Below, one piece after another: positions 1-64,000 of a stretch of 64,000 nucleotides of DNA. Position numbers and translations under genes: made by a program. Under the pieces are notes generated by a model, which ran no database searches, was not told the origin of the DNA, and saw only the letters and a list, made by a program, of their open reading frames with translations. Location: assembly GCA_027080505.1 (NCBI GenBank), contig JALWRX010000037.1:1-64000 (forward strand), read 5' to 3'. The stretch is from Ghiorsea sp. GTDB taxonomy: Bacteria; Pseudomonadota; Zetaproteobacteria; Mariprofundales; Mariprofundaceae. How positions within the stretch are numbered: the first letter of the stretch is position 1; every line of letters starts with the position of its first letter.

Positions 1-346
1 TTTCTTGAGAATTTAAGCTGAAAAAATCGCCTGTATCAAGCTCTTCATCTGGCAAAGGGTCATTTTCTTGTTCAATATCAGCTTTTTGATTGAACTGTTT
101 TAATACACTTACTTTTAATTGTAAGGACTTAAGTTGTTCAATTTCACCTGTTTCCTCGCATTCATGAATACGTTGTTCACATTGGTCAATCGATTGGTTT
201 AATTGCCCAGTTTTTTCTATGCACATAGCATATTGCATATGCACATTGATTTGGTTTGCCATTTCTGGTTGTTCAAGAATTTGTGCATACATTTGTCCAG
301 CTTGGACAAAATCTTGCCTTGCAACGGCAGCCTTAGCCTTACGCAT
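1..346 (-). CDS. Partial hypothetical protein, TPR-like helical region
   Basis: An open minus-strand frame runs off the left edge, giving about 115 residues without a stop. The first ATG is at 346; the frame stays open upstream to a TAA at 419-421, with a possible GTG at 373, and no convincing Shine-Dalgarno precedes either, so the start is uncertain. The first 50 residues look like one tetratricopeptide-type helix pair (AxxAVARQDFVQAGQMYAQIL). The rest is rich in Gln and Glu and becomes acidic (DPLPDEELDTGD). The C-terminus is missing, so function cannot be assigned; a scaffold or adaptor TPR protein is the mildest reading. Confidence 0.5.
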   Translation of the reverse strand, partial: MRKAKAAVARQDFVQAGQMYAQILEQPEMANQINVHMQYAMCIEKTGQLNQSIDQCEQRIHECEETGEIEQLKSLQLKVSVLKQFNQKADIEQENDPLPDEELDTGDFFSLNSQE

Positions 347-556
347 TAATAATGGTGTATCACAATACTCCACAGTTAAATAGATTGTCCAAATCGATAA
401 TATTGAATCAACATGTTCTTATTCTGGACGATGCGCAGGCACAACGCAAGATACATGAGGGGGGTATCAAAAAATCAGGTTGTATCAACCCAAGTTATAG
501 CAAAGGGTATTTTACCCATTCAAGTTTAACATAAAAGATAAAAAAGTAATGCTTAT

Positions 557-1024
557 TTAACGCAAACAACAGCGTTTAAACTTTATTCCAGAACCACAAG
601 GACAACTATCATTACGTGAAATATCAGCCGTAGAGCTTTCACCATCAACATAATACCAGAGCCCATCTTCTTTAATGAAATCACTCACTTCATCCAAAGT
701 ACGTCCTTTGTTACCACTAACAAAACTAGCAATAAAATGAACAGTACCGTGGTTATCACCAGTGTTTCCAGCTTGGCTATCTACAATCTTTAAATCAATC
801 CACTTTAAACCCAAACCACCTAAGATTTCCAAGTCAGGGCGTGTGCTTTCGTGCCATGTTTTCCAAATATATTCACTCAAGCCTAAGACAAAAGCAGAAT
901 AACGTGAGCGCATTAATGCCTCGGCCGTGGGCGCATCCACTGTACCATCATGGTATGGTGCACAACAATCTTTTAATGATTTTCCCGACTTGCAAGGGCA
1001 TGTTACGTTATTTTCAGTACTCAA
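557..1024 (-). CDS. ychJ: YchJ-family SEC-C motif protein
   Basis: 155-residue cytosolic protein of the YchJ (UPF0225) family; E. coli YchJ is about 152 residues. It has a zinc-binding SEC-C motif at each end: CPC followed by CC at residues 9-21, and CPCGSG with CC at 141-153. Between them lies the NTF2-like core with the family signature MRSRYSAF near residue 38. The biochemical role is not established; SEC-C motifs bind zinc and occur in proteins touching the Sec or ribosome machinery. It is transcribed away from lepA as a single gene. All eight cysteines are present, so the protein looks intact. Confidence 0.9.
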   Translation of the reverse strand: MSTENNVTCPCKSGKSLKDCCAPYHDGTVDAPTAEALMRSRYSAFVLGLSEYIWKTWHESTRPDLEILGGLGLKWIDLKIVDSQAGNTGDNHGTVHFIASFVSGNKGRTLDEVSDFIKEDGLWYYVDGESSTADISRNDSCPCGSGIKFKRCCLR

Positions 1025-1261
1025 AATAAATCTCCACAGCGTTAACTTGGCAGGAAAGATGGCAAGTAGGTAGCTATTGTCAAACCCTTCTGGATAAAGA
1101 CAATAAAAAGTGTTAACAGGCTCTAAAGAAAAAATGACTTGGGTTATATTATTAAATATGAGCTACATTATGGTTATAAAAATTGTGCCAATACTTCATC
1201 TTTTTTGCTTAAAAATACAAGCCCTAGCAAGAAGGCTTTGAGGTGGTTAGGCTGCGCTGCA

Positions 1262-3079
1262 ATGTCATATTCAGATTATACACAAGAACATACCCGCAAC
1301 TTTTCAATTATTGCCCATATTGACCATGGTAAATCAACACTTGCCGATAGGTTGATTGAAGAAACAGGTGCGCTTTCGCACCGTGAAATGAAGAAACAAG
1401 TGCTTGATTCTATGGAGTTAGAACAAGAGCGCGGCATTACTATCAAAGCGCAAACAGCCACACTTGAATACAAGGCTAGCGATGGTGAGCAATACAAACT
1501 CAACTTGATTGATACACCAGGTCATGTAGATTTTACCTATGAAGTATCGCGTTCATTGCAAGCTTGTGAAGGTGCATTATTGATTGTAGATGCAACCCAA
1601 GGTGTAGAAGCACAAACCTTGGCGAATGTATATCTTGCTATGGAAAATGATCTCGAAATCATCCCCGTGATTAATAAAATTGACTTACCATCTGCAGATG
1701 TGGAAGAAGCCAAGCGTCAGATTGAAGATGTGATTGGCATTGATGCATCTGAGGCTATTGCCGTATCCGCAAAAACTGGCGAAGGCATTATGGATGTATT
1801 AGAGGCGGTGGTGACTCGTATCCCAGCACCTGAAAACAATGATGATAAACCTGTGCGCGCTTTGATTGTGGACTCTTGGTTTGATTCTTATGTGGGTGCG
1901 GTGGCATTGATTCGTGTGTTTGATGGCATGATGAAAAAGGGTGATCAGGTTTTACTGATGTCCAATGATAAGAAGTATGGTGTCAATGATTTGGGAGTAT
2001 TTACACCCGCACCTGTATCTACAGGGGTACTTACATCAGGTGATGTGGGGTTTATGATTTGTGGCATTAAAACGCTGGCTGACTTGAGAGTGGGGGATAC
2101 AGTCACCATTGAAAACAACCAAGCTGATGAGCAACTTCCTGGTTTTAGAGAACCTAAAGCCATGGTTTTTTCAGGTTTATACCCTGTGGATTCCAATGAT
2201 TATGCAGAGTTGCGTGACTCACTTGAAAAATTAAACATGAATGACCCATCTTTTACTTATGAAATGGAGAGTTCATCTGCATTAGGCTTGGGTTTTCGTT
2301 GTGGTTTCTTGGGTTTGTTGCACATGGAAATTATTCAAGAGCGCTTGGAGCGTGAGTATGACCTTGATTTGATTACCACTGCACCATCCGTGGTTTATAA
2401 AGTGACCATGACTGATGGTGAAACCAAAGAAATATCCAATCCCAGTGGTTTTCCTGATGCTTCAGAAATTAAAGAGGTGCAAGAGCCTACGGTGCTTGCT
2501 AATATCTTTATGCCTGAAGAGTTTGTTGGTGTAATGATGAAACTTTGCCAAGAAAGACGCGGTATTCAGCAGGATATGAAGTTTATTGGTCAGGGCAGGG
2601 TGATGCTAACTTATAACCTGCCATTGGCTGAAATGGTGATTGATTTTTATGATAAATTGAAATCGATTTCACGTGGTTATGCATCCATGGATTATGAATT
2701 GGCAGACTTTAGAACCGAATCAGTGGTCAAACTGGATGTGTTGGTGCATGGTGAACCTGTGGACGCACTATCTCTAATTGTGCATCGGTCTGTAGCTGAA
2801 ATGCGTGGTCGCGCCTTGGTGAAGAAGTTACGCGAACTGATTCCCCGTCATCAATTTGATGTACCTGTACAAGCGGCGATTGGTGGCAAAATTTTAGCGC
2901 GTGAAACAGTCAAAGGTGTGCGTAAAAATGTGACTGCCAAATGTTATGGTGGTGATATATCACGTAAGCGTAAGCTGTTGGAAAAGCAGAAAAAAGGTAA
3001 GAAGCGTATGAAAGCAATTGGTAGTGTGGAAGTGCCTCAAGAGGCTTTCTTAGCAGTGCTAAAACTTGGAGACGAATAA
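1262..3079 (+). CDS. lepA: Elongation factor 4 (LepA)
   Basis: 605-residue translational GTPase that acts on the ribosome, back-translocating or remodelling stalled complexes; E. coli LepA is 599 residues. The P-loop AHIDHGKS is at residues 18-25, switch II DTPGH at 84-88 and the guanine-specificity NKID motif near 140. The C-terminal domain unique to LepA is present ([21 protein letters not shown]). The frame is open to a TTG at 1139, but those 41 extra residues are unlike any LepA, so ATG 1262 is chosen from alignment to the family. The stop overlaps the lepB start by one base (TAATG), indicating translational coupling, as in the widespread lepA-lepB operon. Confidence 0.97.
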
Positions 3080-3783
3080 TGACAAGCATGGAATCGTTGA
3101 AAAAAGAAGCAGAACAAACACCTCAAAAGTCCAGTTGGCGTGAATGGGTTGAAAGCCTCATTGTTATTGTACTGATTGCTGTGGCTATTCGTAGCTTTAT
3201 TGTTGCGCCTTTTGTGATTCCATCATCAAGTATGGTGCCAACCTTTGAAGTAGGTGATTATTTATTTGTCTCTAAATTCAACTATGGCTTGCGTATTCCT
3301 TTTACCGATATTCAATGGTTAAAAAGTGAAGCCAAACGCGGCGATGTGGTTGTATTTGACTATCCTGAGGATAGAAGTAAAGATTATATCAAACGCATTG
3401 TAGGTGTGCCTGGTGATGTGATTAAATACTTAAATAACGAACTTTATGTGAACGGTAAAAAAATGCCTTTAAAAGAGCTTGGTGTGCATTCCTATTTTAT
3501 GGGAAATCATGCTGTTGATGTATCAGGCTTGTTTGAAGAGGATTTAATGGGTATAAAACATCATGTTTTGCGTAAAAACTTTTCCATTCGTGATGGTCAA
3601 TGGAAAGTGCCTGCTGGGAAATATTTTGTCTTGGGAGACAATCGCAACAACTCAAGAGACTCAAGGTTTTGGGGCTTTGTCCCTCAAGAATACTTGGTAG
3701 GTAAAGCTGTCGTCATTTGGTGGTCTTGGAATGATGCTACAGGTTCAATTCGTTGGGATAGATTAGGTACATTGGTGCATTAA
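3079..3783 (+). CDS. lepB: Signal peptidase I
   Basis: 234-residue inner-membrane protease that removes signal peptides from Sec- and Tat-exported proteins. One transmembrane helix spans about residues 24-45 and is followed directly by box B with the nucleophile Ser51 in PSSSMVPT. The general base is Lys105 in DYIKRIVGVPGD, and box E GDNRNNSRDS is at about 186-195. It has one N-terminal helix, unlike the two of E. coli LepB, which fits its shorter length (E. coli 324). It starts inside the lepA stop codon with GGAGA upstream. The lepA-lepB-DUF4845-rnc order is typical of proteobacteria. Confidence 0.96.
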   Translation: MTSMESLKKEAEQTPQKSSWREWVESLIVIVLIAVAIRSFIVAPFVIPSSSMVPTFEVGDYLFVSKFNYGLRIPFTDIQWLKSEAKRGDVVVFDYPEDRSKDYIKRIVGVPGDVIKYLNNELYVNGKKMPLKELGVHSYFMGNHAVDVSGLFEEDLMGIKHHVLRKNFSIRDGQWKVPAGKYFVLGDNRNNSRDSRFWGFVPQEYLVGKAVVIWWSWNDATGSIRWDRLGTLVH

Positions 3784-3797
3784 CAGGGGAGTTTACT

Positions 3798-4214
3798 ATG
3801 TTTAAATTATTGTTTTGGTTAGCTTTAATTGGTGGTGGTGTTTTTGTGGGAGGGCAGGTCATTCCTGTATATTATAACAATTTAAAAGTACAAAATGTTT
3901 TTGAAGGCACAGCTGAAAATCTTGTTACGCAAACAGAAGGTGAAGTAAAGCGGCGCATTAATGAATTATTTAAAATTCAAACGATTGATTTACAAGCCTT
4001 GCCACCTGAATTTTTTGATAACCTAACGATTAGTAAAGAAGATGGAAAATTACAAATTGGTACAGAATATCATATCACACTATGGCTTTTAGGTCCGCCT
4101 GAAAGTGTGGATCCAGATAAAGAATATAAGGAAAGTGAAGTCAAACCGATGGATAAACTAAGGCTTAGGGCTCGAATGGACTTTGATTTTGCGCCTTATG
4201 CTGAAACACCTTGA
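3798..4214 (+). CDS. DUF4845 membrane-anchored protein
   Basis: 138-residue protein with an N-terminal hydrophobic helix (residues 2-22, rich in Gly, Leu and Phe) and a soluble, probably periplasmic remainder. It sits between lepB and rnc, the position where DUF4845 proteins are found in many gamma- and betaproteobacteria, and the length is right for that family. A good ribosome site (AGGGGAG) precedes the ATG by about 6 bases. The function of the family is not known to me. The acidic 30-residue tail (KEYKESEVK) has no motif I recognise. The stop overlaps the rnc start codon. Confidence 0.8.
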   Translation: MFKLLFWLALIGGGVFVGGQVIPVYYNNLKVQNVFEGTAENLVTQTEGEVKRRINELFKIQTIDLQALPPEFFDNLTISKEDGKLQIGTEYHITLWLLGPPESVDPDKEYKESEVKPMDKLRLRARMDFDFAPYAETP

Positions 4215-4897
4215 AACAGCAAAGCCTAGAACAAATCATCGGTTATACCTTTCATGATTCATCCATACTCAAAAAGGCTTTAACCCATGCATCAAAAGCA
4301 TCTGAACACCTAGAACGTCAAGAGTTTTTAGGTGACTCAGTACTTGGACTTATTATTTCAGAATATTTATATCATCAATACCCGCAGCTTAATGAAGGTG
4401 CATTGTCCAAAATGAAAGCCAACTTGGTTTGTAAAGATGCCTTATTGGATGTAGCCAAGGCTTGGAAGCTGGCTTCCTTTTTAAATGTAGGTGATGGTGA
4501 GCGTGATAAGACAGGGCATTTGAAGTCACCTTCCATTGCTGCCAATGCTGTTGAATCTATCATTGGTGCAGTCTTTTTAGATGCTGGTTGGCAACAAGCC
4601 AAGCAGATGGTTTTAAATGCTTGGTCAAACTTAATCAACCAAGTTGAACCTTCAAATTTACGGGATGCAAAAAGTAAGTTACAAGAATTAACACAGGCAA
4701 ATAAGCTAGGGTTACCAAGTTATAAGATTACAGACTTGGGTATTCAAAGCTCCCCGCGTTTTAAAGCCGAATGTATGCTACAAGGAAAATGCTTGGGCAT
4801 AGGTTTAGGTAAGCGGAAAAAACAAGCTGAATTAGAAGCTGCTAGCCAAGCTTTAAGCAGCCCTGTTATGCATAGTCTTTTAGGCGATAGGAGCTAA
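4211..4897 (+). CDS. rnc: Ribonuclease III
   Basis: 228-residue double-strand-specific endoribonuclease for rRNA processing and mRNA turnover. The signature EFLGDSVLGLIISEYLY near residues 37-53 carries the metal-binding Glu and Asp residues. The second acidic pair lies near AANAVESIIGAVFLD, and a dsRNA-binding domain occupies about 150-220, ending in KKQAELEAASQAL. The only possible start is TTG at 4211, overlapping the upstream stop as TTGA, so translation is probably coupled; the next Met lies inside the catalytic domain. An era gene, often next, is absent. The 3' end overlaps the convergent rodZ by 4 bp, with no room for a terminator. Confidence 0.95.
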   Translation: MKQQSLEQIIGYTFHDSSILKKALTHASKASEHLERQEFLGDSVLGLIISEYLYHQYPQLNEGALSKMKANLVCKDALLDVAKAWKLASFLNVGDGERDKTGHLKSPSIAANAVESIIGAVFLDAGWQQAKQMVLNAWSNLINQVEPSNLRDAKSKLQELTQANKLGLPSYKITDLGIQSSPRFKAECMLQGKCLGIGLGKRKKQAELEAASQALSSPVMHSLLGDRS

Positions 4898-5790
4898 AGT
4901 TTAAATAATTTCAATACTTTATCTTCTTCACCTAATGTGCCAACGTCATAAAGAACTTCACCATCACGCAATACTTTAAGGGCAGTGGGTTTACCTGAAG
5001 TTAGAAGTAAATCTGTGCTACTATCTAGGCTAAAACTTTGACCAACCCGCAATAAAGCTTCACGTTTTAGTTTAGGCTCTTCACCTTGTTTTTGCTCATA
5101 AATTTGTAGCCATACATCATCGGTAACAGCAATAAAAGTAAACGCTTTAAGGCTGTTTTCTACGTTTTGTTTATCTTTTGCCTCACCTATATTTAACTTA
5201 TTATCTGTTTTTGTATAAAGTGGTTGAATATCGTTATTTGTACTTTCAACGCTTGGCACAACTTGTTTCGATAATAATGTGTTCGTATGTACATCAACAG
5301 TTGCACTATTATTTTGTGTTTGTTCCTGCTTGGTTTCAGTTGTTAAGTTAAGGGGGTGACTCACTTTATTGGATGAAACAGGAGTGTTAGTATTAAATAA
5401 ATTGCTTATAATCATACCAAGAATAAACAACAATGCTGCAATCAATGCCCAAGTCCGGTTGGGTGATATGGGTGCATCGGGATAGGTGAGGGGTGTAGTT
5501 AGTTCATAAGTGTTTGTTTTAATACGTTCAATATCATTGCTTACATCTACACCAAGCAACTCTGCATACTGCCTTAAAAAACCTAGCGCATAGATTTCTC
5601 CTGGCATTTCAGACCATTGCCCATTTTCCAAAGCATCTAAAAAAGATGCATTAAATTTTAATTCTTTAAGAACTTGTTCTTTACTTAACCCTTTGGCTTG
5701 CCTTGCTTTTTCAAGTTTAGCACCAACTTCACAAATGATAGCTTCTTTGGCGAAGGTGTTATCATCAGTTTCATTTTGTTGTGTATCCAT
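4894..5790 (-). CDS. rodZ: RodZ-like cytoskeletal HTH membrane protein
   Basis: 298-residue bitopic protein with RodZ architecture. A cytoplasmic Xre-type helix-turn-helix (residues about 25-90, GAKLEKARQAKGLSKEQV) is followed by a basic stretch, one transmembrane helix at about 113-131 (TWALIAALLFILGMIISNLF), a Ser/Thr/Asn-rich periplasmic linker, and a C-terminal DUF4115 beta domain (FIAVTDDVWLQIYEQ). RodZ links MreB filaments to the wall-elongation machinery and sets rod shape. It follows pilF by 12 bp on the same strand, the usual rlmN-pilF-rodZ neighbourhood. An HTH in a RodZ protein mediates MreB contact rather than classical repression. Confidence 0.87.
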   Translation of the reverse strand: MDTQQNETDDNTFAKEAIICEVGAKLEKARQAKGLSKEQVLKELKFNASFLDALENGQWSEMPGEIYALGFLRQYAELLGVDVSNDIERIKTNTYELTTPLTYPDAPISPNRTWALIAALLFILGMIISNLFNTNTPVSSNKVSHPLNLTTETKQEQTQNNSATVDVHTNTLLSKQVVPSVESTNNDIQPLYTKTDNKLNIGEAKDKQNVENSLKAFTFIAVTDDVWLQIYEQKQGEEPKLKREALLRVGQSFSLDSSTDLLLTSGKPTALKVLRDGEVLYDVGTLGEEDKVLKLFKL

Positions 5791-5802
5791 TGTGACCTCC
5801 AG

Positions 5803-6567
5803 CTACTTCTGCAACTGCGCTAGTTCGTCTTTTGCCCAAGCTTTTTGTAAAGGGTCTTTTGTATGTTTAATAAATGTTTGCAAGTGCTTCTTGATTGCAG
5901 TTGTTTCACCCTTCTTCTGTAAAAGAGCCATTAACCCTTGCAGTGCTTGTTGATTTGTAGGCTCACTGCGTAAAATGGTTTCATAAAGTGCTTGCGCATA
6001 ATTAGGTCGTTTCATGGCTACATAGACTGAAGCTTCTCGTAGTTTAGGGTAAGTCCATCTTGGCGCAATAAGCTGCGCTTTACGATAAGCTGCAATAGCA
6101 CTTTTATAGTCTTGTAAACCAACATAGGCATCTCCTAAATTAGTAAATGCCAAGTCTTGTTTATTATAACGAGGGTCATCCAGTGCAAGTTTAAGCTGTT
6201 TAACCGCTTCTTTATATTCCCCCATTTCAACCAATAAACTACCATAGTTATTGTATGTTGCAGGTGCGGGGTTATAACGAATAGCACGTTGGTAATACTT
6301 TTTAGCTTCTTTTAGGTTGCCGCGCAAACGCCAAGAATAGGCAATAGCGTCCAAGGTTGCTGCATTTTTTGGTTCAATGCTATCGGCAAGCATAAGCTCT
6401 TCAAATGCTTTTGGGATAAACCCCTTGTGTAAGGCATCAATGCCAAGACTGTAATGCAAAGAAGCACGTTTTTTGGTGTCATCTTCGTTTTGTTTTTGAA
6501 CACCACTACTTTGGCAAGCGGATAAAACTAATGTGGCACATAGAATGAAAACATAAGGTAACTTCAT
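5803..6567 (-). CDS. pilF: Type IV pilus biogenesis lipoprotein PilF/PilW
   Basis: 254-residue outer-membrane pilotin. A lipobox LSAC places the acylated Cys at residue 18. About six tetratricopeptide repeats follow (residues 38-250), including NNYGSLLVEMGEYKEAVKQL and TNLGDAYVGLQDYKSAIAAY. PilF/PilW delivers and assembles the PilQ secretin in the outer membrane. The start overlaps the mtnP stop by 4 bp and rodZ follows 12 bp downstream, so the three are probably one transcript. No other pilus gene is in the window, which is normal for pilF. A generic TPR lipoprotein is possible, but the context strongly favours PilF. Confidence 0.88.
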   Translation of the reverse strand: MKLPYVFILCATLVLSACQSSGVQKQNEDDTKKRASLHYSLGIDALHKGFIPKAFEELMLADSIEPKNAATLDAIAYSWRLRGNLKEAKKYYQRAIRYNPAPATYNNYGSLLVEMGEYKEAVKQLKLALDDPRYNKQDLAFTNLGDAYVGLQDYKSAIAAYRKAQLIAPRWTYPKLREASVYVAMKRPNYAQALYETILRSEPTNQQALQGLMALLQKKGETTAIKKHLQTFIKHTKDPLQKAWAKDELAQLQK

Positions 6568-7421
6568 AGAAAACGTCTCACCAAGGCATGAATAGGACGC
6601 AAAGCATTATCATCTTGCGCTTTTAAGTCTGCAAAAATGCCATGTTGCAATGCTTGGTGACAAGCACATATTTTATGATTACAACCACGCTTAAAAAAGG
6701 TATCTAACATCATTTTAACTTTCTCCACATTGCTTTGCATCACTTCCAAAACATTGGATACAGACACATCATCTTCATTTTCATGCCAACAATCATAATC
6801 CGTACACATGGCAACAGTAGCATAGCATATCTCAGCTTCGCGTGCGAGTTTGGCTTCAGGCATATTGGTCATACCTATCACATCCATACCCCAACTTCGG
6901 TATAAATTTGACTCCGCTCTCGTTGAAAACTGTGGACCTTGCATCACCATGTATGTGCCTTTGTTATGAGTTGTGATGTGTTGCTGCTCACAAGCTTGTT
7001 GCAGTTGGCTGCGTAGCGATGCACAAACGGGGTCAGCCAGAGAAACATGGGCAACAATAGGACCGTCAAAATAAGTTGAAGCACGCTCACGCGTTCTATC
7101 CACAAATTGGTCAACAATCACAAAATCACCTGGTGCAATATCTTCACGCAATGAGCCCACTGCAGAAACAGATATAATTTGTGATACCCCCGCAAGCTTT
7201 AGGGCATAAATATTAGCGCGATAATTGATTTTATGGGGTGGAATACTATGTGTTTTCCCGTGTCGTGGTAAAAAAACAACCTCTTGCCCATGAATTTTTG
7301 CTAAAGTTAAGGTATCTGATGGCTTGCCATATGGGGTGTCAATGTCCAATTCATCAAGCGCTTCAATGCCTTCCATTTGATACAAACCGCTGCCACCAAT
7401 GATTGCTGTACGTTGTTGCAT
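6564..7421 (-). CDS. mtnP: S-methyl-5'-thioadenosine phosphorylase
   Basis: 285-residue purine nucleoside phosphorylase family enzyme that splits methylthioadenosine with phosphate to adenine and methylthioribose-1-phosphate, feeding methionine salvage. The N-terminal IGGSGLY binds phosphate; FLPRHGKTHSIPPHKINYRANI and MGMTNMPEAKLAREAEI are MTAP signatures, and CTDYDCW carries the Asp that selects adenine. MTAPs are usually 270-290 residues. It lies between rlmN and pilF, an insertion relative to the gammaproteobacterial rlmN-pilF order, and overlaps pilF by 4 bp. A hypoxanthine-specific relative (MTIP) is the alternative; the Asp residues around CTDYD favour adenine. Confidence 0.92.
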   Translation of the reverse strand: MQQRTAIIGGSGLYQMEGIEALDELDIDTPYGKPSDTLTLAKIHGQEVVFLPRHGKTHSIPPHKINYRANIYALKLAGVSQIISVSAVGSLREDIAPGDFVIVDQFVDRTRERASTYFDGPIVAHVSLADPVCASLRSQLQQACEQQHITTHNKGTYMVMQGPQFSTRAESNLYRSWGMDVIGMTNMPEAKLAREAEICYATVAMCTDYDCWHENEDDVSVSNVLEVMQSNVEKVKMMLDTFFKRGCNHKICACHQALQHGIFADLKAQDDNALRPIHALVRRFL

Positions 7422-7439
7422 TGTGTCCTCTTCCTCTTG

Positions 7440-8501
7440 TTATGATTGCTTAGCTGTTTTGAGTTGACCACAAGCCGCCATAATATCATCCCCACGAGAC
7501 CGCCTTACCGTTGCACGAATTCCTTTAGAAATCAAGCCCTTTGCAAATTTATCTACCACTTCACTAGAGGAACCTTGGTAAGCACTTCCTGGATAAGTAT
7601 TAAACCGAATCAAGTTCACACGTTCACGTTCTGGATTTACAAAATGAACCAATGCCTTTAAAGCTTCATCATCATCATTCACACCTGCCAGCATGACATA
7701 TTCCAAAGTGATATGCCGTTTTTTTGCCAAAGGATAAGTATTGAGACATTTACGCAGTTTTTGTAAGTCGTGTTTTTGATTGATAGGTACAAGTGTATCT
7801 CGTAAATCATTGATGGCGGTATGCAAAGAAATAGCTAAATTAACAGGCGCTTCTCTGCCCAAGCGTTCAATTTGTGGCACTAGCCCTGAAGTCGAAAGCG
7901 TAATTCTACGCCGCGATAAGTGCAGATAGTCTTCTGCCATGAGTAAATCCAGCGAATCAAAGACTGCAGCTTCATTGGCAAGTGGTTCGCCCATGCCCAT
8001 ATATACAATATGTGTCACTTGGTTATGCAAACCCTCAAGCATGGGGTCATTCAACAAGTCTTGTTTGACTGCCAAAACTTGAGCGACAATTTCAGCAGGT
8101 GTTAGGTTCCCTTCAAATTTCTGCGTACCTGTATGACAGAATGGACAATCCAACACACAGCCAGCTTGAGATGATATACAAACAGTACCTCGGTTTTCTT
8201 CAGGGATAAGCACGGTTTCAATATGTTTTTTGGCTTGCCCTTCGCGGTTTAAAGCAAATAAATATTTACGTGTACCATCACTTGATTTTTGTTTGCTAAC
8301 CAATTGTAAAGCTTTTGTTTGTATCTTTTCTTCAAGTATCACTTTAACTTGATTTGGGATATTTTTCATGGCGGTTAAATCAAGCACACCTTTGTTGCGC
8401 CAATCCAATACTTGTTTGGCACGAAATGCTGGAAGCCCCCATGTTTTCATACACTTTTGTAGTGTTTCTAAAGTGATGCTGGCAAGTGATAAATCATTCA
8501 T
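7440..8501 (-). CDS. rlmN: Dual-specificity 23S rRNA/tRNA adenine-C2 methyltransferase
   Basis: 353-residue radical-SAM enzyme that methylates C2 of A2503 in 23S rRNA and A37 in some tRNAs. The [4Fe-4S] cluster motif CVLDCPFC is near residue 115. The GEPLAN SAM-binding motif follows, and a C-terminal Cys in MAACGQL is the expected methyl-carrying residue. The N-terminal helical domain (LPAFRAKQVLDWRNKG) binds RNA. Length matches E. coli RlmN (384) less a short tail. It is the first gene of the rlmN-mtnP-pilF-rodZ group, divergent from the gene at 8548. Confidence 0.96.
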   Translation of the reverse strand: MNDLSLASITLETLQKCMKTWGLPAFRAKQVLDWRNKGVLDLTAMKNIPNQVKVILEEKIQTKALQLVSKQKSSDGTRKYLFALNREGQAKKHIETVLIPEENRGTVCISSQAGCVLDCPFCHTGTQKFEGNLTPAEIVAQVLAVKQDLLNDPMLEGLHNQVTHIVYMGMGEPLANEAAVFDSLDLLMAEDYLHLSRRRITLSTSGLVPQIERLGREAPVNLAISLHTAINDLRDTLVPINQKHDLQKLRKCLNTYPLAKKRHITLEYVMLAGVNDDDEALKALVHFVNPERERVNLIRFNTYPGSAYQGSSSEVVDKFAKGLISKGIRATVRRSRGDDIMAACGQLKTAKQS

Positions 8502-8547
8502 GGCATGGATATTAGCGGCAACTTAAAATTTGGGTAGGGTGGGGCGC

Positions 8548-9609
8548 ATGACTTTAGCTACTAAAACACCTATTCCCATTTCTCAACATGATTTTCAGAC
8601 TATGCTTTCCTTTGCCAGAGCTGCATATCAATTAAAAAGCAATCCAACCTATCTTGCTTTATTAGCAAATAAACTGCCTGAAACAGCAAAAATTACACCT
8701 GAAAGTCCATCCATATTGATGGGCTATGACTTCCACCTGAACGACACTGGTCCAAAATTGATAGAAATCAATAATAATGCAGGTGGTTTGTGGGAAAAAG
8801 ATGATGGCTGGGTTCCCCAATATTTACATCCTGAATTGCCAGGTGATTTGCAATCCCGTTTATTGGGCATGTTTGACCCAAAATGGAAACATATTGTGAT
8901 TATGGATGAAGACATTCTATCTCAGCACATGCTCCCAGAAATGCAGGCGTATGCTTCATTATTGGAGTTAAATGGTCATAAAGTTAGCTTGGTTAGCCCA
9001 CAAGACCTTAAATTACAGGCTGATGCTTTGTATGTTCAGGGCGTTAAAATTGATATGATTTATAACCGCCATACAGATTTTTACTTGGAATCAGAGCCTA
9101 TGCAGCATATTCGCCAAGCATTTATGAATAAACAAGTTGTGCTTAACCCATATCCACGAAGTTATGCCTTAATTGGTGATAAAAACCGCATGGTTGATTG
9201 GTGGCGTAAAGGCTTGCTTGAATCTTGTGTTCACTCTGAAACTTTGAACTTGTTTCGACATGTTGTACCAGAAACGCATGTGCTTTCAGAATATGATAAA
9301 GACCAAGCTTGGCAAACACGTAAGCAGTGGGTATTTAAACCTGCAGCAAGGCATGGTGGTAAAGGCGTGTTACTGGGGAAAGGCATGAGCCGCAAACGCT
9401 TTGATGCATTGGAAACTTCATCCACAGTGATGCAGAAGCTAGTGCCGCCAAGTTTAATTCAGATTGGTGATGTGTCTTATAAATTTGATATTCGACTTTA
9501 TATGCATGGTGAGCGTTTAATTGCTATGGCTGGGCGCGCATGGCGTGGTCAAATTACCAACTTTAGAGAAGAGGGGAGTGGTTGGACTCCGATTGTCGTG
9601 GACGCATAA
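8548..9609 (+). CDS. ATP-grasp-like protein of unknown substrate
   Basis: 353 residues. The C-terminal half looks like an ATP-grasp fold: WVFKPAARHGGKGVLLGKG resembles the nucleotide-binding loop, and DIRLYMHGERLIAMAGRAWRGQ resembles the segment before the metal-binding site. The N-terminal half has LIEINNNAGGLWEKDDGW and a NPYPRSYALIGDKNRM block, recalling glutathione-synthetase-like or circularly permuted ligases. ATG 8548 is preferred to an in-frame TTG at 8530 because GGGTGGGG lies just before it. The next gene, a glycosyltransferase, begins 2 bp after the stop. A peptide or amide ligase acting with the two glycosyltransferases is inference; the substrate is unknown. Confidence 0.7.
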   Translation: MTLATKTPIPISQHDFQTMLSFARAAYQLKSNPTYLALLANKLPETAKITPESPSILMGYDFHLNDTGPKLIEINNNAGGLWEKDDGWVPQYLHPELPGDLQSRLLGMFDPKWKHIVIMDEDILSQHMLPEMQAYASLLELNGHKVSLVSPQDLKLQADALYVQGVKIDMIYNRHTDFYLESEPMQHIRQAFMNKQVVLNPYPRSYALIGDKNRMVDWWRKGLLESCVHSETLNLFRHVVPETHVLSEYDKDQAWQTRKQWVFKPAARHGGKGVLLGKGMSRKRFDALETSSTVMQKLVPPSLIQIGDVSYKFDIRLYMHGERLIAMAGRAWRGQITNFREEGSGWTPIVVDA

Positions 9610-9610
9610 C

Positions 9611-10312
9611 TTGTCAGATCAAAACTTACCTAGCCTTGCTATTGTCATCCCTGTTTTTAATGAAGAAAAAACATTGGCTGATGCTCTGGAAAGCATTCAA
9701 AACCTTGATCTAGAAGCCACTGATGAATTGGTGTTTGTGGATGGTGGTTCAACGGATAAAACAAAACAGCTTATTCTTGATGCGGGTTTTCGATGTTTAA
9801 CATCAGCGCAGGGGCGTGCTAAACAAATGAATAAAGGTGCAGCAAACACAAACTCAGATATTATCCTTTTTTTACATATAGATACGGAGATTAGTTCAAG
9901 TAATATCTCGAACATCAAAAAAACTTATAATCAAGGGTATGTATCAGGAAGGTTTAATATACGCCTGTCAGAAAGCAGCATAAGCTGCCGAATTATAAGC
10001 TTTTTTATTAATTTACGGTCATCTTTAAGTAAAATAAGTACGGGAGATCAAGCTATGTATGTAGCTAGAGATGTTTTTGAGGATATTGGGGGCTTTCCAG
10101 AACTACCTTTGATGGAAGACATAGCTTTAAGCAAAAAGCTAAAATCCATTGGGCGGGTCGCGTGTTTAAAGGATACATTGATCACTTCAAGCCGTCGTTG
10201 GCAAAAGCATGGCATTGCTAAAACGGTGGCGCTGATGTGGAAGTTACGCTTTTTGTACTGGTTAGGTGTAAGCCCAGAAAGGCTGGCTAAGATGTACAGG
10301 GATGCTCGCTAA
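9611..10312 (+). CDS. Family 2 glycosyltransferase, TIGR04283 type
   Basis: 233-residue GT2 enzyme. The nucleotide-binding start LAIVIPVFNEEKTLADAL is near the N-terminus, ELVFVDGGSTDKT follows and the metal site is LHIDTE. The Gly-rich GRAKQMNKGA and the C-terminal RRWQKHG are typical of the TIGR04283 family, which is usually paired with a TIGR04282 protein, as here. Family names suggest arsenosugar biosynthesis, but the substrate is not proven. The frame is open to 9521; TTG 9611 is chosen because it comes just before the fold begins and after the upstream stop, though GTG or TTG codons slightly upstream are possible. It overlaps the next gene by one base. Confidence 0.85.
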   Translation: MSDQNLPSLAIVIPVFNEEKTLADALESIQNLDLEATDELVFVDGGSTDKTKQLILDAGFRCLTSAQGRAKQMNKGAANTNSDIILFLHIDTEISSSNISNIKKTYNQGYVSGRFNIRLSESSISCRIISFFINLRSSLSKISTGDQAMYVARDVFEDIGGFPELPLMEDIALSKKLKSIGRVACLKDTLITSSRRWQKHGIAKTVALMWKLRFLYWLGVSPERLAKMYRDAR

Positions 10313-10908
10313 TGCGTATTATTATATTATCTAAGGCTCCTATTGCTGGCAAAGTAAAAACTAGGCTCATGCCTGAGTACACTGCAGAGCAAGCTGTCAA
10401 CTTACACAAGCAAATGACAGAAACCGTTATGGCAAAGGTTTGCAGTATCTTCGATGATGTGTGGCTGGCTGTGGATGATATAGAGCATCCATTTTTTCAG
10501 ACTTTGCTGCAGAAGTTTACATGCAAACTCAAGTACCAAGGCGATGGTGATTTAGGGCAGAGGCTACAAGCCTTATCAGCAACTTCTTTTGCCAAGGATG
10601 ATGCATCAATCATGTTTCTCGGTACTGATTCACCCCATGTAGCCATTGAGCGTTATCTGCAAGCCGCCGAAGCACTTGTCAATCATGATGTGGCGATTGG
10701 CCCTGTTGAAGATGGTGGTTACGACCTGATAGCGATAAGAAGCAACTTTCCAGAAGTTTTTCAAAATATTGATTGGGGCTCAAACACCGTTTTTGATAGA
10801 ACACTAAATAATATCAATAAGTTAAGATTAAATGTTAAGGTTTTAGGTAAGTCATTTGATTTGGATTTTGCTAAAGATTTAAAGCGAGCACTGCCAGATA
10901 CATGGTAA
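10312..10908 (+). CDS. DUF2064 glycosyltransferase-like protein, TIGR04282 type
   Basis: 198-residue nucleotidyl- or glycosyl-transferase-like protein of the DUF2064/TIGR04282 family. Signature blocks are the N-terminal LSKAPIAGKVKTRL, the central FLGTDSPH metal-site motif and GPVEDGGYDLIAI. It begins inside the stop of the GT2 gene (TAATG). The pair is a widely conserved two-gene module, sometimes linked to arsenosugar or modified-lipid sugar synthesis. No arsM- or ars-type gene adjoins it here, so a different product is likely. The ATP-grasp-like gene upstream completes a compact three-gene operon. Confidence 0.87.
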   Translation: MRIIILSKAPIAGKVKTRLMPEYTAEQAVNLHKQMTETVMAKVCSIFDDVWLAVDDIEHPFFQTLLQKFTCKLKYQGDGDLGQRLQALSATSFAKDDASIMFLGTDSPHVAIERYLQAAEALVNHDVAIGPVEDGGYDLIAIRSNFPEVFQNIDWGSNTVFDRTLNNINKLRLNVKVLGKSFDLDFAKDLKRALPDTW

Positions 10909-10953
10909 CTACATTATTGAGACTAGCCCATAAAGCATATATCACAAATGTAA

Positions 10954-10969
10954 CATAATATATATTATG
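10954..10969. promoter_or_regulatory. Perfect 16-bp AT palindrome upstream of TauE/SafE gene
   Basis: CATAATATATATTATG is a perfect inverted repeat in an AT-rich 133-bp gap. It lies 72 bp before the start codon of the permease gene at 11042. Such a site could be an operator or part of a promoter; AT-only palindromes also arise by chance, so the regulatory reading is weak. Confidence 0.35.
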
Positions 10970-11041
10970 CGACATTGTTAATATGACGCTATATAACAAT
11001 ATATATCGAAGTCATCATCTTTCGCCCTATACTCCCGCCCT

Positions 11042-11791
11042 ATGGAAAATCTCGATGCATGGCAATATGTTGCCACAACCCTTATTTTTGTTTGGACAGG
11101 TTTTGTTCGCTCAGGTTTAGGGTTTGGTGGCGCAGCACTTGGCTTGCCTTTTTTATTATTGGTTGTTGATAACCCGCTGGTATGGATTCCCTTGATTGGG
11201 GTTCACTTGCTATTCTTCAGTAGTATCACTGTGGGTACACGTTTGGGAGCTGTAGACTGGGCTTTCCTTAAAAAAGCTTTTGCTATTATGTTGATTCCCA
11301 AACTTATTGGTGTCTTTGGTTTGTTAACCTTACCGACTGAAATTATGGCTGCTTTTGTTTATATCATGACCTTGGCATATGGCTTGATGTATGTATTCAA
11401 ATACCAAATCAAAAGTAAGAGTCATGTGTTTGATAGTTTTTTATTGGTGGTTGGTGGTTATGTGAGCGGTACATCCTTGATTGGTGCCCCATTGATTGTG
11501 GCTGTGTTTATGCATCGTGTAAGTAAAGAAAAACTGCGTAATACATTGTTTGTCTTATGGTTTATCTTGGTAAGCATCAAGTTGTCAGTATTAGCTGTTG
11601 CGGGTGTAAATTTTTGGTGGACTGCACATTTATGGTTGCTACCTGCAGCAAGCATAGGTCATATTATTGGCTTAAAGCTTCATGATCACTTGATGTCGGA
11701 CAATACCGTTCGATTTAAGCAAATCATTGGTGGTGTTCTAATAATTGTCTGCATCATTGGTCTTATTAATATAATGGGAAGTACTAGATGA
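11042..11791 (+). CDS. TauE/SafE family permease
   Basis: 249-residue integral membrane protein with about 7-8 hydrophobic segments and two Gly-rich repeats (GLGFGGAALGLPFLL near residue 26, GGYVSGTSLIGAPLIVAVF near 138). These are the duplicated signature of the TauE/SafE (DUF81) family of sulfite, sulfoacetate or other anion exporters. The substrate cannot be told from sequence. It stands alone with its own AT-rich promoter region. It ends in an 8-bp convergent overlap with the cNMP-binding gene. A second, unrelated TauE/SafE protein is at 26934. Confidence 0.88.
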   Translation: MENLDAWQYVATTLIFVWTGFVRSGLGFGGAALGLPFLLLVVDNPLVWIPLIGVHLLFFSSITVGTRLGAVDWAFLKKAFAIMLIPKLIGVFGLLTLPTEIMAAFVYIMTLAYGLMYVFKYQIKSKSHVFDSFLLVVGGYVSGTSLIGAPLIVAVFMHRVSKEKLRNTLFVLWFILVSIKLSVLAVAGVNFWWTAHLWLLPAASIGHIIGLKLHDHLMSDNTVRFKQIIGGVLIIVCIIGLINIMGSTR

Positions 11792-12545
11792 GCACTTCAA
11801 GTTTAAACTCAAATGGACTTGCTCTATCACCAAATTTAATATTGTAGCTACCAATAGCTAAGCGCCTTATAGCGGGGCTATTACTGTTGTGCACAATTTC
11901 CTCATCGTCAATCTCACAATAATCACCGTATTGCACTACACGAAGCTGTAAGCCGCCCTCTTCTGCCGCTTCTAAAACAATATGTTCTTCATTGATACGC
12001 AAACTACAACCAGTCAGTCGAACATCTATGCGTTTAGGGTCATGAAAGAGGTCTGTCACAGTTTGCGGAGGTCGGTATGCACCAAACACCCAAGGTAAAC
12101 GCCCAACGATTTTAGTTTGATTGCATAAAGCCGTTTTAGCGTTGGCATTGATACCTTCAAGCTTGGCAAAAGGAATAAAAGTATCATCAAGCTCATCATA
12201 ATCATCATCAATCAATGCATTTTGTAAGCGTGAAAACAGTGCAGCCAGCAATGGGGTTAGACTTCCACCTGGTTTATTCACTAGGCGTATAAGTGTACCT
12301 CGGTCAATAACTTCTACTTCACCATCCGTAAGTGCTGTTACTGTTGCTGTACGCTGTCCAGCTAAACCCGCCAATCCCAATTCACCAACAATTTCACCAG
12401 CTTGCAGTGTGTTGGTGACAATTCTTCCATCTTTAAGGATACGGCGGACTTCTAACCAACCTGAAGTAATTAAATATGCAGCAGTATCCTTATTACCCTG
12501 ACCAATAAGGACATCACCTTCTTTAAATATCATGGTTGCAGCCAT
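11784..12545 (-). CDS. Cyclic-nucleotide-binding domain protein without HTH
   Basis: 253 residues. Residues 1-115 form a CRP-like cNMP-binding barrel (FKEGDVLIGQGNKDTAAYLI; GEIVGELGLAGLAGQRTATV at the phosphate-cassette position). No winged helix follows; instead a beta-rich 120-residue C-terminal domain ends in RLAIGSYNIKFGDRASPF, reminiscent of an FHA-type fold though not clearly one. It is probably a cytosolic sensor that signals by protein contact. The phosphate cassette lacks the Arg-Ser of true CRP at the expected place, so ligand binding is uncertain. It is one of three HTH-less cNMP proteins in the window. Confidence 0.75.
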   Translation of the reverse strand: MAATMIFKEGDVLIGQGNKDTAAYLITSGWLEVRRILKDGRIVTNTLQAGEIVGELGLAGLAGQRTATVTALTDGEVEVIDRGTLIRLVNKPGGSLTPLLAALFSRLQNALIDDDYDELDDTFIPFAKLEGINANAKTALCNQTKIVGRLPWVFGAYRPPQTVTDLFHDPKRIDVRLTGCSLRINEEHIVLEAAEEGGLQLRVVQYGDYCEIDDEEIVHNSNSPAIRRLAIGSYNIKFGDRASPFEFKLEVLI

Positions 12546-12769
12546 AGATACCCCCTTTAATTATCATACAATCTTGCATTACGAAATAATGATGCTGTGA
12601 GAACGGTCACGCTTAATCTAAACAACTATAGACAAAAGTTAATGCACTATCTATGTTTTAAAACAAATCTACTTTCTAAACATACCTTGGAGATAAACCA
12701 TTCAACTTAAGTTTATAGTTTTTGTTTCAGTATTATTTGTTTTTTTCATCCATAAGTTATGCCTGTGAC

Positions 12770-12937
12770 ATGAATATTGAAACAGTATCACTCACTCCTA
12801 CCCATGGTGAGAAAATCATTTATAACCAAGCATTATATGCTGTAAACATCAAGGACACATCCATTTCATCACCACAAAAGCTTGATGGGCAGCATTTACA
12901 AACCAAGTGGTATTGTGAAAATAAATACCTCTTATAA
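12770..12937 (+). CDS. Small hypothetical ORF, uncertain
   Basis: 55 codons from ATG 12770; the frame is open back to a TTG at 12722, which would add a hydrophobic stretch. No good ribosome-binding site precedes either start. The protein resembles nothing I know. It could be an expressed small protein, a remnant, or chance. The following small ORF at 12977 has better initiation signals. The 220 bp between this and the cNMP gene show no clear structure. Confidence 0.3.
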   Translation: MNIETVSLTPTHGEKIIYNQALYAVNIKDTSISSPQKLDGQHLQTKWYCENKYLL

Positions 12938-12976
12938 TTTAAAACAGGCAAAGCAATAACGAGTGAAGGACTCGCA

Positions 12977-13189
12977 ATGAATAAGGCAATCACAAGCATT
13001 TATGAGCTTGTCACCCAGGCCCATGCCAAGGTACAGCAAGATTTTAGTGATATTGACCCTGTGGTCAGTTATCAATTTTGCTTGAAAGATAAAGACCCGT
13101 ATGATGAATTTGTGAGCATTGCTCTCAAGCAAGTATCAGCACAGCAGCTTTATGACTGGATGGTGCTTAACTTCTCAAAGCAGCATTAA
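12977..13189 (+). CDS. Small hypothetical protein
   Basis: 70-residue soluble, mixed-charge protein with a plausible GAAGGA Shine-Dalgarno 7 bases before ATG. The SD sits in the loop of a 5-bp hairpin (CGAGT 12960-12964, ACTCG 12970-12974), which could expose it constantly or serve a regulator. The sequence has no motif I recognise; it is helical in character (QLYDWMVLNFSKQH at the end). It is convergent with the methyltransferase gene, 12 bp from its stop, next to a restriction-modification system, so an accessory role is possible but unsupported. Confidence 0.55.
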   Translation: MNKAITSIYELVTQAHAKVQQDFSDIDPVVSYQFCLKDKDPYDEFVSIALKQVSAQQLYDWMVLNFSKQH

Positions 13190-13201
13190 AGATACTATTT
13201 T

Positions 13202-14464
13202 TTAATTCTCAATATATTTGCAGTTGGTTTCAATGTCATTCAATAATCGAACCAGTGCCCTACCCATTGCATAAGCAAGGTTTACAGGCACAGCATTACC
13301 AATTTGCTTGTATTGTGATGTGATTGGACCACTAAAAATCCAGTCATCAGGGAATGTCTGAATCCTTGCATATTCACGCACTGTTAAAGGCCTTGTTTCT
13401 TCGGGGTGGCAGCGTTCTGTTTGTTTTTGCGCAGGCGCACAGGTCAACGTAAGGCTAGGTTCATCCCATGAAAGCCTTCTTGCCATGCCTGTTTTGCCAC
13501 CACCTAAATAATAACTTTTCATCATATATTCTTTTTGAACTTTTTCTGGTAAATCACGCCAATAACCACCTTGTGGCACCAAATCGAGGACTTTCTTTTT
13601 CTTTTCTGGGTAAGCCTGCCCTTCTGAAATGGGCACATCGCAATCGTAAAGCTCCCCTTTCTTTAAGGCATCCCGCATCGTCATAATTCTATGGTATGGC
13701 GAAGGCCATTTAAATTGGACGTGGTCTGCTAAATCTTTGCGAATACCCACCAACAATAAACGCTCACGCTTTTGTGGCACTTGATAAAACATAGCTTTGA
13801 GCACCCTAGGCTCTACCAGCTCATAGCCTAATTCATCAATAATACTTTTGATTGCCTCTAGTGTTTTACCACCTTCATGCTTGAGCAAACCACGCACATT
13901 TTCAGCCAATAGAACCTTGGGTTGCACCTCTTTTACTGCCCTTGCAAACTCAAAAAATAATGTGCCTCGGGCATCTTCAAAGCCAAGCTTTTTGCCAGCA
14001 TACGAGAATGCTTGGCATGGAAAGCCCCCTGTTAAAATATCAACTTTGCCTTTGTATGGGGTGAAATCAATTTGTGATACATCGCCTTCAACCACATGCC
14101 AATCAGGGCGATTTTTCCGTAATGTATTGCAAGCATGTTTATCAATTTCATTAAATAAAACGGATTCAAAGCCTGCTTTTTCCAAGCCCAAGGCTAAGCC
14201 ACCTGTGCCTGCAAATAGCTCGATAAGCTTGTAAGGTCGAAGTGGTTTGGTATTTAATTCTTTATCCCAATCACTATTGAACAATGCTTGTGCAGCTTCA
14301 AAAAGTTCCAGTTGAGAGCGATGGTAAACACGATAGTTATTTTCAGGACATCGCTCGGCAACCATAGTCCCATTATTGTCCCAGCGGCGTAAGGTTTCCT
14401 TAGAAACGCTTAATATATCAGCGACTTGAGCGATAGAATAATAATCTTTGTTCGATGCTTCCAT
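13202..14464 (-). CDS. Type II DNA cytosine-5 methyltransferase with N-terminal HTH
   Basis: 420 residues from ATG 14464. Residues about 10-55 form a MerR/excisionase-like winged helix (YYSIAQVADILSVSKETLRRW). The C5-methyltransferase follows: motif I LIELFAGTGGLALGLE, motif IV GGFPCQAFS with nucleophile Cys150, motif VI ENVRG, motif VIII QKRERLLL, and motif X QIGNAVPVNLA. ATG 14464 has AAGG 8 bases upstream; two earlier in-frame starts (14482, 14494) lack a site. It protects DNA from the adjacent nuclease. HTH-fused methyltransferases such as M.SsoII also repress their own operons, and a 19-bp repeat overlapping the ribosome site suggests the same here. Confidence 0.93.
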   Translation of the reverse strand: MEASNKDYYSIAQVADILSVSKETLRRWDNNGTMVAERCPENNYRVYHRSQLELFEAAQALFNSDWDKELNTKPLRPYKLIELFAGTGGLALGLEKAGFESVLFNEIDKHACNTLRKNRPDWHVVEGDVSQIDFTPYKGKVDILTGGFPCQAFSYAGKKLGFEDARGTLFFEFARAVKEVQPKVLLAENVRGLLKHEGGKTLEAIKSIIDELGYELVEPRVLKAMFYQVPQKRERLLLVGIRKDLADHVQFKWPSPYHRIMTMRDALKKGELYDCDVPISEGQAYPEKKKKVLDLVPQGGYWRDLPEKVQKEYMMKSYYLGGGKTGMARRLSWDEPSLTLTCAPAQKQTERCHPEETRPLTVREYARIQTFPDDWIFSGPITSQYKQIGNAVPVNLAYAMGRALVRLLNDIETNCKYIEN

Positions 14465-14470
14465 ATTGTA

Positions 14471-14489
14471 AACCTTAGTCATGGTTACT
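14471..14489. promoter_or_regulatory. 19-bp repeat, copy 1, overlapping methyltransferase ribosome site
   Basis: AACCTTAGTCATGGTTACT; the second copy at 14518-14536 differs at one base. Each copy contains AACC and GGTT arms separated by 8 bases. On the minus strand this copy contains the TAAGG Shine-Dalgarno of the methyltransferase, so a protein bound here, or pairing of the RNA, would block its expression. The fused HTH is the obvious candidate binder (inference). Confidence 0.65.
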
Positions 14490-14517
14490 AACAATATGGC
14501 TTACTAGGACAAAGTCA

Positions 14518-14536
14518 AACCTTAGTTATGGTTACT
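14518..14536. promoter_or_regulatory. 19-bp repeat, copy 2, at end of endonuclease gene
   Basis: AACCTTAGTTATGGTTACT lies 47 bp from copy 1 and overlaps the stop codon of the endonuclease gene. The repeats flank the 67-bp gap that must hold any methyltransferase-specific promoter. The centre-to-centre spacing of 47 bp is about 4.5 helical turns. Confidence 0.6.
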
Positions 14537-15260
14537 TATTTTTGTAGGCTAAATCAAAGTATTTAGCAAATTTTCCTTTATCTTTGATTTTGAAACCTTT
14601 ATTGCCATATGCAGCTTCAAATATATCTTCAATTACCTTTGGTAGTACACGGTATAGGTCTTCCAATGCTGTTTCACGACCCGTTACAAGTGCATAAAAA
14701 CTGTTCCCATCAATAATTCTAATCTGCTCGCTTTTAGGGCACTTTGTACCTTTGTCTTTATCAGAAGGCTCAAAAGTATGATTATATAATTCAGGCTTTT
14801 TAGGAATAATATTTACAAAGTAGGCTGTATATCCTTTGTAAGCACTTGCCTTTGGCATGACCAACCTTTCAAGTGAATAATACTGGTCTGCAAGCTTTCC
14901 ACCTGTAACTGTGTTGTATTTGTTTTTTACTTCTGCAATGATTTGTTTATCTTTATTTATCAAATCAACAACTGAACCAGTGCCTAAATCTTCCCATCCC
15001 GCTACGTGACCTAGAATCTTTTGATGCAAATCACCGATATGGTTTTGTAATGTTTTTTGACATTGGCGAATCATTTCAGATTCTTGCCAAGTTGTGTGGT
15101 CAACATCAAAGGCTGCTGATTCAAATAATGAACCAAATGGGTCAATAACATTCTTATTAAATTTAGCCTTTGCCTCTTTTTTCCGCTCAATAGCAACATC
15201 TAAGACATCTTTAACAATTTTTGTTAAGTCATCGTCTGTGATGTATGGTAGATAAGACAT
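14532..15260 (-). CDS. Type II restriction endonuclease, Eco47II-like
   Basis: 242 residues. A PD-(D/E)xK catalytic site is visible as Asp99 (GSVVDL), Glu110 and Lys112 (AEVKNK), followed by QYYSLERL and YFVNIIPKKPELYNHTF, which match my memory of the Eco47II family (target GGNCC). The target is inferred by family, not shown. A ribosome site AAGGT lies just before ATG 15260. The gene starts 9 bp after the alaS stop on the same strand, so it may be co-transcribed with alaS, an unusual placement that would give it steady expression. The methyltransferase follows 67 bp downstream. Confidence 0.87.
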   Translation of the reverse strand: MSYLPYITDDDLTKIVKDVLDVAIERKKEAKAKFNKNVIDPFGSLFESAAFDVDHTTWQESEMIRQCQKTLQNHIGDLHQKILGHVAGWEDLGTGSVVDLINKDKQIIAEVKNKYNTVTGGKLADQYYSLERLVMPKASAYKGYTAYFVNIIPKKPELYNHTFEPSDKDKGTKCPKSEQIRIIDGNSFYALVTGRETALEDLYRVLPKVIEDIFEAAYGNKGFKIKDKGKFAKYFDLAYKNK

Positions 15261-15269
15261 AAGCTACCT

Positions 15270-17873
15270 TTAAACCTTAACAGAAGCCAAAGCTTCTTTT
15301 AATTTGGCAGGTTCTGTGCCACCAGCCATAGCCATATCAGGTTTACCGCCGCCTTTACCACCGCAAATTGCTGCCACTTCACGCACGATATTTCCTGCGT
15401 TGTATGTGCCCACCAAATCTTTGGTCACACCTGCAACAAGCTGTACTTTCTCACCCTTGATTTGACCAAACACAATTACACCTGATTTCAGCTTACCTTT
15501 AGCTTTATCCATAAAATCACGCATATCTGCCACGTCTTTGACTTCAGCGGTGAGTAATTTGATGCCATTCACATCTTTGGCTGTGCCAATGAGTTCATCC
15601 AAGATACCCGTAGAGGCTTTGGCTTTCACCGATTGCAGCTCTTTTTCAGCATCTTTAAGCTTGGATTGCAAGGTTACGACTGCATCCACCACTTCATTGG
15701 GGCGCACTTTTACCTGGCTAGCTACTGCATTGAGTGCATCCGCATCAGCCACAAACGATTCATACGCTGCTTTGCCTGTTAATGCCTCAATACGGCGAAC
15801 ACCTGCGGCAATGCCTGCTTCGGATACAATACGGAACACACCAATATCGCCCGTGCGCTGCACATGCGTACCACCGCAAAGCTCGGTGGAGAAACCAGCA
15901 GATACCACGCGCACTTCATCACCATACTTTTCACCAAACAATGCCATCGCACCACTTGCCACCGCTTCATCTTGGGTCATGAGCTTGGTTTCTACGTTAT
16001 CATTTGCCCAAATGGCTTGATTCACGCGCGCTTCAATGCTTTTCTTCTCTGCATCGGATACAGGTTGATGATGGCTAAAATCAAAGCGGAGACGTTCATC
16101 CGTCACTAAAGACCCCGCTTGTTTGACATGCTCACCCAACACATCTCGCAATACAGCATGCATCAAGTGGGTGGCTGTATGATTGCGGGCAATGGCATCA
16201 CGGCGCGCACCTTGCACCTCAAATGCCGCCGTATCACTAACTTTAAACGAGCCTTTCACCACTTTACCCACGTGTACAAACAAATCGGACAACACTTTTT
16301 TAGTATCTGTGACCAAAAACTCCGCATCTTTATTGCGAATGATGCCTGTATCCCCTGTTTGACCACCTGATTCCGCATAAAATGGCGTTTGATTGGCAAT
16401 CAGCCATACTTCATCACCTTGTTTCGCTGTATCAATAGCTGTATCGCCTTGAATTAAACCCGTAATCACGCCTTCTGCCGTGAGTGTGGTGTAACCCAAA
16501 AATTCTGTCGCACCATGCTTCTCACGCAATTCAAATACGGCTTTGGGTAAAGCCGCTTCACCCGAACCGCCCCATGCCGCTCTGGCGCGTTCACGCTGCT
16601 CATTCATGCAAGCTTCAAAACCATCCATATCCAGTTTGATGTTTTGACCTTTAAGAATATCTGCGGTCAAATCAGTGGGGAAACCAAAGGTGTCATACAA
16701 GGTAAACAATGTTTTGCCGGGAATCGTGCCGCCCTCGCCTGCATCGGCTACGGCTTGCTCAACCAATTTCAAACCTTTATCCAAGGTTTTGATAAAGCGT
16801 TCTTCTTCAATACGAATCACTTGCTCGATATTGGCTTGCGCTTCTTTAAGCTCGGTAAAATGCTCACCCATTTCATCCACCAATGCGGGTACAAGTTTAT
16901 AAATAAAGGCTTCTTTCATGCCCAATAAACGCCCGTGACGGCAAGCTCTGCGCAATATGCGGCGCAACACAAAACCGCGCCCTTCATTGGATGGTAATAC
17001 ACCATCAGCCAATAAGAATGAAACCGAACGCAAATGATCTGCCAATACGCGCAAAGATACATCTTGCTCATCGCTATCACCAAGCTTAACACCCGTGACC
17101 TTAGAGGCTGCGGTAATGAGATTCTGAAATAAATCAATGCTGTAATTGTCGTGTGTGCCTTGAAGCACGGCTGCCATACGCTCTAAACCCATGCCTGTAT
17201 CCACGGATGGTTTGGGTAGCGGGTTTAGCGTGCCCTCTGCATCTCTATCGTATTGCATAAATACCAGATTCCAGATTTCCACAAACCTATCGCCATCTTC
17301 TTCAGGCGTACCTGGAGGGCCACCCCAAACATGCTCGCCATGGTCATAAAAGATTTCCGAGCAAGGACCACAAGGGCCAGTATCACCCATACTCCAGAAA
17401 TTATCCTTAGCACCAATTCTAGCGATTCTATCCGTTGGTACGCCGACTTCTTTCGCCCAAATATCATAAGCTTCATCATCTTCTTCAAAGACGGTGACAA
17501 ATAAGCGCTCTTTATCGAGACCCATTTCAACGGTGAGAAATTCCCAAGCAAAAGCAATGGCATCATGCTTAAAATAATCACCAAAAGAGAAATTACCCAA
17601 CATTTCGAAAAAAGTATGATGGCGAGAAGTGTGCCCCACATTTTCCAAATCATTGTGTTTGCCGCCCGCCCGCACGCATTTTTGGCTGGATGTAGCGCGA
17701 ACATAAGGTCGGGTCTCATTGCCCAAAAACACATGTTTAAACGGAACCATACCTGCATTGGTAAACATCAATGTAGGGTCGCCATGCGGCACAAGCGAGC
17801 TTGATTCTACAACTTCATGTCCTTTGCTTTTAAAATAATCTAGAAACTTTTTACGAATTTCCGATGTTTTCAT
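15270..17873 (-). CDS. alaS: Alanyl-tRNA synthetase
   Basis: 867-residue class II synthetase (E. coli 876). The N-terminal catalytic core begins EIRKKFLDYFKSKGHEVV, with the motif 2 region RATSSQKCVRAGGKHNDL. The editing domain carries HTATH and the distal CGGTH zinc site, and the C-terminal C-Ala domain ends GGKGGGKPDMAMAGG. It charges tRNA-Ala and clears mischarged Ser and Gly. The start overlaps the recX stop by 4 bp, as in the common recA-recX-alaS arrangement. Several long antisense frames are shadows of its codon pattern. Confidence 0.98.
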   Translation of the reverse strand: MKTSEIRKKFLDYFKSKGHEVVESSSLVPHGDPTLMFTNAGMVPFKHVFLGNETRPYVRATSSQKCVRAGGKHNDLENVGHTSRHHTFFEMLGNFSFGDYFKHDAIAFAWEFLTVEMGLDKERLFVTVFEEDDEAYDIWAKEVGVPTDRIARIGAKDNFWSMGDTGPCGPCSEIFYDHGEHVWGGPPGTPEEDGDRFVEIWNLVFMQYDRDAEGTLNPLPKPSVDTGMGLERMAAVLQGTHDNYSIDLFQNLITAASKVTGVKLGDSDEQDVSLRVLADHLRSVSFLLADGVLPSNEGRGFVLRRILRRACRHGRLLGMKEAFIYKLVPALVDEMGEHFTELKEAQANIEQVIRIEEERFIKTLDKGLKLVEQAVADAGEGGTIPGKTLFTLYDTFGFPTDLTADILKGQNIKLDMDGFEACMNEQRERARAAWGGSGEAALPKAVFELREKHGATEFLGYTTLTAEGVITGLIQGDTAIDTAKQGDEVWLIANQTPFYAESGGQTGDTGIIRNKDAEFLVTDTKKVLSDLFVHVGKVVKGSFKVSDTAAFEVQGARRDAIARNHTATHLMHAVLRDVLGEHVKQAGSLVTDERLRFDFSHHQPVSDAEKKSIEARVNQAIWANDNVETKLMTQDEAVASGAMALFGEKYGDEVRVVSAGFSTELCGGTHVQRTGDIGVFRIVSEAGIAAGVRRIEALTGKAAYESFVADADALNAVASQVKVRPNEVVDAVVTLQSKLKDAEKELQSVKAKASTGILDELIGTAKDVNGIKLLTAEVKDVADMRDFMDKAKGKLKSGVIVFGQIKGEKVQLVAGVTKDLVGTYNAGNIVREVAAICGGKGGGKPDMAMAGGTEPAKLKEALASVKV

Positions 17874-18358
17874 GTTTCGTCATCCTCATTGTTCATCACC
17901 TGCAAAATAGTCTGCATATCATAGCCCTTATTTTGCAAGTATCGCATTTGTCGCTGCCAAACACGTTTGTCGTGTCTGTATAACCCAGCAGGGTCACGTT
18001 TATCCAATACTTCTTTACATGCAGCCCAAGCATCAAAGCTTTGCTCGGCATCTATGAATGCTGTTTTTAGAGCCGTAGAATCAGCACCCTTTTGCCTTGC
18101 TTTTTGTGCAGCTAACCATGGTGTTTCACCTTTTTTCAGCCTTGAGCGCAAAAAGGTTTCTGCATACCGTGTTTCACTTAAATAATCATAATGTTTTAAT
18201 AACTCGATAACATCATCAATAATAATATCATCATAGTTTTTCCGACTTAGCTTCTCACGCAGCTCGTGTTCGTTATGTTCACGAATACCTAAGAAACGAA
18301 CAGCAGCCTTATAAGCCTCTAGCTGTTCTTTCTTTATTGCATTATTCTTTTGTGACAC
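17870..18358 (-). CDS. recX: Regulatory protein RecX
   Basis: 162-residue modulator that binds along RecA filaments and inhibits or trims them. Three-helix repeat units are visible ([38 protein letters not shown]), and E. coli RecX is 166 residues. It starts with GTG at 18358 inside the last codons of recA (17-bp overlap), giving tight coupling, and runs into alaS with a 4-bp overlap. There is no strong separate ribosome site, which fits translation dependent on recA. Confidence 0.93.
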
Positions 18359-19373
18359 TCGGTTTTTCTAAGCTAAATTTCATTTCTGGCAAACCTAATT
18401 CTTCGCGTACTTTGCCTTCAATATCAGCCAATAAGTCGGGATGGTCTTTTAAATATTGAATCGCGTTATCTCTGCCCTGTCCAATACGCTCAGTGCCAAC
18501 GGCATACCATGCACCACTTTTCTTCACATGCCCATATTCCACACCCATATCAACCACTTCACCGACATGAGATACACCTTCACCATACATAATGCTGAAT
18601 TTTGCTAATTTGAATGGTGGTGCCATTTTATTTTTCACCACCTTAACCTTGGTATCATTACCAAGCACATCTTCACCTTTTTTGATGGAACCTGTGCGGC
18701 GCACATCCAAGCGAACGGATGCATAAAACTTCAATGCATTACCACCTGTGGTGGTTTCAGGGTTGCCAAACATCACACCAATTTTCATGCGTAGTTGATT
18801 GATAAAAATTACGGTAGTATTGGTGCGCGAAATAGCGGATGTAAGCTTACGCAAAGCTTGTGACATCAATCTTGCTTGCAAGCCCATGTGCGAATCACCC
18901 ATATCGCCATCAAGCTCAGCACGTGGGGTTAATGCTGCAACGGAGTCAACAACCAAAATATCCAAAGCACCCGAGCGGGTTAACATATCCACAATTTCCA
19001 AGGCTTGTTCACCACAGTCAGGTTGTGATACATACAAATTGTCCACATCCACGCCCAGTTTGCGTGCATACTCAGGGTCTAAGGCATGTTCAGCATCAAC
19101 AAAAGCTGCTTTACCGCCTGCTTTTTGTGCTTCAGCCACAGCATGAAGAGCCAATGTAGTTTTACCTGAACTTTCAGGGCCATAAATTTCAATAATACGT
19201 CCGCGTGGATAACCACCAATACCAAGGGCTGCATCCAAAGCCAAAGAACCAGAGCCAATGACATCCACATCAACGTGTGCTTTATCACCCATACGCATGA
19301 TCGTACCTTGTCCAAACTGTTTTTCGATTTGCGCGAGTGCTGTTTCTAACGCTTTTCCTTTGTTGTCTGTCAT
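18342..19373 (-). CDS. recA: Recombinase RecA
   Basis: 343-residue strand-exchange ATPase and LexA co-protease. Walker A GPESSGKT is at residues 65-72, Walker [13 protein letters not shown] near 145, L1/L2 DNA-binding loops surround [10 protein letters not shown] and [15 protein letters not shown], and the C-terminal domain ends acidic-poor. ATG 19373 with AAGGGG 8 bases upstream is chosen over a 20-codon upstream extension that has no family counterpart. I found no E. coli-type SOS box (CTGT-N8-ACAG) in the upstream 150 bp; the LexA site of this lineage may differ. Confidence 0.98.
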
Positions 19374-19555
19374 GGTATTGCCCCTTGTTTTATCATTTAA
19401 ACTGTTTTTATATCTGCGAAACTTAACACTCAAGCACAGCCTTTACTAGACACATCATCAAAAGAATAAGCATACGAAGTTCAAGGCGTTTGCTTAGCAT
19501 GTTGAAGAAACTAGGTAATATAGAAATTATCCTTTATTATTGAGGATTTAAACAA

Positions 19556-19591
19556 AAAGAGGCTAGAGAAAATATCTTCTCTAGCCTCTTT
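19556..19591 (-). terminator. Strong Rho-independent terminator (15-bp stem)
   Basis: AAAGAGGCTAGAGAA and its exact complement TTCTCTAGCCTCTTT enclose a 6-base loop. On the minus strand the stem is followed by TTTTTGTTT, so it ends transcripts coming from dinB or the small locus at 19675-19790. On the plus strand a weaker T run follows. Confidence 0.88.
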
Positions 19592-19674
19592 CATTTTAAC
19601 CTATTGAAATTACAGGATAAATGATGCCTCTATACTAAAATTTCAACACCTTTAGTAAACGTCTTGTACGAAGT

Positions 19675-19731
19675 TTAGGTTTTTTTTCTTGACTTGCACC
19701 AGTAATCCCCTCGAGAAAGAGTGTTTTTCAT
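19675..19731 (-). CDS. Candidate 18-residue peptide or leader ORF
   Basis: ATG 19731 is preceded by GAGGAG at ideal distance, better than most genes here. The ORF encodes MKNTLSRGDYWCKSRKKT and stops. The overlapping +1 frame stays open for 30 codons with a basic C-terminus (KKPKLRTRRLLKVLKF), so a +1 slip near codons 4-5, or a sequencing or mutational indel, would give a longer basic peptide. It could be a leader peptide, a tiny protein, a decayed gene, or part of a small RNA. Nothing homologous is known to me. Confidence 0.4.
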   Translation of the reverse strand: MKNTLSRGDYWCKSRKKT

Positions 19732-19754
19732 AAGTCTATCTCCTCTGTTTTATT

Positions 19755-19772
19755 GTTCTTAGTGGTAAGAAC
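19755..19772 (-). promoter_or_regulatory. 7-bp hairpin / inverted repeat upstream of small ORF
   Basis: GTTCTTA and TAAGAAC surround GTGG, about 24 bases before the ATG at 19731. It could be an operator with GTTC/GAAC arms or a 5' leader hairpin. Function is not shown. Confidence 0.35.
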
Positions 19773-19824
19773 AGCGGCATTAAGACATATGAAAATCACA
19801 TGGTTATCTCTAAAACATCACAAA

Positions 19825-19840
19825 TTTATAACGTTATAAA
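19825..19840. promoter_or_regulatory. 16-bp perfect palindrome downstream of dinB
   Basis: TTTATAACGTTATAAA is self-complementary over its whole length. It lies between the dinB stop and the candidate small transcript, where an operator or promoter for that transcript would be expected. AT-rich palindromes can be fortuitous. Confidence 0.3.
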
Positions 19841-19871
19841 ATCTCTACTACATTGTTTTAGAAGGATATTC

Positions 19872-20966
19872 CTACCTAATAGCATCTAAGTTTAAGTCTA
19901 ATTGCGTATCATATTGTTTAGATGCTTCATTTGTATTAATAAACCCACTCATGGTTAAACCAACCAAACGGACAGCTCTTTTTCCTGCTTCGGTTTGTTT
20001 TAAGAGCTGGGGAACACATGTTAAAACTTGTTCTTGTGTCATGGGTAAGGTTTCTGTTTTTGAACGAGTCACTTGTTTAAAGTCAGCATACTTCACTTTG
20101 ATGGTGAGGCGTTTTCCTTGCAACTTATGTTTATCCAAGCTTGTAAACACTTGCTCTGCCAAGGTTTTGAAATGTGCTAAAAGTATATCCACATCCAAAA
20201 TATCCGTTGTAAATGTGGTTTCCTTACCCAAAGATTTGCGCTCTCTAAAGCTTTTGACTGGTCGCTCATCAATGCCTCTAGCAATGTTATAATAATAGCT
20301 AGCAGACTTGCCAAAATGGGCTTGCAAATCGAGCAATGACCATGCTTTGAGGTCTTTACCCGTGTGAATGTTTAAAGCTTTCATTTTCTTAGATGTGGCA
20401 GGTCCTACGCCGTAAAACTTCTCAATAGCTAAGGATTGTACAAAAGCTGCACCCTGCTTGGGTGTAATCACATATAAACCATCGGGTTTATCCATATCGG
20501 ATGCAATTTTAGCTAAAAATTTATTGTAAGATACGCCTGCCGATGCAATTAAACCTGTCTCTTGCTTGATTTCCGCTTTAATAGCTTTGGCAATGTCTGT
20601 AGCAATACCATCAAATGATTCCGTATAGCTTACATCCAAATAAGCTTCATCCAATGATAAAGGCTCGACTTGAGCAGCATAACGCCAAAACACCTCTCGA
20701 ATTTGAGCCGAAGCTTCACGATATGCTGCAAAGCGTACAGGCACAAAGATAGCTTCAGGGCAAAGCCGATAAGCTTGCGAACATGGCATGGCTGAATGAA
20801 TGCCAAACTTACGCGCTTCATAGCTGCATGCCGCCACCACACCGCGAGAATTGGGTTTACCTCCCACAATCAACGGTTTACCCCTGTACTCAGGGTTATC
20901 ACGCTGCTCAACGGATGCGAAGAAAGCATCCATATCCACATGAATAATTTTTCTTTGTTTCGTCAA
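19872..20966 (-). CDS. dinB: DNA polymerase IV (DinB)
   Basis: 364-residue Y-family translesion polymerase; E. coli DinB is 351. Catalytic acids are Asp11 in HVDMDAFFASVE and Asp106-Glu107 in SLDEAYLD. The YGVGPATSKKMK helix-hairpin-helix and the little-finger domain follow. There is no clear C-terminal beta-clamp peptide of the QL-LF type; the tail ends DTQLDLNLDAIR, where QLDLNL may serve. The start is TTG 20966 with AGGTAG 6 bases upstream; no earlier ATG exists and the next Met is inside the active site. Confidence 0.95.
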   Translation of the reverse strand: MTKQRKIIHVDMDAFFASVEQRDNPEYRGKPLIVGGKPNSRGVVAACSYEARKFGIHSAMPCSQAYRLCPEAIFVPVRFAAYREASAQIREVFWRYAAQVEPLSLDEAYLDVSYTESFDGIATDIAKAIKAEIKQETGLIASAGVSYNKFLAKIASDMDKPDGLYVITPKQGAAFVQSLAIEKFYGVGPATSKKMKALNIHTGKDLKAWSLLDLQAHFGKSASYYYNIARGIDERPVKSFRERKSLGKETTFTTDILDVDILLAHFKTLAEQVFTSLDKHKLQGKRLTIKVKYADFKQVTRSKTETLPMTQEQVLTCVPQLLKQTEAGKRAVRLVGLTMSGFINTNEASKQYDTQLDLNLDAIR

Positions 20967-20983
20967 AATCTACCTATGAACAC

Positions 20984-21054
20984 GTCATACCCAACTTGAT
21001 TGGGTATCCATTTCATCATCAGTGTTGATGGATACCCATCTGCGTGGGTATGAC
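20984..21054. repeat. REP-like nested inverted repeat
   Basis: Two nested perfect inverted repeats: outer GTCATACCCA (20984-20993) with TGGGTATGAC (21045-21054), inner TGGGTATCCAT (21001-21011) with ATGGATACCCA (21028-21038). The architecture GTCAY-CCC...GGG-RTCCA recalls dispersed intergenic palindromes common in proteobacteria. A second, diverged member begins at 57278. It lies between dinB and the gene ending at 21075 and can also fold as a terminator. Confidence 0.7.
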
Positions 21055-21074
21055 AACATGAGATGCTTGTAGTT

Positions 21075-21434
21075 TTATTGACTTGAAAGCTCAATACTTA
21101 CCCACCCCTCACCTTGCAGAGGACGCTCAGACACACACAATAAGGTAAACTTCTTCAATGCATTCAGCGCTTGTTTCTGATACTGTTTGATATGCTCAAT
21201 ATTATGAATAATAACAATGACTTGTCCATGTAAACTTAAAGTTTCTTCAAGCCATGTTTGCCACTGTTTTTGCTCTCGTTTCAAATCAATCTTAGCCACC
21301 TGAACATCATCAAGAAGGCTTATCAAATCTATTAAGGTTTGTCTGCGCCCTCGCCCATGTGGACTCACCAAATTAACAGATTGACCTGCCAACAGGGTCT
21401 TAGCTAAATGCTGGGTAAAGGCGGGTCTAAGCAT
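21075..21434 (-). CDS. Small protein resembling a degenerate P-loop ATPase
   Basis: 119 residues. An N-terminal LLAGQSVNLVSPHGRGRRQT resembles a Walker A region (GxxGxGRR/T) without the canonical GK(S/T), and VIVIIHNIEHIK resembles a Walker B strand. This suggests a shortened, perhaps inactive AAA-type module of the ExeA/GspA kind. It ends 2 bp beyond the peptidoglycan-binding gene's stop on the same strand. ExeA-type proteins combine an ATPase and a peptidoglycan-binding domain, so the two small genes could be a split or partner version of that theme. This is inference from weak similarity. Confidence 0.5.
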   Translation of the reverse strand: MLRPAFTQHLAKTLLAGQSVNLVSPHGRGRRQTLIDLISLLDDVQVAKIDLKREQKQWQTWLEETLSLHGQVIVIIHNIEHIKQYQKQALNALKKFTLLCVSERPLQGEGWVSIELSSQ

Positions 21435-21436
21435 GC

Positions 21437-21811
21437 TTAAATTAAACTACTGGGTACTACTTTATTCTTTTCCGCATCCCACTCTGCTTGGCTAAATACT
21501 TCTTTTTTGATTAACAAACGTATTAAGGCATCAAGTTCTGCTTGATGGCTGGGTAATACACTTGTTTTTACATCTGCTTGTTCTTCAATCGGTACTGGCG
21601 CACCACCTTGCATTTGTTTCATTAATACCTCATCCACCAAACCTGTTGGTTTTAAGCCATGCTGCTTTTGATAACTTTTTACCGCTTCGCGGGTAGTTGT
21701 GCCAAATAAGTTCTTTTGGTCGGTAATATCATAACCCATACGCCGCAATACTTCTTGTAATAAACCGACACTTTTACCGCGCATAAATATTTTTAAAACT
21801 CTTGCCATCAT
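21437..21811 (-). CDS. Peptidoglycan-binding-domain protein
   Basis: 124 residues. Residues about 10-70 match the PG-binding-1 fold (SVGLLQEVLRRMGY, FGTTTREAVKSYQKQHGLKPTGLVDEVLM). The tail (DALIRLLIKKEVFSQAEWDAEK) looks like a short SHOCT-type helical motif. There is no signal peptide or membrane segment, so it may act in the cytoplasm or pair with the next small gene. It overlaps truC by 4 bp and is followed 2 bp later by the ATPase-like gene, making a three-gene unit. Confidence 0.72.
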   Translation of the reverse strand: MMARVLKIFMRGKSVGLLQEVLRRMGYDITDQKNLFGTTTREAVKSYQKQHGLKPTGLVDEVLMKQMQGGAPVPIEEQADVKTSVLPSHQAELDALIRLLIKKEVFSQAEWDAEKNKVVPSSLI

Positions 21812-22581
21812 TTACTCCCATCTTTTATATCGTGTATACTGTCTTGCCAGCCCAATGTCTCAATGATTGTATTAAATGAACTATCTTTTGCTGCTTGAAT
21901 ACAAAGTTTCTGCTGAGTTATAGGATGTTGCAATGATAAACTTGAGGCTTGAAGTAATAACCTATGGCAAGCCAAATGTTCTCTAAAAAATTGGTTTTGT
22001 TTGCCATCACCATGCGTGGTATCACCCACAATGGGATGAAAAATATGTTTTAAATGACGGCGTAATTGATGTTTACGCCCTGTTTTGGGCTTAAGCTGCA
22101 CCAGACTATACCTTGCTGTATGATACCGCCCTACCGCTTGATTAAGCTCAACGGTGGCTAACCGTTTATATACTGTAACGGCATCTTGCGCTTCTTTATC
22201 TAGCTTGGCTTGTTTGTCGCTTTTTTTATCCAGTTCTTCTTTAAGGGCATAATCAATAACACCACTTTCATCAACATAACCACGTACCACCGCATGATAT
22301 GTTTTCTCAACCGTATGTGCTGTAAATTGCTCACCTACAACCTTGGCAACCTCTGGGCTCAAAGCAAAAAGCAAAACGCCAGAAGTGGGTTTATCCAAGC
22401 GATGCACAGGGTAAACATGTTGCCCCACCTGATTGCGTACCGTTTGCAAAGCAAAGCGTGTTTCATGCCTATCAATCATAGAGCGATGTACCAATAAACC
22501 TGCAGGTTTATGCACGGCAACCAAATATTCATCATGATATAAGATGTCCAATTGCTGTTCGTTTATCTGATGAAGTAACAT
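21808..22581 (-). CDS. truC: tRNA pseudouridine-65 synthase, TruC-like
   Basis: 257-residue RluA-family pseudouridine synthase. The catalytic loop HRLDKPTSG has the nucleophile Asp63, and KTGRKHQLRRHLKHI and VHKPAGLLVHRS are RluA-family motifs. HRLDKPTSGVLLFALS with a Pro after Lys and the short length fit TruC, which modifies U65 of tRNA-Ile and tRNA-Asp; other RluA enzymes have HRLDRxTSG. There is no N-terminal S4 domain. ATG 22581 is preferred to a TTG two codons upstream. Confidence 0.85.
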   Translation of the reverse strand: MLLHQINEQQLDILYHDEYLVAVHKPAGLLVHRSMIDRHETRFALQTVRNQVGQHVYPVHRLDKPTSGVLLFALSPEVAKVVGEQFTAHTVEKTYHAVVRGYVDESGVIDYALKEELDKKSDKQAKLDKEAQDAVTVYKRLATVELNQAVGRYHTARYSLVQLKPKTGRKHQLRRHLKHIFHPIVGDTTHGDGKQNQFFREHLACHRLLLQASSLSLQHPITQQKLCIQAAKDSSFNTIIETLGWQDSIHDIKDGSK

Positions 22582-22653
22582 CGGCAAAGCTTATGTTGGG
22601 TTCGATAAATTAAATAGTAGAATTTTATAACATCAGCTTCATCATAGCGACCT

Positions 22654-23211
22654 ATGAAAATGAAAATACACAAGTTAGTTTCCTTATATTGTTTTATATG
22701 CTTAAGTTTGGCTTTGCCGAATATGGCAAAAGCAGACAACTTTGTTCCTGAAGAAGTTGCCATAAGTTATGGTCATGGCATTGATGTAAAGCATTGGCTA
22801 CAAATTGAATTGATTCAACATGTTATACCACCTTTGCATATTTTAGAAGAATATTTACACGAACCCTATTTAGACATTGGTATCGCCAAAAGCTGGTGGG
22901 ATAGAAGCAATGAAACAGCATATCATCTTTCAGCCAATCTTATGTTACGCAGTCAACATATAAACACCCAAGCAGGTAATGTCTTTTTTGAAGCAGGTTT
23001 TGGCCCACACCTTTTTTCACGTCCTGGAAAAACCAAGCGCCTAGATACCGCTTTTGAATTCAATTCTTTTGTCGGTGTTGGTATAGAGCTTAATGATAAG
23101 TGGTCTTTTATTGCTAGAGCTAGACATTTATCGAATGCAGGTATTACAGACTCCAATGCAGGTGTAAATCTTTATTTATACCAAATACACTATAGGTTTG
23201 ACCAGCCATGA
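22654..23211 (+). CDS. PagL-like lipid A 3-O-deacylase
   Basis: 185-residue outer-membrane protein with a signal peptide (MAKADN, cleavage near residue 27), alternating beta-strands, and the acyloxyacyl hydrolase motif RARHLSNAGI, in which His158 and Ser160 would be catalytic. PagL removes the 3-O-linked acyl chain of lipid A and lowers endotoxicity. In PagL the third residue is a Glu 12 positions after the Ser; by my count that place reads Asn172 here, so activity should be judged carefully. It overlaps the next gene by 4 bp. Confidence 0.78.
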   Translation: MKMKIHKLVSLYCFICLSLALPNMAKADNFVPEEVAISYGHGIDVKHWLQIELIQHVIPPLHILEEYLHEPYLDIGIAKSWWDRSNETAYHLSANLMLRSQHINTQAGNVFFEAGFGPHLFSRPGKTKRLDTAFEFNSFVGVGIELNDKWSFIARARHLSNAGITDSNAGVNLYLYQIHYRFDQP

Positions 23212-23477
23212 ATCAACGCACACAGCAAGACCCTATGCACGGCATGACCCTAAAAATGATATTGGAAGAACTTGTATCATACTATGGTTGGGGTGAATTG
23301 GGCATTTATGTTAAAATTCGTTGCTTTAATATAAACCCATCCATCAAATCTAGTCTCGCTTTTTTACGAAAAATATCATGGGCAAGAGCCAAAGTTGAAG
23401 CTTTATATAAGGAAATGTTGGATGAGAAAAATGGTAAGCAACAATCCAACAACAGCCCGTGGCCTGATGTTGATTAA
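23208..23477 (+). CDS. VF530-family (DUF2132) small protein
   Basis: 89 residues with the family core DPMHGMTLKMILEELVSYYGWGEL and NPSIKSSLAFLRKISWARAKVE. Family members are about 75-90 residues with a SAP-like/DNA-binding fold known from a Vibrio structure; the role is not established. It overlaps pagL by 4 bp and precedes a methyltransferase gene by 12 bp, suggesting a three-gene transcript with no obvious functional link. Confidence 0.88.
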   Translation: MNQRTQQDPMHGMTLKMILEELVSYYGWGELGIYVKIRCFNINPSIKSSLAFLRKISWARAKVEALYKEMLDEKNGKQQSNNSPWPDVD

Positions 23478-23489
23478 ACAGGGTATATC

Positions 23490-24161
23490 ATGAGACCATG
23501 GAAACTATTGGATAGCACTAGCGTTGCTGGTGAGGCTCATGATATGAAGTTGTATCAACGTGGTGATGAGTATTCTATCAAAACTGGTTATTCCGAATTG
23601 ATGAACAGTCGCATGCATTCTTCTGAAGATGTTTTAGCAGAGCTTGGCTGCAAAAATATTCGACACAAAACCGATGCTCATGTTTTAATTGGTGGTTTAG
23701 GCATGGGTTTCACCTTAGCAGAAACATTAAAACATACACACAAACAAGCCAATATCACTGTGGCAGAGCTAGTGCCAGCCGTGGTAGAATGGAATCAAAG
23801 TCATCTCGCAGAGCTTGCAGGAAACCCTTTGCAAGATAAGCGTGTTTCTGTATTTCAAGGTGATGTTGCTCAATTGATTCGTGAAAACAATGATACTTTC
23901 GATACTATTTTACTTGATGTAGATAATGGACCAGAGGGTTTAACTCGCCAAGAAAATGGTGCTTTATATAGCCGAAATGGTCTTAAGGCTGCGAAAAAGG
24001 CTTTAAAGCCTAAAGGTATTTTCGCGGTGTGGTCTGCATTTCCTGAACCACGTTTTACCAAACGCCTGAAACAAGCCGGTTTTCAAACCAGCGAAATACC
24101 ATGCCGCGCCCATGGCAAAAAAGGCAGTAAACATATGATTTGGTTGGGTGTGAACGCATAG
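23490..24161 (+). CDS. Spermidine-synthase-like methyltransferase
   Basis: 223-residue Rossmann-fold protein of the spermidine synthase family. HVLIGGLGMGFTLAETL is the nucleotide-binding glycine loop, VAELVPAVVEWN the acidic ribose-binding turn, and ILLDVDNGPEG the Asp-containing strand corresponding to the putrescine synthase region. It lacks the N-terminal beta domain and some polyamine-binding residues of SpeE, so it may be a methyltransferase or aminopropyltransferase of unknown substrate. It ends close to convergent secB. Confidence 0.8.
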   Translation: MRPWKLLDSTSVAGEAHDMKLYQRGDEYSIKTGYSELMNSRMHSSEDVLAELGCKNIRHKTDAHVLIGGLGMGFTLAETLKHTHKQANITVAELVPAVVEWNQSHLAELAGNPLQDKRVSVFQGDVAQLIRENNDTFDTILLDVDNGPEGLTRQENGALYSRNGLKAAKKALKPKGIFAVWSAFPEPRFTKRLKQAGFQTSEIPCRAHGKKGSKHMIWLGVNA

Positions 24162-24174
24162 CTGCGCTACACCC
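24146..24174. terminator. Hairpin between convergent genes
   Basis: GGGTGT (24146-24151) and ACACCC (24169-24174) can pair around a partly self-complementary loop. It straddles the stop of the spermidine-synthase-like gene and lies just before the end of secB. No T run follows, so termination would be weak or Rho-assisted. Confidence 0.35.
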
Positions 24175-24181
24175 ATCAAAG

Positions 24182-24658
24182 TTATTGTACAGTTGCGCTT
24201 TCTTTTTCCTTGGCTTCTTGCAGTTTGGCTTGATATAACGCATTAAAGTTTACAGGCTCTAAGGTAAACGGCATAAACCCACCATCCACACTTAATTGAC
24301 TAATAATTTGGCGTGTATATGGAAAAATAATCGTTGGGCAATCCACATTCAAAAGCAAAGGAACATGTTCTTCAGGAATATTATGAAAGAAGAACACACC
24401 AGCTTGCTCCACTTCAATTTCAAACACCAATTTATCCGATTCTTGCACGCGTGTTTCTGCATTAATTTTGATGCAAACTTCCCAATGTTCATCATTCACT
24501 TTGCGATGCGATAAATCCATGCTCATTTTCACTTTAGGTTGTTTATTAGATTCAGCAAATATTTCTGGAGAATTTGGATTTTCAAAAGAAATGTCTTTGA
24601 CATAAATCCTTTGCAAATTAAAGATTGGTGCATCATCTGTTGTTTGTTTTTCAGCCAT
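24182..24658 (-). CDS. secB: Protein-export chaperone SecB
   Basis: 158-residue cytosolic tetrameric chaperone that keeps preproteins unfolded and hands them to SecA. Family blocks include FNLQRIYVKDISFENPNSP near residue 13, EVQAGVFF-type strand VEQAGVFFFHN, and PYTRQIISQLSVDGGFMPF before the C-terminal helix. E. coli SecB is 155. It stands alone with an 81-bp gap to its upstream neighbour after the start. Confidence 0.96.
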   Translation of the reverse strand: MAEKQTTDDAPIFNLQRIYVKDISFENPNSPEIFAESNKQPKVKMSMDLSHRKVNDEHWEVCIKINAETRVQESDKLVFEIEVEQAGVFFFHNIPEEHVPLLLNVDCPTIIFPYTRQIISQLSVDGGFMPFTLEPVNFNALYQAKLQEAKEKESATVQ

Positions 24659-24712
24659 GTTTCCCTCTCGATATGATTATTGGGCAAAGTTTAACAAATT
24701 TTATGCTTAAAA

Positions 24713-24934
24713 CTATTTTTCCTTTTGTGAAAGTGAAAATTTTGTTACCAATAAAATCATAGGTAACAAATGCCAAAATAAATCAAATATGTCCAATGGT
24801 TTACTTAGCTTACCTGCCATAAGCATATCAAACTTTTGCACTAAATGTGGCTCAGGCTGAAAAGGTGCGAATGCCATAAAAACAGACATTATAATCAACA
24901 GTGGATATGGTAGTCCCTTGATAAAATCTTTCAT
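24713..24934 (-). CDS. Small two-helix membrane protein
   Basis: 73 residues with hydrophobic segments at about 9-25 and 48-64 and a conserved-looking centre (PEPHLVQKFDMLMAGKLSKPLDIFDLFWH). I recall similar 65-75-residue proteins, often misannotated as RND transporters, in gammaproteobacteria next to diverse genes. It overlaps the TPMT-like gene by 4 bp, so it is translationally coupled. Function unknown. Confidence 0.7.
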   Translation of the reverse strand: MKDFIKGLPYPLLIIMSVFMAFAPFQPEPHLVQKFDMLMAGKLSKPLDIFDLFWHLLPMILLVTKFSLSQKEK

Positions 24935-25536
24935 ATCTTCTTCTCCAAAATAAAACCCAATTCAAAACGTGGTGAAATTCTATCTTTACCTCGCCCTGTC
25001 ATAAAAGGTGGCTCTTCTTGCCAATGCCAAAGTTTACTTGGAAACAACTGCTTTGCATCCATAAAATCACAATGAAATGGTGGGCCACCAGCATCACCTG
25101 TTTGCATCAAGTTTAACAACAATTTGCCACTTGGTTTTAGCCAGCTATACACAGCTTTAGCGTACTTTTCACGTTCTGAAGGAGCTATTGCACATAAACA
25201 TGTTTGCTCATAAACCACATCAAAACTTTGAGGCGCATGATAATCAAAAATATTTACACACGTTGTATGGGCAGTAACACCTGCTCGTTTTAATTCTTGG
25301 TTAAGGTGTTCAATAGCAGAAGGTGCTAAATCTAAGGCTGTAACTTCAAAGCCATGCCTAGCAAGCTCAACCACTTCATAACCACGCCCACAACCAGGAA
25401 TTAATACTGTTTTCGTATTCTTAAAAGCACCCTTATTGATAAAGGAGTGTAGTGCAGGGCTTACTTCACCTCTATCCCAGCCTGTATCTTGTTCTTGGTA
25501 TAGTACTTCCCAGTCTGGTATTTTCACATTGGGCAT
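24931..25536 (-). CDS. TPMT-family SAM-dependent methyltransferase
   Basis: 201 residues of the thiopurine S-methyltransferase fold. TVLIPGCGRGYEVVELARHG is the SAM glycine loop, VTALDLAPSAIEHL the second strand, DVVYEQTCLCAI motif III and the N-terminal WEVLYQEQDTGWDRGEVSP the substrate-side segment. Bacterial members methylate tellurite, selenite or small thiols and halides. Its position next to an isoprenylcysteine-methyltransferase-like gene and a DUF3108 and TauE/SafE operon hints at sulfur or chalcogen handling, which is inference. Confidence 0.87.
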   Translation of the reverse strand: MPNVKIPDWEVLYQEQDTGWDRGEVSPALHSFINKGAFKNTKTVLIPGCGRGYEVVELARHGFEVTALDLAPSAIEHLNQELKRAGVTAHTTCVNIFDYHAPQSFDVVYEQTCLCAIAPSEREKYAKAVYSWLKPSGKLLLNLMQTGDAGGPPFHCDFMDAKQLFPSKLWHWQEEPPFMTGRGKDRISPRFELGFILEKKI

Positions 25537-25547
25537 TTACACGCCTC

Positions 25548-26123
25548 CTAAAACAACTTGGGGATAAATGCCCCGACCCTTTGCTGATAATCCGCATAAT
25601 CAGGATGCTCTGCAAGCATACGTTTTTCTTCAAGCTTTGAGCCAACAATAAAATACACACTCACTGCCAAAGCAAAGTGCAAACTAACCACGCTATGCTC
25701 AGGTTTAGCCAACAAAAATAACATAAAACCTGTATACATAGGATGGCGAATATATTTAAACACGCCTTGTTCAATAAAAGGGTCAGTTTGTTGCTCTGCT
25801 TTTTTCAAGCCCAAAAAGACCGCACCATCAATAGGCTGCAATGCCGCCAAAACAATACATAAACCCAGCACTTGCAAGGTATACAACCCATATTGTAAGC
25901 CACCTTCTTGTACTGTATATAATACAGTATCAGGCAAAGTCCCAATCCAATACAGCCAGACAAACGTGGTTAACACCCCTAGCAGTGAATAAAGCAGCCT
26001 ATAATGGTGTGTTTGCAAGCCAAACTGATAGACATACTCTTTAACCGCTTGGCTTGCCAAAAGACTGTGCACCGCCGCAAATGCAAGCGTATAAAGCCAA
26101 ATGAGTAAGGGTGTTGAGCTCAC
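25548..26123 (-). CDS. Membrane methyltransferase (NnrU/ICMT-like)
   Basis: 191 residues with five or six membrane segments. The C-terminal YIRHPMYTGFML and SKLEEKRMLAEHPDYADYQQRV match the SAM-binding and catalytic end of the isoprenylcysteine/phospholipid methyltransferase superfamily. N-terminal segments resemble NnrU. Related MddA enzymes methylate methanethiol, an option given the nearby sulfur cluster, but the substrate is not visible. It overlaps the upstream DUF3108 gene by 4 bp. Confidence 0.78.
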   Translation of the reverse strand: MSSTPLLIWLYTLAFAAVHSLLASQAVKEYVYQFGLQTHHYRLLYSLLGVLTTFVWLYWIGTLPDTVLYTVQEGGLQYGLYTLQVLGLCIVLAALQPIDGAVFLGLKKAEQQTDPFIEQGVFKYIRHPMYTGFMLFLLAKPEHSVVSLHFALAVSVYFIVGSKLEEKRMLAEHPDYADYQQRVGAFIPKLF

Positions 26124-26929
26124 TTAATATTTTTCGGTTCGGTTTGCCCCAATGCTGGATAAAACACCAATTTGAACACACCATCATTGGCATCAAAATG
26201 TTTACCTGCATACATCACTTCACGCAAACTCTTTAAATCATCCGCATTGAAGTAAACCGCTGACACCAAGTGTTGTTTACCTTGAAGCAAACGATATAAC
26301 TGATGCTTAAAACGAATACCACCATTGGCACGGTTAACAATCGTGTAGTTTACCGCATATGGATGTTCATCTAGCTTGTAGGTTGCCGAAAGCGTATTGC
26401 TGTTTTTAGCTTTCAACACTACAGGACGAATCATCTGAAACCCCCACTTGGACACCAAGGTATCTTGGAAAAAGCGTTCTTGGGTTAAATCTTTGGTTTG
26501 TAAGTGCCCTTTTTTATGCCCAGACCACACAAACTGCACATCCACAGGTTCACCATCAATATCTACCTTAAAGCCAAATACACCCATTTGCTTCAGAAAT
26601 GCCAAACGATTTAAGGCAAAAAACAAATAACCAAGCTTATGTCCCTGCGCATCTTTAACCGTAATATCTAGATTGGTAGGATAGGAGCGGTTTGCCGCAA
26701 GTTTCTTATATTGCATATCCAAAACATAAGCCTTCCCTCCCTTACTTTTGAAGTTTACCTTAAGGTGAGTTTTTCCTTCACCAATGTCACTTATCGCAAG
26801 ACGCTCTTGCGTATTAAAAGCTGAGCCTTGAATATGTAGCGCAAAGGGATATGTAGCAGCATTAGCCAACTGGCTCCACAATACACCCACCAACAAAGGT
26901 AGTACCCATTTTATGTTCTCAAATTTCAT
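26120..26929 (-). CDS. DUF3108 exported protein
   Basis: 269 residues with a signal peptide (about 23 residues, ending SQLANA-A). The body is beta-rich (YPFALHIQGSAFNTQERLAI; GVFKLVFYPALGQ), as in DUF3108 periplasmic or outer-membrane-associated proteins of unknown role. ATG 26929 is preferred to the start 13 codons upstream because GAGGG lies 9 bases before it and a signal peptide then starts cleanly. It begins 5 bp after the TauE/SafE stop and overlaps the methyltransferase by 4 bp. Confidence 0.78.
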   Translation of the reverse strand: MKFENIKWVLPLLVGVLWSQLANAATYPFALHIQGSAFNTQERLAISDIGEGKTHLKVNFKSKGGKAYVLDMQYKKLAANRSYPTNLDITVKDAQGHKLGYLFFALNRLAFLKQMGVFGFKVDIDGEPVDVQFVWSGHKKGHLQTKDLTQERFFQDTLVSKWGFQMIRPVVLKAKNSNTLSATYKLDEHPYAVNYTIVNRANGGIRFKHQLYRLLQGKQHLVSAVYFNADDLKSLREVMYAGKHFDANDGVFKLVFYPALGQTEPKNIK

Positions 26930-26933
26930 GTTA

Positions 26934-27737
26934 TCAACCCTCAAATACTTCACGTAATAACATACCAATACCCATCACTAATACAAAATAACCAAATACA
27001 GGTTTAAGTTTATTGCCATCAAGATTACGACTTAAGCGCTCACCAATAAGTGCGCCAAAAATCGACAACCCTGTCACTTCAAATAATAAAATCCAGTCAA
27101 TATCCATACCTGATTGAATATCACCAATAAACCCTAAGATAGATTTAAAAGCAATAATCATTAACGATGTACCTACAGCCTCTTTCATGCCCAGACCTGC
27201 AAGCACCACTAGGGCAGGAATAATTAAAAACCCACCACCTGCCCCAACAAAACCTGTTACAGAACCTACGACCAAACCTTCAACAGCAATCAATGGTAAA
27301 TTCAGCTGTTTTTTCTCGCCAGCCACATCAATCTTTGAAGGTTTAATCATAGCATAAGCTGCCATAATCATAATCACTGAAAAGACAATCAATACCAACG
27401 CATCCTTACTCAAACTATAATCGCCAAAATTAGCGATATGCTCAGGAAGCGCAGGCATAAGTAGCAAACGCACGCTATACACACCAATAAAAGCAGGAAT
27501 AGCAAAAATAAAACCCATTTTAAAACGTATTAAATCCTTTTTATAATAAGAATATGCACCAAAAAGAGCTGTGATACCTACGATAAACAATGAATATGCT
27601 GTAGCTTCAGAAGCTGGCACACTCATTAAAAACACAAGGATAGGCACAGTCAATATCGAGCCGCCAGCACCAAATACGCCCAGTGTCATACCCATAAACA
27701 CAGCACTTATTAAGCCAAAAATCATCATTGTTTCCAT
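26934..27737 (-). CDS. TauE/SafE family permease
   Basis: 267-residue transporter with eight predicted helices and the duplicated motif: FGAGGSILTVPILVFLM near residue 22 and VGAGGGFLIIPALVVLAGLGMKEAVGTSL near 160. This subgroup (GAGGGFLxxPxL) often travels with rhodanese and persulfide dioxygenase genes and is thought to export sulfite or take up sulfur compounds. Those genes are indeed upstream on the same strand, separated by 323 bp. It probably heads a five-gene operon running to 24713. Confidence 0.9.
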   Translation of the reverse strand: METMMIFGLISAVFMGMTLGVFGAGGSILTVPILVFLMSVPASEATAYSLFIVGITALFGAYSYYKKDLIRFKMGFIFAIPAFIGVYSVRLLLMPALPEHIANFGDYSLSKDALVLIVFSVIMIMAAYAMIKPSKIDVAGEKKQLNLPLIAVEGLVVGSVTGFVGAGGGFLIIPALVVLAGLGMKEAVGTSLMIIAFKSILGFIGDIQSGMDIDWILLFEVTGLSIFGALIGERLSRNLDGNKLKPVFGYFVLVMGIGMLLREVFEG

Positions 27738-28060
27738 AGGTTTAATACTCTCACTATCAAATTATTTTTAAAAAACGAAAATCGCACGTTTTATATATCA
27801 AAAAAGGTATACTTTTTCACCAGTTACCACTTGTTTAAATGAATTTCTTTTGTAATCGCAATGATTGCTAAGCGCTGCTTAAAACAGTTTGATGGCTTTA
27901 GCAAACCATCAACGGTACTCAATCAATTAATACCCGTAATTACTCTACCAAGTAACTTTATGATTTATGCTTCTTTTTACCATTGTTGCTTAGAAAAACT
28001 TGAATAAACCATAAATTTACTTATTTAGAAATAGCTTAGTTCAAACCTCTCTTCGAGACC
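27738..28060. other. 323-bp gap between persulfide dioxygenase and TauE/SafE genes
   Basis: AT-rich, no ORF with coding character. It holds a stem-loop (27889-27912) able to end the sulfur-gene transcript, and the promoter region of the permease gene. A single half-site ATTGCTAA near 27855 resembles the ArsR-type operators at 29608 and 31278 but lacks the other half. Otherwise I see nothing. Confidence 0.5.
27889..27912 (-). terminator. Stem-loop after persulfide dioxygenase gene
   Basis: TTGATGG (27889-27895) pairs with CCATCAA (27906-27912) around a 10-base loop. On the minus strand CTGTTTT follows, a short T run. It lies about 150 bp beyond the dioxygenase stop. Confidence 0.45.
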
Positions 28061-28753
28061 TTAGCCTTGCCCTTCAATCAAACCACAAACTTGGTTTGCA
28101 GGTACTGCTTTTTGAATATGTTTAGGCATAGGTAAGTTTAAGTTGTTCATCAATTCGACAAAACCCTCTCGACCCAATTTTACCCGTGGATTTAATGCTT
28201 TTTCTTCTGCAATGGTAGACATCGTCATGCCTTTATAATCATGACCTGGATAAACTTCTTTTTCATCACCCAAAGGGTAAATCTTTTCAGTAATTGAGGT
28301 ATATAATGTATCCGCATCACCCGCTTGAAAATCAGTACGACCACAGCCGCGAATAAACAAAGCATCACCTGTAAACACTTTATCTTCACAAACAAATGTT
28401 AAGCAACCTGAAGTATGTCCAGGTGTTGTGATTACTTTTACTTCTAATTCACCCAGCTTAAGCACATCATTATCATTCAAATGAATATCAGCACAATCAA
28501 CATTTTCTGATGCTGCAACACCCGTTTTGCATCCTGTACGCTCTCGTAACATACCCGAACCCGTAATGTGATCGGCATGCACATGCGTATCTACCGCATA
28601 TTTCAATTTCAAACCAAGCTCTGCAATCAAAGCGGCATCGCGCTCAACTTTTTCTAGTACCGTATCAATAATCAACGCTTCTTTTGTGGCTTCATCTGCT
28701 ACAATATAAGTATAAGTCCATGTTGCCTCATCAAACAATTGTCTAAATATCAT
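28061..28753 (-). CDS. ETHE1-like persulfide dioxygenase
   Basis: 230-residue metallo-beta-lactamase-fold enzyme. DTHVHADHITGSG provides the metal-binding His/Asp, TTPGHTSGCLTF the next His, FTGDALFIRGCGRTDFQ the Asp, and YPGHDYKG the last His. FIRGCGRTDFQAG is the ETHE1-type signature distinguishing persulfide dioxygenases, which oxidise glutathione persulfide to sulfite, from glyoxalase II. It has only the catalytic domain, and the rhodaneses upstream would supply or consume the persulfide. AAGGAGATACA precedes the ATG. Confidence 0.92.
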   Translation of the reverse strand: MIFRQLFDEATWTYTYIVADEATKEALIIDTVLEKVERDAALIAELGLKLKYAVDTHVHADHITGSGMLRERTGCKTGVAASENVDCADIHLNDNDVLKLGELEVKVITTPGHTSGCLTFVCEDKVFTGDALFIRGCGRTDFQAGDADTLYTSITEKIYPLGDEKEVYPGHDYKGMTMSTIAEEKALNPRVKLGREGFVELMNNLNLPMPKHIQKAVPANQVCGLIEGQG

Positions 28754-28821
28754 GATGTATCTCCTTATATAATAAGCTTATTCACATAAAAGGCAATCTA
28801 CAAAGTAGGGATACCTTATCA

Positions 28822-29241
28822 TTATTTTTCTATGGGGTAACCTGCTGATTTCCAACCATTCATGCTATCAGGTAAGTTCTCCACATGAAAACCTGCTTTA
28901 GCTAACAAAGCAGATGCTTTTGCTGCGCGAACACCAGAACGACAATACACATAAAGCTGCTTATTTTTAGGCAACTCATTCATGCGCATGGCTATATCTG
29001 AAACAGGAATATTAATGGCACCAGGGATATGCCCAGCCTTATATTCTTTGGGCGTACGCACATCAACAAACACAAAAGGTATCTGCGTATTCTTACCTTG
29101 GCTCCAATGCTGATATGCATGGGTAATTGATGCATTTTCATAACCTTCTGGGGTTACTTCACCCATTCCACAAGCCATAGATTGTGTTGAAGATACTAGT
29201 ACCGCAACAAGTACGGCAAGCATTTGTTTTTTGATAACCAT
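28822..29241 (-). CDS. Exported rhodanese-domain sulfurtransferase
   Basis: 139 residues. A signal peptide covers the first 23 residues (SMA-C), with Cys24 directly after, so it may be periplasmic or lipid-anchored. The rhodanese domain has FVDVRTPKEYKAGHIPGAINIPV and active-site loop YCRSGVRA with Cys100. ATG 29241 gives a clean signal peptide; the frame extends 24 codons further without one. It starts 5 bp after the upstream rhodanese. It would move sulfane sulfur in the periplasm (inference from family). Confidence 0.85.
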   Translation of the reverse strand: MVIKKQMLAVLVAVLVSSTQSMACGMGEVTPEGYENASITHAYQHWSQGKNTQIPFVFVDVRTPKEYKAGHIPGAINIPVSDIAMRMNELPKNKQLYVYCRSGVRAAKASALLAKAGFHVENLPDSMNGWKSAGYPIEK

Positions 29242-29245
29242 GATT

Positions 29246-29557
29246 CTAACCTTGCATTGTTGGGTAGCCTGCTGCTTCCCACGCCATAATACCACCCATG
29301 ACATTAGTAACATGTTTATAGCCTTTTTGCATCAAGAATCTTTGTGCTTGCCCTGAGCGCGCACCAGATCTACAACTTAAATAAATATTAGCATCCTTAG
29401 GCAAATCCAAGGTATCAATTTTATCCAAGGGATGATTTTTCACCAAAACACAATCGGCTCGTAGTGCTGAAAATTCTTCTGGGGTTCGTACATCTACCCA
29501 ATAATCAAAATCACCTGTTTCTACAATATGGTGAAAATCTTGTACTGAAACTTCCAT
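29246..29557 (-). CDS. Cytosolic rhodanese-like sulfurtransferase
   Basis: 103-residue single-domain rhodanese, with WVDVRTPEEFSALRADC at the start and loop SCRSGARSG with Cys62 as the persulfide carrier. No signal or membrane segment, so cytosolic. The loop CRSGARSG differs from CRSGVRA and CESGVRA in its paralogues, suggesting a different donor or acceptor. It lies just downstream of a 38-bp palindromic region that contains a likely ArsR-type operator. Confidence 0.88.
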   Translation of the reverse strand: MEVSVQDFHHIVETGDFDYWVDVRTPEEFSALRADCVLVKNHPLDKIDTLDLPKDANIYLSCRSGARSGQAQRFLMQKGYKHVTNVMGGIMAWEAAGYPTMQG

Positions 29558-29598
29558 TCTATTAACTCCTTGCTTTCAAATTGAACGAAATTATACAA

Positions 29599-29636
29599 AA
29601 TATTATTACATTAGCTATTGCTAATGTAATAATATT
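29599..29636. promoter_or_regulatory. 17-bp inverted repeat with ArsR-type operator core
   Basis: Arms 29599-29615 and 29620-29636 are perfectly complementary around TATT. Its centre, 29608-29627, read on the minus strand is ACATTAGCAATAGCTAATGT, matching 17 of 20 bases of the site at 31278-31297 before the ArsR regulator. It can also fold as a terminator for the upstream rhodanese (T-rich downstream on the minus strand). It sits 42 bp before the 29557 start, a fitting operator place. Confidence 0.7.
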
Positions 29637-30024
29637 ACTTTTCTGTTGGTAAACCTGCTGAGCGCCACCCCCGCATACTAGCCTTCATGCTCTGGACATG
29701 GGTGTAACCATGGCTAACCAATAGTTCTGCGGCACGAGCCGCGCGAACGCCTGATTCACAGTATACAATAATCTTTTTATCTTTAGGAATTTCATTGAAG
29801 CGGCTGGCTAATGTTTGGACAGGAATAAGTTTAGCATGAGGAACATGTCCACTTTGGTATTCACCTGGTGTACGCACATCTAAAAATATGGTATTCTTAT
29901 CAGGCGTTTTTACCAACTGGTAAGCATCTTGCACAGAAATAATACTGTACCCTTTCGGCTCACCTTGGTCACAAGCTGATAAAAACAATGATAATAAAAA
30001 TACAATCAATAAACGATGTTTCAT
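29635..30024 (-). CDS. Rhodanese-domain lipoprotein
   Basis: 129 residues. Lipobox LSAC puts the acylated Cys at residue 18; Asp at +2 could favour inner-membrane retention by the E. coli rule. The rhodanese domain shows FLDVRTPGEYQSGHVPHA and active loop YCESGVRA with Cys89. Close paralogue of the gene at 28822 by arrangement (PVQTLASRFNEIPKDK), so local duplication is likely. Confidence 0.87.
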   Translation of the reverse strand: MKHRLLIVFLLSLFLSACDQGEPKGYSIISVQDAYQLVKTPDKNTIFLDVRTPGEYQSGHVPHAKLIPVQTLASRFNEIPKDKKIIVYCESGVRAARAAELLVSHGYTHVQSMKASMRGWRSAGLPTEK

Positions 30025-30297
30025 ATAATACTCCTATAACCTGATAAACATTAAACAACCCGCATCACATGACTAAACCATCATGTGGCATAGCCATTGA
30101 AGAAAAAGCAAGGTTTTCACAAAGCCTTAACGACTACCCCAATTCGACTTAATTAGACCAAGCCTTTCTAACCTTTGATCAACCAGCCAAACAGCTTTCG
30201 AAATAAACCCACATTCAATGACAATTTAGATTGATACGTGCAACACAATTAAAACTTTTCTTTTTTTGATACTTAAGTAAAAAGACTAACGAATGTG

Positions 30298-30696
30298 TTA
30301 TTTTCGTGGCAGTTGAGCCGCACACCAACTGCCAAAACCACCAGCAAAATTATAAACATCTTTATAACCTGCTTTTGCCGCTATACTTGCCGCCATTGAT
30401 GACCGCATACCCGAAGCACAGATTAAAATAAGTGGCTTATCTTTAGGTATTTTACTCAATTTTTGTTCAAACTCATTGAGCGGGATATGTATCGCATTAG
30501 CTGGGTGACCACCACGCCATTCACCCGTTGAACGCACATCAACCAATGTATGATTTTCATCAAAATCAGGGTAAGCCCCTGCTGTCATTTTTTTAATACC
30601 TAACATTTTTGGTTTTACCACCCGTGCATAAATCATCCAACTCATTATCGCAAAAGCAATAACAAGCGGTACGTTATTTTGAACCCATTCCATCAT
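30298..30696 (-). CDS. Membrane-anchored rhodanese
   Basis: 132 residues. One transmembrane helix (about residues 8-25, LVIAFAIMSWMIYARVV) precedes a rhodanese domain with LVDVRSTGEWRGGHPANAIHIP and loop ICASGMRSS with Cys93. ASGMRS loops occur in YgaP-like proteins; the DUF2892 membrane gene directly upstream completes the two halves of YgaP, here as separate genes. Two ATGs in a row begin it; the upstream gene's stop is adjacent. Confidence 0.87.
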   Translation of the reverse strand: MMEWVQNNVPLVIAFAIMSWMIYARVVKPKMLGIKKMTAGAYPDFDENHTLVDVRSTGEWRGGHPANAIHIPLNEFEQKLSKIPKDKPLILICASGMRSSMAASIAAKAGYKDVYNFAGGFGSWCAAQLPRK

Positions 30697-30912
30697 TTAA
30701 CAGCTCTTGCAAGCAGCTTCAGATTTCAAGCCTAGCTTTTTCAAGATAATCCCCATCAAGCACCATTGTGTAATACCTGATTGGAAAAGATTTGCACCTA
30801 CAAATAAAGTAAACCATAACCAAGTTGGTTCATTCAAGGGTGCACCAGACAAAAATACCGATAACATGATAAAAAATCCTGCTACAATATGAATAATACG
30901 TTCTACTGACAT
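30697..30912 (-). CDS. DUF2892 (YgaP-type) membrane protein
   Basis: 71 residues with two hydrophobic segments (about 6-22 and 30-60) and family signature RIIHIVAGFFIMLSVFLS and LFVGANLFQSGITQWCLMG. E. coli YgaP fuses this module to a rhodanese; here they are separate but adjacent. The C-terminal CKSC and a further Cys could carry a persulfide or metal. The stop abuts the rhodanese start. Confidence 0.87.
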   Translation of the reverse strand: MSVERIIHIVAGFFIMLSVFLSGAPLNEPTWLWFTLFVGANLFQSGITQWCLMGIILKKLGLKSEAACKSC

Positions 30913-30945
30913 TTCAATACTCCTTTTTGATAAAGTTAAATTGAT

Positions 30946-31263
30946 TCAATGACCACAAACATCGGGACAATAAATATTTTGTAATGCTTGCAGTAAAGTT
31001 TCAAACTGTGGGTTAGCAATGCTATAATATACTTGCTGCCCACGTTTTTCATGATTCAAAATGCCCATCATACGCATTTTTGATAAGTGTTGTGATAAGT
31101 TCGACTGCGAAGCTCCTGTGCGCTCAATCAAGTCATGGACACAAAGTGGACCATCCATTAAATGACATAACACAGATAAACGCACTTCATGCGCGATGGC
31201 TTTCAAACCTTCACTTGCTGTTTGTATTTGTTCTTTGGGTATCATTTCCATGAGCCGAAGCAT
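30946..31263 (-). CDS. ArsR-family regulator, BigR/SqrR-like
   Basis: 105-residue winged-helix repressor. Recognition helix is ASQSNLSQHLSKMRMMGIL, followed by the wing KRGQQVYYSI. Cysteines 33 (VLCHL) and 99 (IYC) are at the two places where BigR/SqrR use a Cys pair to sense persulfide by forming a polysulfide bridge; extra Cys at 41 and 103 are present. It heads the sulfur cluster and would repress it until sulfide or persulfide appears. Starts at 31263, 31251 and 31245 are all possible; none has a strong ribosome site. An operator lies at 31278. Confidence 0.87.
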   Translation of the reverse strand: MLRLMEMIPKEQIQTASEGLKAIAHEVRLSVLCHLMDGPLCVHDLIERTGASQSNLSQHLSKMRMMGILNHEKRGQQVYYSIANPQFETLLQALQNIYCPDVCGH

Positions 31264-31276
31264 AAACGCAGATTAT

Positions 31277-31298
31277 TATATTAGCAATAGGTAATATA
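31277..31298. promoter_or_regulatory. Candidate operator of the BigR/SqrR-like regulator
   Basis: TATATTA and TAATATA surround 8 bases. The 20-bp core ATATTAGCAATAGGTAATAT matches 17 of 20 bases of the site within the rhodanese cluster (29608-29627, minus strand). It lies 14 bp before the regulator's first start codon, where binding would give autorepression. Confidence 0.7.
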
Positions 31299-31570
31299 TT
31301 GGATGTAAATGTAGCATAGAAACGCCTAATTTTACACCAGTAATTTCCAGAAATGTTATATAATTATTTTTTTTACAACATAAGCACATAACAAAGTCAG
31401 TAGTGGATTCAAAAATACAAACGATACACCTTGTTGTTTGAGGTTTATTAAGAGATATGATTTAGGTAACAGGCCTTAAAAGCCACCTATTTTAAAACCC
31501 TTACACATGCTAAATATTGAGCAAAACAACCATTAAAACTTAAGAGAAAAAGCAACTTTTTTTTTCTTAA

Positions 31571-31599
31571 TTGCAGAATGCAACACAGGCTCCTATAGT
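31571..31599 (+). promoter_or_regulatory. Sigma-70-type promoter for ndk
   Basis: TTGCAG and TATAGT are separated by exactly 17 bases. The expected start is near 31606, about 52 bases before the ndk ATG. The 5' leader contains a short hairpin. Confidence 0.6.
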
Positions 31600-31657
31600 G
31601 CCGACCTTCATTAAATCAAAGCATACCGTTTTTATACGGTTTTCGAGGTAAAAAAGC

Positions 31658-32086
31658 ATGGCAGTTCAACGTACACTATCAATTATCAAACCTGATGCGG
31701 TCGCAAAAAATGTTATTGGTGACATTATTCGTCGCTTTGAAGAAAATGGTTTGTCTGTAATTGCAACAAAGATGATACATTTAAGCGCAGAGCAAGCAGG
31801 TCGTTTCTACGCTGTGCATGCAGAACGTCCGTTTTATAAAGATCTTTGCAGCTTTATGAGCTCTGGTCCAGTATTGGCTATGTGCCTAGAAGGTAAAAAT
31901 GCAGTCGCATTGAACCGCCAATTGATGGGGGCAACCAACCCAAAAGAAGCTGAAGAAGGTACAATTCGTGCTGATCACGCTGATTCTATTGATGCCAACG
32001 CTGTACATGGTTCTGACTCTGAAGAAAATGCAGCGATTGAAATCAACTTTTTCTTTTCAGACCTAGATATTAACAGCCGCCTTTAA
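31658..32086 (+). CDS. ndk: Nucleoside diphosphate kinase
   Basis: 142 residues, normal for bacterial Ndk (143). It moves the gamma-phosphate from ATP to NDPs through phospho-His117 in [18 protein letters not shown] begins the fold and AEEGTIRAD precedes the active site. GAGG lies upstream of the ATG and a clear promoter is present. lysS begins 4 bp after the stop. Confidence 0.97.
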
Positions 32087-32090
32087 GATT

Positions 32091-33623
32091 ATGGTTGAAC
32101 AGACTTCTGCTCCAGAAAAAGCAATCAAAACTGAAGCAACTATCCAGCAGCAACCTGAACAAGTTCGTGTGCGCCGTGAGAAGTTGGCAAACATGCGTAA
32201 GCAAGGTAATGCATACCCCAACACTTGGCGTAGCAACACCTCACTTTCCTCTATCCATGCTCAATATGGTGACTTGGATAAGGATAGTTTAGCTGAAAAA
32301 GCCATTGAAGTGACTGTTGCTGGTCGTTTGATGGCGCACCGGGTCATGGGTAAATCAAGCTTTGTAAAAATCCAAGATAAGGAAGCGGATATTCAGCTTT
32401 TCCTTAACCGGGATGCTTTGGGTGGTGCAGAAGTCTATAACCCAACAAAAAAATGGGATTTAGGTGACCTTATTGGTGCCAAAGGAACCTTGTTTTTTAC
32501 AAAAACTGGGGAACTATCAATTAAAGTCTCACATGTGGAGATGATTACCAAATGTTTGCGTCCTTTGCCTGATAAAATGCAAGGCTTAAGTGATGTTGAA
32601 ACACGTTATCGCCAACGTTATGTGGATTTAATTGTTACACCTGAATCACGCCATGTATTCCGTACTCGTTCACAAATCATTTCCTTGATTCGTCGTGGCT
32701 TAGAGGCGAAAGATTTCATGGAAGTAGAAACGCCCATGTTACAAACACAAGCAGGTGGTGCTGCTGCTCGTCCATTCATTACGCACCACAATGCATTAAA
32801 TATGGAGCTATTCCTAAGAATTGCACCTGAACTCTATTTAAAACGTTTACTTGTTGGTGGTTTGGAACGTGTTTTTGAAATCAACCGCAATTTCCGTAAC
32901 GAAGGGCTTGATGCAACACACAACCCTGAGTTCACCATGGTTGAGTTTTACCAAGCTTATGCAGATTTTAATGATGCTATGGATACAACAGAGTGCTTAA
33001 TTCGTGATGTTGCTCAAGGTGTTCATTGCAGCCAAGTTACTTGGGAAGGTGTTGATATTGATTTCAGTCAACCCTTTAAGCGTATTCGTTTGGATGAATC
33101 CGTATTTGAACACCGCCCTGATTTACGTGGACATGCCAATGACAAAGCTTTATTGGCAACTGTCTGCCTGCAAGAAATTCCTGACATTAAACCTTTAATT
33201 ACCTGGAAAGCTGGGCATTACTTGCTTGCATTATTTGAAGAGCTTGTTGAGCCAAAAATTACGCAACCTACTTTCATCACCCACTATCCTGTTGATGTGT
33301 CACCACTTGCACGTCGTAACAATGACGATGAAACCGTTACCGATAGGTTTGAATTGTTTGTAGCTGGTCGTGAAATTGCCAATGGTTTCTCAGAACTTAA
33401 TGACCCTGATGACCAACGCGGTCGTTTTGTAGCACAAGCACAAGCAAAAGCTGCAGGTGATGCTGAAGCCACTGACATTGATGAAGACTACCTTCGTGCC
33501 CTTGAGTATGGTATGCCGCCAGCGGCAGGCGTTGGCATTGGCGTAGATCGTTTGGTGATGATGTTAACAGGGCAACATTCTATTCGAGATGTTTTGTTAT
33601 TCCCACATATGCGTCCTGAGTAA
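32091..33623 (+). CDS. lysS: Lysyl-tRNA synthetase, class II
   Basis: 510 residues. An N-terminal OB-fold anticodon-binding domain (VTVAGRLMAHRVMGKSSFVKI) is followed by class II motifs: MEVETPMLQ (motif 1), FRNEGLDATHNPEFTMVEFYQAY (motif 2 area), and GVGIGVDRLVMMLTG (motif 3). E. coli LysS is 505. The start lies 4 bp after ndk with only a weak ribosome site. The first 30 residues are charged and poorly conserved. Confidence 0.97.
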   Translation: MVEQTSAPEKAIKTEATIQQQPEQVRVRREKLANMRKQGNAYPNTWRSNTSLSSIHAQYGDLDKDSLAEKAIEVTVAGRLMAHRVMGKSSFVKIQDKEADIQLFLNRDALGGAEVYNPTKKWDLGDLIGAKGTLFFTKTGELSIKVSHVEMITKCLRPLPDKMQGLSDVETRYRQRYVDLIVTPESRHVFRTRSQIISLIRRGLEAKDFMEVETPMLQTQAGGAAARPFITHHNALNMELFLRIAPELYLKRLLVGGLERVFEINRNFRNEGLDATHNPEFTMVEFYQAYADFNDAMDTTECLIRDVAQGVHCSQVTWEGVDIDFSQPFKRIRLDESVFEHRPDLRGHANDKALLATVCLQEIPDIKPLITWKAGHYLLALFEELVEPKITQPTFITHYPVDVSPLARRNNDDETVTDRFELFVAGREIANGFSELNDPDDQRGRFVAQAQAKAAGDAEATDIDEDYLRALEYGMPPAAGVGIGVDRLVMMLTGQHSIRDVLLFPHMRPE

Positions 33624-33642
33624 AAAACAAAAGAGGTTTTAT

Positions 33643-34113
33643 ATGTTTGCTGAGAAAATTATGGTGACCAATGTGATTACCGCACAAGAACATGAACTTG
33701 TAGGCGATGTACATACAAAAATGAACCGTGAAAAACTACGTATGCTACCTGTTATTGACAAACAAGGCATTGTTAAAGGCGTATTATCAACTTTTTCTAT
33801 CATGCAAAACATTATCCCTGAATATCTTATTAGCGGCGAACTCAATCAAATTTCTTATGCGCCAGACTTAGGCATTTTATGTAAGCGCTATGAAGAAGTC
33901 ATCAACAGCCCTATTTGTGATATGGTCGATACCTCCCCATTGCTCGTACATAAAGATGAGTCTCTTTTATCTGTAGCCGCTGCAATTGCATCACATGGTA
34001 AACATGAATATGCACTTGTGGTTGATGAAGATAAAAAGCTCTTGGGTATCATTTCAGCAGGAGACATTCTTAATCGCTTAAAACAAAAAAACAGCGAGGT
34101 GAATGATGCATAA
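33643..34113 (+). CDS. Two-CBS-domain protein
   Basis: 156 residues made of two CBS motifs (MVTNVITAQEHELVGDVHTKM...; VHKDESLLSVAAAIASHGKHE...LLGIISAGDIL), which form a Bateman module that binds adenine nucleotides. No other domain is present. ATG 33643 has AAGAGG 8 bases upstream; the open frame back to 33589 overlaps lysS and is rejected. It overlaps the antiporter gene by 11 bp, so it may regulate that transporter (inference). Confidence 0.88.
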   Translation: MFAEKIMVTNVITAQEHELVGDVHTKMNREKLRMLPVIDKQGIVKGVLSTFSIMQNIIPEYLISGELNQISYAPDLGILCKRYEEVINSPICDMVDTSPLLVHKDESLLSVAAAIASHGKHEYALVVDEDKKLLGIISAGDILNRLKQKNSEVNDA

Positions 34114-35452
34114 TACAAGCGCACATGAAGCATCCATTATTTTTGGTTTAGACCCAACTTGGGTTGCTGTAACCATTTTATTGGTTGTCTATGGCGTGAT
34201 TATGGCCGAGAAATTTAACCGTGCTGTATTATCTTTGTTGGGTGCTGGCTTGATGGTGCTTTGTGGGGTCATAACGCAACAACAAGCTATTGTAGGTATT
34301 GACTTTAACACCATTGGTTTATTAACAGGTATGATGGTAATTGTGACTATCAGTCAAAAAACAGGCATGTTTCAATATGTTGCAATTAAAGCGGCAAAGA
34401 TTGTCAAAGGTAATCCTTGGGGTATCTTGGTCATGCTTTCCATTGTAACTGCTATATTTTCCGCATTTCTAGATAATGTCACCACGGTCTTACTTATTGC
34501 ACCTGTCACCTTATTAATTACAGATGCTTTGGGAGTTCGCCCCTACCCTTATTTGTTTGCGCAAATTTTCGCTTCCAATATTGGTGGTGCTTCAACACTG
34601 ATTGGTGATCCACCAAATATCATGATTGGTTCTGCAGCAAAACTGAGCTTTACAGATTTTTTATTCCACTTAACCCCTATCACACCAGTTATCTTTTTAC
34701 TCACTTTAGGTTTTATTTGGTTTATATTTGGACGTGATTTAACGGCAAGTGAAGAAAAACGCGCTTTAATCATGAAGTTTGATGAAGATGAGGCATTACA
34801 AGATATTCCCTTGCTAAAAAAATGTTTGTTTGTTTTGTTTGCTGTGATTGCAGGCTTCTCTGTTGCCCATACCTTTCATCTAGAGCCAGCAACAATCGCT
34901 ATGTTTGGCGCAGCATTATTACTATTGCTTCAAACTTATGGCGAACCCGTACACGATAAAGACCATGCTTATGAAAAGGTAATGGCTGATGTAGAGTGGA
35001 CAACAATTTTCTTTTTTGTTGGTTTATTTATTATTGTTACGGGTGTTGAGCATACTGGTGTTATAGCTATGCTAGGTGAAAAAGTCGTTCAACTTACAGA
35101 TGGTGATTTTAATGCTACCGTAGGTGCTGTATTGTGGGTTTCAGCGCTTGCATCTGCCTTGATTGATAATATTCCCTTTGTTGCCACCATGATTCCATTG
35201 GTGCATAGCATGGCACCAACATTTGGTGGTGCTGAAGCCATTGAACCGATTTGGTGGGCATTAGCACTTGGCGCATGTTTAGGTGGTAACGGCACTTTAA
35301 TTGGTGCATCAGCCAACCTTATTGTTGCAGGTTTTGCTCAGCGTGCAGGTCACCCAATATATTTCTTACAATTCATGAAACATGCCTTCTTATTGATGAT
35401 TATGAGCATTGCTGTTTCTCACATTTACTTGTATTTGCGTTATTTAACTTGA
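34103..35452 (+). CDS. ArsB/NhaD-superfamily ion transporter
   Basis: 449 residues with about 11-12 membrane segments. SNIGGASTLIGDPPNIMIGS and GACLGGNGTLIGASANLIV are the paired re-entrant motifs of the ArsB/NhaD (SLC13-like) superfamily; DNVTTVLLIAPVT and DNIPFVATMIPLV are the D-N motifs of Na+/H+-antiporter-like members. An NhaD-like antiporter is the best guess; arsenite is possible. ATG 34103 or 34106 both fit GAGGTGA. It overlaps the CBS gene, a likely partner. Confidence 0.85.
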   Translation: MMHNTSAHEASIIFGLDPTWVAVTILLVVYGVIMAEKFNRAVLSLLGAGLMVLCGVITQQQAIVGIDFNTIGLLTGMMVIVTISQKTGMFQYVAIKAAKIVKGNPWGILVMLSIVTAIFSAFLDNVTTVLLIAPVTLLITDALGVRPYPYLFAQIFASNIGGASTLIGDPPNIMIGSAAKLSFTDFLFHLTPITPVIFLLTLGFIWFIFGRDLTASEEKRALIMKFDEDEALQDIPLLKKCLFVLFAVIAGFSVAHTFHLEPATIAMFGAALLLLLQTYGEPVHDKDHAYEKVMADVEWTTIFFFVGLFIIVTGVEHTGVIAMLGEKVVQLTDGDFNATVGAVLWVSALASALIDNIPFVATMIPLVHSMAPTFGGAEAIEPIWWALALGACLGGNGTLIGASANLIVAGFAQRAGHPIYFLQFMKHAFLLMIMSIAVSHIYLYLRYLT

Positions 35453-36699
35453 TTCAAACCTTTGAACTTCTTTTAGCTCTACGCTACTTACGTTCACAGC
35501 GGGGTGAACGCTTTGCTTCATTGGTTGGCTGGAGCTCAGCCATTGGTATGGCTATTGGTGTGATGACCTTAATTGTTGTGATGTCTGTGATGAATGGCGT
35601 TGCCACTGAAATACGTGATAAGATTTTAGGTTTTTCATCACATGTCGAAATTCAAGGTCCTGGTGATACCTTCACCAACTGGAAAACTTGGTTGGACATC
35701 AGTCAAAAACTGCCACATGTTGAGCAAGCACTACCCTATATCAGCACACAAACCCTTGCCCACCATGGTACGCGTTCAGTTGGTGCTATGCTTAAAGGTA
35801 TTGACGCAGCCCAAGACACAGTCATTTCTTCACATATCAGCCAAGGTTCTTTTTTATCTTTGCCTAACCCACAACAAACCAATATTTTTGAAGCTGTGAT
35901 TGGTAAAGAGTTGGCAAGAAAACTGTCCGTCAGCGTGGGTGATAAAGTACAGTTGTTAACACCTTCAGGGGGCATTAGCCCAATGGGTGCTTCACCACGG
36001 ATGAAGTCTTTTGTGATTACTGGTATTTTTGACTCTGGTTTTTATGAATATGACGTTGGTCTTATTCTCACCCATATTCAAGCTGTGCAACGTTTAAATC
36101 GTTTGGGCAATGCCATTACAGGCATTGAGCTTCACCTAAAAAATCGCGACCAAGCAACTCAAGTTGCACAAATCGCACGTAATCTTCTACCAAGTGATGC
36201 TTGGGTTACAGATTGGCAACATAGGCATCAGTCCTTCTTTCAAGCTTTAAAAATGGAACGAACGGCTATGAGTATCATTCTTTTCTTAATTGTTTTGGTA
36301 GCTATCTTTAATATGGTTTCTTCCTTGGTAATGGTAGTTATGGAAAAACGTAAAGAAATTGCCATTCTCAAAACTATTGGTGCATCACATGCTTCCATCA
36401 TTCGCATATTTTTACTTATGGGTATGTTGCTTAGCTGCTTTGGAACTTTACTGGGTTGTTTGGCTGGTATTTTCTTATCTGCGAACTTAGAATCTATCGT
36501 TGCTTGGATTGAAAAAGTTACGCATACCACATTTATGTCGGGTGATGTCTATTATATTGACCATGTACCTGCTATTATGGAGCCTACATCCATTATAATT
36601 GTTGTAAGTGTAAGTTTGCTCATGGGTTTTTTGGCAACACTTTACCCTGCATGGCGAGCTGCTAAAGTACCACCTGCAGAGGCCTTGCGTTATGAGTGA
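35449..36699 (+). CDS. Lipoprotein-releasing ABC permease LolC/LolE
   Basis: 416 residues with four transmembrane helices: one at about 24-47 and three at about 275-300, 320-345 and 380-400, around a periplasmic domain (MacB-like). RYLRSQRGERFASLVGWSSAIGMAIGV and KRKEIAILKTIGAS match LolC/E. Only one permease is present, so it may act as a homodimer (LolF-like). It starts at TTG overlapping the previous stop (TTGA). lolD is two genes downstream, split by a cNMP-protein gene. Complexes release lipoproteins from the inner membrane. Confidence 0.92.
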   Translation: MIQTFELLLALRYLRSQRGERFASLVGWSSAIGMAIGVMTLIVVMSVMNGVATEIRDKILGFSSHVEIQGPGDTFTNWKTWLDISQKLPHVEQALPYISTQTLAHHGTRSVGAMLKGIDAAQDTVISSHISQGSFLSLPNPQQTNIFEAVIGKELARKLSVSVGDKVQLLTPSGGISPMGASPRMKSFVITGIFDSGFYEYDVGLILTHIQAVQRLNRLGNAITGIELHLKNRDQATQVAQIARNLLPSDAWVTDWQHRHQSFFQALKMERTAMSIILFLIVLVAIFNMVSSLVMVVMEKRKEIAILKTIGASHASIIRIFLLMGMLLSCFGTLLGCLAGIFLSANLESIVAWIEKVTHTTFMSGDVYYIDHVPAIMEPTSIIIVVSVSLLMGFLATLYPAWRAAKVPPAEALRYE

Positions 36700-36714
36700 T
36701 GAGGGAGTTGTTTT

Positions 36715-37908
36715 ATGTCGTTAGAAGCGCTAAAAAAGAAAGCGAAGCAAGCCCTGATGGCGGGCAAGTATGAAAACGCGCTCAAACTATACACCGAAAT
36801 TCATAAAAAAGATGAAAAAGATCTAAGAATTTTTACCAAAGTTGCAGAAATGCGTGAAAAAACGGGTGATTCTAAAGGTGCTATTCGCGCCTATACTGCA
36901 ATTGCCAAAGCGTATGCTGATGATGGTTTTGTTGTTCAAGCTATTGCTATTAACAAACTTATACTTCGCTTAGACCCAGAACAAACAGAAATTAAAGAAA
37001 AGCTACGCGACCTCTCAACAGAACGTGGTGATGACTGGGCGATTAGTACCATTGCACCACATGGTGCTACATCAGATATACAAGCCTCACCAACGGATAA
37101 AGCTAAATTAAGCTTTGAACGCACACCTTTGCTTTCTGGTCTTGCTGGTAAAGAGCTAGACGATTTTATCGAATCTTTAGAACTTAAAGAATATGCAGCA
37201 GGTGATGTTATTTACGAAGCCAATGAAATATCAGATGCCTTATTTTTGATTGGTATGGGTGCTGTGCGTTTGGAAACCAGAGGTATTCGAGGTTCACAAC
37301 AAGTGTTCTCACGCTTGGGTGAAGGTGATTTTTTTGGTGAATTATCCTTTATGAATAAAGAACCACACCAAAACTCTGCTATTGCTGAATCAGATGTGAG
37401 TTTGTTAATTATTCATCGAAAAGTATTTGATGAATGGGTTAAAAAGCATCCTTCTATTCATGATACTGTTGAAGATTTTTATAGACGGCGTGTGCTTGCT
37501 CGTATTTTAGCAATCACACCTATTTTTGAGGGTATACCACAAGATGCTCGCATCCCATTGGCTCAGCAGTTTAGTCTATCCTTTTACCATGATGGTGATG
37601 TTATTATTAAAGAAGGTGATGTTGAAAGTACATTTTATCTAATTCGTTCAGGTAAAGTGCGCATCTCTACCAAAGAGGTTGTTTTAGGCACCCTAGGTGA
37701 AGGTTCATTTTTTGGTGAAGTATCTATGCTTACCAGAAAACCACGCACGGCTAGTGTCACAGCCATTGGCAATGTTGAGCTACTGACTTTAACCCGTGAG
37801 AAATTTGATGCTCTTGCTAAAGATTACCCTACAGTACGTAAAGTTGTTGAGGCTTATTTAAAACAGCGTGTGGTAAATACTATTAAAACCCTGAAAGAAA
37901 AAAAATAA
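36715..37908 (+). CDS. TPR protein with two cyclic-nucleotide-binding domains
   Basis: 397 residues. Residues 1-100 are a tetratricopeptide region (ALMAGKYENALKLYTEIHKKDEKD). Two CRP-like cNMP barrels follow: about 140-255 (FERTPLLSGLAG...GEGDFFGELSFMNKEPHQNSA) and 270-385 (TPIFEGIPQDARI...GEGSFFGEVSMLTRKPRTASV). The second has RTASV in the phosphate-cassette place, the first QNSA, so the second more likely binds ligand. No DNA-binding domain. It lies between lolC/E and lolD with a 15-bp gap before and none after (lolD GTG begins right after its stop), an odd insertion that suggests cNMP control of lipoprotein release. Confidence 0.85.
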   Translation: MSLEALKKKAKQALMAGKYENALKLYTEIHKKDEKDLRIFTKVAEMREKTGDSKGAIRAYTAIAKAYADDGFVVQAIAINKLILRLDPEQTEIKEKLRDLSTERGDDWAISTIAPHGATSDIQASPTDKAKLSFERTPLLSGLAGKELDDFIESLELKEYAAGDVIYEANEISDALFLIGMGAVRLETRGIRGSQQVFSRLGEGDFFGELSFMNKEPHQNSAIAESDVSLLIIHRKVFDEWVKKHPSIHDTVEDFYRRRVLARILAITPIFEGIPQDARIPLAQQFSLSFYHDGDVIIKEGDVESTFYLIRSGKVRISTKEVVLGTLGEGSFFGEVSMLTRKPRTASVTAIGNVELLTLTREKFDALAKDYPTVRKVVEAYLKQRVVNTIKTLKEKK

Positions 37909-38592
37909 GTGCTTACTGTTACTAACCTTAGTAAGGCATACCCAACACCACTCGGTTCATTACAGATTCTTGATGATATCAGCTTCAACCTGCAAGCTGG
38001 AGTTTTTATGGCTATTGTTGGTGAGTCGGGTTCTGGAAAAAGTACACTTTTACAACTCTTAGGCACATTAGATCAAGCAGATTCTGGTGAAATTTATTTG
38101 GATAAAATAGCCATACATGCTTTAAAAGAGCAGAATCTAGCCAAGTTGCGTAATCGAGATATTGGTTTTGTCTATCAATCCCACCACCTTATTCCCGAAC
38201 TCACAGCTCTAGAAAACATTATGCTACCCCTACTTATTCAAGGTAAAAGCAAAGCTTATGCTAAAGGTAAAGCACTAGATTTACTGGGTTTTCTGGGGCT
38301 TAGTGAACGAGCATCACATATACCTGCACACCTTTCAGGAGGCGAAGCACAGCGTGTTGCAGTTGCCCGAGCAATCATCACACAACCCAAACTTTTACTT
38401 GCAGATGAACCCACTGGAAACCTAGATGAAGTCACAGCACACACTGTATTTAATATGATAAAAAATACTTGTAAAACATATAATATAGCGACCATTATGG
38501 TTACACATAGCAAGAGCTTTGCCCATGCCTGTGATGAGGTATATGAGTTGGCACACAATAAGCTTCAAATGATAGAGCCTAAAAACCCTTGA
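37909..38592 (+). CDS. lolD: Lipoprotein-releasing ABC ATPase LolD
   Basis: 227-residue ATPase of the MacB/LolD family. Walker A GESGSGKST is at 38-46, the Q-loop FVYQSHHLIPELTALENI, signature LSGGEAQRVAVARAI, and Walker B LLLADEPTGNLDE. HHLIPELTALEN is characteristic of LolD. GTG 37909 directly follows the upstream stop. It powers the LolC/E permease at 35449. Confidence 0.94.
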   Translation: MLTVTNLSKAYPTPLGSLQILDDISFNLQAGVFMAIVGESGSGKSTLLQLLGTLDQADSGEIYLDKIAIHALKEQNLAKLRNRDIGFVYQSHHLIPELTALENIMLPLLIQGKSKAYAKGKALDLLGFLGLSERASHIPAHLSGGEAQRVAVARAIITQPKLLLADEPTGNLDEVTAHTVFNMIKNTCKTYNIATIMVTHSKSFAHACDEVYELAHNKLQMIEPKNP

Positions 38593-38681
38593 CAAAACAA
38601 TAACTTTGAATACTATCGCTAATACTGTTTCTAGCTTCTTGGGCTTAAAGCAAGTTTATTTTCAGTTCTTCCGAGGGAATT

Positions 38682-38960
38682 ATGACCAAAGCTGAGATTG
38701 CCACTATTATCTGTGATCGTGTTGGGCTTTCAAAAAAAGAGTCCTCACAAATTGTTGAGATTGTCCTAGAAGAGATAAAAAATACGCTAGAAAAAGGCGA
38801 AGATGTAAAGATATCAGGTTTTGGTCACTTTATGGTTCGTGCAAAAAACTCTCGACGTGGTCGCAACCCTAAAACTGGCGAAAGTATTATTATTGAGCCG
38901 AGAAAAGTTGTAACATTCCGAGCTAGCCAACTTGTTAAAGACCAACTAAAAAAAGATTAA
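38682..38960 (+). CDS. ihfA: Integration host factor alpha subunit
   Basis: 92-residue DNA-bending protein (E. coli IHF-alpha 99). DVKISGFGHFMVRAKNSRRGRNPKTGE carries the beta-arm with the Pro that intercalates at the bend, and TKAEIATIICDRVGLSKKES begins the helical body. The following MerR-like gene is the usual ihfA neighbour. IHF would also be the bend needed at sigma-54 promoters such as that at 57806. GAGGG lies upstream of the ATG. Confidence 0.93.
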   Translation: MTKAEIATIICDRVGLSKKESSQIVEIVLEEIKNTLEKGEDVKISGFGHFMVRAKNSRRGRNPKTGESIIIEPRKVVTFRASQLVKDQLKKD

Positions 38961-38977
38961 GGGGCACATAAACACCT

Positions 38978-39373
38978 ATGAGTGCCCAAGGCTCTTCTCA
39001 GTTAAAAGTTTTAAAACAAGCAGGTATTAATGTCCCCACCCTCCCTGATAAGCTCTTTTTTTCTATCCGTGAAGTCAGTGATTTATGTGGTATTGAACCC
39101 CATGTTCTACGCTATTGGGAAACCGAATTTAAGCACTTAAAACCTGTTAAAAAGAGTGGAAACCGTAGGTTTTATCGTCATCGTGATGTCTATATAGCTC
39201 TACAAATAAAACATTTATTATATGACCTAAACTTTACCATTCGAGGTGCAAAAAAACGCCTTGCAACAGGCGATATTTCAGAAATTGTTGAAGCCAAGCA
39301 CAACAACGCTACAGTTAGCCTCAGCACCATTCGTGAAGAGCTAGAAAACATCAAACGCCTTCTCGACTTCTAA
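38978..39373 (+). CDS. MerR-family regulator next to ihfA
   Basis: 131 residues. A winged helix (LFFSIREVSDLCGIEPHVLRYWETEFKHLKP) with the conserved SGNRRFYRHRDV wing, then a short helical dimer region. This is the MerR protein commonly found after ihfA in gamma- and betaproteobacteria; the effector is unknown. It lacks the C-terminal Cys of metal sensors. It begins 17 bp after ihfA, probably one transcript. Confidence 0.9.
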   Translation: MSAQGSSQLKVLKQAGINVPTLPDKLFFSIREVSDLCGIEPHVLRYWETEFKHLKPVKKSGNRRFYRHRDVYIALQIKHLLYDLNFTIRGAKKRLATGDISEIVEAKHNNATVSLSTIREELENIKRLLDF

Positions 39374-39390
39374 ATTATATACTAAATAAA

Positions 39391-39467
39391 CGGGGCGTAG
39401 CGCAGCCTGGTAGCGCACCACACTGGGGGTGTGGTGGTCGCAGGTTCAAATCCTGCCGTCCCGACCA
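39391..39467 (+). tRNA. tRNA-Pro(GGG)
   Basis: 77 bases with encoded CCA. Acceptor stem CGGGGCG pairs with CGTCCCG; first base C pairs with G72, as in bacterial proline tRNAs. The anticodon stem CCACA/TGTGG holds loop CTGGGGG, giving anticodon GGG. The T arm GCAGG-TTCAAAT-CCTGC is standard. It lies 17 bp after the merR gene and may be transcribed with it or alone. Confidence 0.97.
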
Positions 39468-39562
39468 TTTTTAGCTTATAAAACAATAGCTTAGAAGATT
39501 TAGAAAAGTGACGAAAATTGTCAACTGCCACATAAACACCAAACTGTCTCACAAACAAAAAA

Positions 39563-40732
39563 CTAAGCTGCCTTAGGCATAGCGATTGTAACAAGTAAAC
39601 CACCCTCTTCACTATTTTCCAAATAAAGGTGACCACCATCTCTCTCTAAGGTCTCTTTAACAATTGCTAATCCCAAACCATGCCCTTCTTGTTTCTCACG
39701 CCCTCTTACATTATCTACACGATAAAAGCGCTCTACAACCCGTTTTAAGTGAATTTCAGGAATACCGTAACCTTGATCTTGAATAGAAACAGCAATACAT
39801 GTTTCTTGCTCAACAATCCGACAAAAAATATTCGACCCCTGTGGTGAAAATTTTAATGCATTTTCAGCAATATTCATTAAAATACGATGGCAATCTACTT
39901 CACTCATAGACACCATTTCATTATCTAAATCAACATATACATCCAACTTTATGCTCTTAGCTTGCACTTTATGTTGTAAAGAATCCCATACCTGTTGATG
40001 AACATGAATAATGGAGCAAGACGCACCATGTTCAGCCTTATCATGTTCTATTTGATTCAGTGTTAGCATACTGTTCATTAAGTTATTGATATGTTTTGCT
40101 TCTTTTACAATGACTGATATTGCTTCATGACGTAAAGCTTCATCATCAGCAAAGGCTTCCATGCTTCGGGCATAACCCAATAATGATGTAAGTGGAGTTT
40201 TTAAGTCATGCATTAAGTTTTCCAGCAGTGATTTTTGCTTTTGTTGTAAACGCGTATATGCAGTGACATCTAAGCATAGCAACAATGCTTCTTTGTCACC
40301 CAATGCCGCTAAACGTGGTAATAGTACCCGACCATTCACCTTCATTTCAGGCAAGGTTCTTTGCTCTGGTAAGGCATCAATCGCTTGTTGAAATGCTTTT
40401 AACCACTCGCTATCACGATAAAACACAAGAATGGATTGAGGTAATACAATGCCGTGTTTAAAGTTAAATAATGCTTCAGCTTGTTCATTACCACCCAATA
40501 CACGCCCTTGTTCATCTACGCGCAAAACAACTTCTGAGATGGTAGATAACAACACATCCAACCTACGCCCACGCGTTGCTAACGTACTTTTTAAGCTATC
40601 ATATTCACGTTTAAGCTGCTCATATTGGACTTCATGAGCCTGTAACTTCTTAGATGTTTGGTTAAGACGAAAAGCTAGCCAAAATATCAGCCCTAAACAT
40701 ACCAAAACCCATAAAAAGACTTCACCAATCAT
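39563..40732 (-). CDS. phoR: Phosphate regulon sensor kinase PhoR
   Basis: 389 residues. One N-terminal membrane helix (about 3-22), a PAS-like domain (residues about 60-165), HisKA with phospho-acceptor His175 in LMHDLKTPLTSLLGYA, and HATPase with NIAENALKFSPQG (N-box) and DQGYGIP and GHGLGLAIVKE (G-boxes). ATG 40732 overlaps the phoB stop (ATGA), so an upstream extension of 21 codons is rejected. It has only one short membrane anchor, as usual for PhoR, which senses via PstSCAB-PhoU rather than by a periplasmic domain. Confidence 0.94.
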   Translation of the reverse strand: MIGEVFLWVLVCLGLIFWLAFRLNQTSKKLQAHEVQYEQLKREYDSLKSTLATRGRRLDVLLSTISEVVLRVDEQGRVLGGNEQAEALFNFKHGIVLPQSILVFYRDSEWLKAFQQAIDALPEQRTLPEMKVNGRVLLPRLAALGDKEALLLCLDVTAYTRLQQKQKSLLENLMHDLKTPLTSLLGYARSMEAFADDEALRHEAISVIVKEAKHINNLMNSMLTLNQIEHDKAEHGASCSIIHVHQQVWDSLQHKVQAKSIKLDVYVDLDNEMVSMSEVDCHRILMNIAENALKFSPQGSNIFCRIVEQETCIAVSIQDQGYGIPEIHLKRVVERFYRVDNVRGREKQEGHGLGLAIVKETLERDGGHLYLENSEEGGLLVTIAMPKAA

Positions 40733-41424
40733 ACTTTCTCTTGAAAGCGATAACCCATACCACGAATCGTTTGTATGCACTCTTCTTGTCCACAAGCTGC
40801 AAGCTCTTTACGTAAACGTTTTACTGTTGCATCCACAGTGCGTTCCTCAACAAATGAGTCCATACCCCACACAATATCTAAAAGCTGTTCACGAGAAAGC
40901 ACCCTGCCCGATTTAGCCATCAAGGTTTGTAAAAGCTTAAACTCTAAGGGTCTAAGTGATACTAACTTACCATCCACTTTCACCTCCATGCTTTCTTCAT
41001 TCATTTGAATCGCTTGGGAGTTAAAGGTTTCTGTTTTATTACTGGTTGCTCGGCGCAATAGTGCAGCCAAACGGGCAACAAGCTCATCAGGCTCAAAAGG
41101 TTTACCAATATAATCATCAGCACCTTCATTTAAGCCTCGAATTTTTTCATCGGTCATAGTTAAAGCTGTTACCATCAATACAGGAAGCGTGGTCAACTTT
41201 TCATGCCCTCGAATCCAACGCAACACATCCAAACCTCGCTTGCCAGGAATCATACGGTCTAAAATTAAAGCACTGTATTGGTTTTTCTGCAATAAATCTT
41301 GAGCATCTAAGCCATTATCACATATGGTTGTATCATAGCCTTCTCGTTGCAAATGAATCTCTATCAACCTTGCGATAGAGAAATCATCTTCAACAATAAG
41401 GATATGTTTACTACTTGTTGTCAT
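40729..41424 (-). CDS. phoB: Phosphate regulon response regulator PhoB
   Basis: 231 residues, OmpR/PhoB family. Receiver domain acids are Asp13-Asp14 and phosphorylated Asp56 (LILDRMIPGKRG), with Lys near 105 in DYIGKPFEPDE. A winged helix follows (SLRPLEFKLLQTLMAKSGRVLSREQLLD; EERTVDATVKRLRKEL). It binds Pho boxes; three are visible in this region. It starts directly after the cNMP-gene stop and overlaps phoR by 4 bp. Confidence 0.96.
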   Translation of the reverse strand: MTTSSKHILIVEDDFSIARLIEIHLQREGYDTTICDNGLDAQDLLQKNQYSALILDRMIPGKRGLDVLRWIRGHEKLTTLPVLMVTALTMTDEKIRGLNEGADDYIGKPFEPDELVARLAALLRRATSNKTETFNSQAIQMNEESMEVKVDGKLVSLRPLEFKLLQTLMAKSGRVLSREQLLDIVWGMDSFVEERTVDATVKRLRKELAACGQEECIQTIRGMGYRFQEKV

Positions 41425-41955
41425 TCACACCTTCCCACCAAATGCAAAGCGATGCATATGCGCATACTCTACCTCCAACTCCGATGCCTTTTTACTTAAA
41501 AGTCTAAACATAAAACGCATCAATTGATTACCCAACTTCGGCTCTTCCAAAGCAATCAAATCAAAATAAGCCCTATCAATACTTAATACTGTTGTCGCTT
41601 TATCCACGGTAAGTGTAACCGAATGTTTCCTATTTTCATCTAAGAATGAAAACAAACCAAACACATCACCTTTACCAAGGTGACTAAATGGGTAACCACT
41701 TTCGCTTTTAACATTCACTTTGCCATCTAAAATTAAGTTCATTTTCCCCACAGATGGTGTACCTGCTTCATAAATTACATCACCCACTTCAAAATCTTCA
41801 CGTGTCATACAACTAAACAATGTCATCGCATGTTTTTTCTTCATTTCTGCAATCAATGGTAAATGATAAAATGCTTGAAAGTCTGCATTTGATTCAATCA
41901 ATGGTTCAACCATGACTTCTTTCTTAGAATATTCCATAATATTCTCAATACTCAT
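41425..41955 (-). CDS. cNMP-binding domain protein upstream of phoB
   Basis: 176 residues with a single CRP-like barrel (about 45-150: MTREDFEVGDVIYEAGTPSVGK; HLGKGDVFGLFSFLDENRKHSV) and short flanking helices; no DNA-binding domain. The usual Arg-Ser of the phosphate cassette is replaced (NRKHSV), so cNMP binding is uncertain. It is the first gene of a phoB-phoR operon, with zero spacing to phoB, and carries a Pho box at its promoter. A cNMP-type sensor inside the phosphate operon is not a standard arrangement. Confidence 0.82.
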   Translation of the reverse strand: MSIENIMEYSKKEVMVEPLIESNADFQAFYHLPLIAEMKKKHAMTLFSCMTREDFEVGDVIYEAGTPSVGKMNLILDGKVNVKSESGYPFSHLGKGDVFGLFSFLDENRKHSVTLTVDKATTVLSIDRAYFDLIALEEPKLGNQLMRFMFRLLSKKASELEVEYAHMHRFAFGGKV

Positions 41956-42001
41956 AAGTACTCTCCTTCTCTTTAATGGTCAGGGATTTATCAATATCAA
42001 G

Positions 42002-42018
42002 ATGACAAGATGATGACA
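42002..42018 (-). promoter_or_regulatory. Pho box for cNMP-phoB-phoR operon
   Basis: On the minus strand TGTCATCATCTTGTCAT has two TGTCAT half-sites exactly 11 bp apart, the PhoB-binding pattern. It lies 47 bp before the start of the cNMP gene, with a GATAAA-like -10 about 11 bases downstream. It implies autoinduction of phoBR. Confidence 0.85.
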
Positions 42019-42036
42019 TGAAAAACATATGCCACT

Positions 42037-42053
42037 TGTCATATTGTTGTCAC
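42037..42053 (+). promoter_or_regulatory. Pho box for porin gene
   Basis: TGTCATATTGTTGTCAC has half-sites TGTCAT and TGTCAC 11 bp apart. A -10 candidate TACAAT is at 42063-42068, 10 bp downstream, the distance expected where PhoB replaces the -35 element. It is back to back with the phoB-operon box. Confidence 0.88.
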
Positions 42054-42132
42054 AAAACTTTCTACAATGTGGGCAAGATAAACTTTCGGTGCATTGCACT
42101 GATATATATTACCAACTAGGAAGGGATATAAC

Positions 42133-43125
42133 ATGAAAAAACAAGTATCATTAACAGCACTTGCATTAGCAACTGCTTTAACTGCTACAGCAGCACATGC
42201 AGATGATGTCAAATTAAGCGGCAAAGTTTTCTTTGACTATTCAAAACACACAGCTACAGGTAGCCCTGATAAAACAGCAGGTACAATTAACCGCACCTAC
42301 ATCTCAGCTAAGAAAAAGATTGATGATGTTTGGTCTGCAGCGGTAACCATTGACTCAGCTTATGATTCAGTAACCAGTAAACACAACAATGTATTTCTTA
42401 AAAAAGCGCAGCTAACAGGTAAATTCTCTGATGCTGTTTCTGTGAAGCTTGGCATGATTGGTACACCTTGGATTGGCTATCAAGACAAACTTAATGGTCA
42501 CCGCTACATTTCAAAAAGCTATGTGGATACACACAAAATGGCTTCTTCTGCTGATGCAGGTGTTGGTGTATTTGGTAAAGTTGATATGTTCTCATATGAC
42601 ATCGTTTCTATTAACGGTGGTGGTTATGGCAATACTGCAAAAACAGAAAAGACAGATCTTGAAGCACGTTTTGGTGTAAAACCAATCAAAGGTTTGACTG
42701 TAGATTTAGGTTACCGTTCTGGTTACTTGGGTAAATTTGTGGCAACAACTACAGAAAATAAAAATACTTTAACACAACTTCTTGTAACTTATGGTCAAAA
42801 AGGTGACTTGTCTTATCGTGTTGGCGCAAATGTTATCAGCAATAAAATTGTTGATGACTTAGGCGTAGCTGCTGATAAAACAGTGAAAGGTACTGAGCTT
42901 TGGGCTTGGGTTCGTGCTGATAAGTTTGGTGGTTACATTCGCAATGAAAGCACAGACTATGATGTAGCAGGCTCTGCAAAAGAAAAACGTACTGTTGTAT
43001 CCTTGGATTATCATGCAACTAAAGGCGTTGTTCTTTCCTTAGTTTCTGACAGAACATCTGATGTTGGCGGAACTGCAGGCAGTGACAAATCTACAACAGG
43101 CTTGTTCTCTCAATTTAAGTTCTAA
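42133..43125 (+). CDS. Outer-membrane porin, phosphate-inducible
   Basis: 330 residues with a 23-residue signal peptide (AAHA-DD), alternating beta-strands, and a terminal Phe (FSQFKF) for Bam recognition. It resembles small 16-strand general porins or OprP/O-like channels, with many Lys residues that would favour anions. Control by a Pho box and position beside pstS suggest phosphate or polyphosphate uptake. A terminator follows at 43159. Confidence 0.85.
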   Translation: MKKQVSLTALALATALTATAAHADDVKLSGKVFFDYSKHTATGSPDKTAGTINRTYISAKKKIDDVWSAAVTIDSAYDSVTSKHNNVFLKKAQLTGKFSDAVSVKLGMIGTPWIGYQDKLNGHRYISKSYVDTHKMASSADAGVGVFGKVDMFSYDIVSINGGGYGNTAKTEKTDLEARFGVKPIKGLTVDLGYRSGYLGKFVATTTENKNTLTQLLVTYGQKGDLSYRVGANVISNKIVDDLGVAADKTVKGTELWAWVRADKFGGYIRNESTDYDVAGSAKEKRTVVSLDYHATKGVVLSLVSDRTSDVGGTAGSDKSTTGLFSQFKF

Positions 43126-43158
43126 TTTAAACTTCCTCAAGTTTAATATCCTAGGAGA

Positions 43159-43186
43159 ACCATCAGCTGCAAGGCTGGTGGTTTTT
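43159..43186 (+). terminator. Rho-independent terminator after porin gene
   Basis: ACCATCAGC and GCTGGTGGT (one G-U pair) surround TGCAAG, then TTTTT. It separates the porin gene from the pstS promoter. Confidence 0.85.
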
Positions 43187-43215
43187 CTATTTTAGCTAAA
43201 AAAATACTTACGGCA

Positions 43216-43232
43216 TGTCATATCACTGTCAC
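43216..43232 (+). promoter_or_regulatory. Pho box for pstS
   Basis: TGTCATATCACTGTCAC has TGTCAT and TGTCAC 11 bp apart; a further TGTCAC occurs at 43247. It lies 50 bp before the pstS ATG and implies phosphate-starvation induction of the pst operon. Confidence 0.87.
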
Positions 43233-43281
43233 ATAAAGCATTAGAGTGTCACAAACTTTAATTGAACAAAGGAGTTCATTG

Positions 43282-44352
43282 ATGAAAAAACAAATTATTG
43301 CTATTGCAGCCGTTGCTGCAACATGCTTCACGCTAGGTGCGAATATCGCCCAAGCTGAAGAAAATATTCAGATTGTTGGTTCTTCAACAGTTTATCCATT
43401 CTCTAGCTATGTAGCTGAAGCTTTGGGTGCAACAGGCAAATTCAAAACACCAGTTGTTGAATCTACAGGTTCTGGCGGCGGCATGAAATTATTCTGTGCT
43501 GGCACTAGCATGGACACACCAGATTTCACCAATGCTTCTCGTCGTATGAAAGCGAAAGAATTTGCTAAATGTCAAAAAAATGGCGTGAAAGACATTACAG
43601 AAATGGTTGTCGGCTATGATGGTATTGCTATCGCACAATCTAAAAAAGCACCAAGTATTAGCCTTTCTCGTAAAGATTTGATGTTGGCAGTTGCCGCTGA
43701 AGTTCCAAGTAAAGATGGTTCTCACTTGGTTAAAAACAACTACCACTTCTGGAATGAAATCAACCCTAAATTGCCACACCGCGCCATCCGCGTTTATGGT
43801 CCTCCAACATCTTCTGGTACACGTGATGCATTCGAAGACATGATTCTTAAGCATTTAACCAAACACATGGATGTTTACACTAAGCTTTACAAAGCTGACA
43901 AAAAGAAAAACAAAGCATACAAAAAATATCATAAAATCCGTCAAGATGGCGTTTATATCCCATCTGGTGAAAATGATAACTTAATCGTGCAAAAGCTTGC
44001 TCGTGATACATCTGCTTTGGGTATCTTTGGTTACAGCTACCTAGAAGAAAACAGTGATAGTATTTCACCAGCCATCATTGATGGTGTTATCCCAACCCCA
44101 GAAACCATTTCTGGTCACACATATCCACTATCTCGTTCACTATACTTCTACATCAAAAAATCACACATTGGCAAAGTACCAGGTATGATGGAATATGCTA
44201 ACTTGTTCATGAGTGATCAAATGATTGGTGAAGATGGCGAGTGTACAGACATTGGCTTGATTCCTTTACCTAAAGAGGAACTTGCTCACTACCGTGCAAA
44301 CTTGAAATCTTTGAAAAATCTAACAGCAGCAGATTTTGCGAAGAAACACTAA
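43282..44352 (+). CDS. pstS: Phosphate-binding protein PstS
   Basis: 356 residues. Signal peptide of about 25 residues (ANIAQA-EE) leads to the mature periplasmic protein beginning IQIVGSSTVYPFSSYVAE. TGSGGGMKLFCAG and GPPTSSGTRDAFEDMI are phosphate-binding loops of the PstS (SphX-like, extended) family. ATG 43282 has AAGGAG 9 bases upstream; the extension to GTG 43246 would lie in the promoter. A Lys-rich insert (KKKNKAYKK) near residue 208 is unusual. It delivers phosphate to PstC-PstA. Confidence 0.95.
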   Translation: MKKQIIAIAAVAATCFTLGANIAQAEENIQIVGSSTVYPFSSYVAEALGATGKFKTPVVESTGSGGGMKLFCAGTSMDTPDFTNASRRMKAKEFAKCQKNGVKDITEMVVGYDGIAIAQSKKAPSISLSRKDLMLAVAAEVPSKDGSHLVKNNYHFWNEINPKLPHRAIRVYGPPTSSGTRDAFEDMILKHLTKHMDVYTKLYKADKKKNKAYKKYHKIRQDGVYIPSGENDNLIVQKLARDTSALGIFGYSYLEENSDSISPAIIDGVIPTPETISGHTYPLSRSLYFYIKKSHIGKVPGMMEYANLFMSDQMIGEDGECTDIGLIPLPKEELAHYRANLKSLKNLTAADFAKKH

Positions 44353-44371
44353 GCAGTATTGAAGTAAATCT

Positions 44372-44402
44372 AAGGCTGAGGAACTTCCTCAGCCTTTTTT
44401 TT
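44372..44402 (+). terminator. Terminator or attenuator between pstS and pstC
   Basis: AAGGCTGAGGAA and TTCCTCAGCCTT are exact complements separated by one base (stem shortens to leave a 4-6-base loop), then a run of T. It would make pstS mRNA more abundant than pstCAB, as is usual for binding-protein genes. Confidence 0.85.
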
Positions 44403-44501
44403 GCCCTCCCCTTTCTGCTTCCCATGCAGTGACAAATGTTTTAGTTTCGCCCTCACGATTTATATGCAGTTCAAGATATTTACACGGAGCTTTAATACCC
44501 C

Positions 44502-45740
44502 ATGACAACAGCAGATATCTTTCTTTGGTTTACCGCTGGTCTTCTTATTTTATCCATTGCGGCTTATGTATTTGCTCGCAATAAAGCTATCCATATTGAA
44601 AACACAGAAGGTAGGCTTCATTCTCGCCCTAATTTTTTTGGTTGGTATGCTGTAAGTAAAATCCTTACCCCAGCATTTATTATCGGTTTTATATATTCTA
44701 TTTTACATATGAGCGGCTTGGTTTCACAACCTCAAGCCTTGCTTGCTATCGTCTTTATAACTGCAATAATCAATTTCGCTATTAGCATCAAACATATACA
44801 GCGTAATTTCAGAGCAAGACAAGCTGTTGAGAAAACATCCAAACGCTTGTTTTTTATTGCTGCTTTAATTTCTATTCTTACCACAATAGGTATTGTCTTC
44901 TCCGTACTTTTTGAAGCCATTCGCTTTTTTAATATCATCCCACTCTGGGACTTCCTTACAGGTACAACTTGGAACCCTGACACAGCATTCTTGATTGGTG
45001 CTGGGCGCGATGAAGGTGGTGCTGTGCCAGAATTTGGCTCTTTGCCTATTTTTGCAGGCACATTAATGATAACAGTTATTGCCATGCTAGTTGCTATCCC
45101 TGTGGGCTTATTTGCTGCAATTTATATGTCTGAATATGCAAGTAGCCGTGTGCGTAACATCCTAAAACCAACATTAGAGATTTTGGCTGGTATCCCCACA
45201 GTTGTTTATGGTTTTTTTGCTGCTATCACCATTAGCCCCTTGGTTGTAAAAGCTGCTGAAGCTTTGGGTTTACATGCAGACTTCACCAATGCACTTGCAC
45301 CAGGGGTAATTATGGGAGTAATGATTATTCCTTTTATTTCATCCCTTTCTGATGATGTGATTCGTGCAGTACCACAACCACTACGTGATGGTTCACTTGC
45401 ACTTGGCACAACACAATCAGAAACGATTCGTCATGTGGTTTTACCCAGTGCATTTCCTGGCATTGTTGCTGCTTTCTTATTGGCGGTCTCCCGAGCTATT
45501 GGTGAAACCATGATTGTGGTCATGGCAGCAGGACTTCGCCCCAACCTTACCGCTAACCCTTTGGAAGGTGTGACAACGGTTACCGTTAAAATTGTTGAAG
45601 CATTAACAGGCGATCAAGAGTTTGACTCTGCATTTACCCTAGCTGCATTTGCTTTGGGCTTGGTTCTTTTGATTGTCACACTAGTGCTGAATATTGGTTC
45701 TACTATTATTGTACGAAAATTTACCCAGAGGTATGAATAA
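44502..45740 (+). CDS. pstC: Phosphate ABC permease PstC
   Basis: 412 residues, about 100 longer than E. coli PstC (319). The extra N-terminus has three hydrophobic helices (about 5-22, 55-72, 78-95) before the transport domain. The EAA region (PLRDGSLALGTTQSETIRHVVLPSAFPG) and AVSRAIGETMIVVMAAG are canonical. It overlaps pstA by one base. Long N-terminal PstC extensions are known in several proteobacterial groups; their role is unclear. Confidence 0.93.
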   Translation: MTTADIFLWFTAGLLILSIAAYVFARNKAIHIENTEGRLHSRPNFFGWYAVSKILTPAFIIGFIYSILHMSGLVSQPQALLAIVFITAIINFAISIKHIQRNFRARQAVEKTSKRLFFIAALISILTTIGIVFSVLFEAIRFFNIIPLWDFLTGTTWNPDTAFLIGAGRDEGGAVPEFGSLPIFAGTLMITVIAMLVAIPVGLFAAIYMSEYASSRVRNILKPTLEILAGIPTVVYGFFAAITISPLVVKAAEALGLHADFTNALAPGVIMGVMIIPFISSLSDDVIRAVPQPLRDGSLALGTTQSETIRHVVLPSAFPGIVAAFLLAVSRAIGETMIVVMAAGLRPNLTANPLEGVTTVTVKIVEALTGDQEFDSAFTLAAFALGLVLLIVTLVLNIGSTIIVRKFTQRYE

Positions 45741-46894
45741 TGAGCTTGTCGCCCCAATTAAAACGCCGCTATCGTGCTGATAAGCGTTTCAAATTTTATG
45801 GGCTTACTGCCATTGTTTTTGCCCTTTGCTTCTTAATCTTCTTCTTTGTTGATATTATTGGTAAAGCAGTGCCAGCTTTTGAACAAGCTTATATTCAAGT
45901 GCCTGTTTCCTATAATCAGAGCGTGATACACAACTACAACAGAGCTATTCCCAAAGAATACCGCCGCTTGGTTAGTAAATCATTCTTGCGTACACTGGGT
46001 CAAAAACTAGAAGCTCACCCTGAGCTTATGAACACCACGCAAGAAGAATGGGCACTTGCCAACCATAGGGTTGATCAGTTCTTAAAAGGGCATGAAGGCC
46101 ATGGTCTGAAGAAGAAGTATCGCAAAACAGTTGAACAGATGTACCAAGATGGAAAAATTGAGTTTCGTTTTAATACCAACTTTTTTACTCGTGGTGATTC
46201 CAAAATGGCTGAAAATGCAGGTGTACTTGCTGCTGCTATGGGCTCTATTATGGTATTACTCATTACCATTGCAGTATCAGTACCTATTGGTGTAATGACA
46301 GCTATTTATCTGGAAGAATTTGCACCTGATAATCGATTCACTCAAGCTATTGAAGTAAACATCAATAATCTTGCCGCTATTCCTTCTATCTTATACGGCT
46401 TGTTGGGGCTAGCTATTTTCATCAATGTGATGGGCGTACCACGTTCCTCAGCTTTAGCTGGCGGATTGACCCTTGCTTTGATGACGTTACCCGTCATTAT
46501 TATTAGTACTCGTGCGGCTTTGCGTTCTGTGCCACAAAGTATTCGTGATGCCGCATTTGGTTTGGGCGCATCTAGCCTTCAAGTGGTCATACACCACGTT
46601 TTACCCTTAGCTTTCCCTGGTATTCTAACAGGCTCAATTATTGGCTTAGCCCAAGCTATGGGCGAAACCGCACCTTTATTAATTGTTGGCATGATGGCGT
46701 ATATACCCGATGCACCTGGAAGCATATTTGATGCTGCAACGGTATTGCCTGCACAAGTCTATACGTGGTCATCAGAATCTATTCGCGCATTTGAAGAGCG
46801 TACCGCAGCAGGTATTTTGGTGCTTTTAACCGTATTATTAAGTTTAAATGCGTTGGCAGTATATTTACGTAAAAAGTTTGAAGTGAGGTGGTAA
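45740..46894 (+). CDS. pstA: Phosphate ABC permease PstA
   Basis: 384 residues, about 90 longer than E. coli PstA. After the first helix (about 22-42) comes a 120-residue periplasmic insert resembling DUF3333 (YIQVPVSYNQ; FRFNTNFFTRGDSK), then five helices. The EAA motif is RSVPQSIRDAAFGLGASSLQVVIHHVLPLAFPG, with GLAQAMGETAPLLIVG after it. DUF3333-type inserts are typical of alphaproteobacterial-type PstA. It begins in the pstC stop (TAATG). Confidence 0.94.
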   Translation: MSLSPQLKRRYRADKRFKFYGLTAIVFALCFLIFFFVDIIGKAVPAFEQAYIQVPVSYNQSVIHNYNRAIPKEYRRLVSKSFLRTLGQKLEAHPELMNTTQEEWALANHRVDQFLKGHEGHGLKKKYRKTVEQMYQDGKIEFRFNTNFFTRGDSKMAENAGVLAAAMGSIMVLLITIAVSVPIGVMTAIYLEEFAPDNRFTQAIEVNINNLAAIPSILYGLLGLAIFINVMGVPRSSALAGGLTLALMTLPVIIISTRAALRSVPQSIRDAAFGLGASSLQVVIHHVLPLAFPGILTGSIIGLAQAMGETAPLLIVGMMAYIPDAPGSIFDAATVLPAQVYTWSSESIRAFEERTAAGILVLLTVLLSLNALAVYLRKKFEVRW

Positions 46895-46900
46895 GCCCCT

Positions 46901-47659
46901 ATGAGTAAACCTAAAATTAGTGTATCTGACCTAAAGCTTTGGTATGGTGATCATGAAACTTTGCATGGTATAGATGTTGATTTTGAAGCTAAAAAAGTGA
47001 CCGCCCTTATTGGTCCATCAGGCTGTGGCAAATCAACCCTACTAAGATGCCTTAACCGTATGAATGATAGGATTGTGGGTTGCCGTATTGAAGGTAGTGT
47101 ACTTTTAGATGGTAAAGATATTAATGCCCCTGATGTTGATGTGGTTCAACTGCGTACCCATGTTGGTATGGTATTCCAAAAACCTAATCCTTTCCCCAAA
47201 AGCATCTATGAAAACATTATTTATGCGCCACAAATTCACGGTATGGTGGATAAACAAGGTATGGATGAGCTTGTAGAAACAGCATTACGTAAAGCCAGTA
47301 TTTGGGATGAAGTCAAAGATAAACTGCATGAACCAGGCACTGCTCTTTCAGGTGGTCAACAACAGCGTCTTTGTATTGCTCGCACAATCGCTGTTAAACC
47401 CGATGTTATTTTAATGGATGAGCCCTGCTCTGCACTTGACCCTATCGCTACAGCAAAAATTGAAGAGCTGATTGATGAACTAAAACAAGACTTTACCATT
47501 ATTATGGTGACGCATAATATGCAACAAGCTGCTCGAGTATCTGATAACACAGCATTCTTTTATATGGGTAATTTGATTGAATTTGGTGAAACATCAACAT
47601 TATTTAGCCAGCCCCAACAACAGCAAACAGAAGACTATATTACTGGTCGATTTGGTTAG
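46901..47659 (+). CDS. pstB: Phosphate ABC ATPase PstB
   Basis: 252 residues. Walker [10 protein letters not shown] at 38-46, Q-loop [17 protein letters not shown], signature [17 protein letters not shown], Walker [23 protein letters not shown] is diagnostic of PstB. It powers phosphate import and, with PhoU and PhoR, signals phosphate status. Confidence 0.97.
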
Positions 47660-47668
47660 GAGAGAAAT

Positions 47669-48367
47669 ATGCCACACACACTTAGCCGCTTTGATAATGA
47701 ACTTAATGAGTTACACCAGCTTATCAATACCATGTTTAAAATTACGCGAAAAAACATTAAACAAAGTCTAGCTTCAATTTTTGATGTTGATGTTGAAATG
47801 GCAAAACGTGTGATTGAACGCGATGATGTAGTCAACACCTTAGAATTGAGAATTGACGAGCTTGCACGCACACTAATTATCCAGTTTCAACCTGCTGCAT
47901 CAGATTTACGAACCGTTTTTTCTGCAACAAAAATTGTAACCGACCTTGAACGCATGAGTGATTTGGCAACAAAACTAGCGCAAAACGCTTTAGAAATGGA
48001 TGGTTTTATTCCAAGAAAATCAACCTCTGTGCCTATTATGCGTGAAATTTTACTCACACAAGTCAAAAATACGCGGAAAGCCTTTATTAATAATGATGTT
48101 CTTTTGGCTAAAAAAGTGATTGAGCAAGATAAGTTACTTGATGATTCGTATGAAAATTGCCAGAGAGTGCTACTTACACGTATGGCTGAAGACCCAGCAA
48201 GTATTAGTCACTCTATTGCTTTAACCAATATTGCCAAAGTTATTGAGCGTATAGGTGACCATGCTGTCAATATTGCCGAAATGATTATTTATGCATCCAG
48301 TTCACATGAAGTTCGCCATTTAAGCATAGAAGAACTCAATGATGTGCTTGATGATGAAGATGAATAA
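47669..48367 (+). CDS. PhoU-like phosphate signalling protein, first copy
   Basis: 232 residues of two three-helix repeats. Metal-binding motifs resemble PhoU (FSATKIVTDLERMSDLA; NIAKVIERIGDHAVNIAEMIIY). It follows pstB by 9 bp and ends acidic (DVLDDEDE). PhoU joins PstB to PhoR and turns the Pho response off at high phosphate. It is the more divergent of the two copies in this window (e.g. RTLIIQFQPAASDLRTV). Confidence 0.9.
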   Translation: MPHTLSRFDNELNELHQLINTMFKITRKNIKQSLASIFDVDVEMAKRVIERDDVVNTLELRIDELARTLIIQFQPAASDLRTVFSATKIVTDLERMSDLATKLAQNALEMDGFIPRKSTSVPIMREILLTQVKNTRKAFINNDVLLAKKVIEQDKLLDDSYENCQRVLLTRMAEDPASISHSIALTNIAKVIERIGDHAVNIAEMIIYASSSHEVRHLSIEELNDVLDDEDE

Positions 48368-48499
48368 ATATATTTAACGCACATATTTTTCGCCACATAT
48401 ATTTTGTAAGCTATATCACAACCTATTGATTATACTTGCTTTTTTCTTTGGCCTAAATTATAAACCCACACTCTATTATTTTTTAATAAAGGAACAAAC

Positions 48500-49198
48500 A
48501 TGCCATTACACACCATGAAACGCTTTGATGAAGAGCTTGATGAAATAAAGACACATATTCTTGCTATGGGTGGCTTGGTGGAACGTGCGATTGAAAATGC
48601 TGTGAAGTCCATGCTTGAGCAAAATGAAGAGCTTGCACTTAAAACCCTAGAGCGCGATAAAGCGATTAATGCCTTGGAAGTTCAATGTGATGAAATGACC
48701 CGTGAAATATTGGTGCGTAGGCAGCCTGCAGCAGGTGACTTGCGTTTCATTATGGGTATTATCAAGTTGGTCACGGATCTAGAGCGTATGGGTGATTTGG
48801 CTTCTGGTATCGCTCAAGGCATGTTACGTGCTGAAGAAAATCCACCCAGAAACTTCTCCAACCTTGATATTATGGGTGAGAAAGTGGTGCGCCAAGTCAA
48901 ACGTGCTTTAGATGCATTCTCACGTGGTGACACCGAGCTTGCTATGCTTGTTATCGAAAAAGATGCAGGTATTGATATTTTATATAAACGTATGTACCGA
49001 GAAATGCTCACTTATATGATGGAAGATCCCAGAGTGATTGGTTCATCTATTATTTTATCCAATGTAGCCAAAAACCTTGAGCGTATTGCCGACCATGCTA
49101 CCAATATTGCGGAAATGGTTATTTATATGGAACGTGGACACGATATTCGTCATGTGGACCATGAAGCTGCAGCACGTTTGCTTTCAGGTGAAGAATAA
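48500..49198 (+). CDS. phoU: Phosphate signalling protein PhoU, second copy
   Basis: 232 residues. MKRFDEELDEIKTHILAMGGLVERAIENAVKSM, RRQPAAGDLRFIMGIIKLVTDLERMGD and NVAKNLERIADHATNIAEMVIYME are the classical PhoU repeats. Length matches E. coli PhoU (241). It lies 132 bp beyond the first copy and may be in the same transcript. It is the more canonical of the two. It converges on gluQ with a 4-bp gap and no terminator. Confidence 0.94.
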   Translation: MPLHTMKRFDEELDEIKTHILAMGGLVERAIENAVKSMLEQNEELALKTLERDKAINALEVQCDEMTREILVRRQPAAGDLRFIMGIIKLVTDLERMGDLASGIAQGMLRAEENPPRNFSNLDIMGEKVVRQVKRALDAFSRGDTELAMLVIEKDAGIDILYKRMYREMLTYMMEDPRVIGSSIILSNVAKNLERIADHATNIAEMVIYMERGHDIRHVDHEAAARLLSGEE

Positions 49199-49202
49199 AA
49201 CC

Positions 49203-50042
49203 TTAAAAACCTAAAGACTTTCGTACTTGTTTGGCTGTCGCCCCACTATCTCGCAAGCTTTTTAAAGCAGGTGATGCCTTGCTTTTCGCCAAACGTTTAC
49301 CTTGTTGATTTGTAATCAGTTTATGGTGTAAATATTTAGGCGACTCATAGTTTAACAAGCATTGCAACACACTGTGTACAGGGGTGCTACTGCGTAAGTC
49401 TTCACCTCGAATAACATGAGTAATGCCTTGTTTTGCATCATCCACCACCACACATAGGTGATAACTAAAACGAATATCCTTGCGCCCAATAATCACGTCA
49501 CCAATATCTTCCAATACATCAAAGCAGTGTTTATGATTTTTCGCATCATACCAAGCACATTGCCGCCCTATCTGCTGCGATACAGCCTCACAATCCAAAC
49601 GCCAAGCATAAGTCTGTTTCTGCATTTTTTGTTGCTGTTGTTGCTTATCAAGTTGTTTACAAGTGCCAGGATAAGGGTCTAAACCGCTGCATTGAATATT
49701 GCCTTTATCTTTTTGCGCCAGCAATGCTGCATCAACCTCTTTTCGCGTACAAAAACATGGGTATAACACACCCATCTCAATCAATTGTTGTAAAACTTTT
49801 TCATACAACGCTAAACGTTGTTGCTGAAACGACACCTCATCAAAAGATAAACCTAACCATACCAAATCATCGAGCATTTGCTCTGTGTGTTTAGGTTTAC
49901 AGCGGGTAAAATCAATATCTTCCACACGTAATAAAATTTGTGCATCATGCTCTTTTGCCCAATGTTCACAGACTAAAGCTGAATAAACATTACCAAGGTG
50001 TAACAAACCTGTTGGTGATGGTGCAAAACGTGTTCGTTTCAA
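49203..50042 (-). CDS. gluQ: Glutamyl-Q tRNA(Asp) synthetase
   Basis: 279 residues, the length of YadB/GluQ-RS and lacking the anticodon-binding domain of GluRS. HLGN (15-18) is the HIGH motif and KRLAKS the KMSKS motif near 247. A zinc site of YPCFCTRKE and CSGLDPYPGTC is present. It glutamylates queuosine at the wobble base of tRNA-Asp. A Gln-rich loop (QLDKQQQQQKMQKQ) is an unusual insertion. Confidence 0.93.
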   Translation of the reverse strand: MKRTRFAPSPTGLLHLGNVYSALVCEHWAKEHDAQILLRVEDIDFTRCKPKHTEQMLDDLVWLGLSFDEVSFQQQRLALYEKVLQQLIEMGVLYPCFCTRKEVDAALLAQKDKGNIQCSGLDPYPGTCKQLDKQQQQQKMQKQTYAWRLDCEAVSQQIGRQCAWYDAKNHKHCFDVLEDIGDVIIGRKDIRFSYHLCVVVDDAKQGITHVIRGEDLRSSTPVHSVLQCLLNYESPKYLHHKLITNQQGKRLAKSKASPALKSLRDSGATAKQVRKSLGF

Positions 50043-50051
50043 GCCTAACCT

Positions 50052-51890
50052 TTAATTTGCTGCAGTTGGCACAGTAAAAATCGTTTGTCCTTCTTTCACA
50101 CGTTCAGGGCGAAGCAAGGCATAAATATCATCACCTTCCTCTAAAACTAAATCATCATGAATAATATGTGACTGCCCCTTACGCACTACAGCCAAAGGTT
50201 GCACACCATGTGGAATCCGCACTTCGCTCATTTTTAAACCAATAAGTTTAGAGCCTGGTTCAACCTCTTGGGTATCAAATACAAGCCGCTTACGCACAGC
50301 TTGGTCATGCCAGTAACTAAAAGTATAGGGTTTAGCAAACAAACGCTTCACCTGTAATTGATGGATTAAACTACTATGTTTTTTCTCATCACCTTCTTGT
50401 AAAGTCACATATACTTCTGAAACATGAAACTTTTCTTGCACCAAACGTGCAATATGTAAGTTATGATCAGATGAGCCTGTCATAGCAACCACGGTATCAA
50501 TTTCTTCAGCATGAATTACTTCCATATACAAGGGATCCAATGCATTGCCTTGCACAGCTATAAAGCCAGCATGTTTTAAGTTTTTCACTACTTCACTGTT
50601 TAAGTCTAAAAAGCGAACTTCCCTATCTTCACTTAATAAACGACCAAGCTCCGCCCCTACTTGCCCACCACCAACAATGAGTACAGACCGATCCGAACCA
50701 CCTTTCACATCCAACCAATGACTCATGGGTTTGGCTAAAAAACTATACAAAAATACAGAAACAATGATGATAATATAAACAAGTGCCAATAAGGTCTCAG
50801 CATGAGGGTTACCAGCTTCCCATAAAATTAAAGAAAACAAAGAGGTTACACCTGCAGCAACCACACCACGTGGTGCCATAAAGGCAAGAAATGTCATTTG
50901 TTTATGATTCAAATGTCCACCAACAGATGATAACCATACTACCAAGGGGCGAACCACCAATGCCAGTGCCACAAAGATAAGTAAACCTTGCCACAACCAA
51001 GTTTCCATCACATATAGATTTAAATTTGCAGCCAACAATACAAACAATACGGAAATCAACAGCATGGATAAGCTGCCTTTAAAGTGTTTTAAGTTTTGTA
51101 AATCAGGAATATCCATGCGTTGTAACATCACACCCGAAATTAACACCGCAAGCAAACCTGCCTGAGAACTGATTTGGTCTGCCAATAAGAAGATTCCCCA
51201 TGAACTGGCTAAACTTACAACCACACGAAGTTCAACGCCTTCTGCGATATTGTGTTGAAGTGCCTTGCCTAGCAGCCAACCACCAATCACACCGACAAAG
51301 GCACCCACAACAAATTTCTCCATAATTTCTTGAAAGCTGTGCAGCATATCTGGGTCAGGCAGAAGAACAATTTGTAACATCACAATCGACAAAATTGCGC
51401 CCACACCATCCACCAGCATGGCTTCACTACTTAAGATATGACTTACTTCCCTATCCAAGCGCACTTGCCTTACAATGGGCGTAATCACCGTTGGTCCACC
51501 AACAGCAATCAAAGCACCAAACAACAAGGATATAGGCCAATCCATACCAATAAGGTAATGTACCAAGGATCCACCCAAAAACATAGTTAAAACAGGACCT
51601 ATAATCACCAGCTTACCCACTGTCCAACCATGTTCTTTTAGTGTCTTGAGGTTTAGGTTTAGCCCACCTTCAAAAAGAATGACTGCCAAGCCAAGTTCAA
51701 TCAGTGTGTGCATGGCTCCTGCAAGCAAATCAGCCCGAATCCAATCCAAACCAAACGTTCCTAAAGCCATACCTGCAACTAACCAAATAATAATAGGAGG
51801 AAATTTCAGACGTGCAGCAAGCATCTGTGCTGTTACAGCAATCAACACAGCAATCACAAAAGCTGTGGTTGGTGTACTTTCAATAAACAT
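50052..51890 (-). CDS. CPA1-type cation/H+ antiporter with TrkA domains
   Basis: 612 residues. About 12 membrane helices (residues 1-390) with GAIDA-like ILFEGGLNLNL and VGGPTVITPIVRQVRLD, the transport core of NhaP/CPA1 antiporters. A cytoplasmic TrkA-N domain follows (RSVLIVGGGQVGAELGRLLSED, the NAD(H)-binding glycine loop) and then a TrkA-C domain (GSKLIGLKMSEVRIPHGVQPL). The arrangement is like NhaP2/KefC-type K+(Na+)/H+ antiporters gated by nucleotides. Adjacent to ridA on the same strand. Confidence 0.9.
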   Translation of the reverse strand: MFIESTPTTAFVIAVLIAVTAQMLAARLKFPPIIIWLVAGMALGTFGLDWIRADLLAGAMHTLIELGLAVILFEGGLNLNLKTLKEHGWTVGKLVIIGPVLTMFLGGSLVHYLIGMDWPISLLFGALIAVGGPTVITPIVRQVRLDREVSHILSSEAMLVDGVGAILSIVMLQIVLLPDPDMLHSFQEIMEKFVVGAFVGVIGGWLLGKALQHNIAEGVELRVVVSLASSWGIFLLADQISSQAGLLAVLISGVMLQRMDIPDLQNLKHFKGSLSMLLISVLFVLLAANLNLYVMETWLWQGLLIFVALALVVRPLVVWLSSVGGHLNHKQMTFLAFMAPRGVVAAGVTSLFSLILWEAGNPHAETLLALVYIIIIVSVFLYSFLAKPMSHWLDVKGGSDRSVLIVGGGQVGAELGRLLSEDREVRFLDLNSEVVKNLKHAGFIAVQGNALDPLYMEVIHAEEIDTVVAMTGSSDHNLHIARLVQEKFHVSEVYVTLQEGDEKKHSSLIHQLQVKRLFAKPYTFSYWHDQAVRKRLVFDTQEVEPGSKLIGLKMSEVRIPHGVQPLAVVRKGQSHIIHDDLVLEEGDDIYALLRPERVKEGQTIFTVPTAAN

Positions 51891-51896
51891 TAAGGG

Positions 51897-52283
51897 TTAT
51901 CCAACAGCCACAATACAATCCATCTCAACTTTTGCTGCCAATGGAAGTGCTGCAACAGCTACAGTTGAGCGTGCAGGTCTATGTTCACCAAGCCAATCAG
52001 CATAAATTTGGTTTACCACAGGAAAATCATCCATATTTTCAAGAAAAATAGTAACTTTGATAATTTGATTCAATTGCCCACCCGCAGCTTCAATCACAGC
52101 CGTTAAATTCGCCACAACCTGTTTGGCTTGCGTTGCCACATCATCTGCGACCATATTACCAGATCGCGGATCAAGACCAATCTGCCCTGATGTGTACAGC
52201 ATGCCTTGGTGTTTAACCGCTTGGCTATAAGCGCCTACTGCTTTGGGTGCATCGTTAGTATGTATAGCTTGCAATTGACTCAT
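51897..52283 (-). CDS. ridA: RidA family reactive-intermediate deaminase
   Basis: 128 residues, normal for RidA. Conserved YTSGQIGLDPRSGNMVADDVATQ and the catalytic Arg in RPARSTVAVAALP, with EMDCIVAV at the end. RidA hydrolyses 2-aminoacrylate made by PLP enzymes. Start overlaps the spoT stop by 4 bp, an arrangement I recall in many gammaproteobacteria. Confidence 0.93.
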   Translation of the reverse strand: MSQLQAIHTNDAPKAVGAYSQAVKHQGMLYTSGQIGLDPRSGNMVADDVATQAKQVVANLTAVIEAAGGQLNQIIKVTIFLENMDDFPVVNQIYADWLGEHRPARSTVAVAALPLAAKVEMDCIVAVG

Positions 52284-54451
52284 TTCTTTTTCCTTCTTAT
52301 CGTTTTTTCTGCAAGGGTCTTGCGAATTGACTGCCCCAAAGAGGCAACACTACGAAATACCGAACCAAAGCGACCTTTTACCCTTTGAGATTGTAAAGAT
52401 TCGTTGTGATGTCTATGTACACGTGATACATGAGGCAATGCACGTAATGCTTTAAAAATACGTGATAAATGCAACCTATCTTCAACTTCAAGTAAGATAT
52501 ACAATGATGATAAAGAACCAGAACGCTGTTCAATTTTTAAGTCTTCAATATTTGCATTTTGCTCAGCAAGACATGCTGTAACCAAGCTTAGCGATCCTCT
52601 TTCATTTTGGCAAAAGACTTCAATACCCGTTTTATATAAACAAGATTCCGCTGGCTGCCAGTCTACATCCACTGACTTATCTGCTTGTTTTTGTAATACC
52701 TTGCAATGAATATCATGCACAATAAAACCATGACCCGATTCAAATACACCAGCCACACTATCGCCTGGAATCGGATAACAACAGCTTGCCGCATGCATTT
52801 TGGCTTCAGTAAAAGGTTTACGGATAAACGAATGCGAAATGTCTTTGTTTAAATATTTAAATAACGTACTGACTTCTAATTCACCACGCCCTACTTTTTC
52901 TTTAAGCTCTAAGTCATCCTTACAACCTGCAAATTGCAGCACATCATGACGAATCGTAAAATCACCCAAGGCATTGTGTAACATATGACTACCCAAACGA
53001 ATAGCCTCTTCCTTTTCTTGTCCGCGTAGCCAGTGTCGTATTTGCTGTTTAGCACGCGAAGTTTTAACAATCTTCAACCATTTGCCCGATGGTGTTTGCT
53101 CAGGGCTGGTCAACACCTCAATTTCATCACCATTGTATAAGGTTTGGCTAAATTCAGCAGGTTCCCCATTGATGCGTACACCCATACAATGATTCCCCAC
53201 ATCAGTATGAATAGCATAAGCAAAGTCTAAAGCCGTGCTACCTCGTGGTAAGGCAAACAAATCGCCATCTCGTGAAAATACATAAACCTCCTTCACAAAC
53301 AGGTCTAAGCGTACGTTTTCAAGAAACTCACCAGGATTTTCAGCCGTATGTAGCGTTTCTGCAAGTTGTTTTAACCATTGGAAACCTTCTAATTCAGCAT
53401 TCGCACCTTGCTTTGTTTCATTGGCTTTATATATCCAATGTGAAGCCACACCATCTTCAGCATAATGATGCATGGTTTCGGTTCGTACCTGCACTTCAAT
53501 ACGGAAATGATCAGGGCCAATCACCGCTGTATGCAAAGATTGATAACCATTGGGTTTAGGCAAAGCGATATAGTCTTTAAAACGCCCTGGTACTGGTCGA
53601 TATAGGCTGTGAATAATACCCAACACATGATAACAAGCAGGGGTATCTTCAACAATCACCCGAAATGCCATAAAATCATAAATCTCATCAAAATCAAGGC
53701 GTTTACGTTGCATTTTTTGGTACAGGCTATACATATTCTTCATGCGCCCTTGCACTTGCGCATCAATACCTTGCCTGTGTAAAGCTTCTTGAATAATACC
53801 CGCTAATCGCTTTTTGGTTTCTACCAAGAAATCAAGTTTACCTTCCAGCTTTTCATGCAATGCTGCATAAGCTTCAGGCTCTGCATATTGAAAAGACAAA
53901 TCTTCCATACGCTGTGCTACCCAGTGAATACCAAGACGGTGGGCAAGTGGCGCATAGATTTCCATGGTTTCAATAGCAATACGTTTGCGTTTATCTGCTC
54001 GCATAAAACCAAGCGTTTCCATATTATGCAAACGATCAGCCAGCTTAACCAACAACACACGCAAATCTTTAGCGGTTGCCATAATCATTTTACGGAAATT
54101 TTCAGCTTTTTTGTGTTCGGATGAGGTAAAATGAATTTTACCGACTTTGGTCACACCATCCACCAAACGGGCAACTTCTTCACCAAAGCGGTTTTCAATA
54201 TCTTCTAGGGTAACATGAGTGTCTTCCACTGTATCATGCAACAAACCTGTAACTACAGAGCTGACATCAAGCTTTAAATCAACAAGGTTTTTCGCCACGC
54301 CCAAGGGATGAATAATATACAACTCACCAGAGCTTCGGCGTTGTCTTGCATGGGCGTGGGCAGCAAAAACATACGCCCGATTCACCAACTCCACATCAGC
54401 TTTAGGCATATAAGTTTTAATTTGTTCGGTTATTTCAAAAATGCGACTCAT
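52280..54451 (-). CDS. spoT: Bifunctional (p)ppGpp synthetase/hydrolase SpoT/Rel
   Basis: 723 residues. HD hydrolase domain with GLLHDTVEDT (about 68-77), synthetase with FKDYIALPKPNGYQSLHTAV and VQVRTETMHHYAEDGVASHW, TGS domain (LPRGSTALDFAYAIHTDVG), helical and zinc-finger-like region (HAASCCYPIPGDSV), and an ACT domain at the end. Both active sites look intact, so it should make and break (p)ppGpp. It is followed by ridA and preceded by rpoZ, the standard rpoZ-spoT order. Confidence 0.96.
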   Translation of the reverse strand: MSRIFEITEQIKTYMPKADVELVNRAYVFAAHAHARQRRSSGELYIIHPLGVAKNLVDLKLDVSSVVTGLLHDTVEDTHVTLEDIENRFGEEVARLVDGVTKVGKIHFTSSEHKKAENFRKMIMATAKDLRVLLVKLADRLHNMETLGFMRADKRKRIAIETMEIYAPLAHRLGIHWVAQRMEDLSFQYAEPEAYAALHEKLEGKLDFLVETKKRLAGIIQEALHRQGIDAQVQGRMKNMYSLYQKMQRKRLDFDEIYDFMAFRVIVEDTPACYHVLGIIHSLYRPVPGRFKDYIALPKPNGYQSLHTAVIGPDHFRIEVQVRTETMHHYAEDGVASHWIYKANETKQGANAELEGFQWLKQLAETLHTAENPGEFLENVRLDLFVKEVYVFSRDGDLFALPRGSTALDFAYAIHTDVGNHCMGVRINGEPAEFSQTLYNGDEIEVLTSPEQTPSGKWLKIVKTSRAKQQIRHWLRGQEKEEAIRLGSHMLHNALGDFTIRHDVLQFAGCKDDLELKEKVGRGELEVSTLFKYLNKDISHSFIRKPFTEAKMHAASCCYPIPGDSVAGVFESGHGFIVHDIHCKVLQKQADKSVDVDWQPAESCLYKTGIEVFCQNERGSLSLVTACLAEQNANIEDLKIEQRSGSLSSLYILLEVEDRLHLSRIFKALRALPHVSRVHRHHNESLQSQRVKGRFGSVFRSVASLGQSIRKTLAEKTIRRKKK

Positions 54452-54499
54452 AAATAGTCAACCATCAAGGGATAAAAAATGAGTCAGAAAAAACGCAGC

Positions 54500-54748
54500 T
54501 TACCCAGCAATCTCTTCTTGTGCTTCGCCTTGCAAACGTTCTTGTTCTTCAAGTTCAAACACATTTTCCCAAGATACATAACCTTCACCAAGTTCTTTAA
54601 GTGCTTGTACAGTAGGTTTGTGCCCTTCATCTTCAAGCACACTAGGCATACCATTTTGCAATTGACGGGCACGACGCGCCGCTAAAACAACCATTTCAAA
54701 ACGGTTAGGGTAATAACGTACACAATCTTCAATAGTAACGCGAGCCAT
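54500..54748 (-). CDS. rpoZ: RNA polymerase omega subunit
   Basis: 82 residues. MARVTIEDCVRYYPNRFEMVVLAARRARQL is the classical omega N-terminus that latches the beta-prime C-terminus; the acidic tail is of typical length. It lies 48 bp before spoT in the same direction. gmk, common upstream, is not adjacent. Confidence 0.95.
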   Translation of the reverse strand: MARVTIEDCVRYYPNRFEMVVLAARRARQLQNGMPSVLEDEGHKPTVQALKELGEGYVSWENVFELEEQERLQGEAQEEIAG

Positions 54749-54851
54749 GATAAGACCTCCAAAGGGAATGAGGCAAAGGTATCAAATCAAATTTGATTGT
54801 CATGCCTTTTATTTTTCAGCTAGCCTTTTGTCGATTTTAAAGGTGTAAACA

Positions 54852-56084
54852 TTGATAAATAAACGACAACATGTACTGATACTCGGCTTGGTTTGGCCAG
54901 AGCCGCAATCCACTGGCGCAAGCGTGCGCATCATGGAGCATATCGACCTATTTCAGGCACAAGGTTGGGACATTACCTTTGCTTGTGCAGCCACAAAAAA
55001 CCACGCTTCCGATAGCTTAGAAACTTTAGGTATTCACACCCAAGAAGTAGCATTAAACTGTAGTTCTTTTGATGACTTTATAGCTGATTTAAAGCCTAAT
55101 ATCGTGCTTTTTGATAGGTTTATGATGGAAGAGCAGTTTGGTTGGCGTGTGGCTAAGACTTGCCCCAATGCCTTGCGTATCATTGAAACCATTGATTTGC
55201 ATTGTTTAAGAGAAGCAAGACATCAGGCCTTAAAAGCTCATCAAGTATTCACACCCGATATGCTGCATAGCGACATTGCTTTGCGTGAAATCGCAGCCAT
55301 TTATCGCTCTGACTTATCCATTATTATATCTGATGCTGAATACGACTTATTACAATCCCACTTTGGCATCCATAAAACACTGCTACACCTCTGCCCTTTT
55401 ATGTTGGATACACCTGACACTTCCAATACACCCAGCTTTGAGCAACGCCAACATTTTATGACCATTGGTAACTTCAGGCACGCCCCCAACTGGGATGCCG
55501 TGCTTTGGCTTAAAGAAGAAATATGGCCTCTGATTAGAAAACAGCTCCCCAAAGCAGAAATGCATATTTATGGTGCATACACGCCACCCAAAGCCACAGC
55601 TTTAAACAATACCAAGCAAGGTTTCCTCATCAAAGACAGGGCTGAAAGTGTACAACAAGTCATGCAAGCCGCGCGTGTTTGCCTTGCCCCGCTGCGTTTT
55701 GGTGCTGGCATTAAAACCAAACTGGCTGATGCCATGATGTTTGGCACACCTTCCGTGACCACAAACATAGGTGCAGAAGGCATGACAGGCGGGCTTGATT
55801 GGGCTGGAAACATTGCCAATGATGCACAAGGCATTGCTGATGCCGTCGTAACTCTGTACCAAAACAAAACACAGTGGCAACAAGCACAAAACAATGGTTT
55901 CAACATCGTAAACACCTTATTTAACAAAGAAAAGAACCAGCAAACACTATTGGCTAGAATTTTAGATGTTCAAGCCCATTTACAAAGCCATAGACAACAA
56001 AATTTTATGGGATTAATGCTTAACCATCATCATCACCGCAGCACAGAGTTTATGTCCCGCTGGATTGAAGCCAAAAACAAATAG
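54852..56084 (+). CDS. Glycosyltransferase (GT1/GT4 fold)
   Basis: 410 residues. VLILGLVWPEPQSTGASVRI begins the first Rossmann domain, HFMTIGNFRHAPNWDAVLWL starts the second, and CLAPLRFGAGIKTKLADAMMFGTPSVTT is the donor-binding GT-B motif with the Lys used in family 4. The acceptor is unknown; single unlinked gene. It begins with TTG 54852 preceded by AAAGGTG; no earlier ATG exists. The last 25 residues are His-rich (NHHHHR), an odd feature. Confidence 0.88.
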   Translation: MINKRQHVLILGLVWPEPQSTGASVRIMEHIDLFQAQGWDITFACAATKNHASDSLETLGIHTQEVALNCSSFDDFIADLKPNIVLFDRFMMEEQFGWRVAKTCPNALRIIETIDLHCLREARHQALKAHQVFTPDMLHSDIALREIAAIYRSDLSIIISDAEYDLLQSHFGIHKTLLHLCPFMLDTPDTSNTPSFEQRQHFMTIGNFRHAPNWDAVLWLKEEIWPLIRKQLPKAEMHIYGAYTPPKATALNNTKQGFLIKDRAESVQQVMQAARVCLAPLRFGAGIKTKLADAMMFGTPSVTTNIGAEGMTGGLDWAGNIANDAQGIADAVVTLYQNKTQWQQAQNNGFNIVNTLFNKEKNQQTLLARILDVQAHLQSHRQQNFMGLMLNHHHHRSTEFMSRWIEAKNK

Positions 56085-56099
56085 TTTATACAGAAACAG

Positions 56100-57224
56100 T
56101 TAGTTTTTTAGCTTAGCCTCTTTGAGTTGAGCCTCGGTTAAGCGTTGTTTTTTATGCCGTGTTTTGGGTTCTGCAAGGCGGCTAGCATTTTTGCCTTTGC
56201 GCCTTTCTTTGGCGTATGTTGTTTTATTGTGCGCCGATTCTTTCTGAATTTTCAAGTAGTTATCGTAATGGTCAATATCAAGTTCATCGTTCTCAATTGC
56301 AGCAATGATAGCGCAGCCTGGCTCATTGCTATGCCCGCAGTTGGAAAACCTACACGACAACGCAAGCTCCAAAATATCTTCAAAACTTTCTTCAATACCT
56401 TCGCTGACTTCGGCAATCGCCAGTTCGCGCATACCTGGCATATCCACCACCATGCCGCCTTGGTCTAACAGCATCAAATGCCTACGCACCGTGGTATGCC
56501 GCCCTTCGCCATTGGCGCTAACTTCTTGGGTTTCAAACTTGTCTACGCCCAATAATTGATTCATCAGCGAGCTTTTGCCCACCCCCGATGAGCCCACCAT
56601 ACAATAAGTTTTCTTCGCTTGAATCAAGGCTCGCACTTCTTCAATGCCTTCGCCTGTTTTATTGCTCAACTGAATAATCTTTAAACTTATGCCTGCATCT
56701 TCAATATCAAGCAACAAGTCTTCAATATCTTCAGGGTGCATCAAATCGGTTTTGGTCAGAATCAATACAGGCTCAATTTTTCCCTCATTCACCAACACAA
56801 GGAATCGCTCAAGTTTACGCACATGAAAATCATAGTCACATGCCATCACAATCAATGCCGTATCAATATTGGCGGCTAAAAGCTGAAACTCATCATCATA
56901 ACCCGGTGCTTTGCGTTTAAGCAGGGTTTTACGCGGCAATACAGTGTGAATACTGGCAAATTGATGGGATGCTGCTGTTTTAGCATCATGATATTTAAGA
57001 CATACCCAGTCACCCACACAAGGGAATGCCGTTGCCCTTTCAGCACCATAAAAGAATTTACCCAACAATTCTGCGGACAATTCTTGTGTGCCGTCATGTA
57101 CCACAAGCCTATCCCTATCCACAGCCACCACACGCGCCACACTTTGCCCTTCACTGCAAAATGCTTTGGCATGTTCTTCAAACCAATTGTCGAATCCAAT
57201 ATCAGATAAACTCACGCCGCACAC
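56100..57224 (-). CDS. rsgA: Ribosome small-subunit GTPase RsgA
   Basis: 374 residues, circularly permuted GTPase for 30S maturation. N-terminal OB fold (VARVVAVDRDRLVVHDGTQEL), then G4 LTKTDLM, G1 GSSGVGKSSLMNQLLG, G3 DMPGMRELA, and the C-terminal zinc finger CRFSNCGHSNEPGCAI. Starts at GTG 57224 or GTG 57215 are both possible and neither has a strong ribosome site. It is followed by the unusual 850-bp non-coding region. Confidence 0.94.
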   Translation of the reverse strand: MCGVSLSDIGFDNWFEEHAKAFCSEGQSVARVVAVDRDRLVVHDGTQELSAELLGKFFYGAERATAFPCVGDWVCLKYHDAKTAASHQFASIHTVLPRKTLLKRKAPGYDDEFQLLAANIDTALIVMACDYDFHVRKLERFLVLVNEGKIEPVLILTKTDLMHPEDIEDLLLDIEDAGISLKIIQLSNKTGEGIEEVRALIQAKKTYCMVGSSGVGKSSLMNQLLGVDKFETQEVSANGEGRHTTVRRHLMLLDQGGMVVDMPGMRELAIAEVSEGIEESFEDILELALSCRFSNCGHSNEPGCAIIAAIENDELDIDHYDNYLKIQKESAHNKTTYAKERRKGKNASRLAEPKTRHKKQRLTEAQLKEAKLKN

Positions 57225-57277
57225 TCTAGTCAGGATTTATCTTTGGGAAAGGTTTACACGTATCACTCAAAATTACC

Positions 57278-57302
57278 GTCACTCCCGCGAAGGTGGGAGT
57301 CC
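57278..57302. repeat. REP-like repeat, second member
   Basis: GTCACTCCCGCGAAGGTGGGAGTCC: arms ACTCCC (57281-57286) and GGGAGT (57295-57300). It shares the GTCAY-CCC...GGG-RTCC plan with the element at 20984. GTCAxTCCCGCGAA is a form I recall from many proteobacterial intergenic repeats. Confidence 0.6.
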
Positions 57303-57396
57303 ACATAAACTTTGCGACCACTGAATTCTCTCCTTAAGGTGAATGCCCGAGGCAGAGAGTACACCCTGGGGTGGCGAGGGAATGACTGCTTTCATT

Positions 57397-57416
57397 CCCC
57401 TTCATTTTTGAAGGGG
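57397..57416. repeat. Stem-loop in repetitive region
   Basis: CCCCTTCA and TGAAGGGG surround TTTT. The flanking text (GGGGTGGCAGCGAAGCTAACG) resembles stretches I have seen repeated in other genomes, so this may be part of a larger dispersed repeat. Confidence 0.5.
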
Positions 57417-57459
57417 TGGCAGCGAAGCTAACGGGGTAGCCTTGAAGCGTATACCTACC

Positions 57460-57636
57460 TTAAACTGTATGTCGAGAGCCGAGGATTTGAACTGGGTGAC
57501 TTTTCACAAGCTTCTGCTCCACTTCAAAGCCCTCCTTCACCGCTTGGTATATTTCAACTGAATACGTATTAGCTTCAAGCTTTTGTTGCTTTAAATATTG
57601 GATATGAACCCCCTTTCCCCAAAGACATGGCGTCAA
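57460..57636 (-). pseudogene. Possible gene remnant
   Basis: 58 codons open from a TTG at 57636 with coding-like composition (QYLKQQKLEANTYSVEIYQA...KEGFEVEQKLVKSHPVQ) and a stop at 57460. No ribosome site and no start ATG. A fragment of a mobile-element or accessory gene is plausible; chance cannot be excluded. It is not recognised. Confidence 0.3.
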
Positions 57637-57680
57637 TAAATGCTGATACTACACAAAGCAACCCAAAACATGTGTCAAAA

Positions 57681-57695
57681 GACAAACTATTTGTC
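57681..57695. promoter_or_regulatory. Palindrome, candidate enhancer-binding site
   Basis: GACAAA-CTA-TTTGTC is a perfect inverted repeat, and TGTCAAAA occurs twice about 19 bp apart (57673 and 57692). It lies about 125 bp upstream of the sigma-54 -24 element, a usual distance for an activator site. Confidence 0.5.
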
Positions 57696-57805
57696 AAAAA
57701 CATGAACATGGAATCTGAAATGTTTGAAACAAAAAGCCTTAATAACAAATACACAAAAGAATATAAACCATTGTATATAAAGGAAGTTTCATAAGGAATT
57801 TAACT

Positions 57806-57821
57806 TTGGCACGCTATCTGC
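57806..57821 (+). promoter_or_regulatory. Sigma-54 promoter
   Basis: TTGGCACGCTATCTGC matches the RpoN consensus TTGGCACG-N4-TTGC except one base; GG (57808-57809) and GC (57820-57821) are exactly 12 bp apart as required. Transcription should begin near 57833. No protein gene lies downstream on this strand. Confidence 0.82.
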
Positions 57822-57832
57822 TATAGTTATAT

Positions 57833-58067
57833 TAACAGCGTGTCGTAGTACTGACGTTGTAACTTATAAAGCTGAACCGATACGTTTTATATGGAAGCTA
57901 ATCGATGGTGGTGTGCGTTCCCTTTGTTGGGAAACCTAAAACCAAAGAGCGGCATCCCCCTAACATTTTAGGGTTTAAGTTTTTTGTAGGTTACAACGTC
58001 AGTGCTTCGGCGCAAAGCAAAGGCCTGCTCTCCCTTCCTCCCCCCCCCTCCCCGAGCAGGCTTTTTT
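57833..58067 (+). ncRNA. Candidate sigma-54-dependent structured small RNA, about 235 nt
   Basis: A 14-bp perfect pair (57850-57863 with 57990-58003) extends inward by 7 more pairs with two G-U to make a 21-bp stem (57850-57870 with 57983-58003). Inside are a CCCTAA-CATT-TTAGGG hairpin (57958-57973) and a CTTTG...CAAAG pairing near 57922-57947. After the stem come a small cUUCGg hairpin (58004-58011) and the terminator. The 23-base terminator loop is nearly all C and T. The 3' end lies 6 bp before the convergent comEC stop. A 26-codon ORF inside (57891) has no ribosome site. The family is not known to me. Confidence 0.75.
58023..58067 (+). terminator. Rho-independent terminator with C-rich loop
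   Basis: GCCTGCTC (58023-58030) and GAGCAGGC (58054-58061) form an 8-bp GC-rich stem, followed by TTTTTT. The 23-base loop contains a run of about nine C plus TCCC blocks, complementary in character to GGAGG-type ribosome sites. It also lies downstream of convergent comEC. Confidence 0.9.
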
Positions 58068-58072
58068 CTTTT

Positions 58073-60370
58073 TTATTCTATACTTACTTCACCATTCTTA
58101 AAAACAACCTTCACCGCACCATGTGCAGTATTGAATACTTGGCTACCCACATCTTGATAACGTTTGACCACTTCATCTTTAGGAAAGCCGTAATGATTCT
58201 TATACCCTGTTTGCGCAATCACCACTTTAGGACGCACTTTGCTCACAAAATCAGGTGTGCTCGATGTTTTACTACCATGATGCGGCATCAACATCACATC
58301 CACAGCTTTAATCTCAGATAATATCGCTTGCTCTACACCTGCTTCTGCATCACCCATCAATAATAGTGTTTGCCCATCCTTAAAACTCAGCCATAAAACC
58401 AAGGACGCATTGTTATTATTTTTCGGTGCATAACCTTGTGGTGGCCACAATACTTGCACTTGAACACCTTGCGCCAAATTCAATACATCGCCTTTTTTCA
58501 ACCATTGAACAGGGTACTTATCCAATACATCTTTAAAATAAACATGATTTTTTGGCACATCCGCCAACCATAACGACCCCACACCATTCAAATTTACCAA
58601 TAATCGGCTTAAACCACCTGCATGATCGGATTGGGCATGTGAAATGACCATAGCATCCAGATGCAGCAGACCAAGGTGTCGCATATTTTGAGCTGCAATG
58701 GTGCCACCATTGTATTTACTGCCCCGTTTACCCGGTGCATCCATCAACAACTGAAAATCAGGCAAAGATACTAAAGCCGATGCACCCTGCCCTACATCCC
58801 AAACATGCAACTGCGGTTGCACTACTTTTGTTTCGGATAAACCCAGCCAAACATAACTTGATAAACTGACCAACAATAACGAAACTGCTGCTATACGCCT
58901 TGTTTGCAGCCATAAACCACCCACCACAAGCAATAATAAACCCAACATTACAAACAACCACGGCATATCCGCCCGCAGCCAAACATCAGCTAAGGGTAAA
59001 TCTTGTATCCACATTAAATACTGGTTGCCTTGTGTTATGCCTACACCTGACCATGTAAACACAGTGTTTGCCCATGCAGATAAACCCAATAACGCCAGTA
59101 ATTCACCAAGCAATGCCAAAGGCAGTACCCAAAGCGCGTATAATGGCACAAGCAATACATTGGCAAGCAAACTCCATGTGGGTAAACGTTCAAATACATA
59201 ACCAATCAAGGGAAGTGTGGCTAAAGATGCAATCACAGACACCCAAAACATGCCCTTAAACCACAACCAAGCTTGGGCAAGCATAGATTTGCTTGCAGTT
59301 TGTTGCCCTGCCCAAACAATCAGTGCTGATGTCGCCACAAAAGAAAGCCATAATGAAATCGATAATACAGATGCAGGGTCAAACAAAGTAATCAGCAATA
59401 AAGCAACAAACATGGTATTGAGCGGCACTTGGCTTGCCCGCATCGACCATGCAATTACACCCGCCAACAACATTAAAAAGGCACGTTGTGCGGGAATAGG
59501 AAACCCTGCAAGCAATGCATAGGCAAAAGCCAATAATACACCCGCACTTAATGCCACAGTGCGCACAGGAAAACGTACAATCCAAGCTTCTCGCCGCGTA
59601 ATGATCCACCAAGCGAAAAGAAAACCCCAACCTGCCACCAAACCCATATGTAAACCTGAAATTGCCAATAAATGCGTTGCACCACTGGCAGCAAAGTCAT
59701 CATCAATCGCCAAAGGAATCTGGCTTCTATCGGCAAGCAATAGAGCCAATAATATGCCTTGCTGGTTTTTGTCTAAGCCCGATAAAGCTTGGCGTATATG
59801 CTGCCTTGCCTGCTCAAGCCACGAGACTTGATGATTCAATACTTCAACCCTACCAGATACACTACCCAAAGCCGCCACACCCTGCGCAAACATATATTGC
59901 TCATAATCAAAATAAGCAGGATTCTTTTTATTGTGTGGCTTGTGTAGTTTGACCGTGGCAGCAATTTGCATGTCGGGCAATAATTGAAGTTGCTGATGAT
60001 AAACATATACATCAATCAGAGCATCTAACTTATTCCCATCATCACGCTGCACATTTGCAAGCCGTAAACGGGTGTATTGTGGTGTATGCCTAACATCATG
60101 GATTTGAGCTTGGATATGTATCTTTTGCCCCAACCAACTGGCATCAATACTGGTTTGTTGCTGCTGCCAAACAAGACTTAAACCACCAAATCCTAAACCT
60201 GCAAATAAAAACCAAAACCAAAGCTTTCGCCACCACGGCAACAACAATAAAAAGATAAGAAAATAAGGAAAAACAACAAGTTCCAAACGTGCAAACACTA
60301 AACCCAACACCCAAACAAGGCTGGGCAATAACAAAGGGATATTTTTAGGCAGGGTAAACAATATCCCCAC
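58073..60370 (-). CDS. comEC: DNA uptake channel protein ComEC/Rec2
   Basis: 765 residues. N-terminal membrane segments with an OB-like soluble domain (IHIQAQIHDVRHTPQYTRL), the competence domain (LLAISGLHMGLVAGWGFLF), then about 10 helices, and a C-terminal metallo-beta-lactamase-like nuclease domain (AMVISHAQSDHAGGL; MLMPHHGSKTSS). The HxHxDH motif reads SHAQSDH, one His replaced, so the nuclease centre may be modified. It would pass single-stranded DNA across the inner membrane. Start GTG 60370 overlaps ribD by 26 bp; TTG 60361 is an alternative. Confidence 0.93.
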   Translation of the reverse strand: MGILFTLPKNIPLLLPSLVWVLGLVFARLELVVFPYFLIFLLLLPWWRKLWFWFLFAGLGFGGLSLVWQQQQTSIDASWLGQKIHIQAQIHDVRHTPQYTRLRLANVQRDDGNKLDALIDVYVYHQQLQLLPDMQIAATVKLHKPHNKKNPAYFDYEQYMFAQGVAALGSVSGRVEVLNHQVSWLEQARQHIRQALSGLDKNQQGILLALLLADRSQIPLAIDDDFAASGATHLLAISGLHMGLVAGWGFLFAWWIITRREAWIVRFPVRTVALSAGVLLAFAYALLAGFPIPAQRAFLMLLAGVIAWSMRASQVPLNTMFVALLLITLFDPASVLSISLWLSFVATSALIVWAGQQTASKSMLAQAWLWFKGMFWVSVIASLATLPLIGYVFERLPTWSLLANVLLVPLYALWVLPLALLGELLALLGLSAWANTVFTWSGVGITQGNQYLMWIQDLPLADVWLRADMPWLFVMLGLLLLVVGGLWLQTRRIAAVSLLLVSLSSYVWLGLSETKVVQPQLHVWDVGQGASALVSLPDFQLLMDAPGKRGSKYNGGTIAAQNMRHLGLLHLDAMVISHAQSDHAGGLSRLLVNLNGVGSLWLADVPKNHVYFKDVLDKYPVQWLKKGDVLNLAQGVQVQVLWPPQGYAPKNNNNASLVLWLSFKDGQTLLLMGDAEAGVEQAILSEIKAVDVMLMPHHGSKTSSTPDFVSKVRPKVVIAQTGYKNHYGFPKDEVVKRYQDVGSQVFNTAHGAVKVVFKNGEVSIE

Positions 60371-61445
60371 GAATCAACATATCATCGCCCAAAATTTGCC
60401 GCTCAATATTGGCAATATGCAGCGCATCTTGCATGCTTTCTACACCCGTACCATGCCAAAAACTCATGGCATCCACCCCACCAATCAACAGTGGTGCTTG
60501 GTATAGCAACAATTCATTGCTAATTTTTTGTTCCAAACATACAGCATGCAGTTTACCACCGCCTTCTAATAAGACTTGCAAACAACCATCAGCCGCCAAA
60601 TGTTTGAATGCAGCCTCATAATTTTCCACCAACACCACATCCATACCCAGCTCACGCCATGCCAAAGCATCATCATTGTCGTGTATGATATAAAAACGAC
60701 TGGGAGCTTCATCCGAAAGCAATTTACAATCCGAAAAAGGTTTAGGCGCATGTTTACCCATCATCACTCGCAACGGCGGCTGACCAATGATGGCGGCATC
60801 ACGCACGGTCAAGGATGGGTTATCATGCACCAATGTACCCACACCCACCACAATCGCATCACACAAAGCGCGAACACCATGCGCATGTTTGCGCGACTCT
60901 GCGCCACTAATCCATTGTGAATGTTTGGTGCGCGTTGCCATTTTTCCATCCAAGGAAATCGCTGCTTTGGCAATCACCCACGGCATTTGATGCTGAATAT
61001 AATGAAAAAATGGGCGATTCAAACTGTCTGCTTCGGCTTGGCAAACATTTGCCACCACTTCGATACCTGCATCTACCAAGACTTGTGCTCCACCTGCCAT
61101 TTGTGGGTTGGGGTCTGATGATGCGTATACCACAGTTTGAATACCTGATGGAATAATCGCTGATGTACAAGCCGGTGTCCGCCCTTGTGAAGCGCATGGC
61201 TCTAAGGTGACATACAGCGTTGCCCCCGCCACATCACCTGCAACTTGCAATGCTTCAACTTCCGCATGATTGCCACCTACAGGTTGCGTAAAACCTTTGC
61301 CCAACACTTGCTCATCGCGCACAATCACAGCACCCACAGCAGGGTTAGGATGGGTATTACCCACAGCTTTCATGGCTTCTGACAATGCCATTTGCATCCA
61401 TTGTTGGTGTATATGATGTAAACCTTGCTCTTTCATTATAGGCAA
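60345..61445 (-). CDS. ribD: Riboflavin deaminase/reductase RibD
   Basis: 366 residues, bifunctional. N-terminal zinc deaminase: NHAEVEAL and PCASQGRTPACTSAI give the His and Cys ligands. C-terminal reductase: KAAISLDGKMATRTKHSQWISG and VLLEGGGKLHAV. E. coli RibD is 367. It converts the pyrimidine product of GTP cyclohydrolase II in two steps. No FMN riboswitch is visible upstream. Other rib genes are not in the window. Confidence 0.95.
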   Translation of the reverse strand: MPIMKEQGLHHIHQQWMQMALSEAMKAVGNTHPNPAVGAVIVRDEQVLGKGFTQPVGGNHAEVEALQVAGDVAGATLYVTLEPCASQGRTPACTSAIIPSGIQTVVYASSDPNPQMAGGAQVLVDAGIEVVANVCQAEADSLNRPFFHYIQHQMPWVIAKAAISLDGKMATRTKHSQWISGAESRKHAHGVRALCDAIVVGVGTLVHDNPSLTVRDAAIIGQPPLRVMMGKHAPKPFSDCKLLSDEAPSRFYIIHDNDDALAWRELGMDVVLVENYEAAFKHLAADGCLQVLLEGGGKLHAVCLEQKISNELLLYQAPLLIGGVDAMSFWHGTGVESMQDALHIANIERQILGDDMLIRGDIVYPA

Positions 61446-61484
61446 GCTTACAGCAAAACATCTGTTTTTGAAGTTTAAGAACAG

Positions 61485-61937
61485 TTAAGTAGGCAAAGAA
61501 AGTTTTTTACGCCGCACACGCATATTGGTCTTTTGCCATTGTTGTTTATCAAAAAACAATTGGGCTTCTGCATTACCACGCCCTGCAAGCAACTGTAACC
61601 TGCTCATCCCCTGCGCTAAAGCGACTTTTTCAACGGCATTTAAAAGCTGTGTGCCCAAACCTTGACCTCGCCAAGCTTCAGCAACAATCAAATCTTCCAC
61701 CATGCCTACAGTGCCACCTTCTGCGGTAGAAATAAGCGGCTGTAAGGTACACATCGCAATAATTTCATGGTTTAAATCCATCACCAACACCGTCGCCTGC
61801 TCACATTCCATCAAATAAGCCAAACCTTGGCGTTGTTTACGAATATTGGGCTTAAAATCAGATTCAATCGCAAAAAGCTCACTGACCAAGGCTGTTAATT
61901 TACGCAAATCTTCTGTGGTCGCTTCGCGAATACACAT
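61485..61937 (-). CDS. GNAT-family acetyltransferase
   Basis: 150 residues. MCIREATTEDLRKLTALVSELF begins the fold, VEDLIVAEAWRGQGLGTQLL is the acetyl-CoA loop (R/Q-x-x-G-x-G/A), and RLQLLAGRGNAEAQLFFDKQQW the C-terminal part. ATG 61937 is the first in-frame Met near the domain; the frame extends 55 codons more but that stretch is not GNAT-like. Substrate unknown. Confidence 0.85.
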   Translation of the reverse strand: MCIREATTEDLRKLTALVSELFAIESDFKPNIRKQRQGLAYLMECEQATVLVMDLNHEIIAMCTLQPLISTAEGGTVGMVEDLIVAEAWRGQGLGTQLLNAVEKVALAQGMSRLQLLAGRGNAEAQLFFDKQQWQKTNMRVRRKKLSLPT

Positions 61938-62133
61938 GCCATGCTTGGCAAGTTTACTATTTTTCTTTTGTATCACGCTCGCCAACACAGCTATACTCCA
62001 ATCATGCAAAATTCCATGCAAACCTAATATACTTTTATGACATAAACATGAACATGAATATACCGTGTTTTTCCCCAGTTTTTTTGCTACGATGCGGCGC
62101 AATCATTATCTATCAAACAAAGGAAAATCACCC

Positions 62134-63705
62134 ATGCCCGAAAGTACACAGCCTTATTATGTGACCACACCGATTTATTATGTCAATGATGAGCCGCATT
62201 TGGGACATATGTACACCACCATTGCAGCCGATGTTTTAGCCCGTCATCACAGGCTTTTAGGCGATGACGTATTTTTCTTAACGGGCGTAGATGAACACGG
62301 GCAAAAAGTGCAACAAGCAGCCGAAGCACGTGATATTGCGCCCATTGAATTGGCAGACCAAGTGGTGCAACGCTATGCATCCTTATGGCCTGAATTATCC
62401 ATCAGCAATGATGATTTTATTCGCACAAGTTCTGAGCGTCATCAAACTGGTGTTCATGCGATGTGGAAACGCTTATTGGATAATGGTGCGATTTATAAGG
62501 ATTTTTACGAAGATTGGTATTGTGTGCCTTGCGAAACTTATTGGACAGAAACCCAGCTCAAAGATGCAACCCACCCTGAAAAAGAAAACTGTCTTGAGGC
62601 TGAGATTTGCCCCGATTGCAAACGCAGCGTTGAAAAAATTCAGGAAGAATCTTATTTCTTCAAGCTTAGTGAATACCAAGATAAAATCATTGCACATATC
62701 AAAGAAAATCCTGATTTCATTGCCCCTGCTTCGCGTCAAAATGAAGTGCTGCGCTTTGTTGAAGGCGGCTTAAGAGATTTATCCATTTCACGCACTACTT
62801 TCTCTTGGGGCGTGCCTGTGCCTGATGATGAAGGGCATGTGATTTATGTATGGATTGATGCGTTAAGTAACTATCTATCAGCCCTTGGTTTCCCAGAAGA
62901 TACAGAAAACATGAAATACTGGCCTGCCGATGTGCATTTGATTGGTAAAGATATTTTGCGCTTTCATGCCGTATATTGGCCTGCGATGTTGATGGCGGCT
63001 GAGCTTCCATTGCCCAAACGTGTGTTTGCCCACGGCTGGTGGACAGTCGAAGGCGAAAAAATGAGTAAATCCAAAGGAAATGCTTTAAGACCTGCTGATT
63101 TATTAGACCAATATGAAAGCGATACCTTGCGCTATTTCTTATTGCGTGAAGTGCCTTTTGGTTTGGATGGTGATTTCTCCCATGATGCCCTGAAAACTCG
63201 TTATAACTCTGAGCTTGCCAATGATGTGGGCAACCTGCTCAACCGCTCTTTATCCATGCTACAGAAGTATAGAGATGGCGTATTGCCTGCCGTGGTAGAT
63301 GAGCAAAGCCAAGACAGAGCGTTGATTGCAGATATTGAATCCATGCAACGTGAAGTCAGCGAACATTTAGACAAGCAAGCTTTCCATTTAGCACTTGAAC
63401 GCATTAATCAAATGGTTAAACATGGCAATCGTTATGTAGCAGAAAATGCACCTTGGACACTTGCCAAAGAAGGCAATGATGCCCGCTTGGACACTGTGTT
63501 ATACCATCTGGTGGAAGCTTTGCGTTTAATCGCTGTACAGCTATCGCCTGTGATGCCTGTGAAAATGCAACAAATGCTCTCGCAAATCATGAATGAAGAC
63601 GTGGATATTGAAGCCTTGCGTTTGCATGATGTGGCTGGCTGGGGATTATTAGAGGCTGGGCATCAATGCCAAAAACCAAGCCCTGTTTTCCCACGCATGG
63701 AATAA
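62134..63705 (+). CDS. metG: Methionyl-tRNA synthetase
   Basis: 523 residues. PIYYVNDEPHLGHMYTTIAADV has the HLGH (HIGH) motif, EKMSKSKGN the KMSKS motif, and the zinc knuckle CVPCE...CPDC is of the two-pair type. It lacks the C-terminal EMAP-like dimer domain of E. coli MetG (677), giving the short form. AAAGGA precedes ATG 62134 by 9 bases. Upstream extension (62065) is rejected. The 200-bp promoter region is shared with the GNAT gene. Confidence 0.96.
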   Translation: MPESTQPYYVTTPIYYVNDEPHLGHMYTTIAADVLARHHRLLGDDVFFLTGVDEHGQKVQQAAEARDIAPIELADQVVQRYASLWPELSISNDDFIRTSSERHQTGVHAMWKRLLDNGAIYKDFYEDWYCVPCETYWTETQLKDATHPEKENCLEAEICPDCKRSVEKIQEESYFFKLSEYQDKIIAHIKENPDFIAPASRQNEVLRFVEGGLRDLSISRTTFSWGVPVPDDEGHVIYVWIDALSNYLSALGFPEDTENMKYWPADVHLIGKDILRFHAVYWPAMLMAAELPLPKRVFAHGWWTVEGEKMSKSKGNALRPADLLDQYESDTLRYFLLREVPFGLDGDFSHDALKTRYNSELANDVGNLLNRSLSMLQKYRDGVLPAVVDEQSQDRALIADIESMQREVSEHLDKQAFHLALERINQMVKHGNRYVAENAPWTLAKEGNDARLDTVLYHLVEALRLIAVQLSPVMPVKMQQMLSQIMNEDVDIEALRLHDVAGWGLLEAGHQCQKPSPVFPRME

Positions 63706-63713
63706 CAAAACCC

Positions 63714-64000
63714 ATGCCGCGCAAACTACTTAAGAAATATTTACCCAATCATAAAGAAATCAAAGAAAACAAATACTTAAGCATCTTTGGTTCATTATTA
63801 CATGCTTCTGAACTCTGGCACTTTAGCCGGCACTCAATAGCCAAGGCTTTTGCTGTAGGTTTATTTTGTGCTTGGGTACCCGTACCTTTTCAAATGGTAT
63901 TGGCAGCAGGTGGTGCGATTTTATTTCGAGCCAATTTGCCCATGTCTATTGCTTTGGTTTGGATTACCAACCCTTTAACTATGCCACCCATGTTTTATGC
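63714..64000 (+). CDS. DUF2062 membrane protein (partial)
   Basis: Open frame from ATG 63714 to the window edge, 95 codons. SLLHASELWHFSRHSIAKAFAVGLFCAWVPVPFQMVLA and WITNPLTMPPMFY are the DUF2062 signature. A second helix pair is expected past the edge. It follows metG by 8 bp, so probably the same transcript. Function unknown. Confidence 0.88.
   Translation, partial: MPRKLLKKYLPNHKEIKENKYLSIFGSLLHASELWHFSRHSIAKAFAVGLFCAWVPVPFQMVLAAGGAILFRANLPMSIALVWITNPLTMPPMFY

Follow-up and report, generated by a model that had tools for sequence, protein, structure and literature searches.

The region between rsgA and comEC in the window, a stretch of 64,000 nucleotides from Ghiorsea sp., harbors a second, paralogous 6S RNA (SsrS) gene (class B), which comparison of related sequences indicates is very probably transcribed by sigma-54 RNA polymerase. 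Positions 57806-58067 comprise, in order and on the plus strand, a sigma-54-type -24/-12 element (57807-57822), a strongly folding RNA of ~234 nt and a terminator with a run of six T residues. The transcript predicted from promoter, fold and terminator extends from an A at 57834 to 58067 and includes a 6S domain at 57845-58009, composed of a closing helix, central bubble and apical stem. In the terminator (58023-58067), GCCTGCTC at 58023-58030 is paired with GAGCAGGC at 58054-58061 across a 23-nt C/U-rich loop (58031-58053), and the T6 tract runs to 58067, bearing out the strong terminator described in an earlier note on this DNA. The absence of a protein gene downstream of the promoter, also observed in that note, was confirmed, as the next genes, the divergent rsgA (56100-57224; PF03193; e-value: 5.6e-48) and the convergent comEC (58073-60370; PF03772; e-value: 5.1e-56), are both located on the minus strand. 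The latter is a stable neighbor of the class-B locus across other Ghiorsea genomes.

The earlier note had proposed a new class of structured RNA, but the covariance search against Rfam which it advised matched a known family. Positions 57845-58009 match 6S/SsrS (RF00013; Bitscore: 54.4; e-value: 4.8e-8) above the gathering cut-off of 46.4 bits, and as such the RNA does not represent a new class. The window copy furthermore scores 154.5 bits against model R1. A sigma-54 small RNA of a new class, without any relationship to 6S, might account for the long perfect stem and the sigma-54 promoter, but it is scarcely credible given that the RF00013 match covers the full model (positions 1-187) and that the class-B copies of several genomes likewise exceed the Rfam 6S cut-off. 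The genome from which the window derives (G000; 134 contigs; 2.03 Mb) also contains a better-scoring, canonical 6S gene on contig C131, located between zapA and fau (gene names by sequence reading). The window copy lacks this zapA/fau linkage, lying between rsgA and comEC, and the presence of the canonical copy elsewhere in the genome thus makes it a second 6S gene. A search with rsgA identified Ghiorsea and Mariprofundus, both Zetaproteobacteria, as relatives. It resembles 6S RNA of the E. coli type in its sequence and structure across the full model, with the same closing helix, central bubble and apical stem and a core of ~165 nt, but differs in its location away from the zapA-fau locus, where a separate copy resides, and in having its own sigma-54 promoter and its own terminator with a C/U-rich loop.

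The RNA at 57833-58067 has a predicted folding energy of -91.3 kcal/mol (z = -7.5), and none of 200 shuffled sequences reached an equally low value. The long stem claimed in the earlier note corresponds to a genuine closing helix that covaries, and the search of relatives for compensating changes in this stem, likewise suggested there, revealed double changes in 29 of 44 pairs among 28 relatives, with 112 compensated cells observed versus 30 in shuffles. The class-B alignment contains five helices, separated by unpaired stretches, in which 96.6% of the cells are paired, and pairing falls from 97% to 42-44% when the partner is shifted by a single base. The double changes and the loss of pairing on a one-base slide together argue that the structure of the class-B RNA is under selection.

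When 41 Zetaproteobacteria genomes were initially screened for 6S copies, a canonical copy was found in nearly all, while many contain additional copies. The latter form one clade (class B), separated from the canonical copies (class A) by a single split with a support of 100/100. A covariance model built from 28 class-B sequences was run on 78 genomes of the Zetaproteobacteria and identified class B in most lineages, with copy numbers ranging from zero to six per genome, the maximum occurring in a Mariprofundus-like genus. Several Ghiorsea genomes, including G006 (98% complete), lack class B. No comparable score was obtained among the 321 other Pseudomonadota sampled, in which the best e-value was 6e-8, versus 1e-20 or better for nearly all class-B copies. 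Tandem class-B copies, 85 nt apart, are present in G009 (L057:4001-4166 and 4252-4417), where only the first carries a sigma-54 box. In Mariprofundus sp. EBB-1 (contig NZ_RCFQ01000021.1), a class-B copy is located next to rsgA. Four Ghiorsea genomes contain a third, degenerate 6S-like sequence (L250:878-1013 on G000:C50, as well as L251, L252 and L253), which has a sigma-70-like promoter, lies 45-60 nt ahead of a miaB-like gene and lacks its own terminator. It scores ~69-72 bits against model R1, has no match in Rfam and possibly represents a leader that descends from class-B 6S. In another proteobacterium (L260-L262; G045), three additional 6S copies are nearly identical to one another, and their nearly identical upstream flanks suggest a repeated element carrying 6S RNA.

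The -24/-12 element of the window copy (TGGCACG-ctat-CTGCT; TGGCACGCTATCTGCT) places GG at 57808-57809 and GC at 57820-57821 with ten bases between them, and deviates from the consensus TGGCACGN4TTGCW by one mismatch (CTGC for TTGC). Within 64 kb, a lone motif with one mismatch allowed is not significant, so that a single genome is insufficient to settle the sigma-54 assignment, which comparison settles instead. The box occurs with the sigma-54 spacing and at a constant distance from the RNA in 44 of 86 class-B copies and is represented in 34 of 49 genomes, compared to a mean of 0.23 and at most 2 copies in shuffles; in these counts the box is partly shared by descent among close relatives, clustering of upstream sequences having been applied in the enhancer test only. 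It is found in 0/37 canonical 6S copies, and is also lacking from the extra 6S copies of the other proteobacteria G045 and G048. Among the class-B copies anchored on TTGGCA, TGC follows exactly 12 nt on in 34 of 35, compared to a background of 2%. T-G-G-C-A and T-G-C-T are nearly invariant across the 44 sigma-54-type copies, with most box letters at 1.7-2 bits, while the spacer is variable and most of its positions fall below 0.4 bits. A purine is conserved 13 nt past the GC, being an A in 39/44 sigma-54-type copies, and places the predicted transcription start at 57834 instead of at 57833 as in the earlier note. The rpoN gene is present in the same genome and in 40/41 genomes searched, and the box pattern matches 17 sites across the former versus one for a reversed control, including credible promoters of type IV pilin and flagellar genes. 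The comparative counts and the presence of rpoN thus lend support to the sigma-54 promoter claimed in the earlier note.

The sigma-54 box is missing from the other 42 of the 86 class-B copies, most of which carry sigma-70-like promoters at the same place, for example TTGACC-17-TATACT; both kinds sometimes coexist in one genome. The tree requires 13 switches between the two promoter kinds, at least four of which are forced by the starred branches. Class-B 6S might as such be driven by sigma-70 like canonical 6S, with the sigma-54 box being incidental or a minor second promoter, and in the window a TTGGCA-16-TATATT pair scoring 10/12 is in keeping with this reading. However, a -10 hexamer suitably spaced from TTGGCA is present in only 2/44 sigma-54-type copies, against a shuffled mean of 7.5, and is missing from G005 and G008, which are closely related to the window genome, while a TGCT conserved precisely at +12 does not belong to the features of a sigma-70 promoter. 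Transcription of class B by sigma-70 with an incidental sigma-54 box is consequently unlikely. The sigma-70 reading of TTGGCA was rejected for the family, the -10 hexamer being rarer than chance, and is a minor possibility for the window copy, where the scoring pair makes dual sigma-54/sigma-70 control possible. The variable copy number and the degenerate relative preceding miaB in four Ghiorsea genomes could alternatively indicate that class-B copies are nonfunctional duplicates undergoing decay. Such decay is very improbable in view of the excess of compensatory changes in the stem and the joint conservation of promoter, RNA and terminator.

Upstream of the sigma-54 promoter, TGTCAAAAGACA (57673-57684) and TGTCAAAA (57692-57699) form a candidate enhancer site on the plus strand, about 115-135 nt from the -24 element, which is a variant of an inverted repeat found in other Ghiorsea genomes. 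In nine of these the repeat takes the form TTGAC-N6/7-GTCAA, mostly at about -113; it is almost unique to the class-B 6S gene and accompanies it in 9/12 Ghiorsea genomes. GTCAA/TTGAC is present upstream of 17 of 35 sigma-54-type sequence clusters versus 1/37 others (p = 4e-6), a comparison that includes the Ghiorsea sequences in which the word was first noticed; the non-Ghiorsea genomes alone give 8/26 versus 1/33 (p = 0.004). The element is regarded as a likely candidate for an enhancer site. A shared enhancer regulon was sought through the inverted repeat, but its few matches elsewhere are scattered singletons and as such do not reveal a regulator. The link to an enhancer-binding protein drawn in the earlier note is therefore plausible in that the GTCAA/TTGAC word is enriched at sigma-54-type copies only, although the repeat does not lead to a particular protein. 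Seven strong AAA+ enhancer-binding proteins are encoded in the same genome and represent candidate regulators, including a PilR-like protein whose gene adjoins those for a kinase and the pilin peptidase (pilD). A type IV pilin gene with a sigma-54 box, TTGGCATAAGCATTGCT, and upstream TGACA/TGTC repeats (G000:C123:47243-47259; L129) is likely a PilR target. The pilin promoters carry TGACA/TGTC words, but the spacing and the form of the repeat differ from those at class-B 6S, and PilR is for this reason not claimed as the class-B regulator.

6S RNA is a well-known brake on RNA polymerase, which it occupies by imitating an open promoter, and the housekeeping polymerase it inhibits is usually also the one by which it is transcribed. 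The best supported chain of events for class B would lead from a signal through an enhancer protein and sigma-54 polymerase to class-B 6S and the occupation of sigma-70 polymerase, its first steps resting on conserved sequence and its final step on how 6S RNA is known to act. Once bound at about 57673-57699, an enhancer-binding protein would cause the sigma-54 promoter at 57807-57822 to open, and sigma-54 polymerase would then produce an RNA of ~234 nt, starting at about 57834 and ending at the terminator at 58067. By imitating an open promoter, this RNA would occupy sigma-70 RNA polymerase and lower housekeeping transcription for as long as the enhancer signal is on. To our knowledge the sigma-54 holoenzyme is not a target of 6S RNA, so that production of the class-B copy could continue during a block of sigma-70 polymerase. 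If this is correct, an extra 6S RNA driven by sigma-54 would allow a specific signal to trigger a global brake, and the supply of 6S would stay open while its target polymerase is blocked. Since sigma-54- and sigma-70-type paralogs coexist within individual genomes and promoter changes recur on the tree, the class-B family furthermore constitutes a natural experiment on the rewiring of a global RNA regulator.

Sigma-54-controlled small RNAs are represented by CrcZ and GlmY/GlmZ, which act through Hfq/Crc or RapZ. The class-B gene resembles these in its enhancer-dependent sigma-54 promoter, small RNA product and own terminator, but differs in that its product would, by analogy with its family, be a polymerase-binding 6S RNA. 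A second 6S copy, 6S2, is known in Legionella pneumophila (PMC3048289), and 6S-1 and 6S-2 of Bacillus are likewise second 6S RNAs (e.g. PMC7726162). Class B is similar to these as an extra paralog expected to follow a different schedule from the first, but forms a separate clade of the Zetaproteobacteria with up to six copies. No sigma-54 promoter is reported for Legionella 6S2 or Bacillus 6S-1/6S-2 in the literature searched, while an RpoD promoter is listed for the 6S gene of S. meliloti (PMC7143759) and a sigma-70 promoter for that of C. jejuni (PMC3847290). Full-text searches of papers other than the principal 6S surveys returned no report that connects 6S RNA with a sigma-54 promoter or with Zetaproteobacteria. 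Within the literature searched, 6S RNA and second 6S copies are thus already known, whereas sigma-54 control of 6S is apparently new.

Most class-B copies end, downstream of the 6S domain, in GGCCTGCC-(C/U-rich loop)-GGCAGGCC with T residues. In 787 kb of Zetaproteobacteria DNA, C/U-rich loops are present in 31 of the 67 terminator matches near class-B 6S, compared to 3/182 elsewhere; the loop is as such nearly specific to class B, and its interpretation as a generic terminator feature of these genomes was rejected. CCTCCC is frequent in the loops, and it is offered as a suggestion only that this sequence could pair with ribosome-binding sites. An extended version, in which class-B RNA is bifunctional, its sigma-54-induced 6S domain blocking sigma-70 polymerase and its Shine-Dalgarno-complementary CCUCCC loop pairing with mRNAs, so that both transcription and translation would be repressed, is speculative and rather improbable. 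A terminator of the class-B kind, AAGGCCTGC with a C/U-rich loop, is also found ~3 kb from the nearest 6S match in G032 (L084:7040), where it possibly belongs to another RNA or represents a relic.
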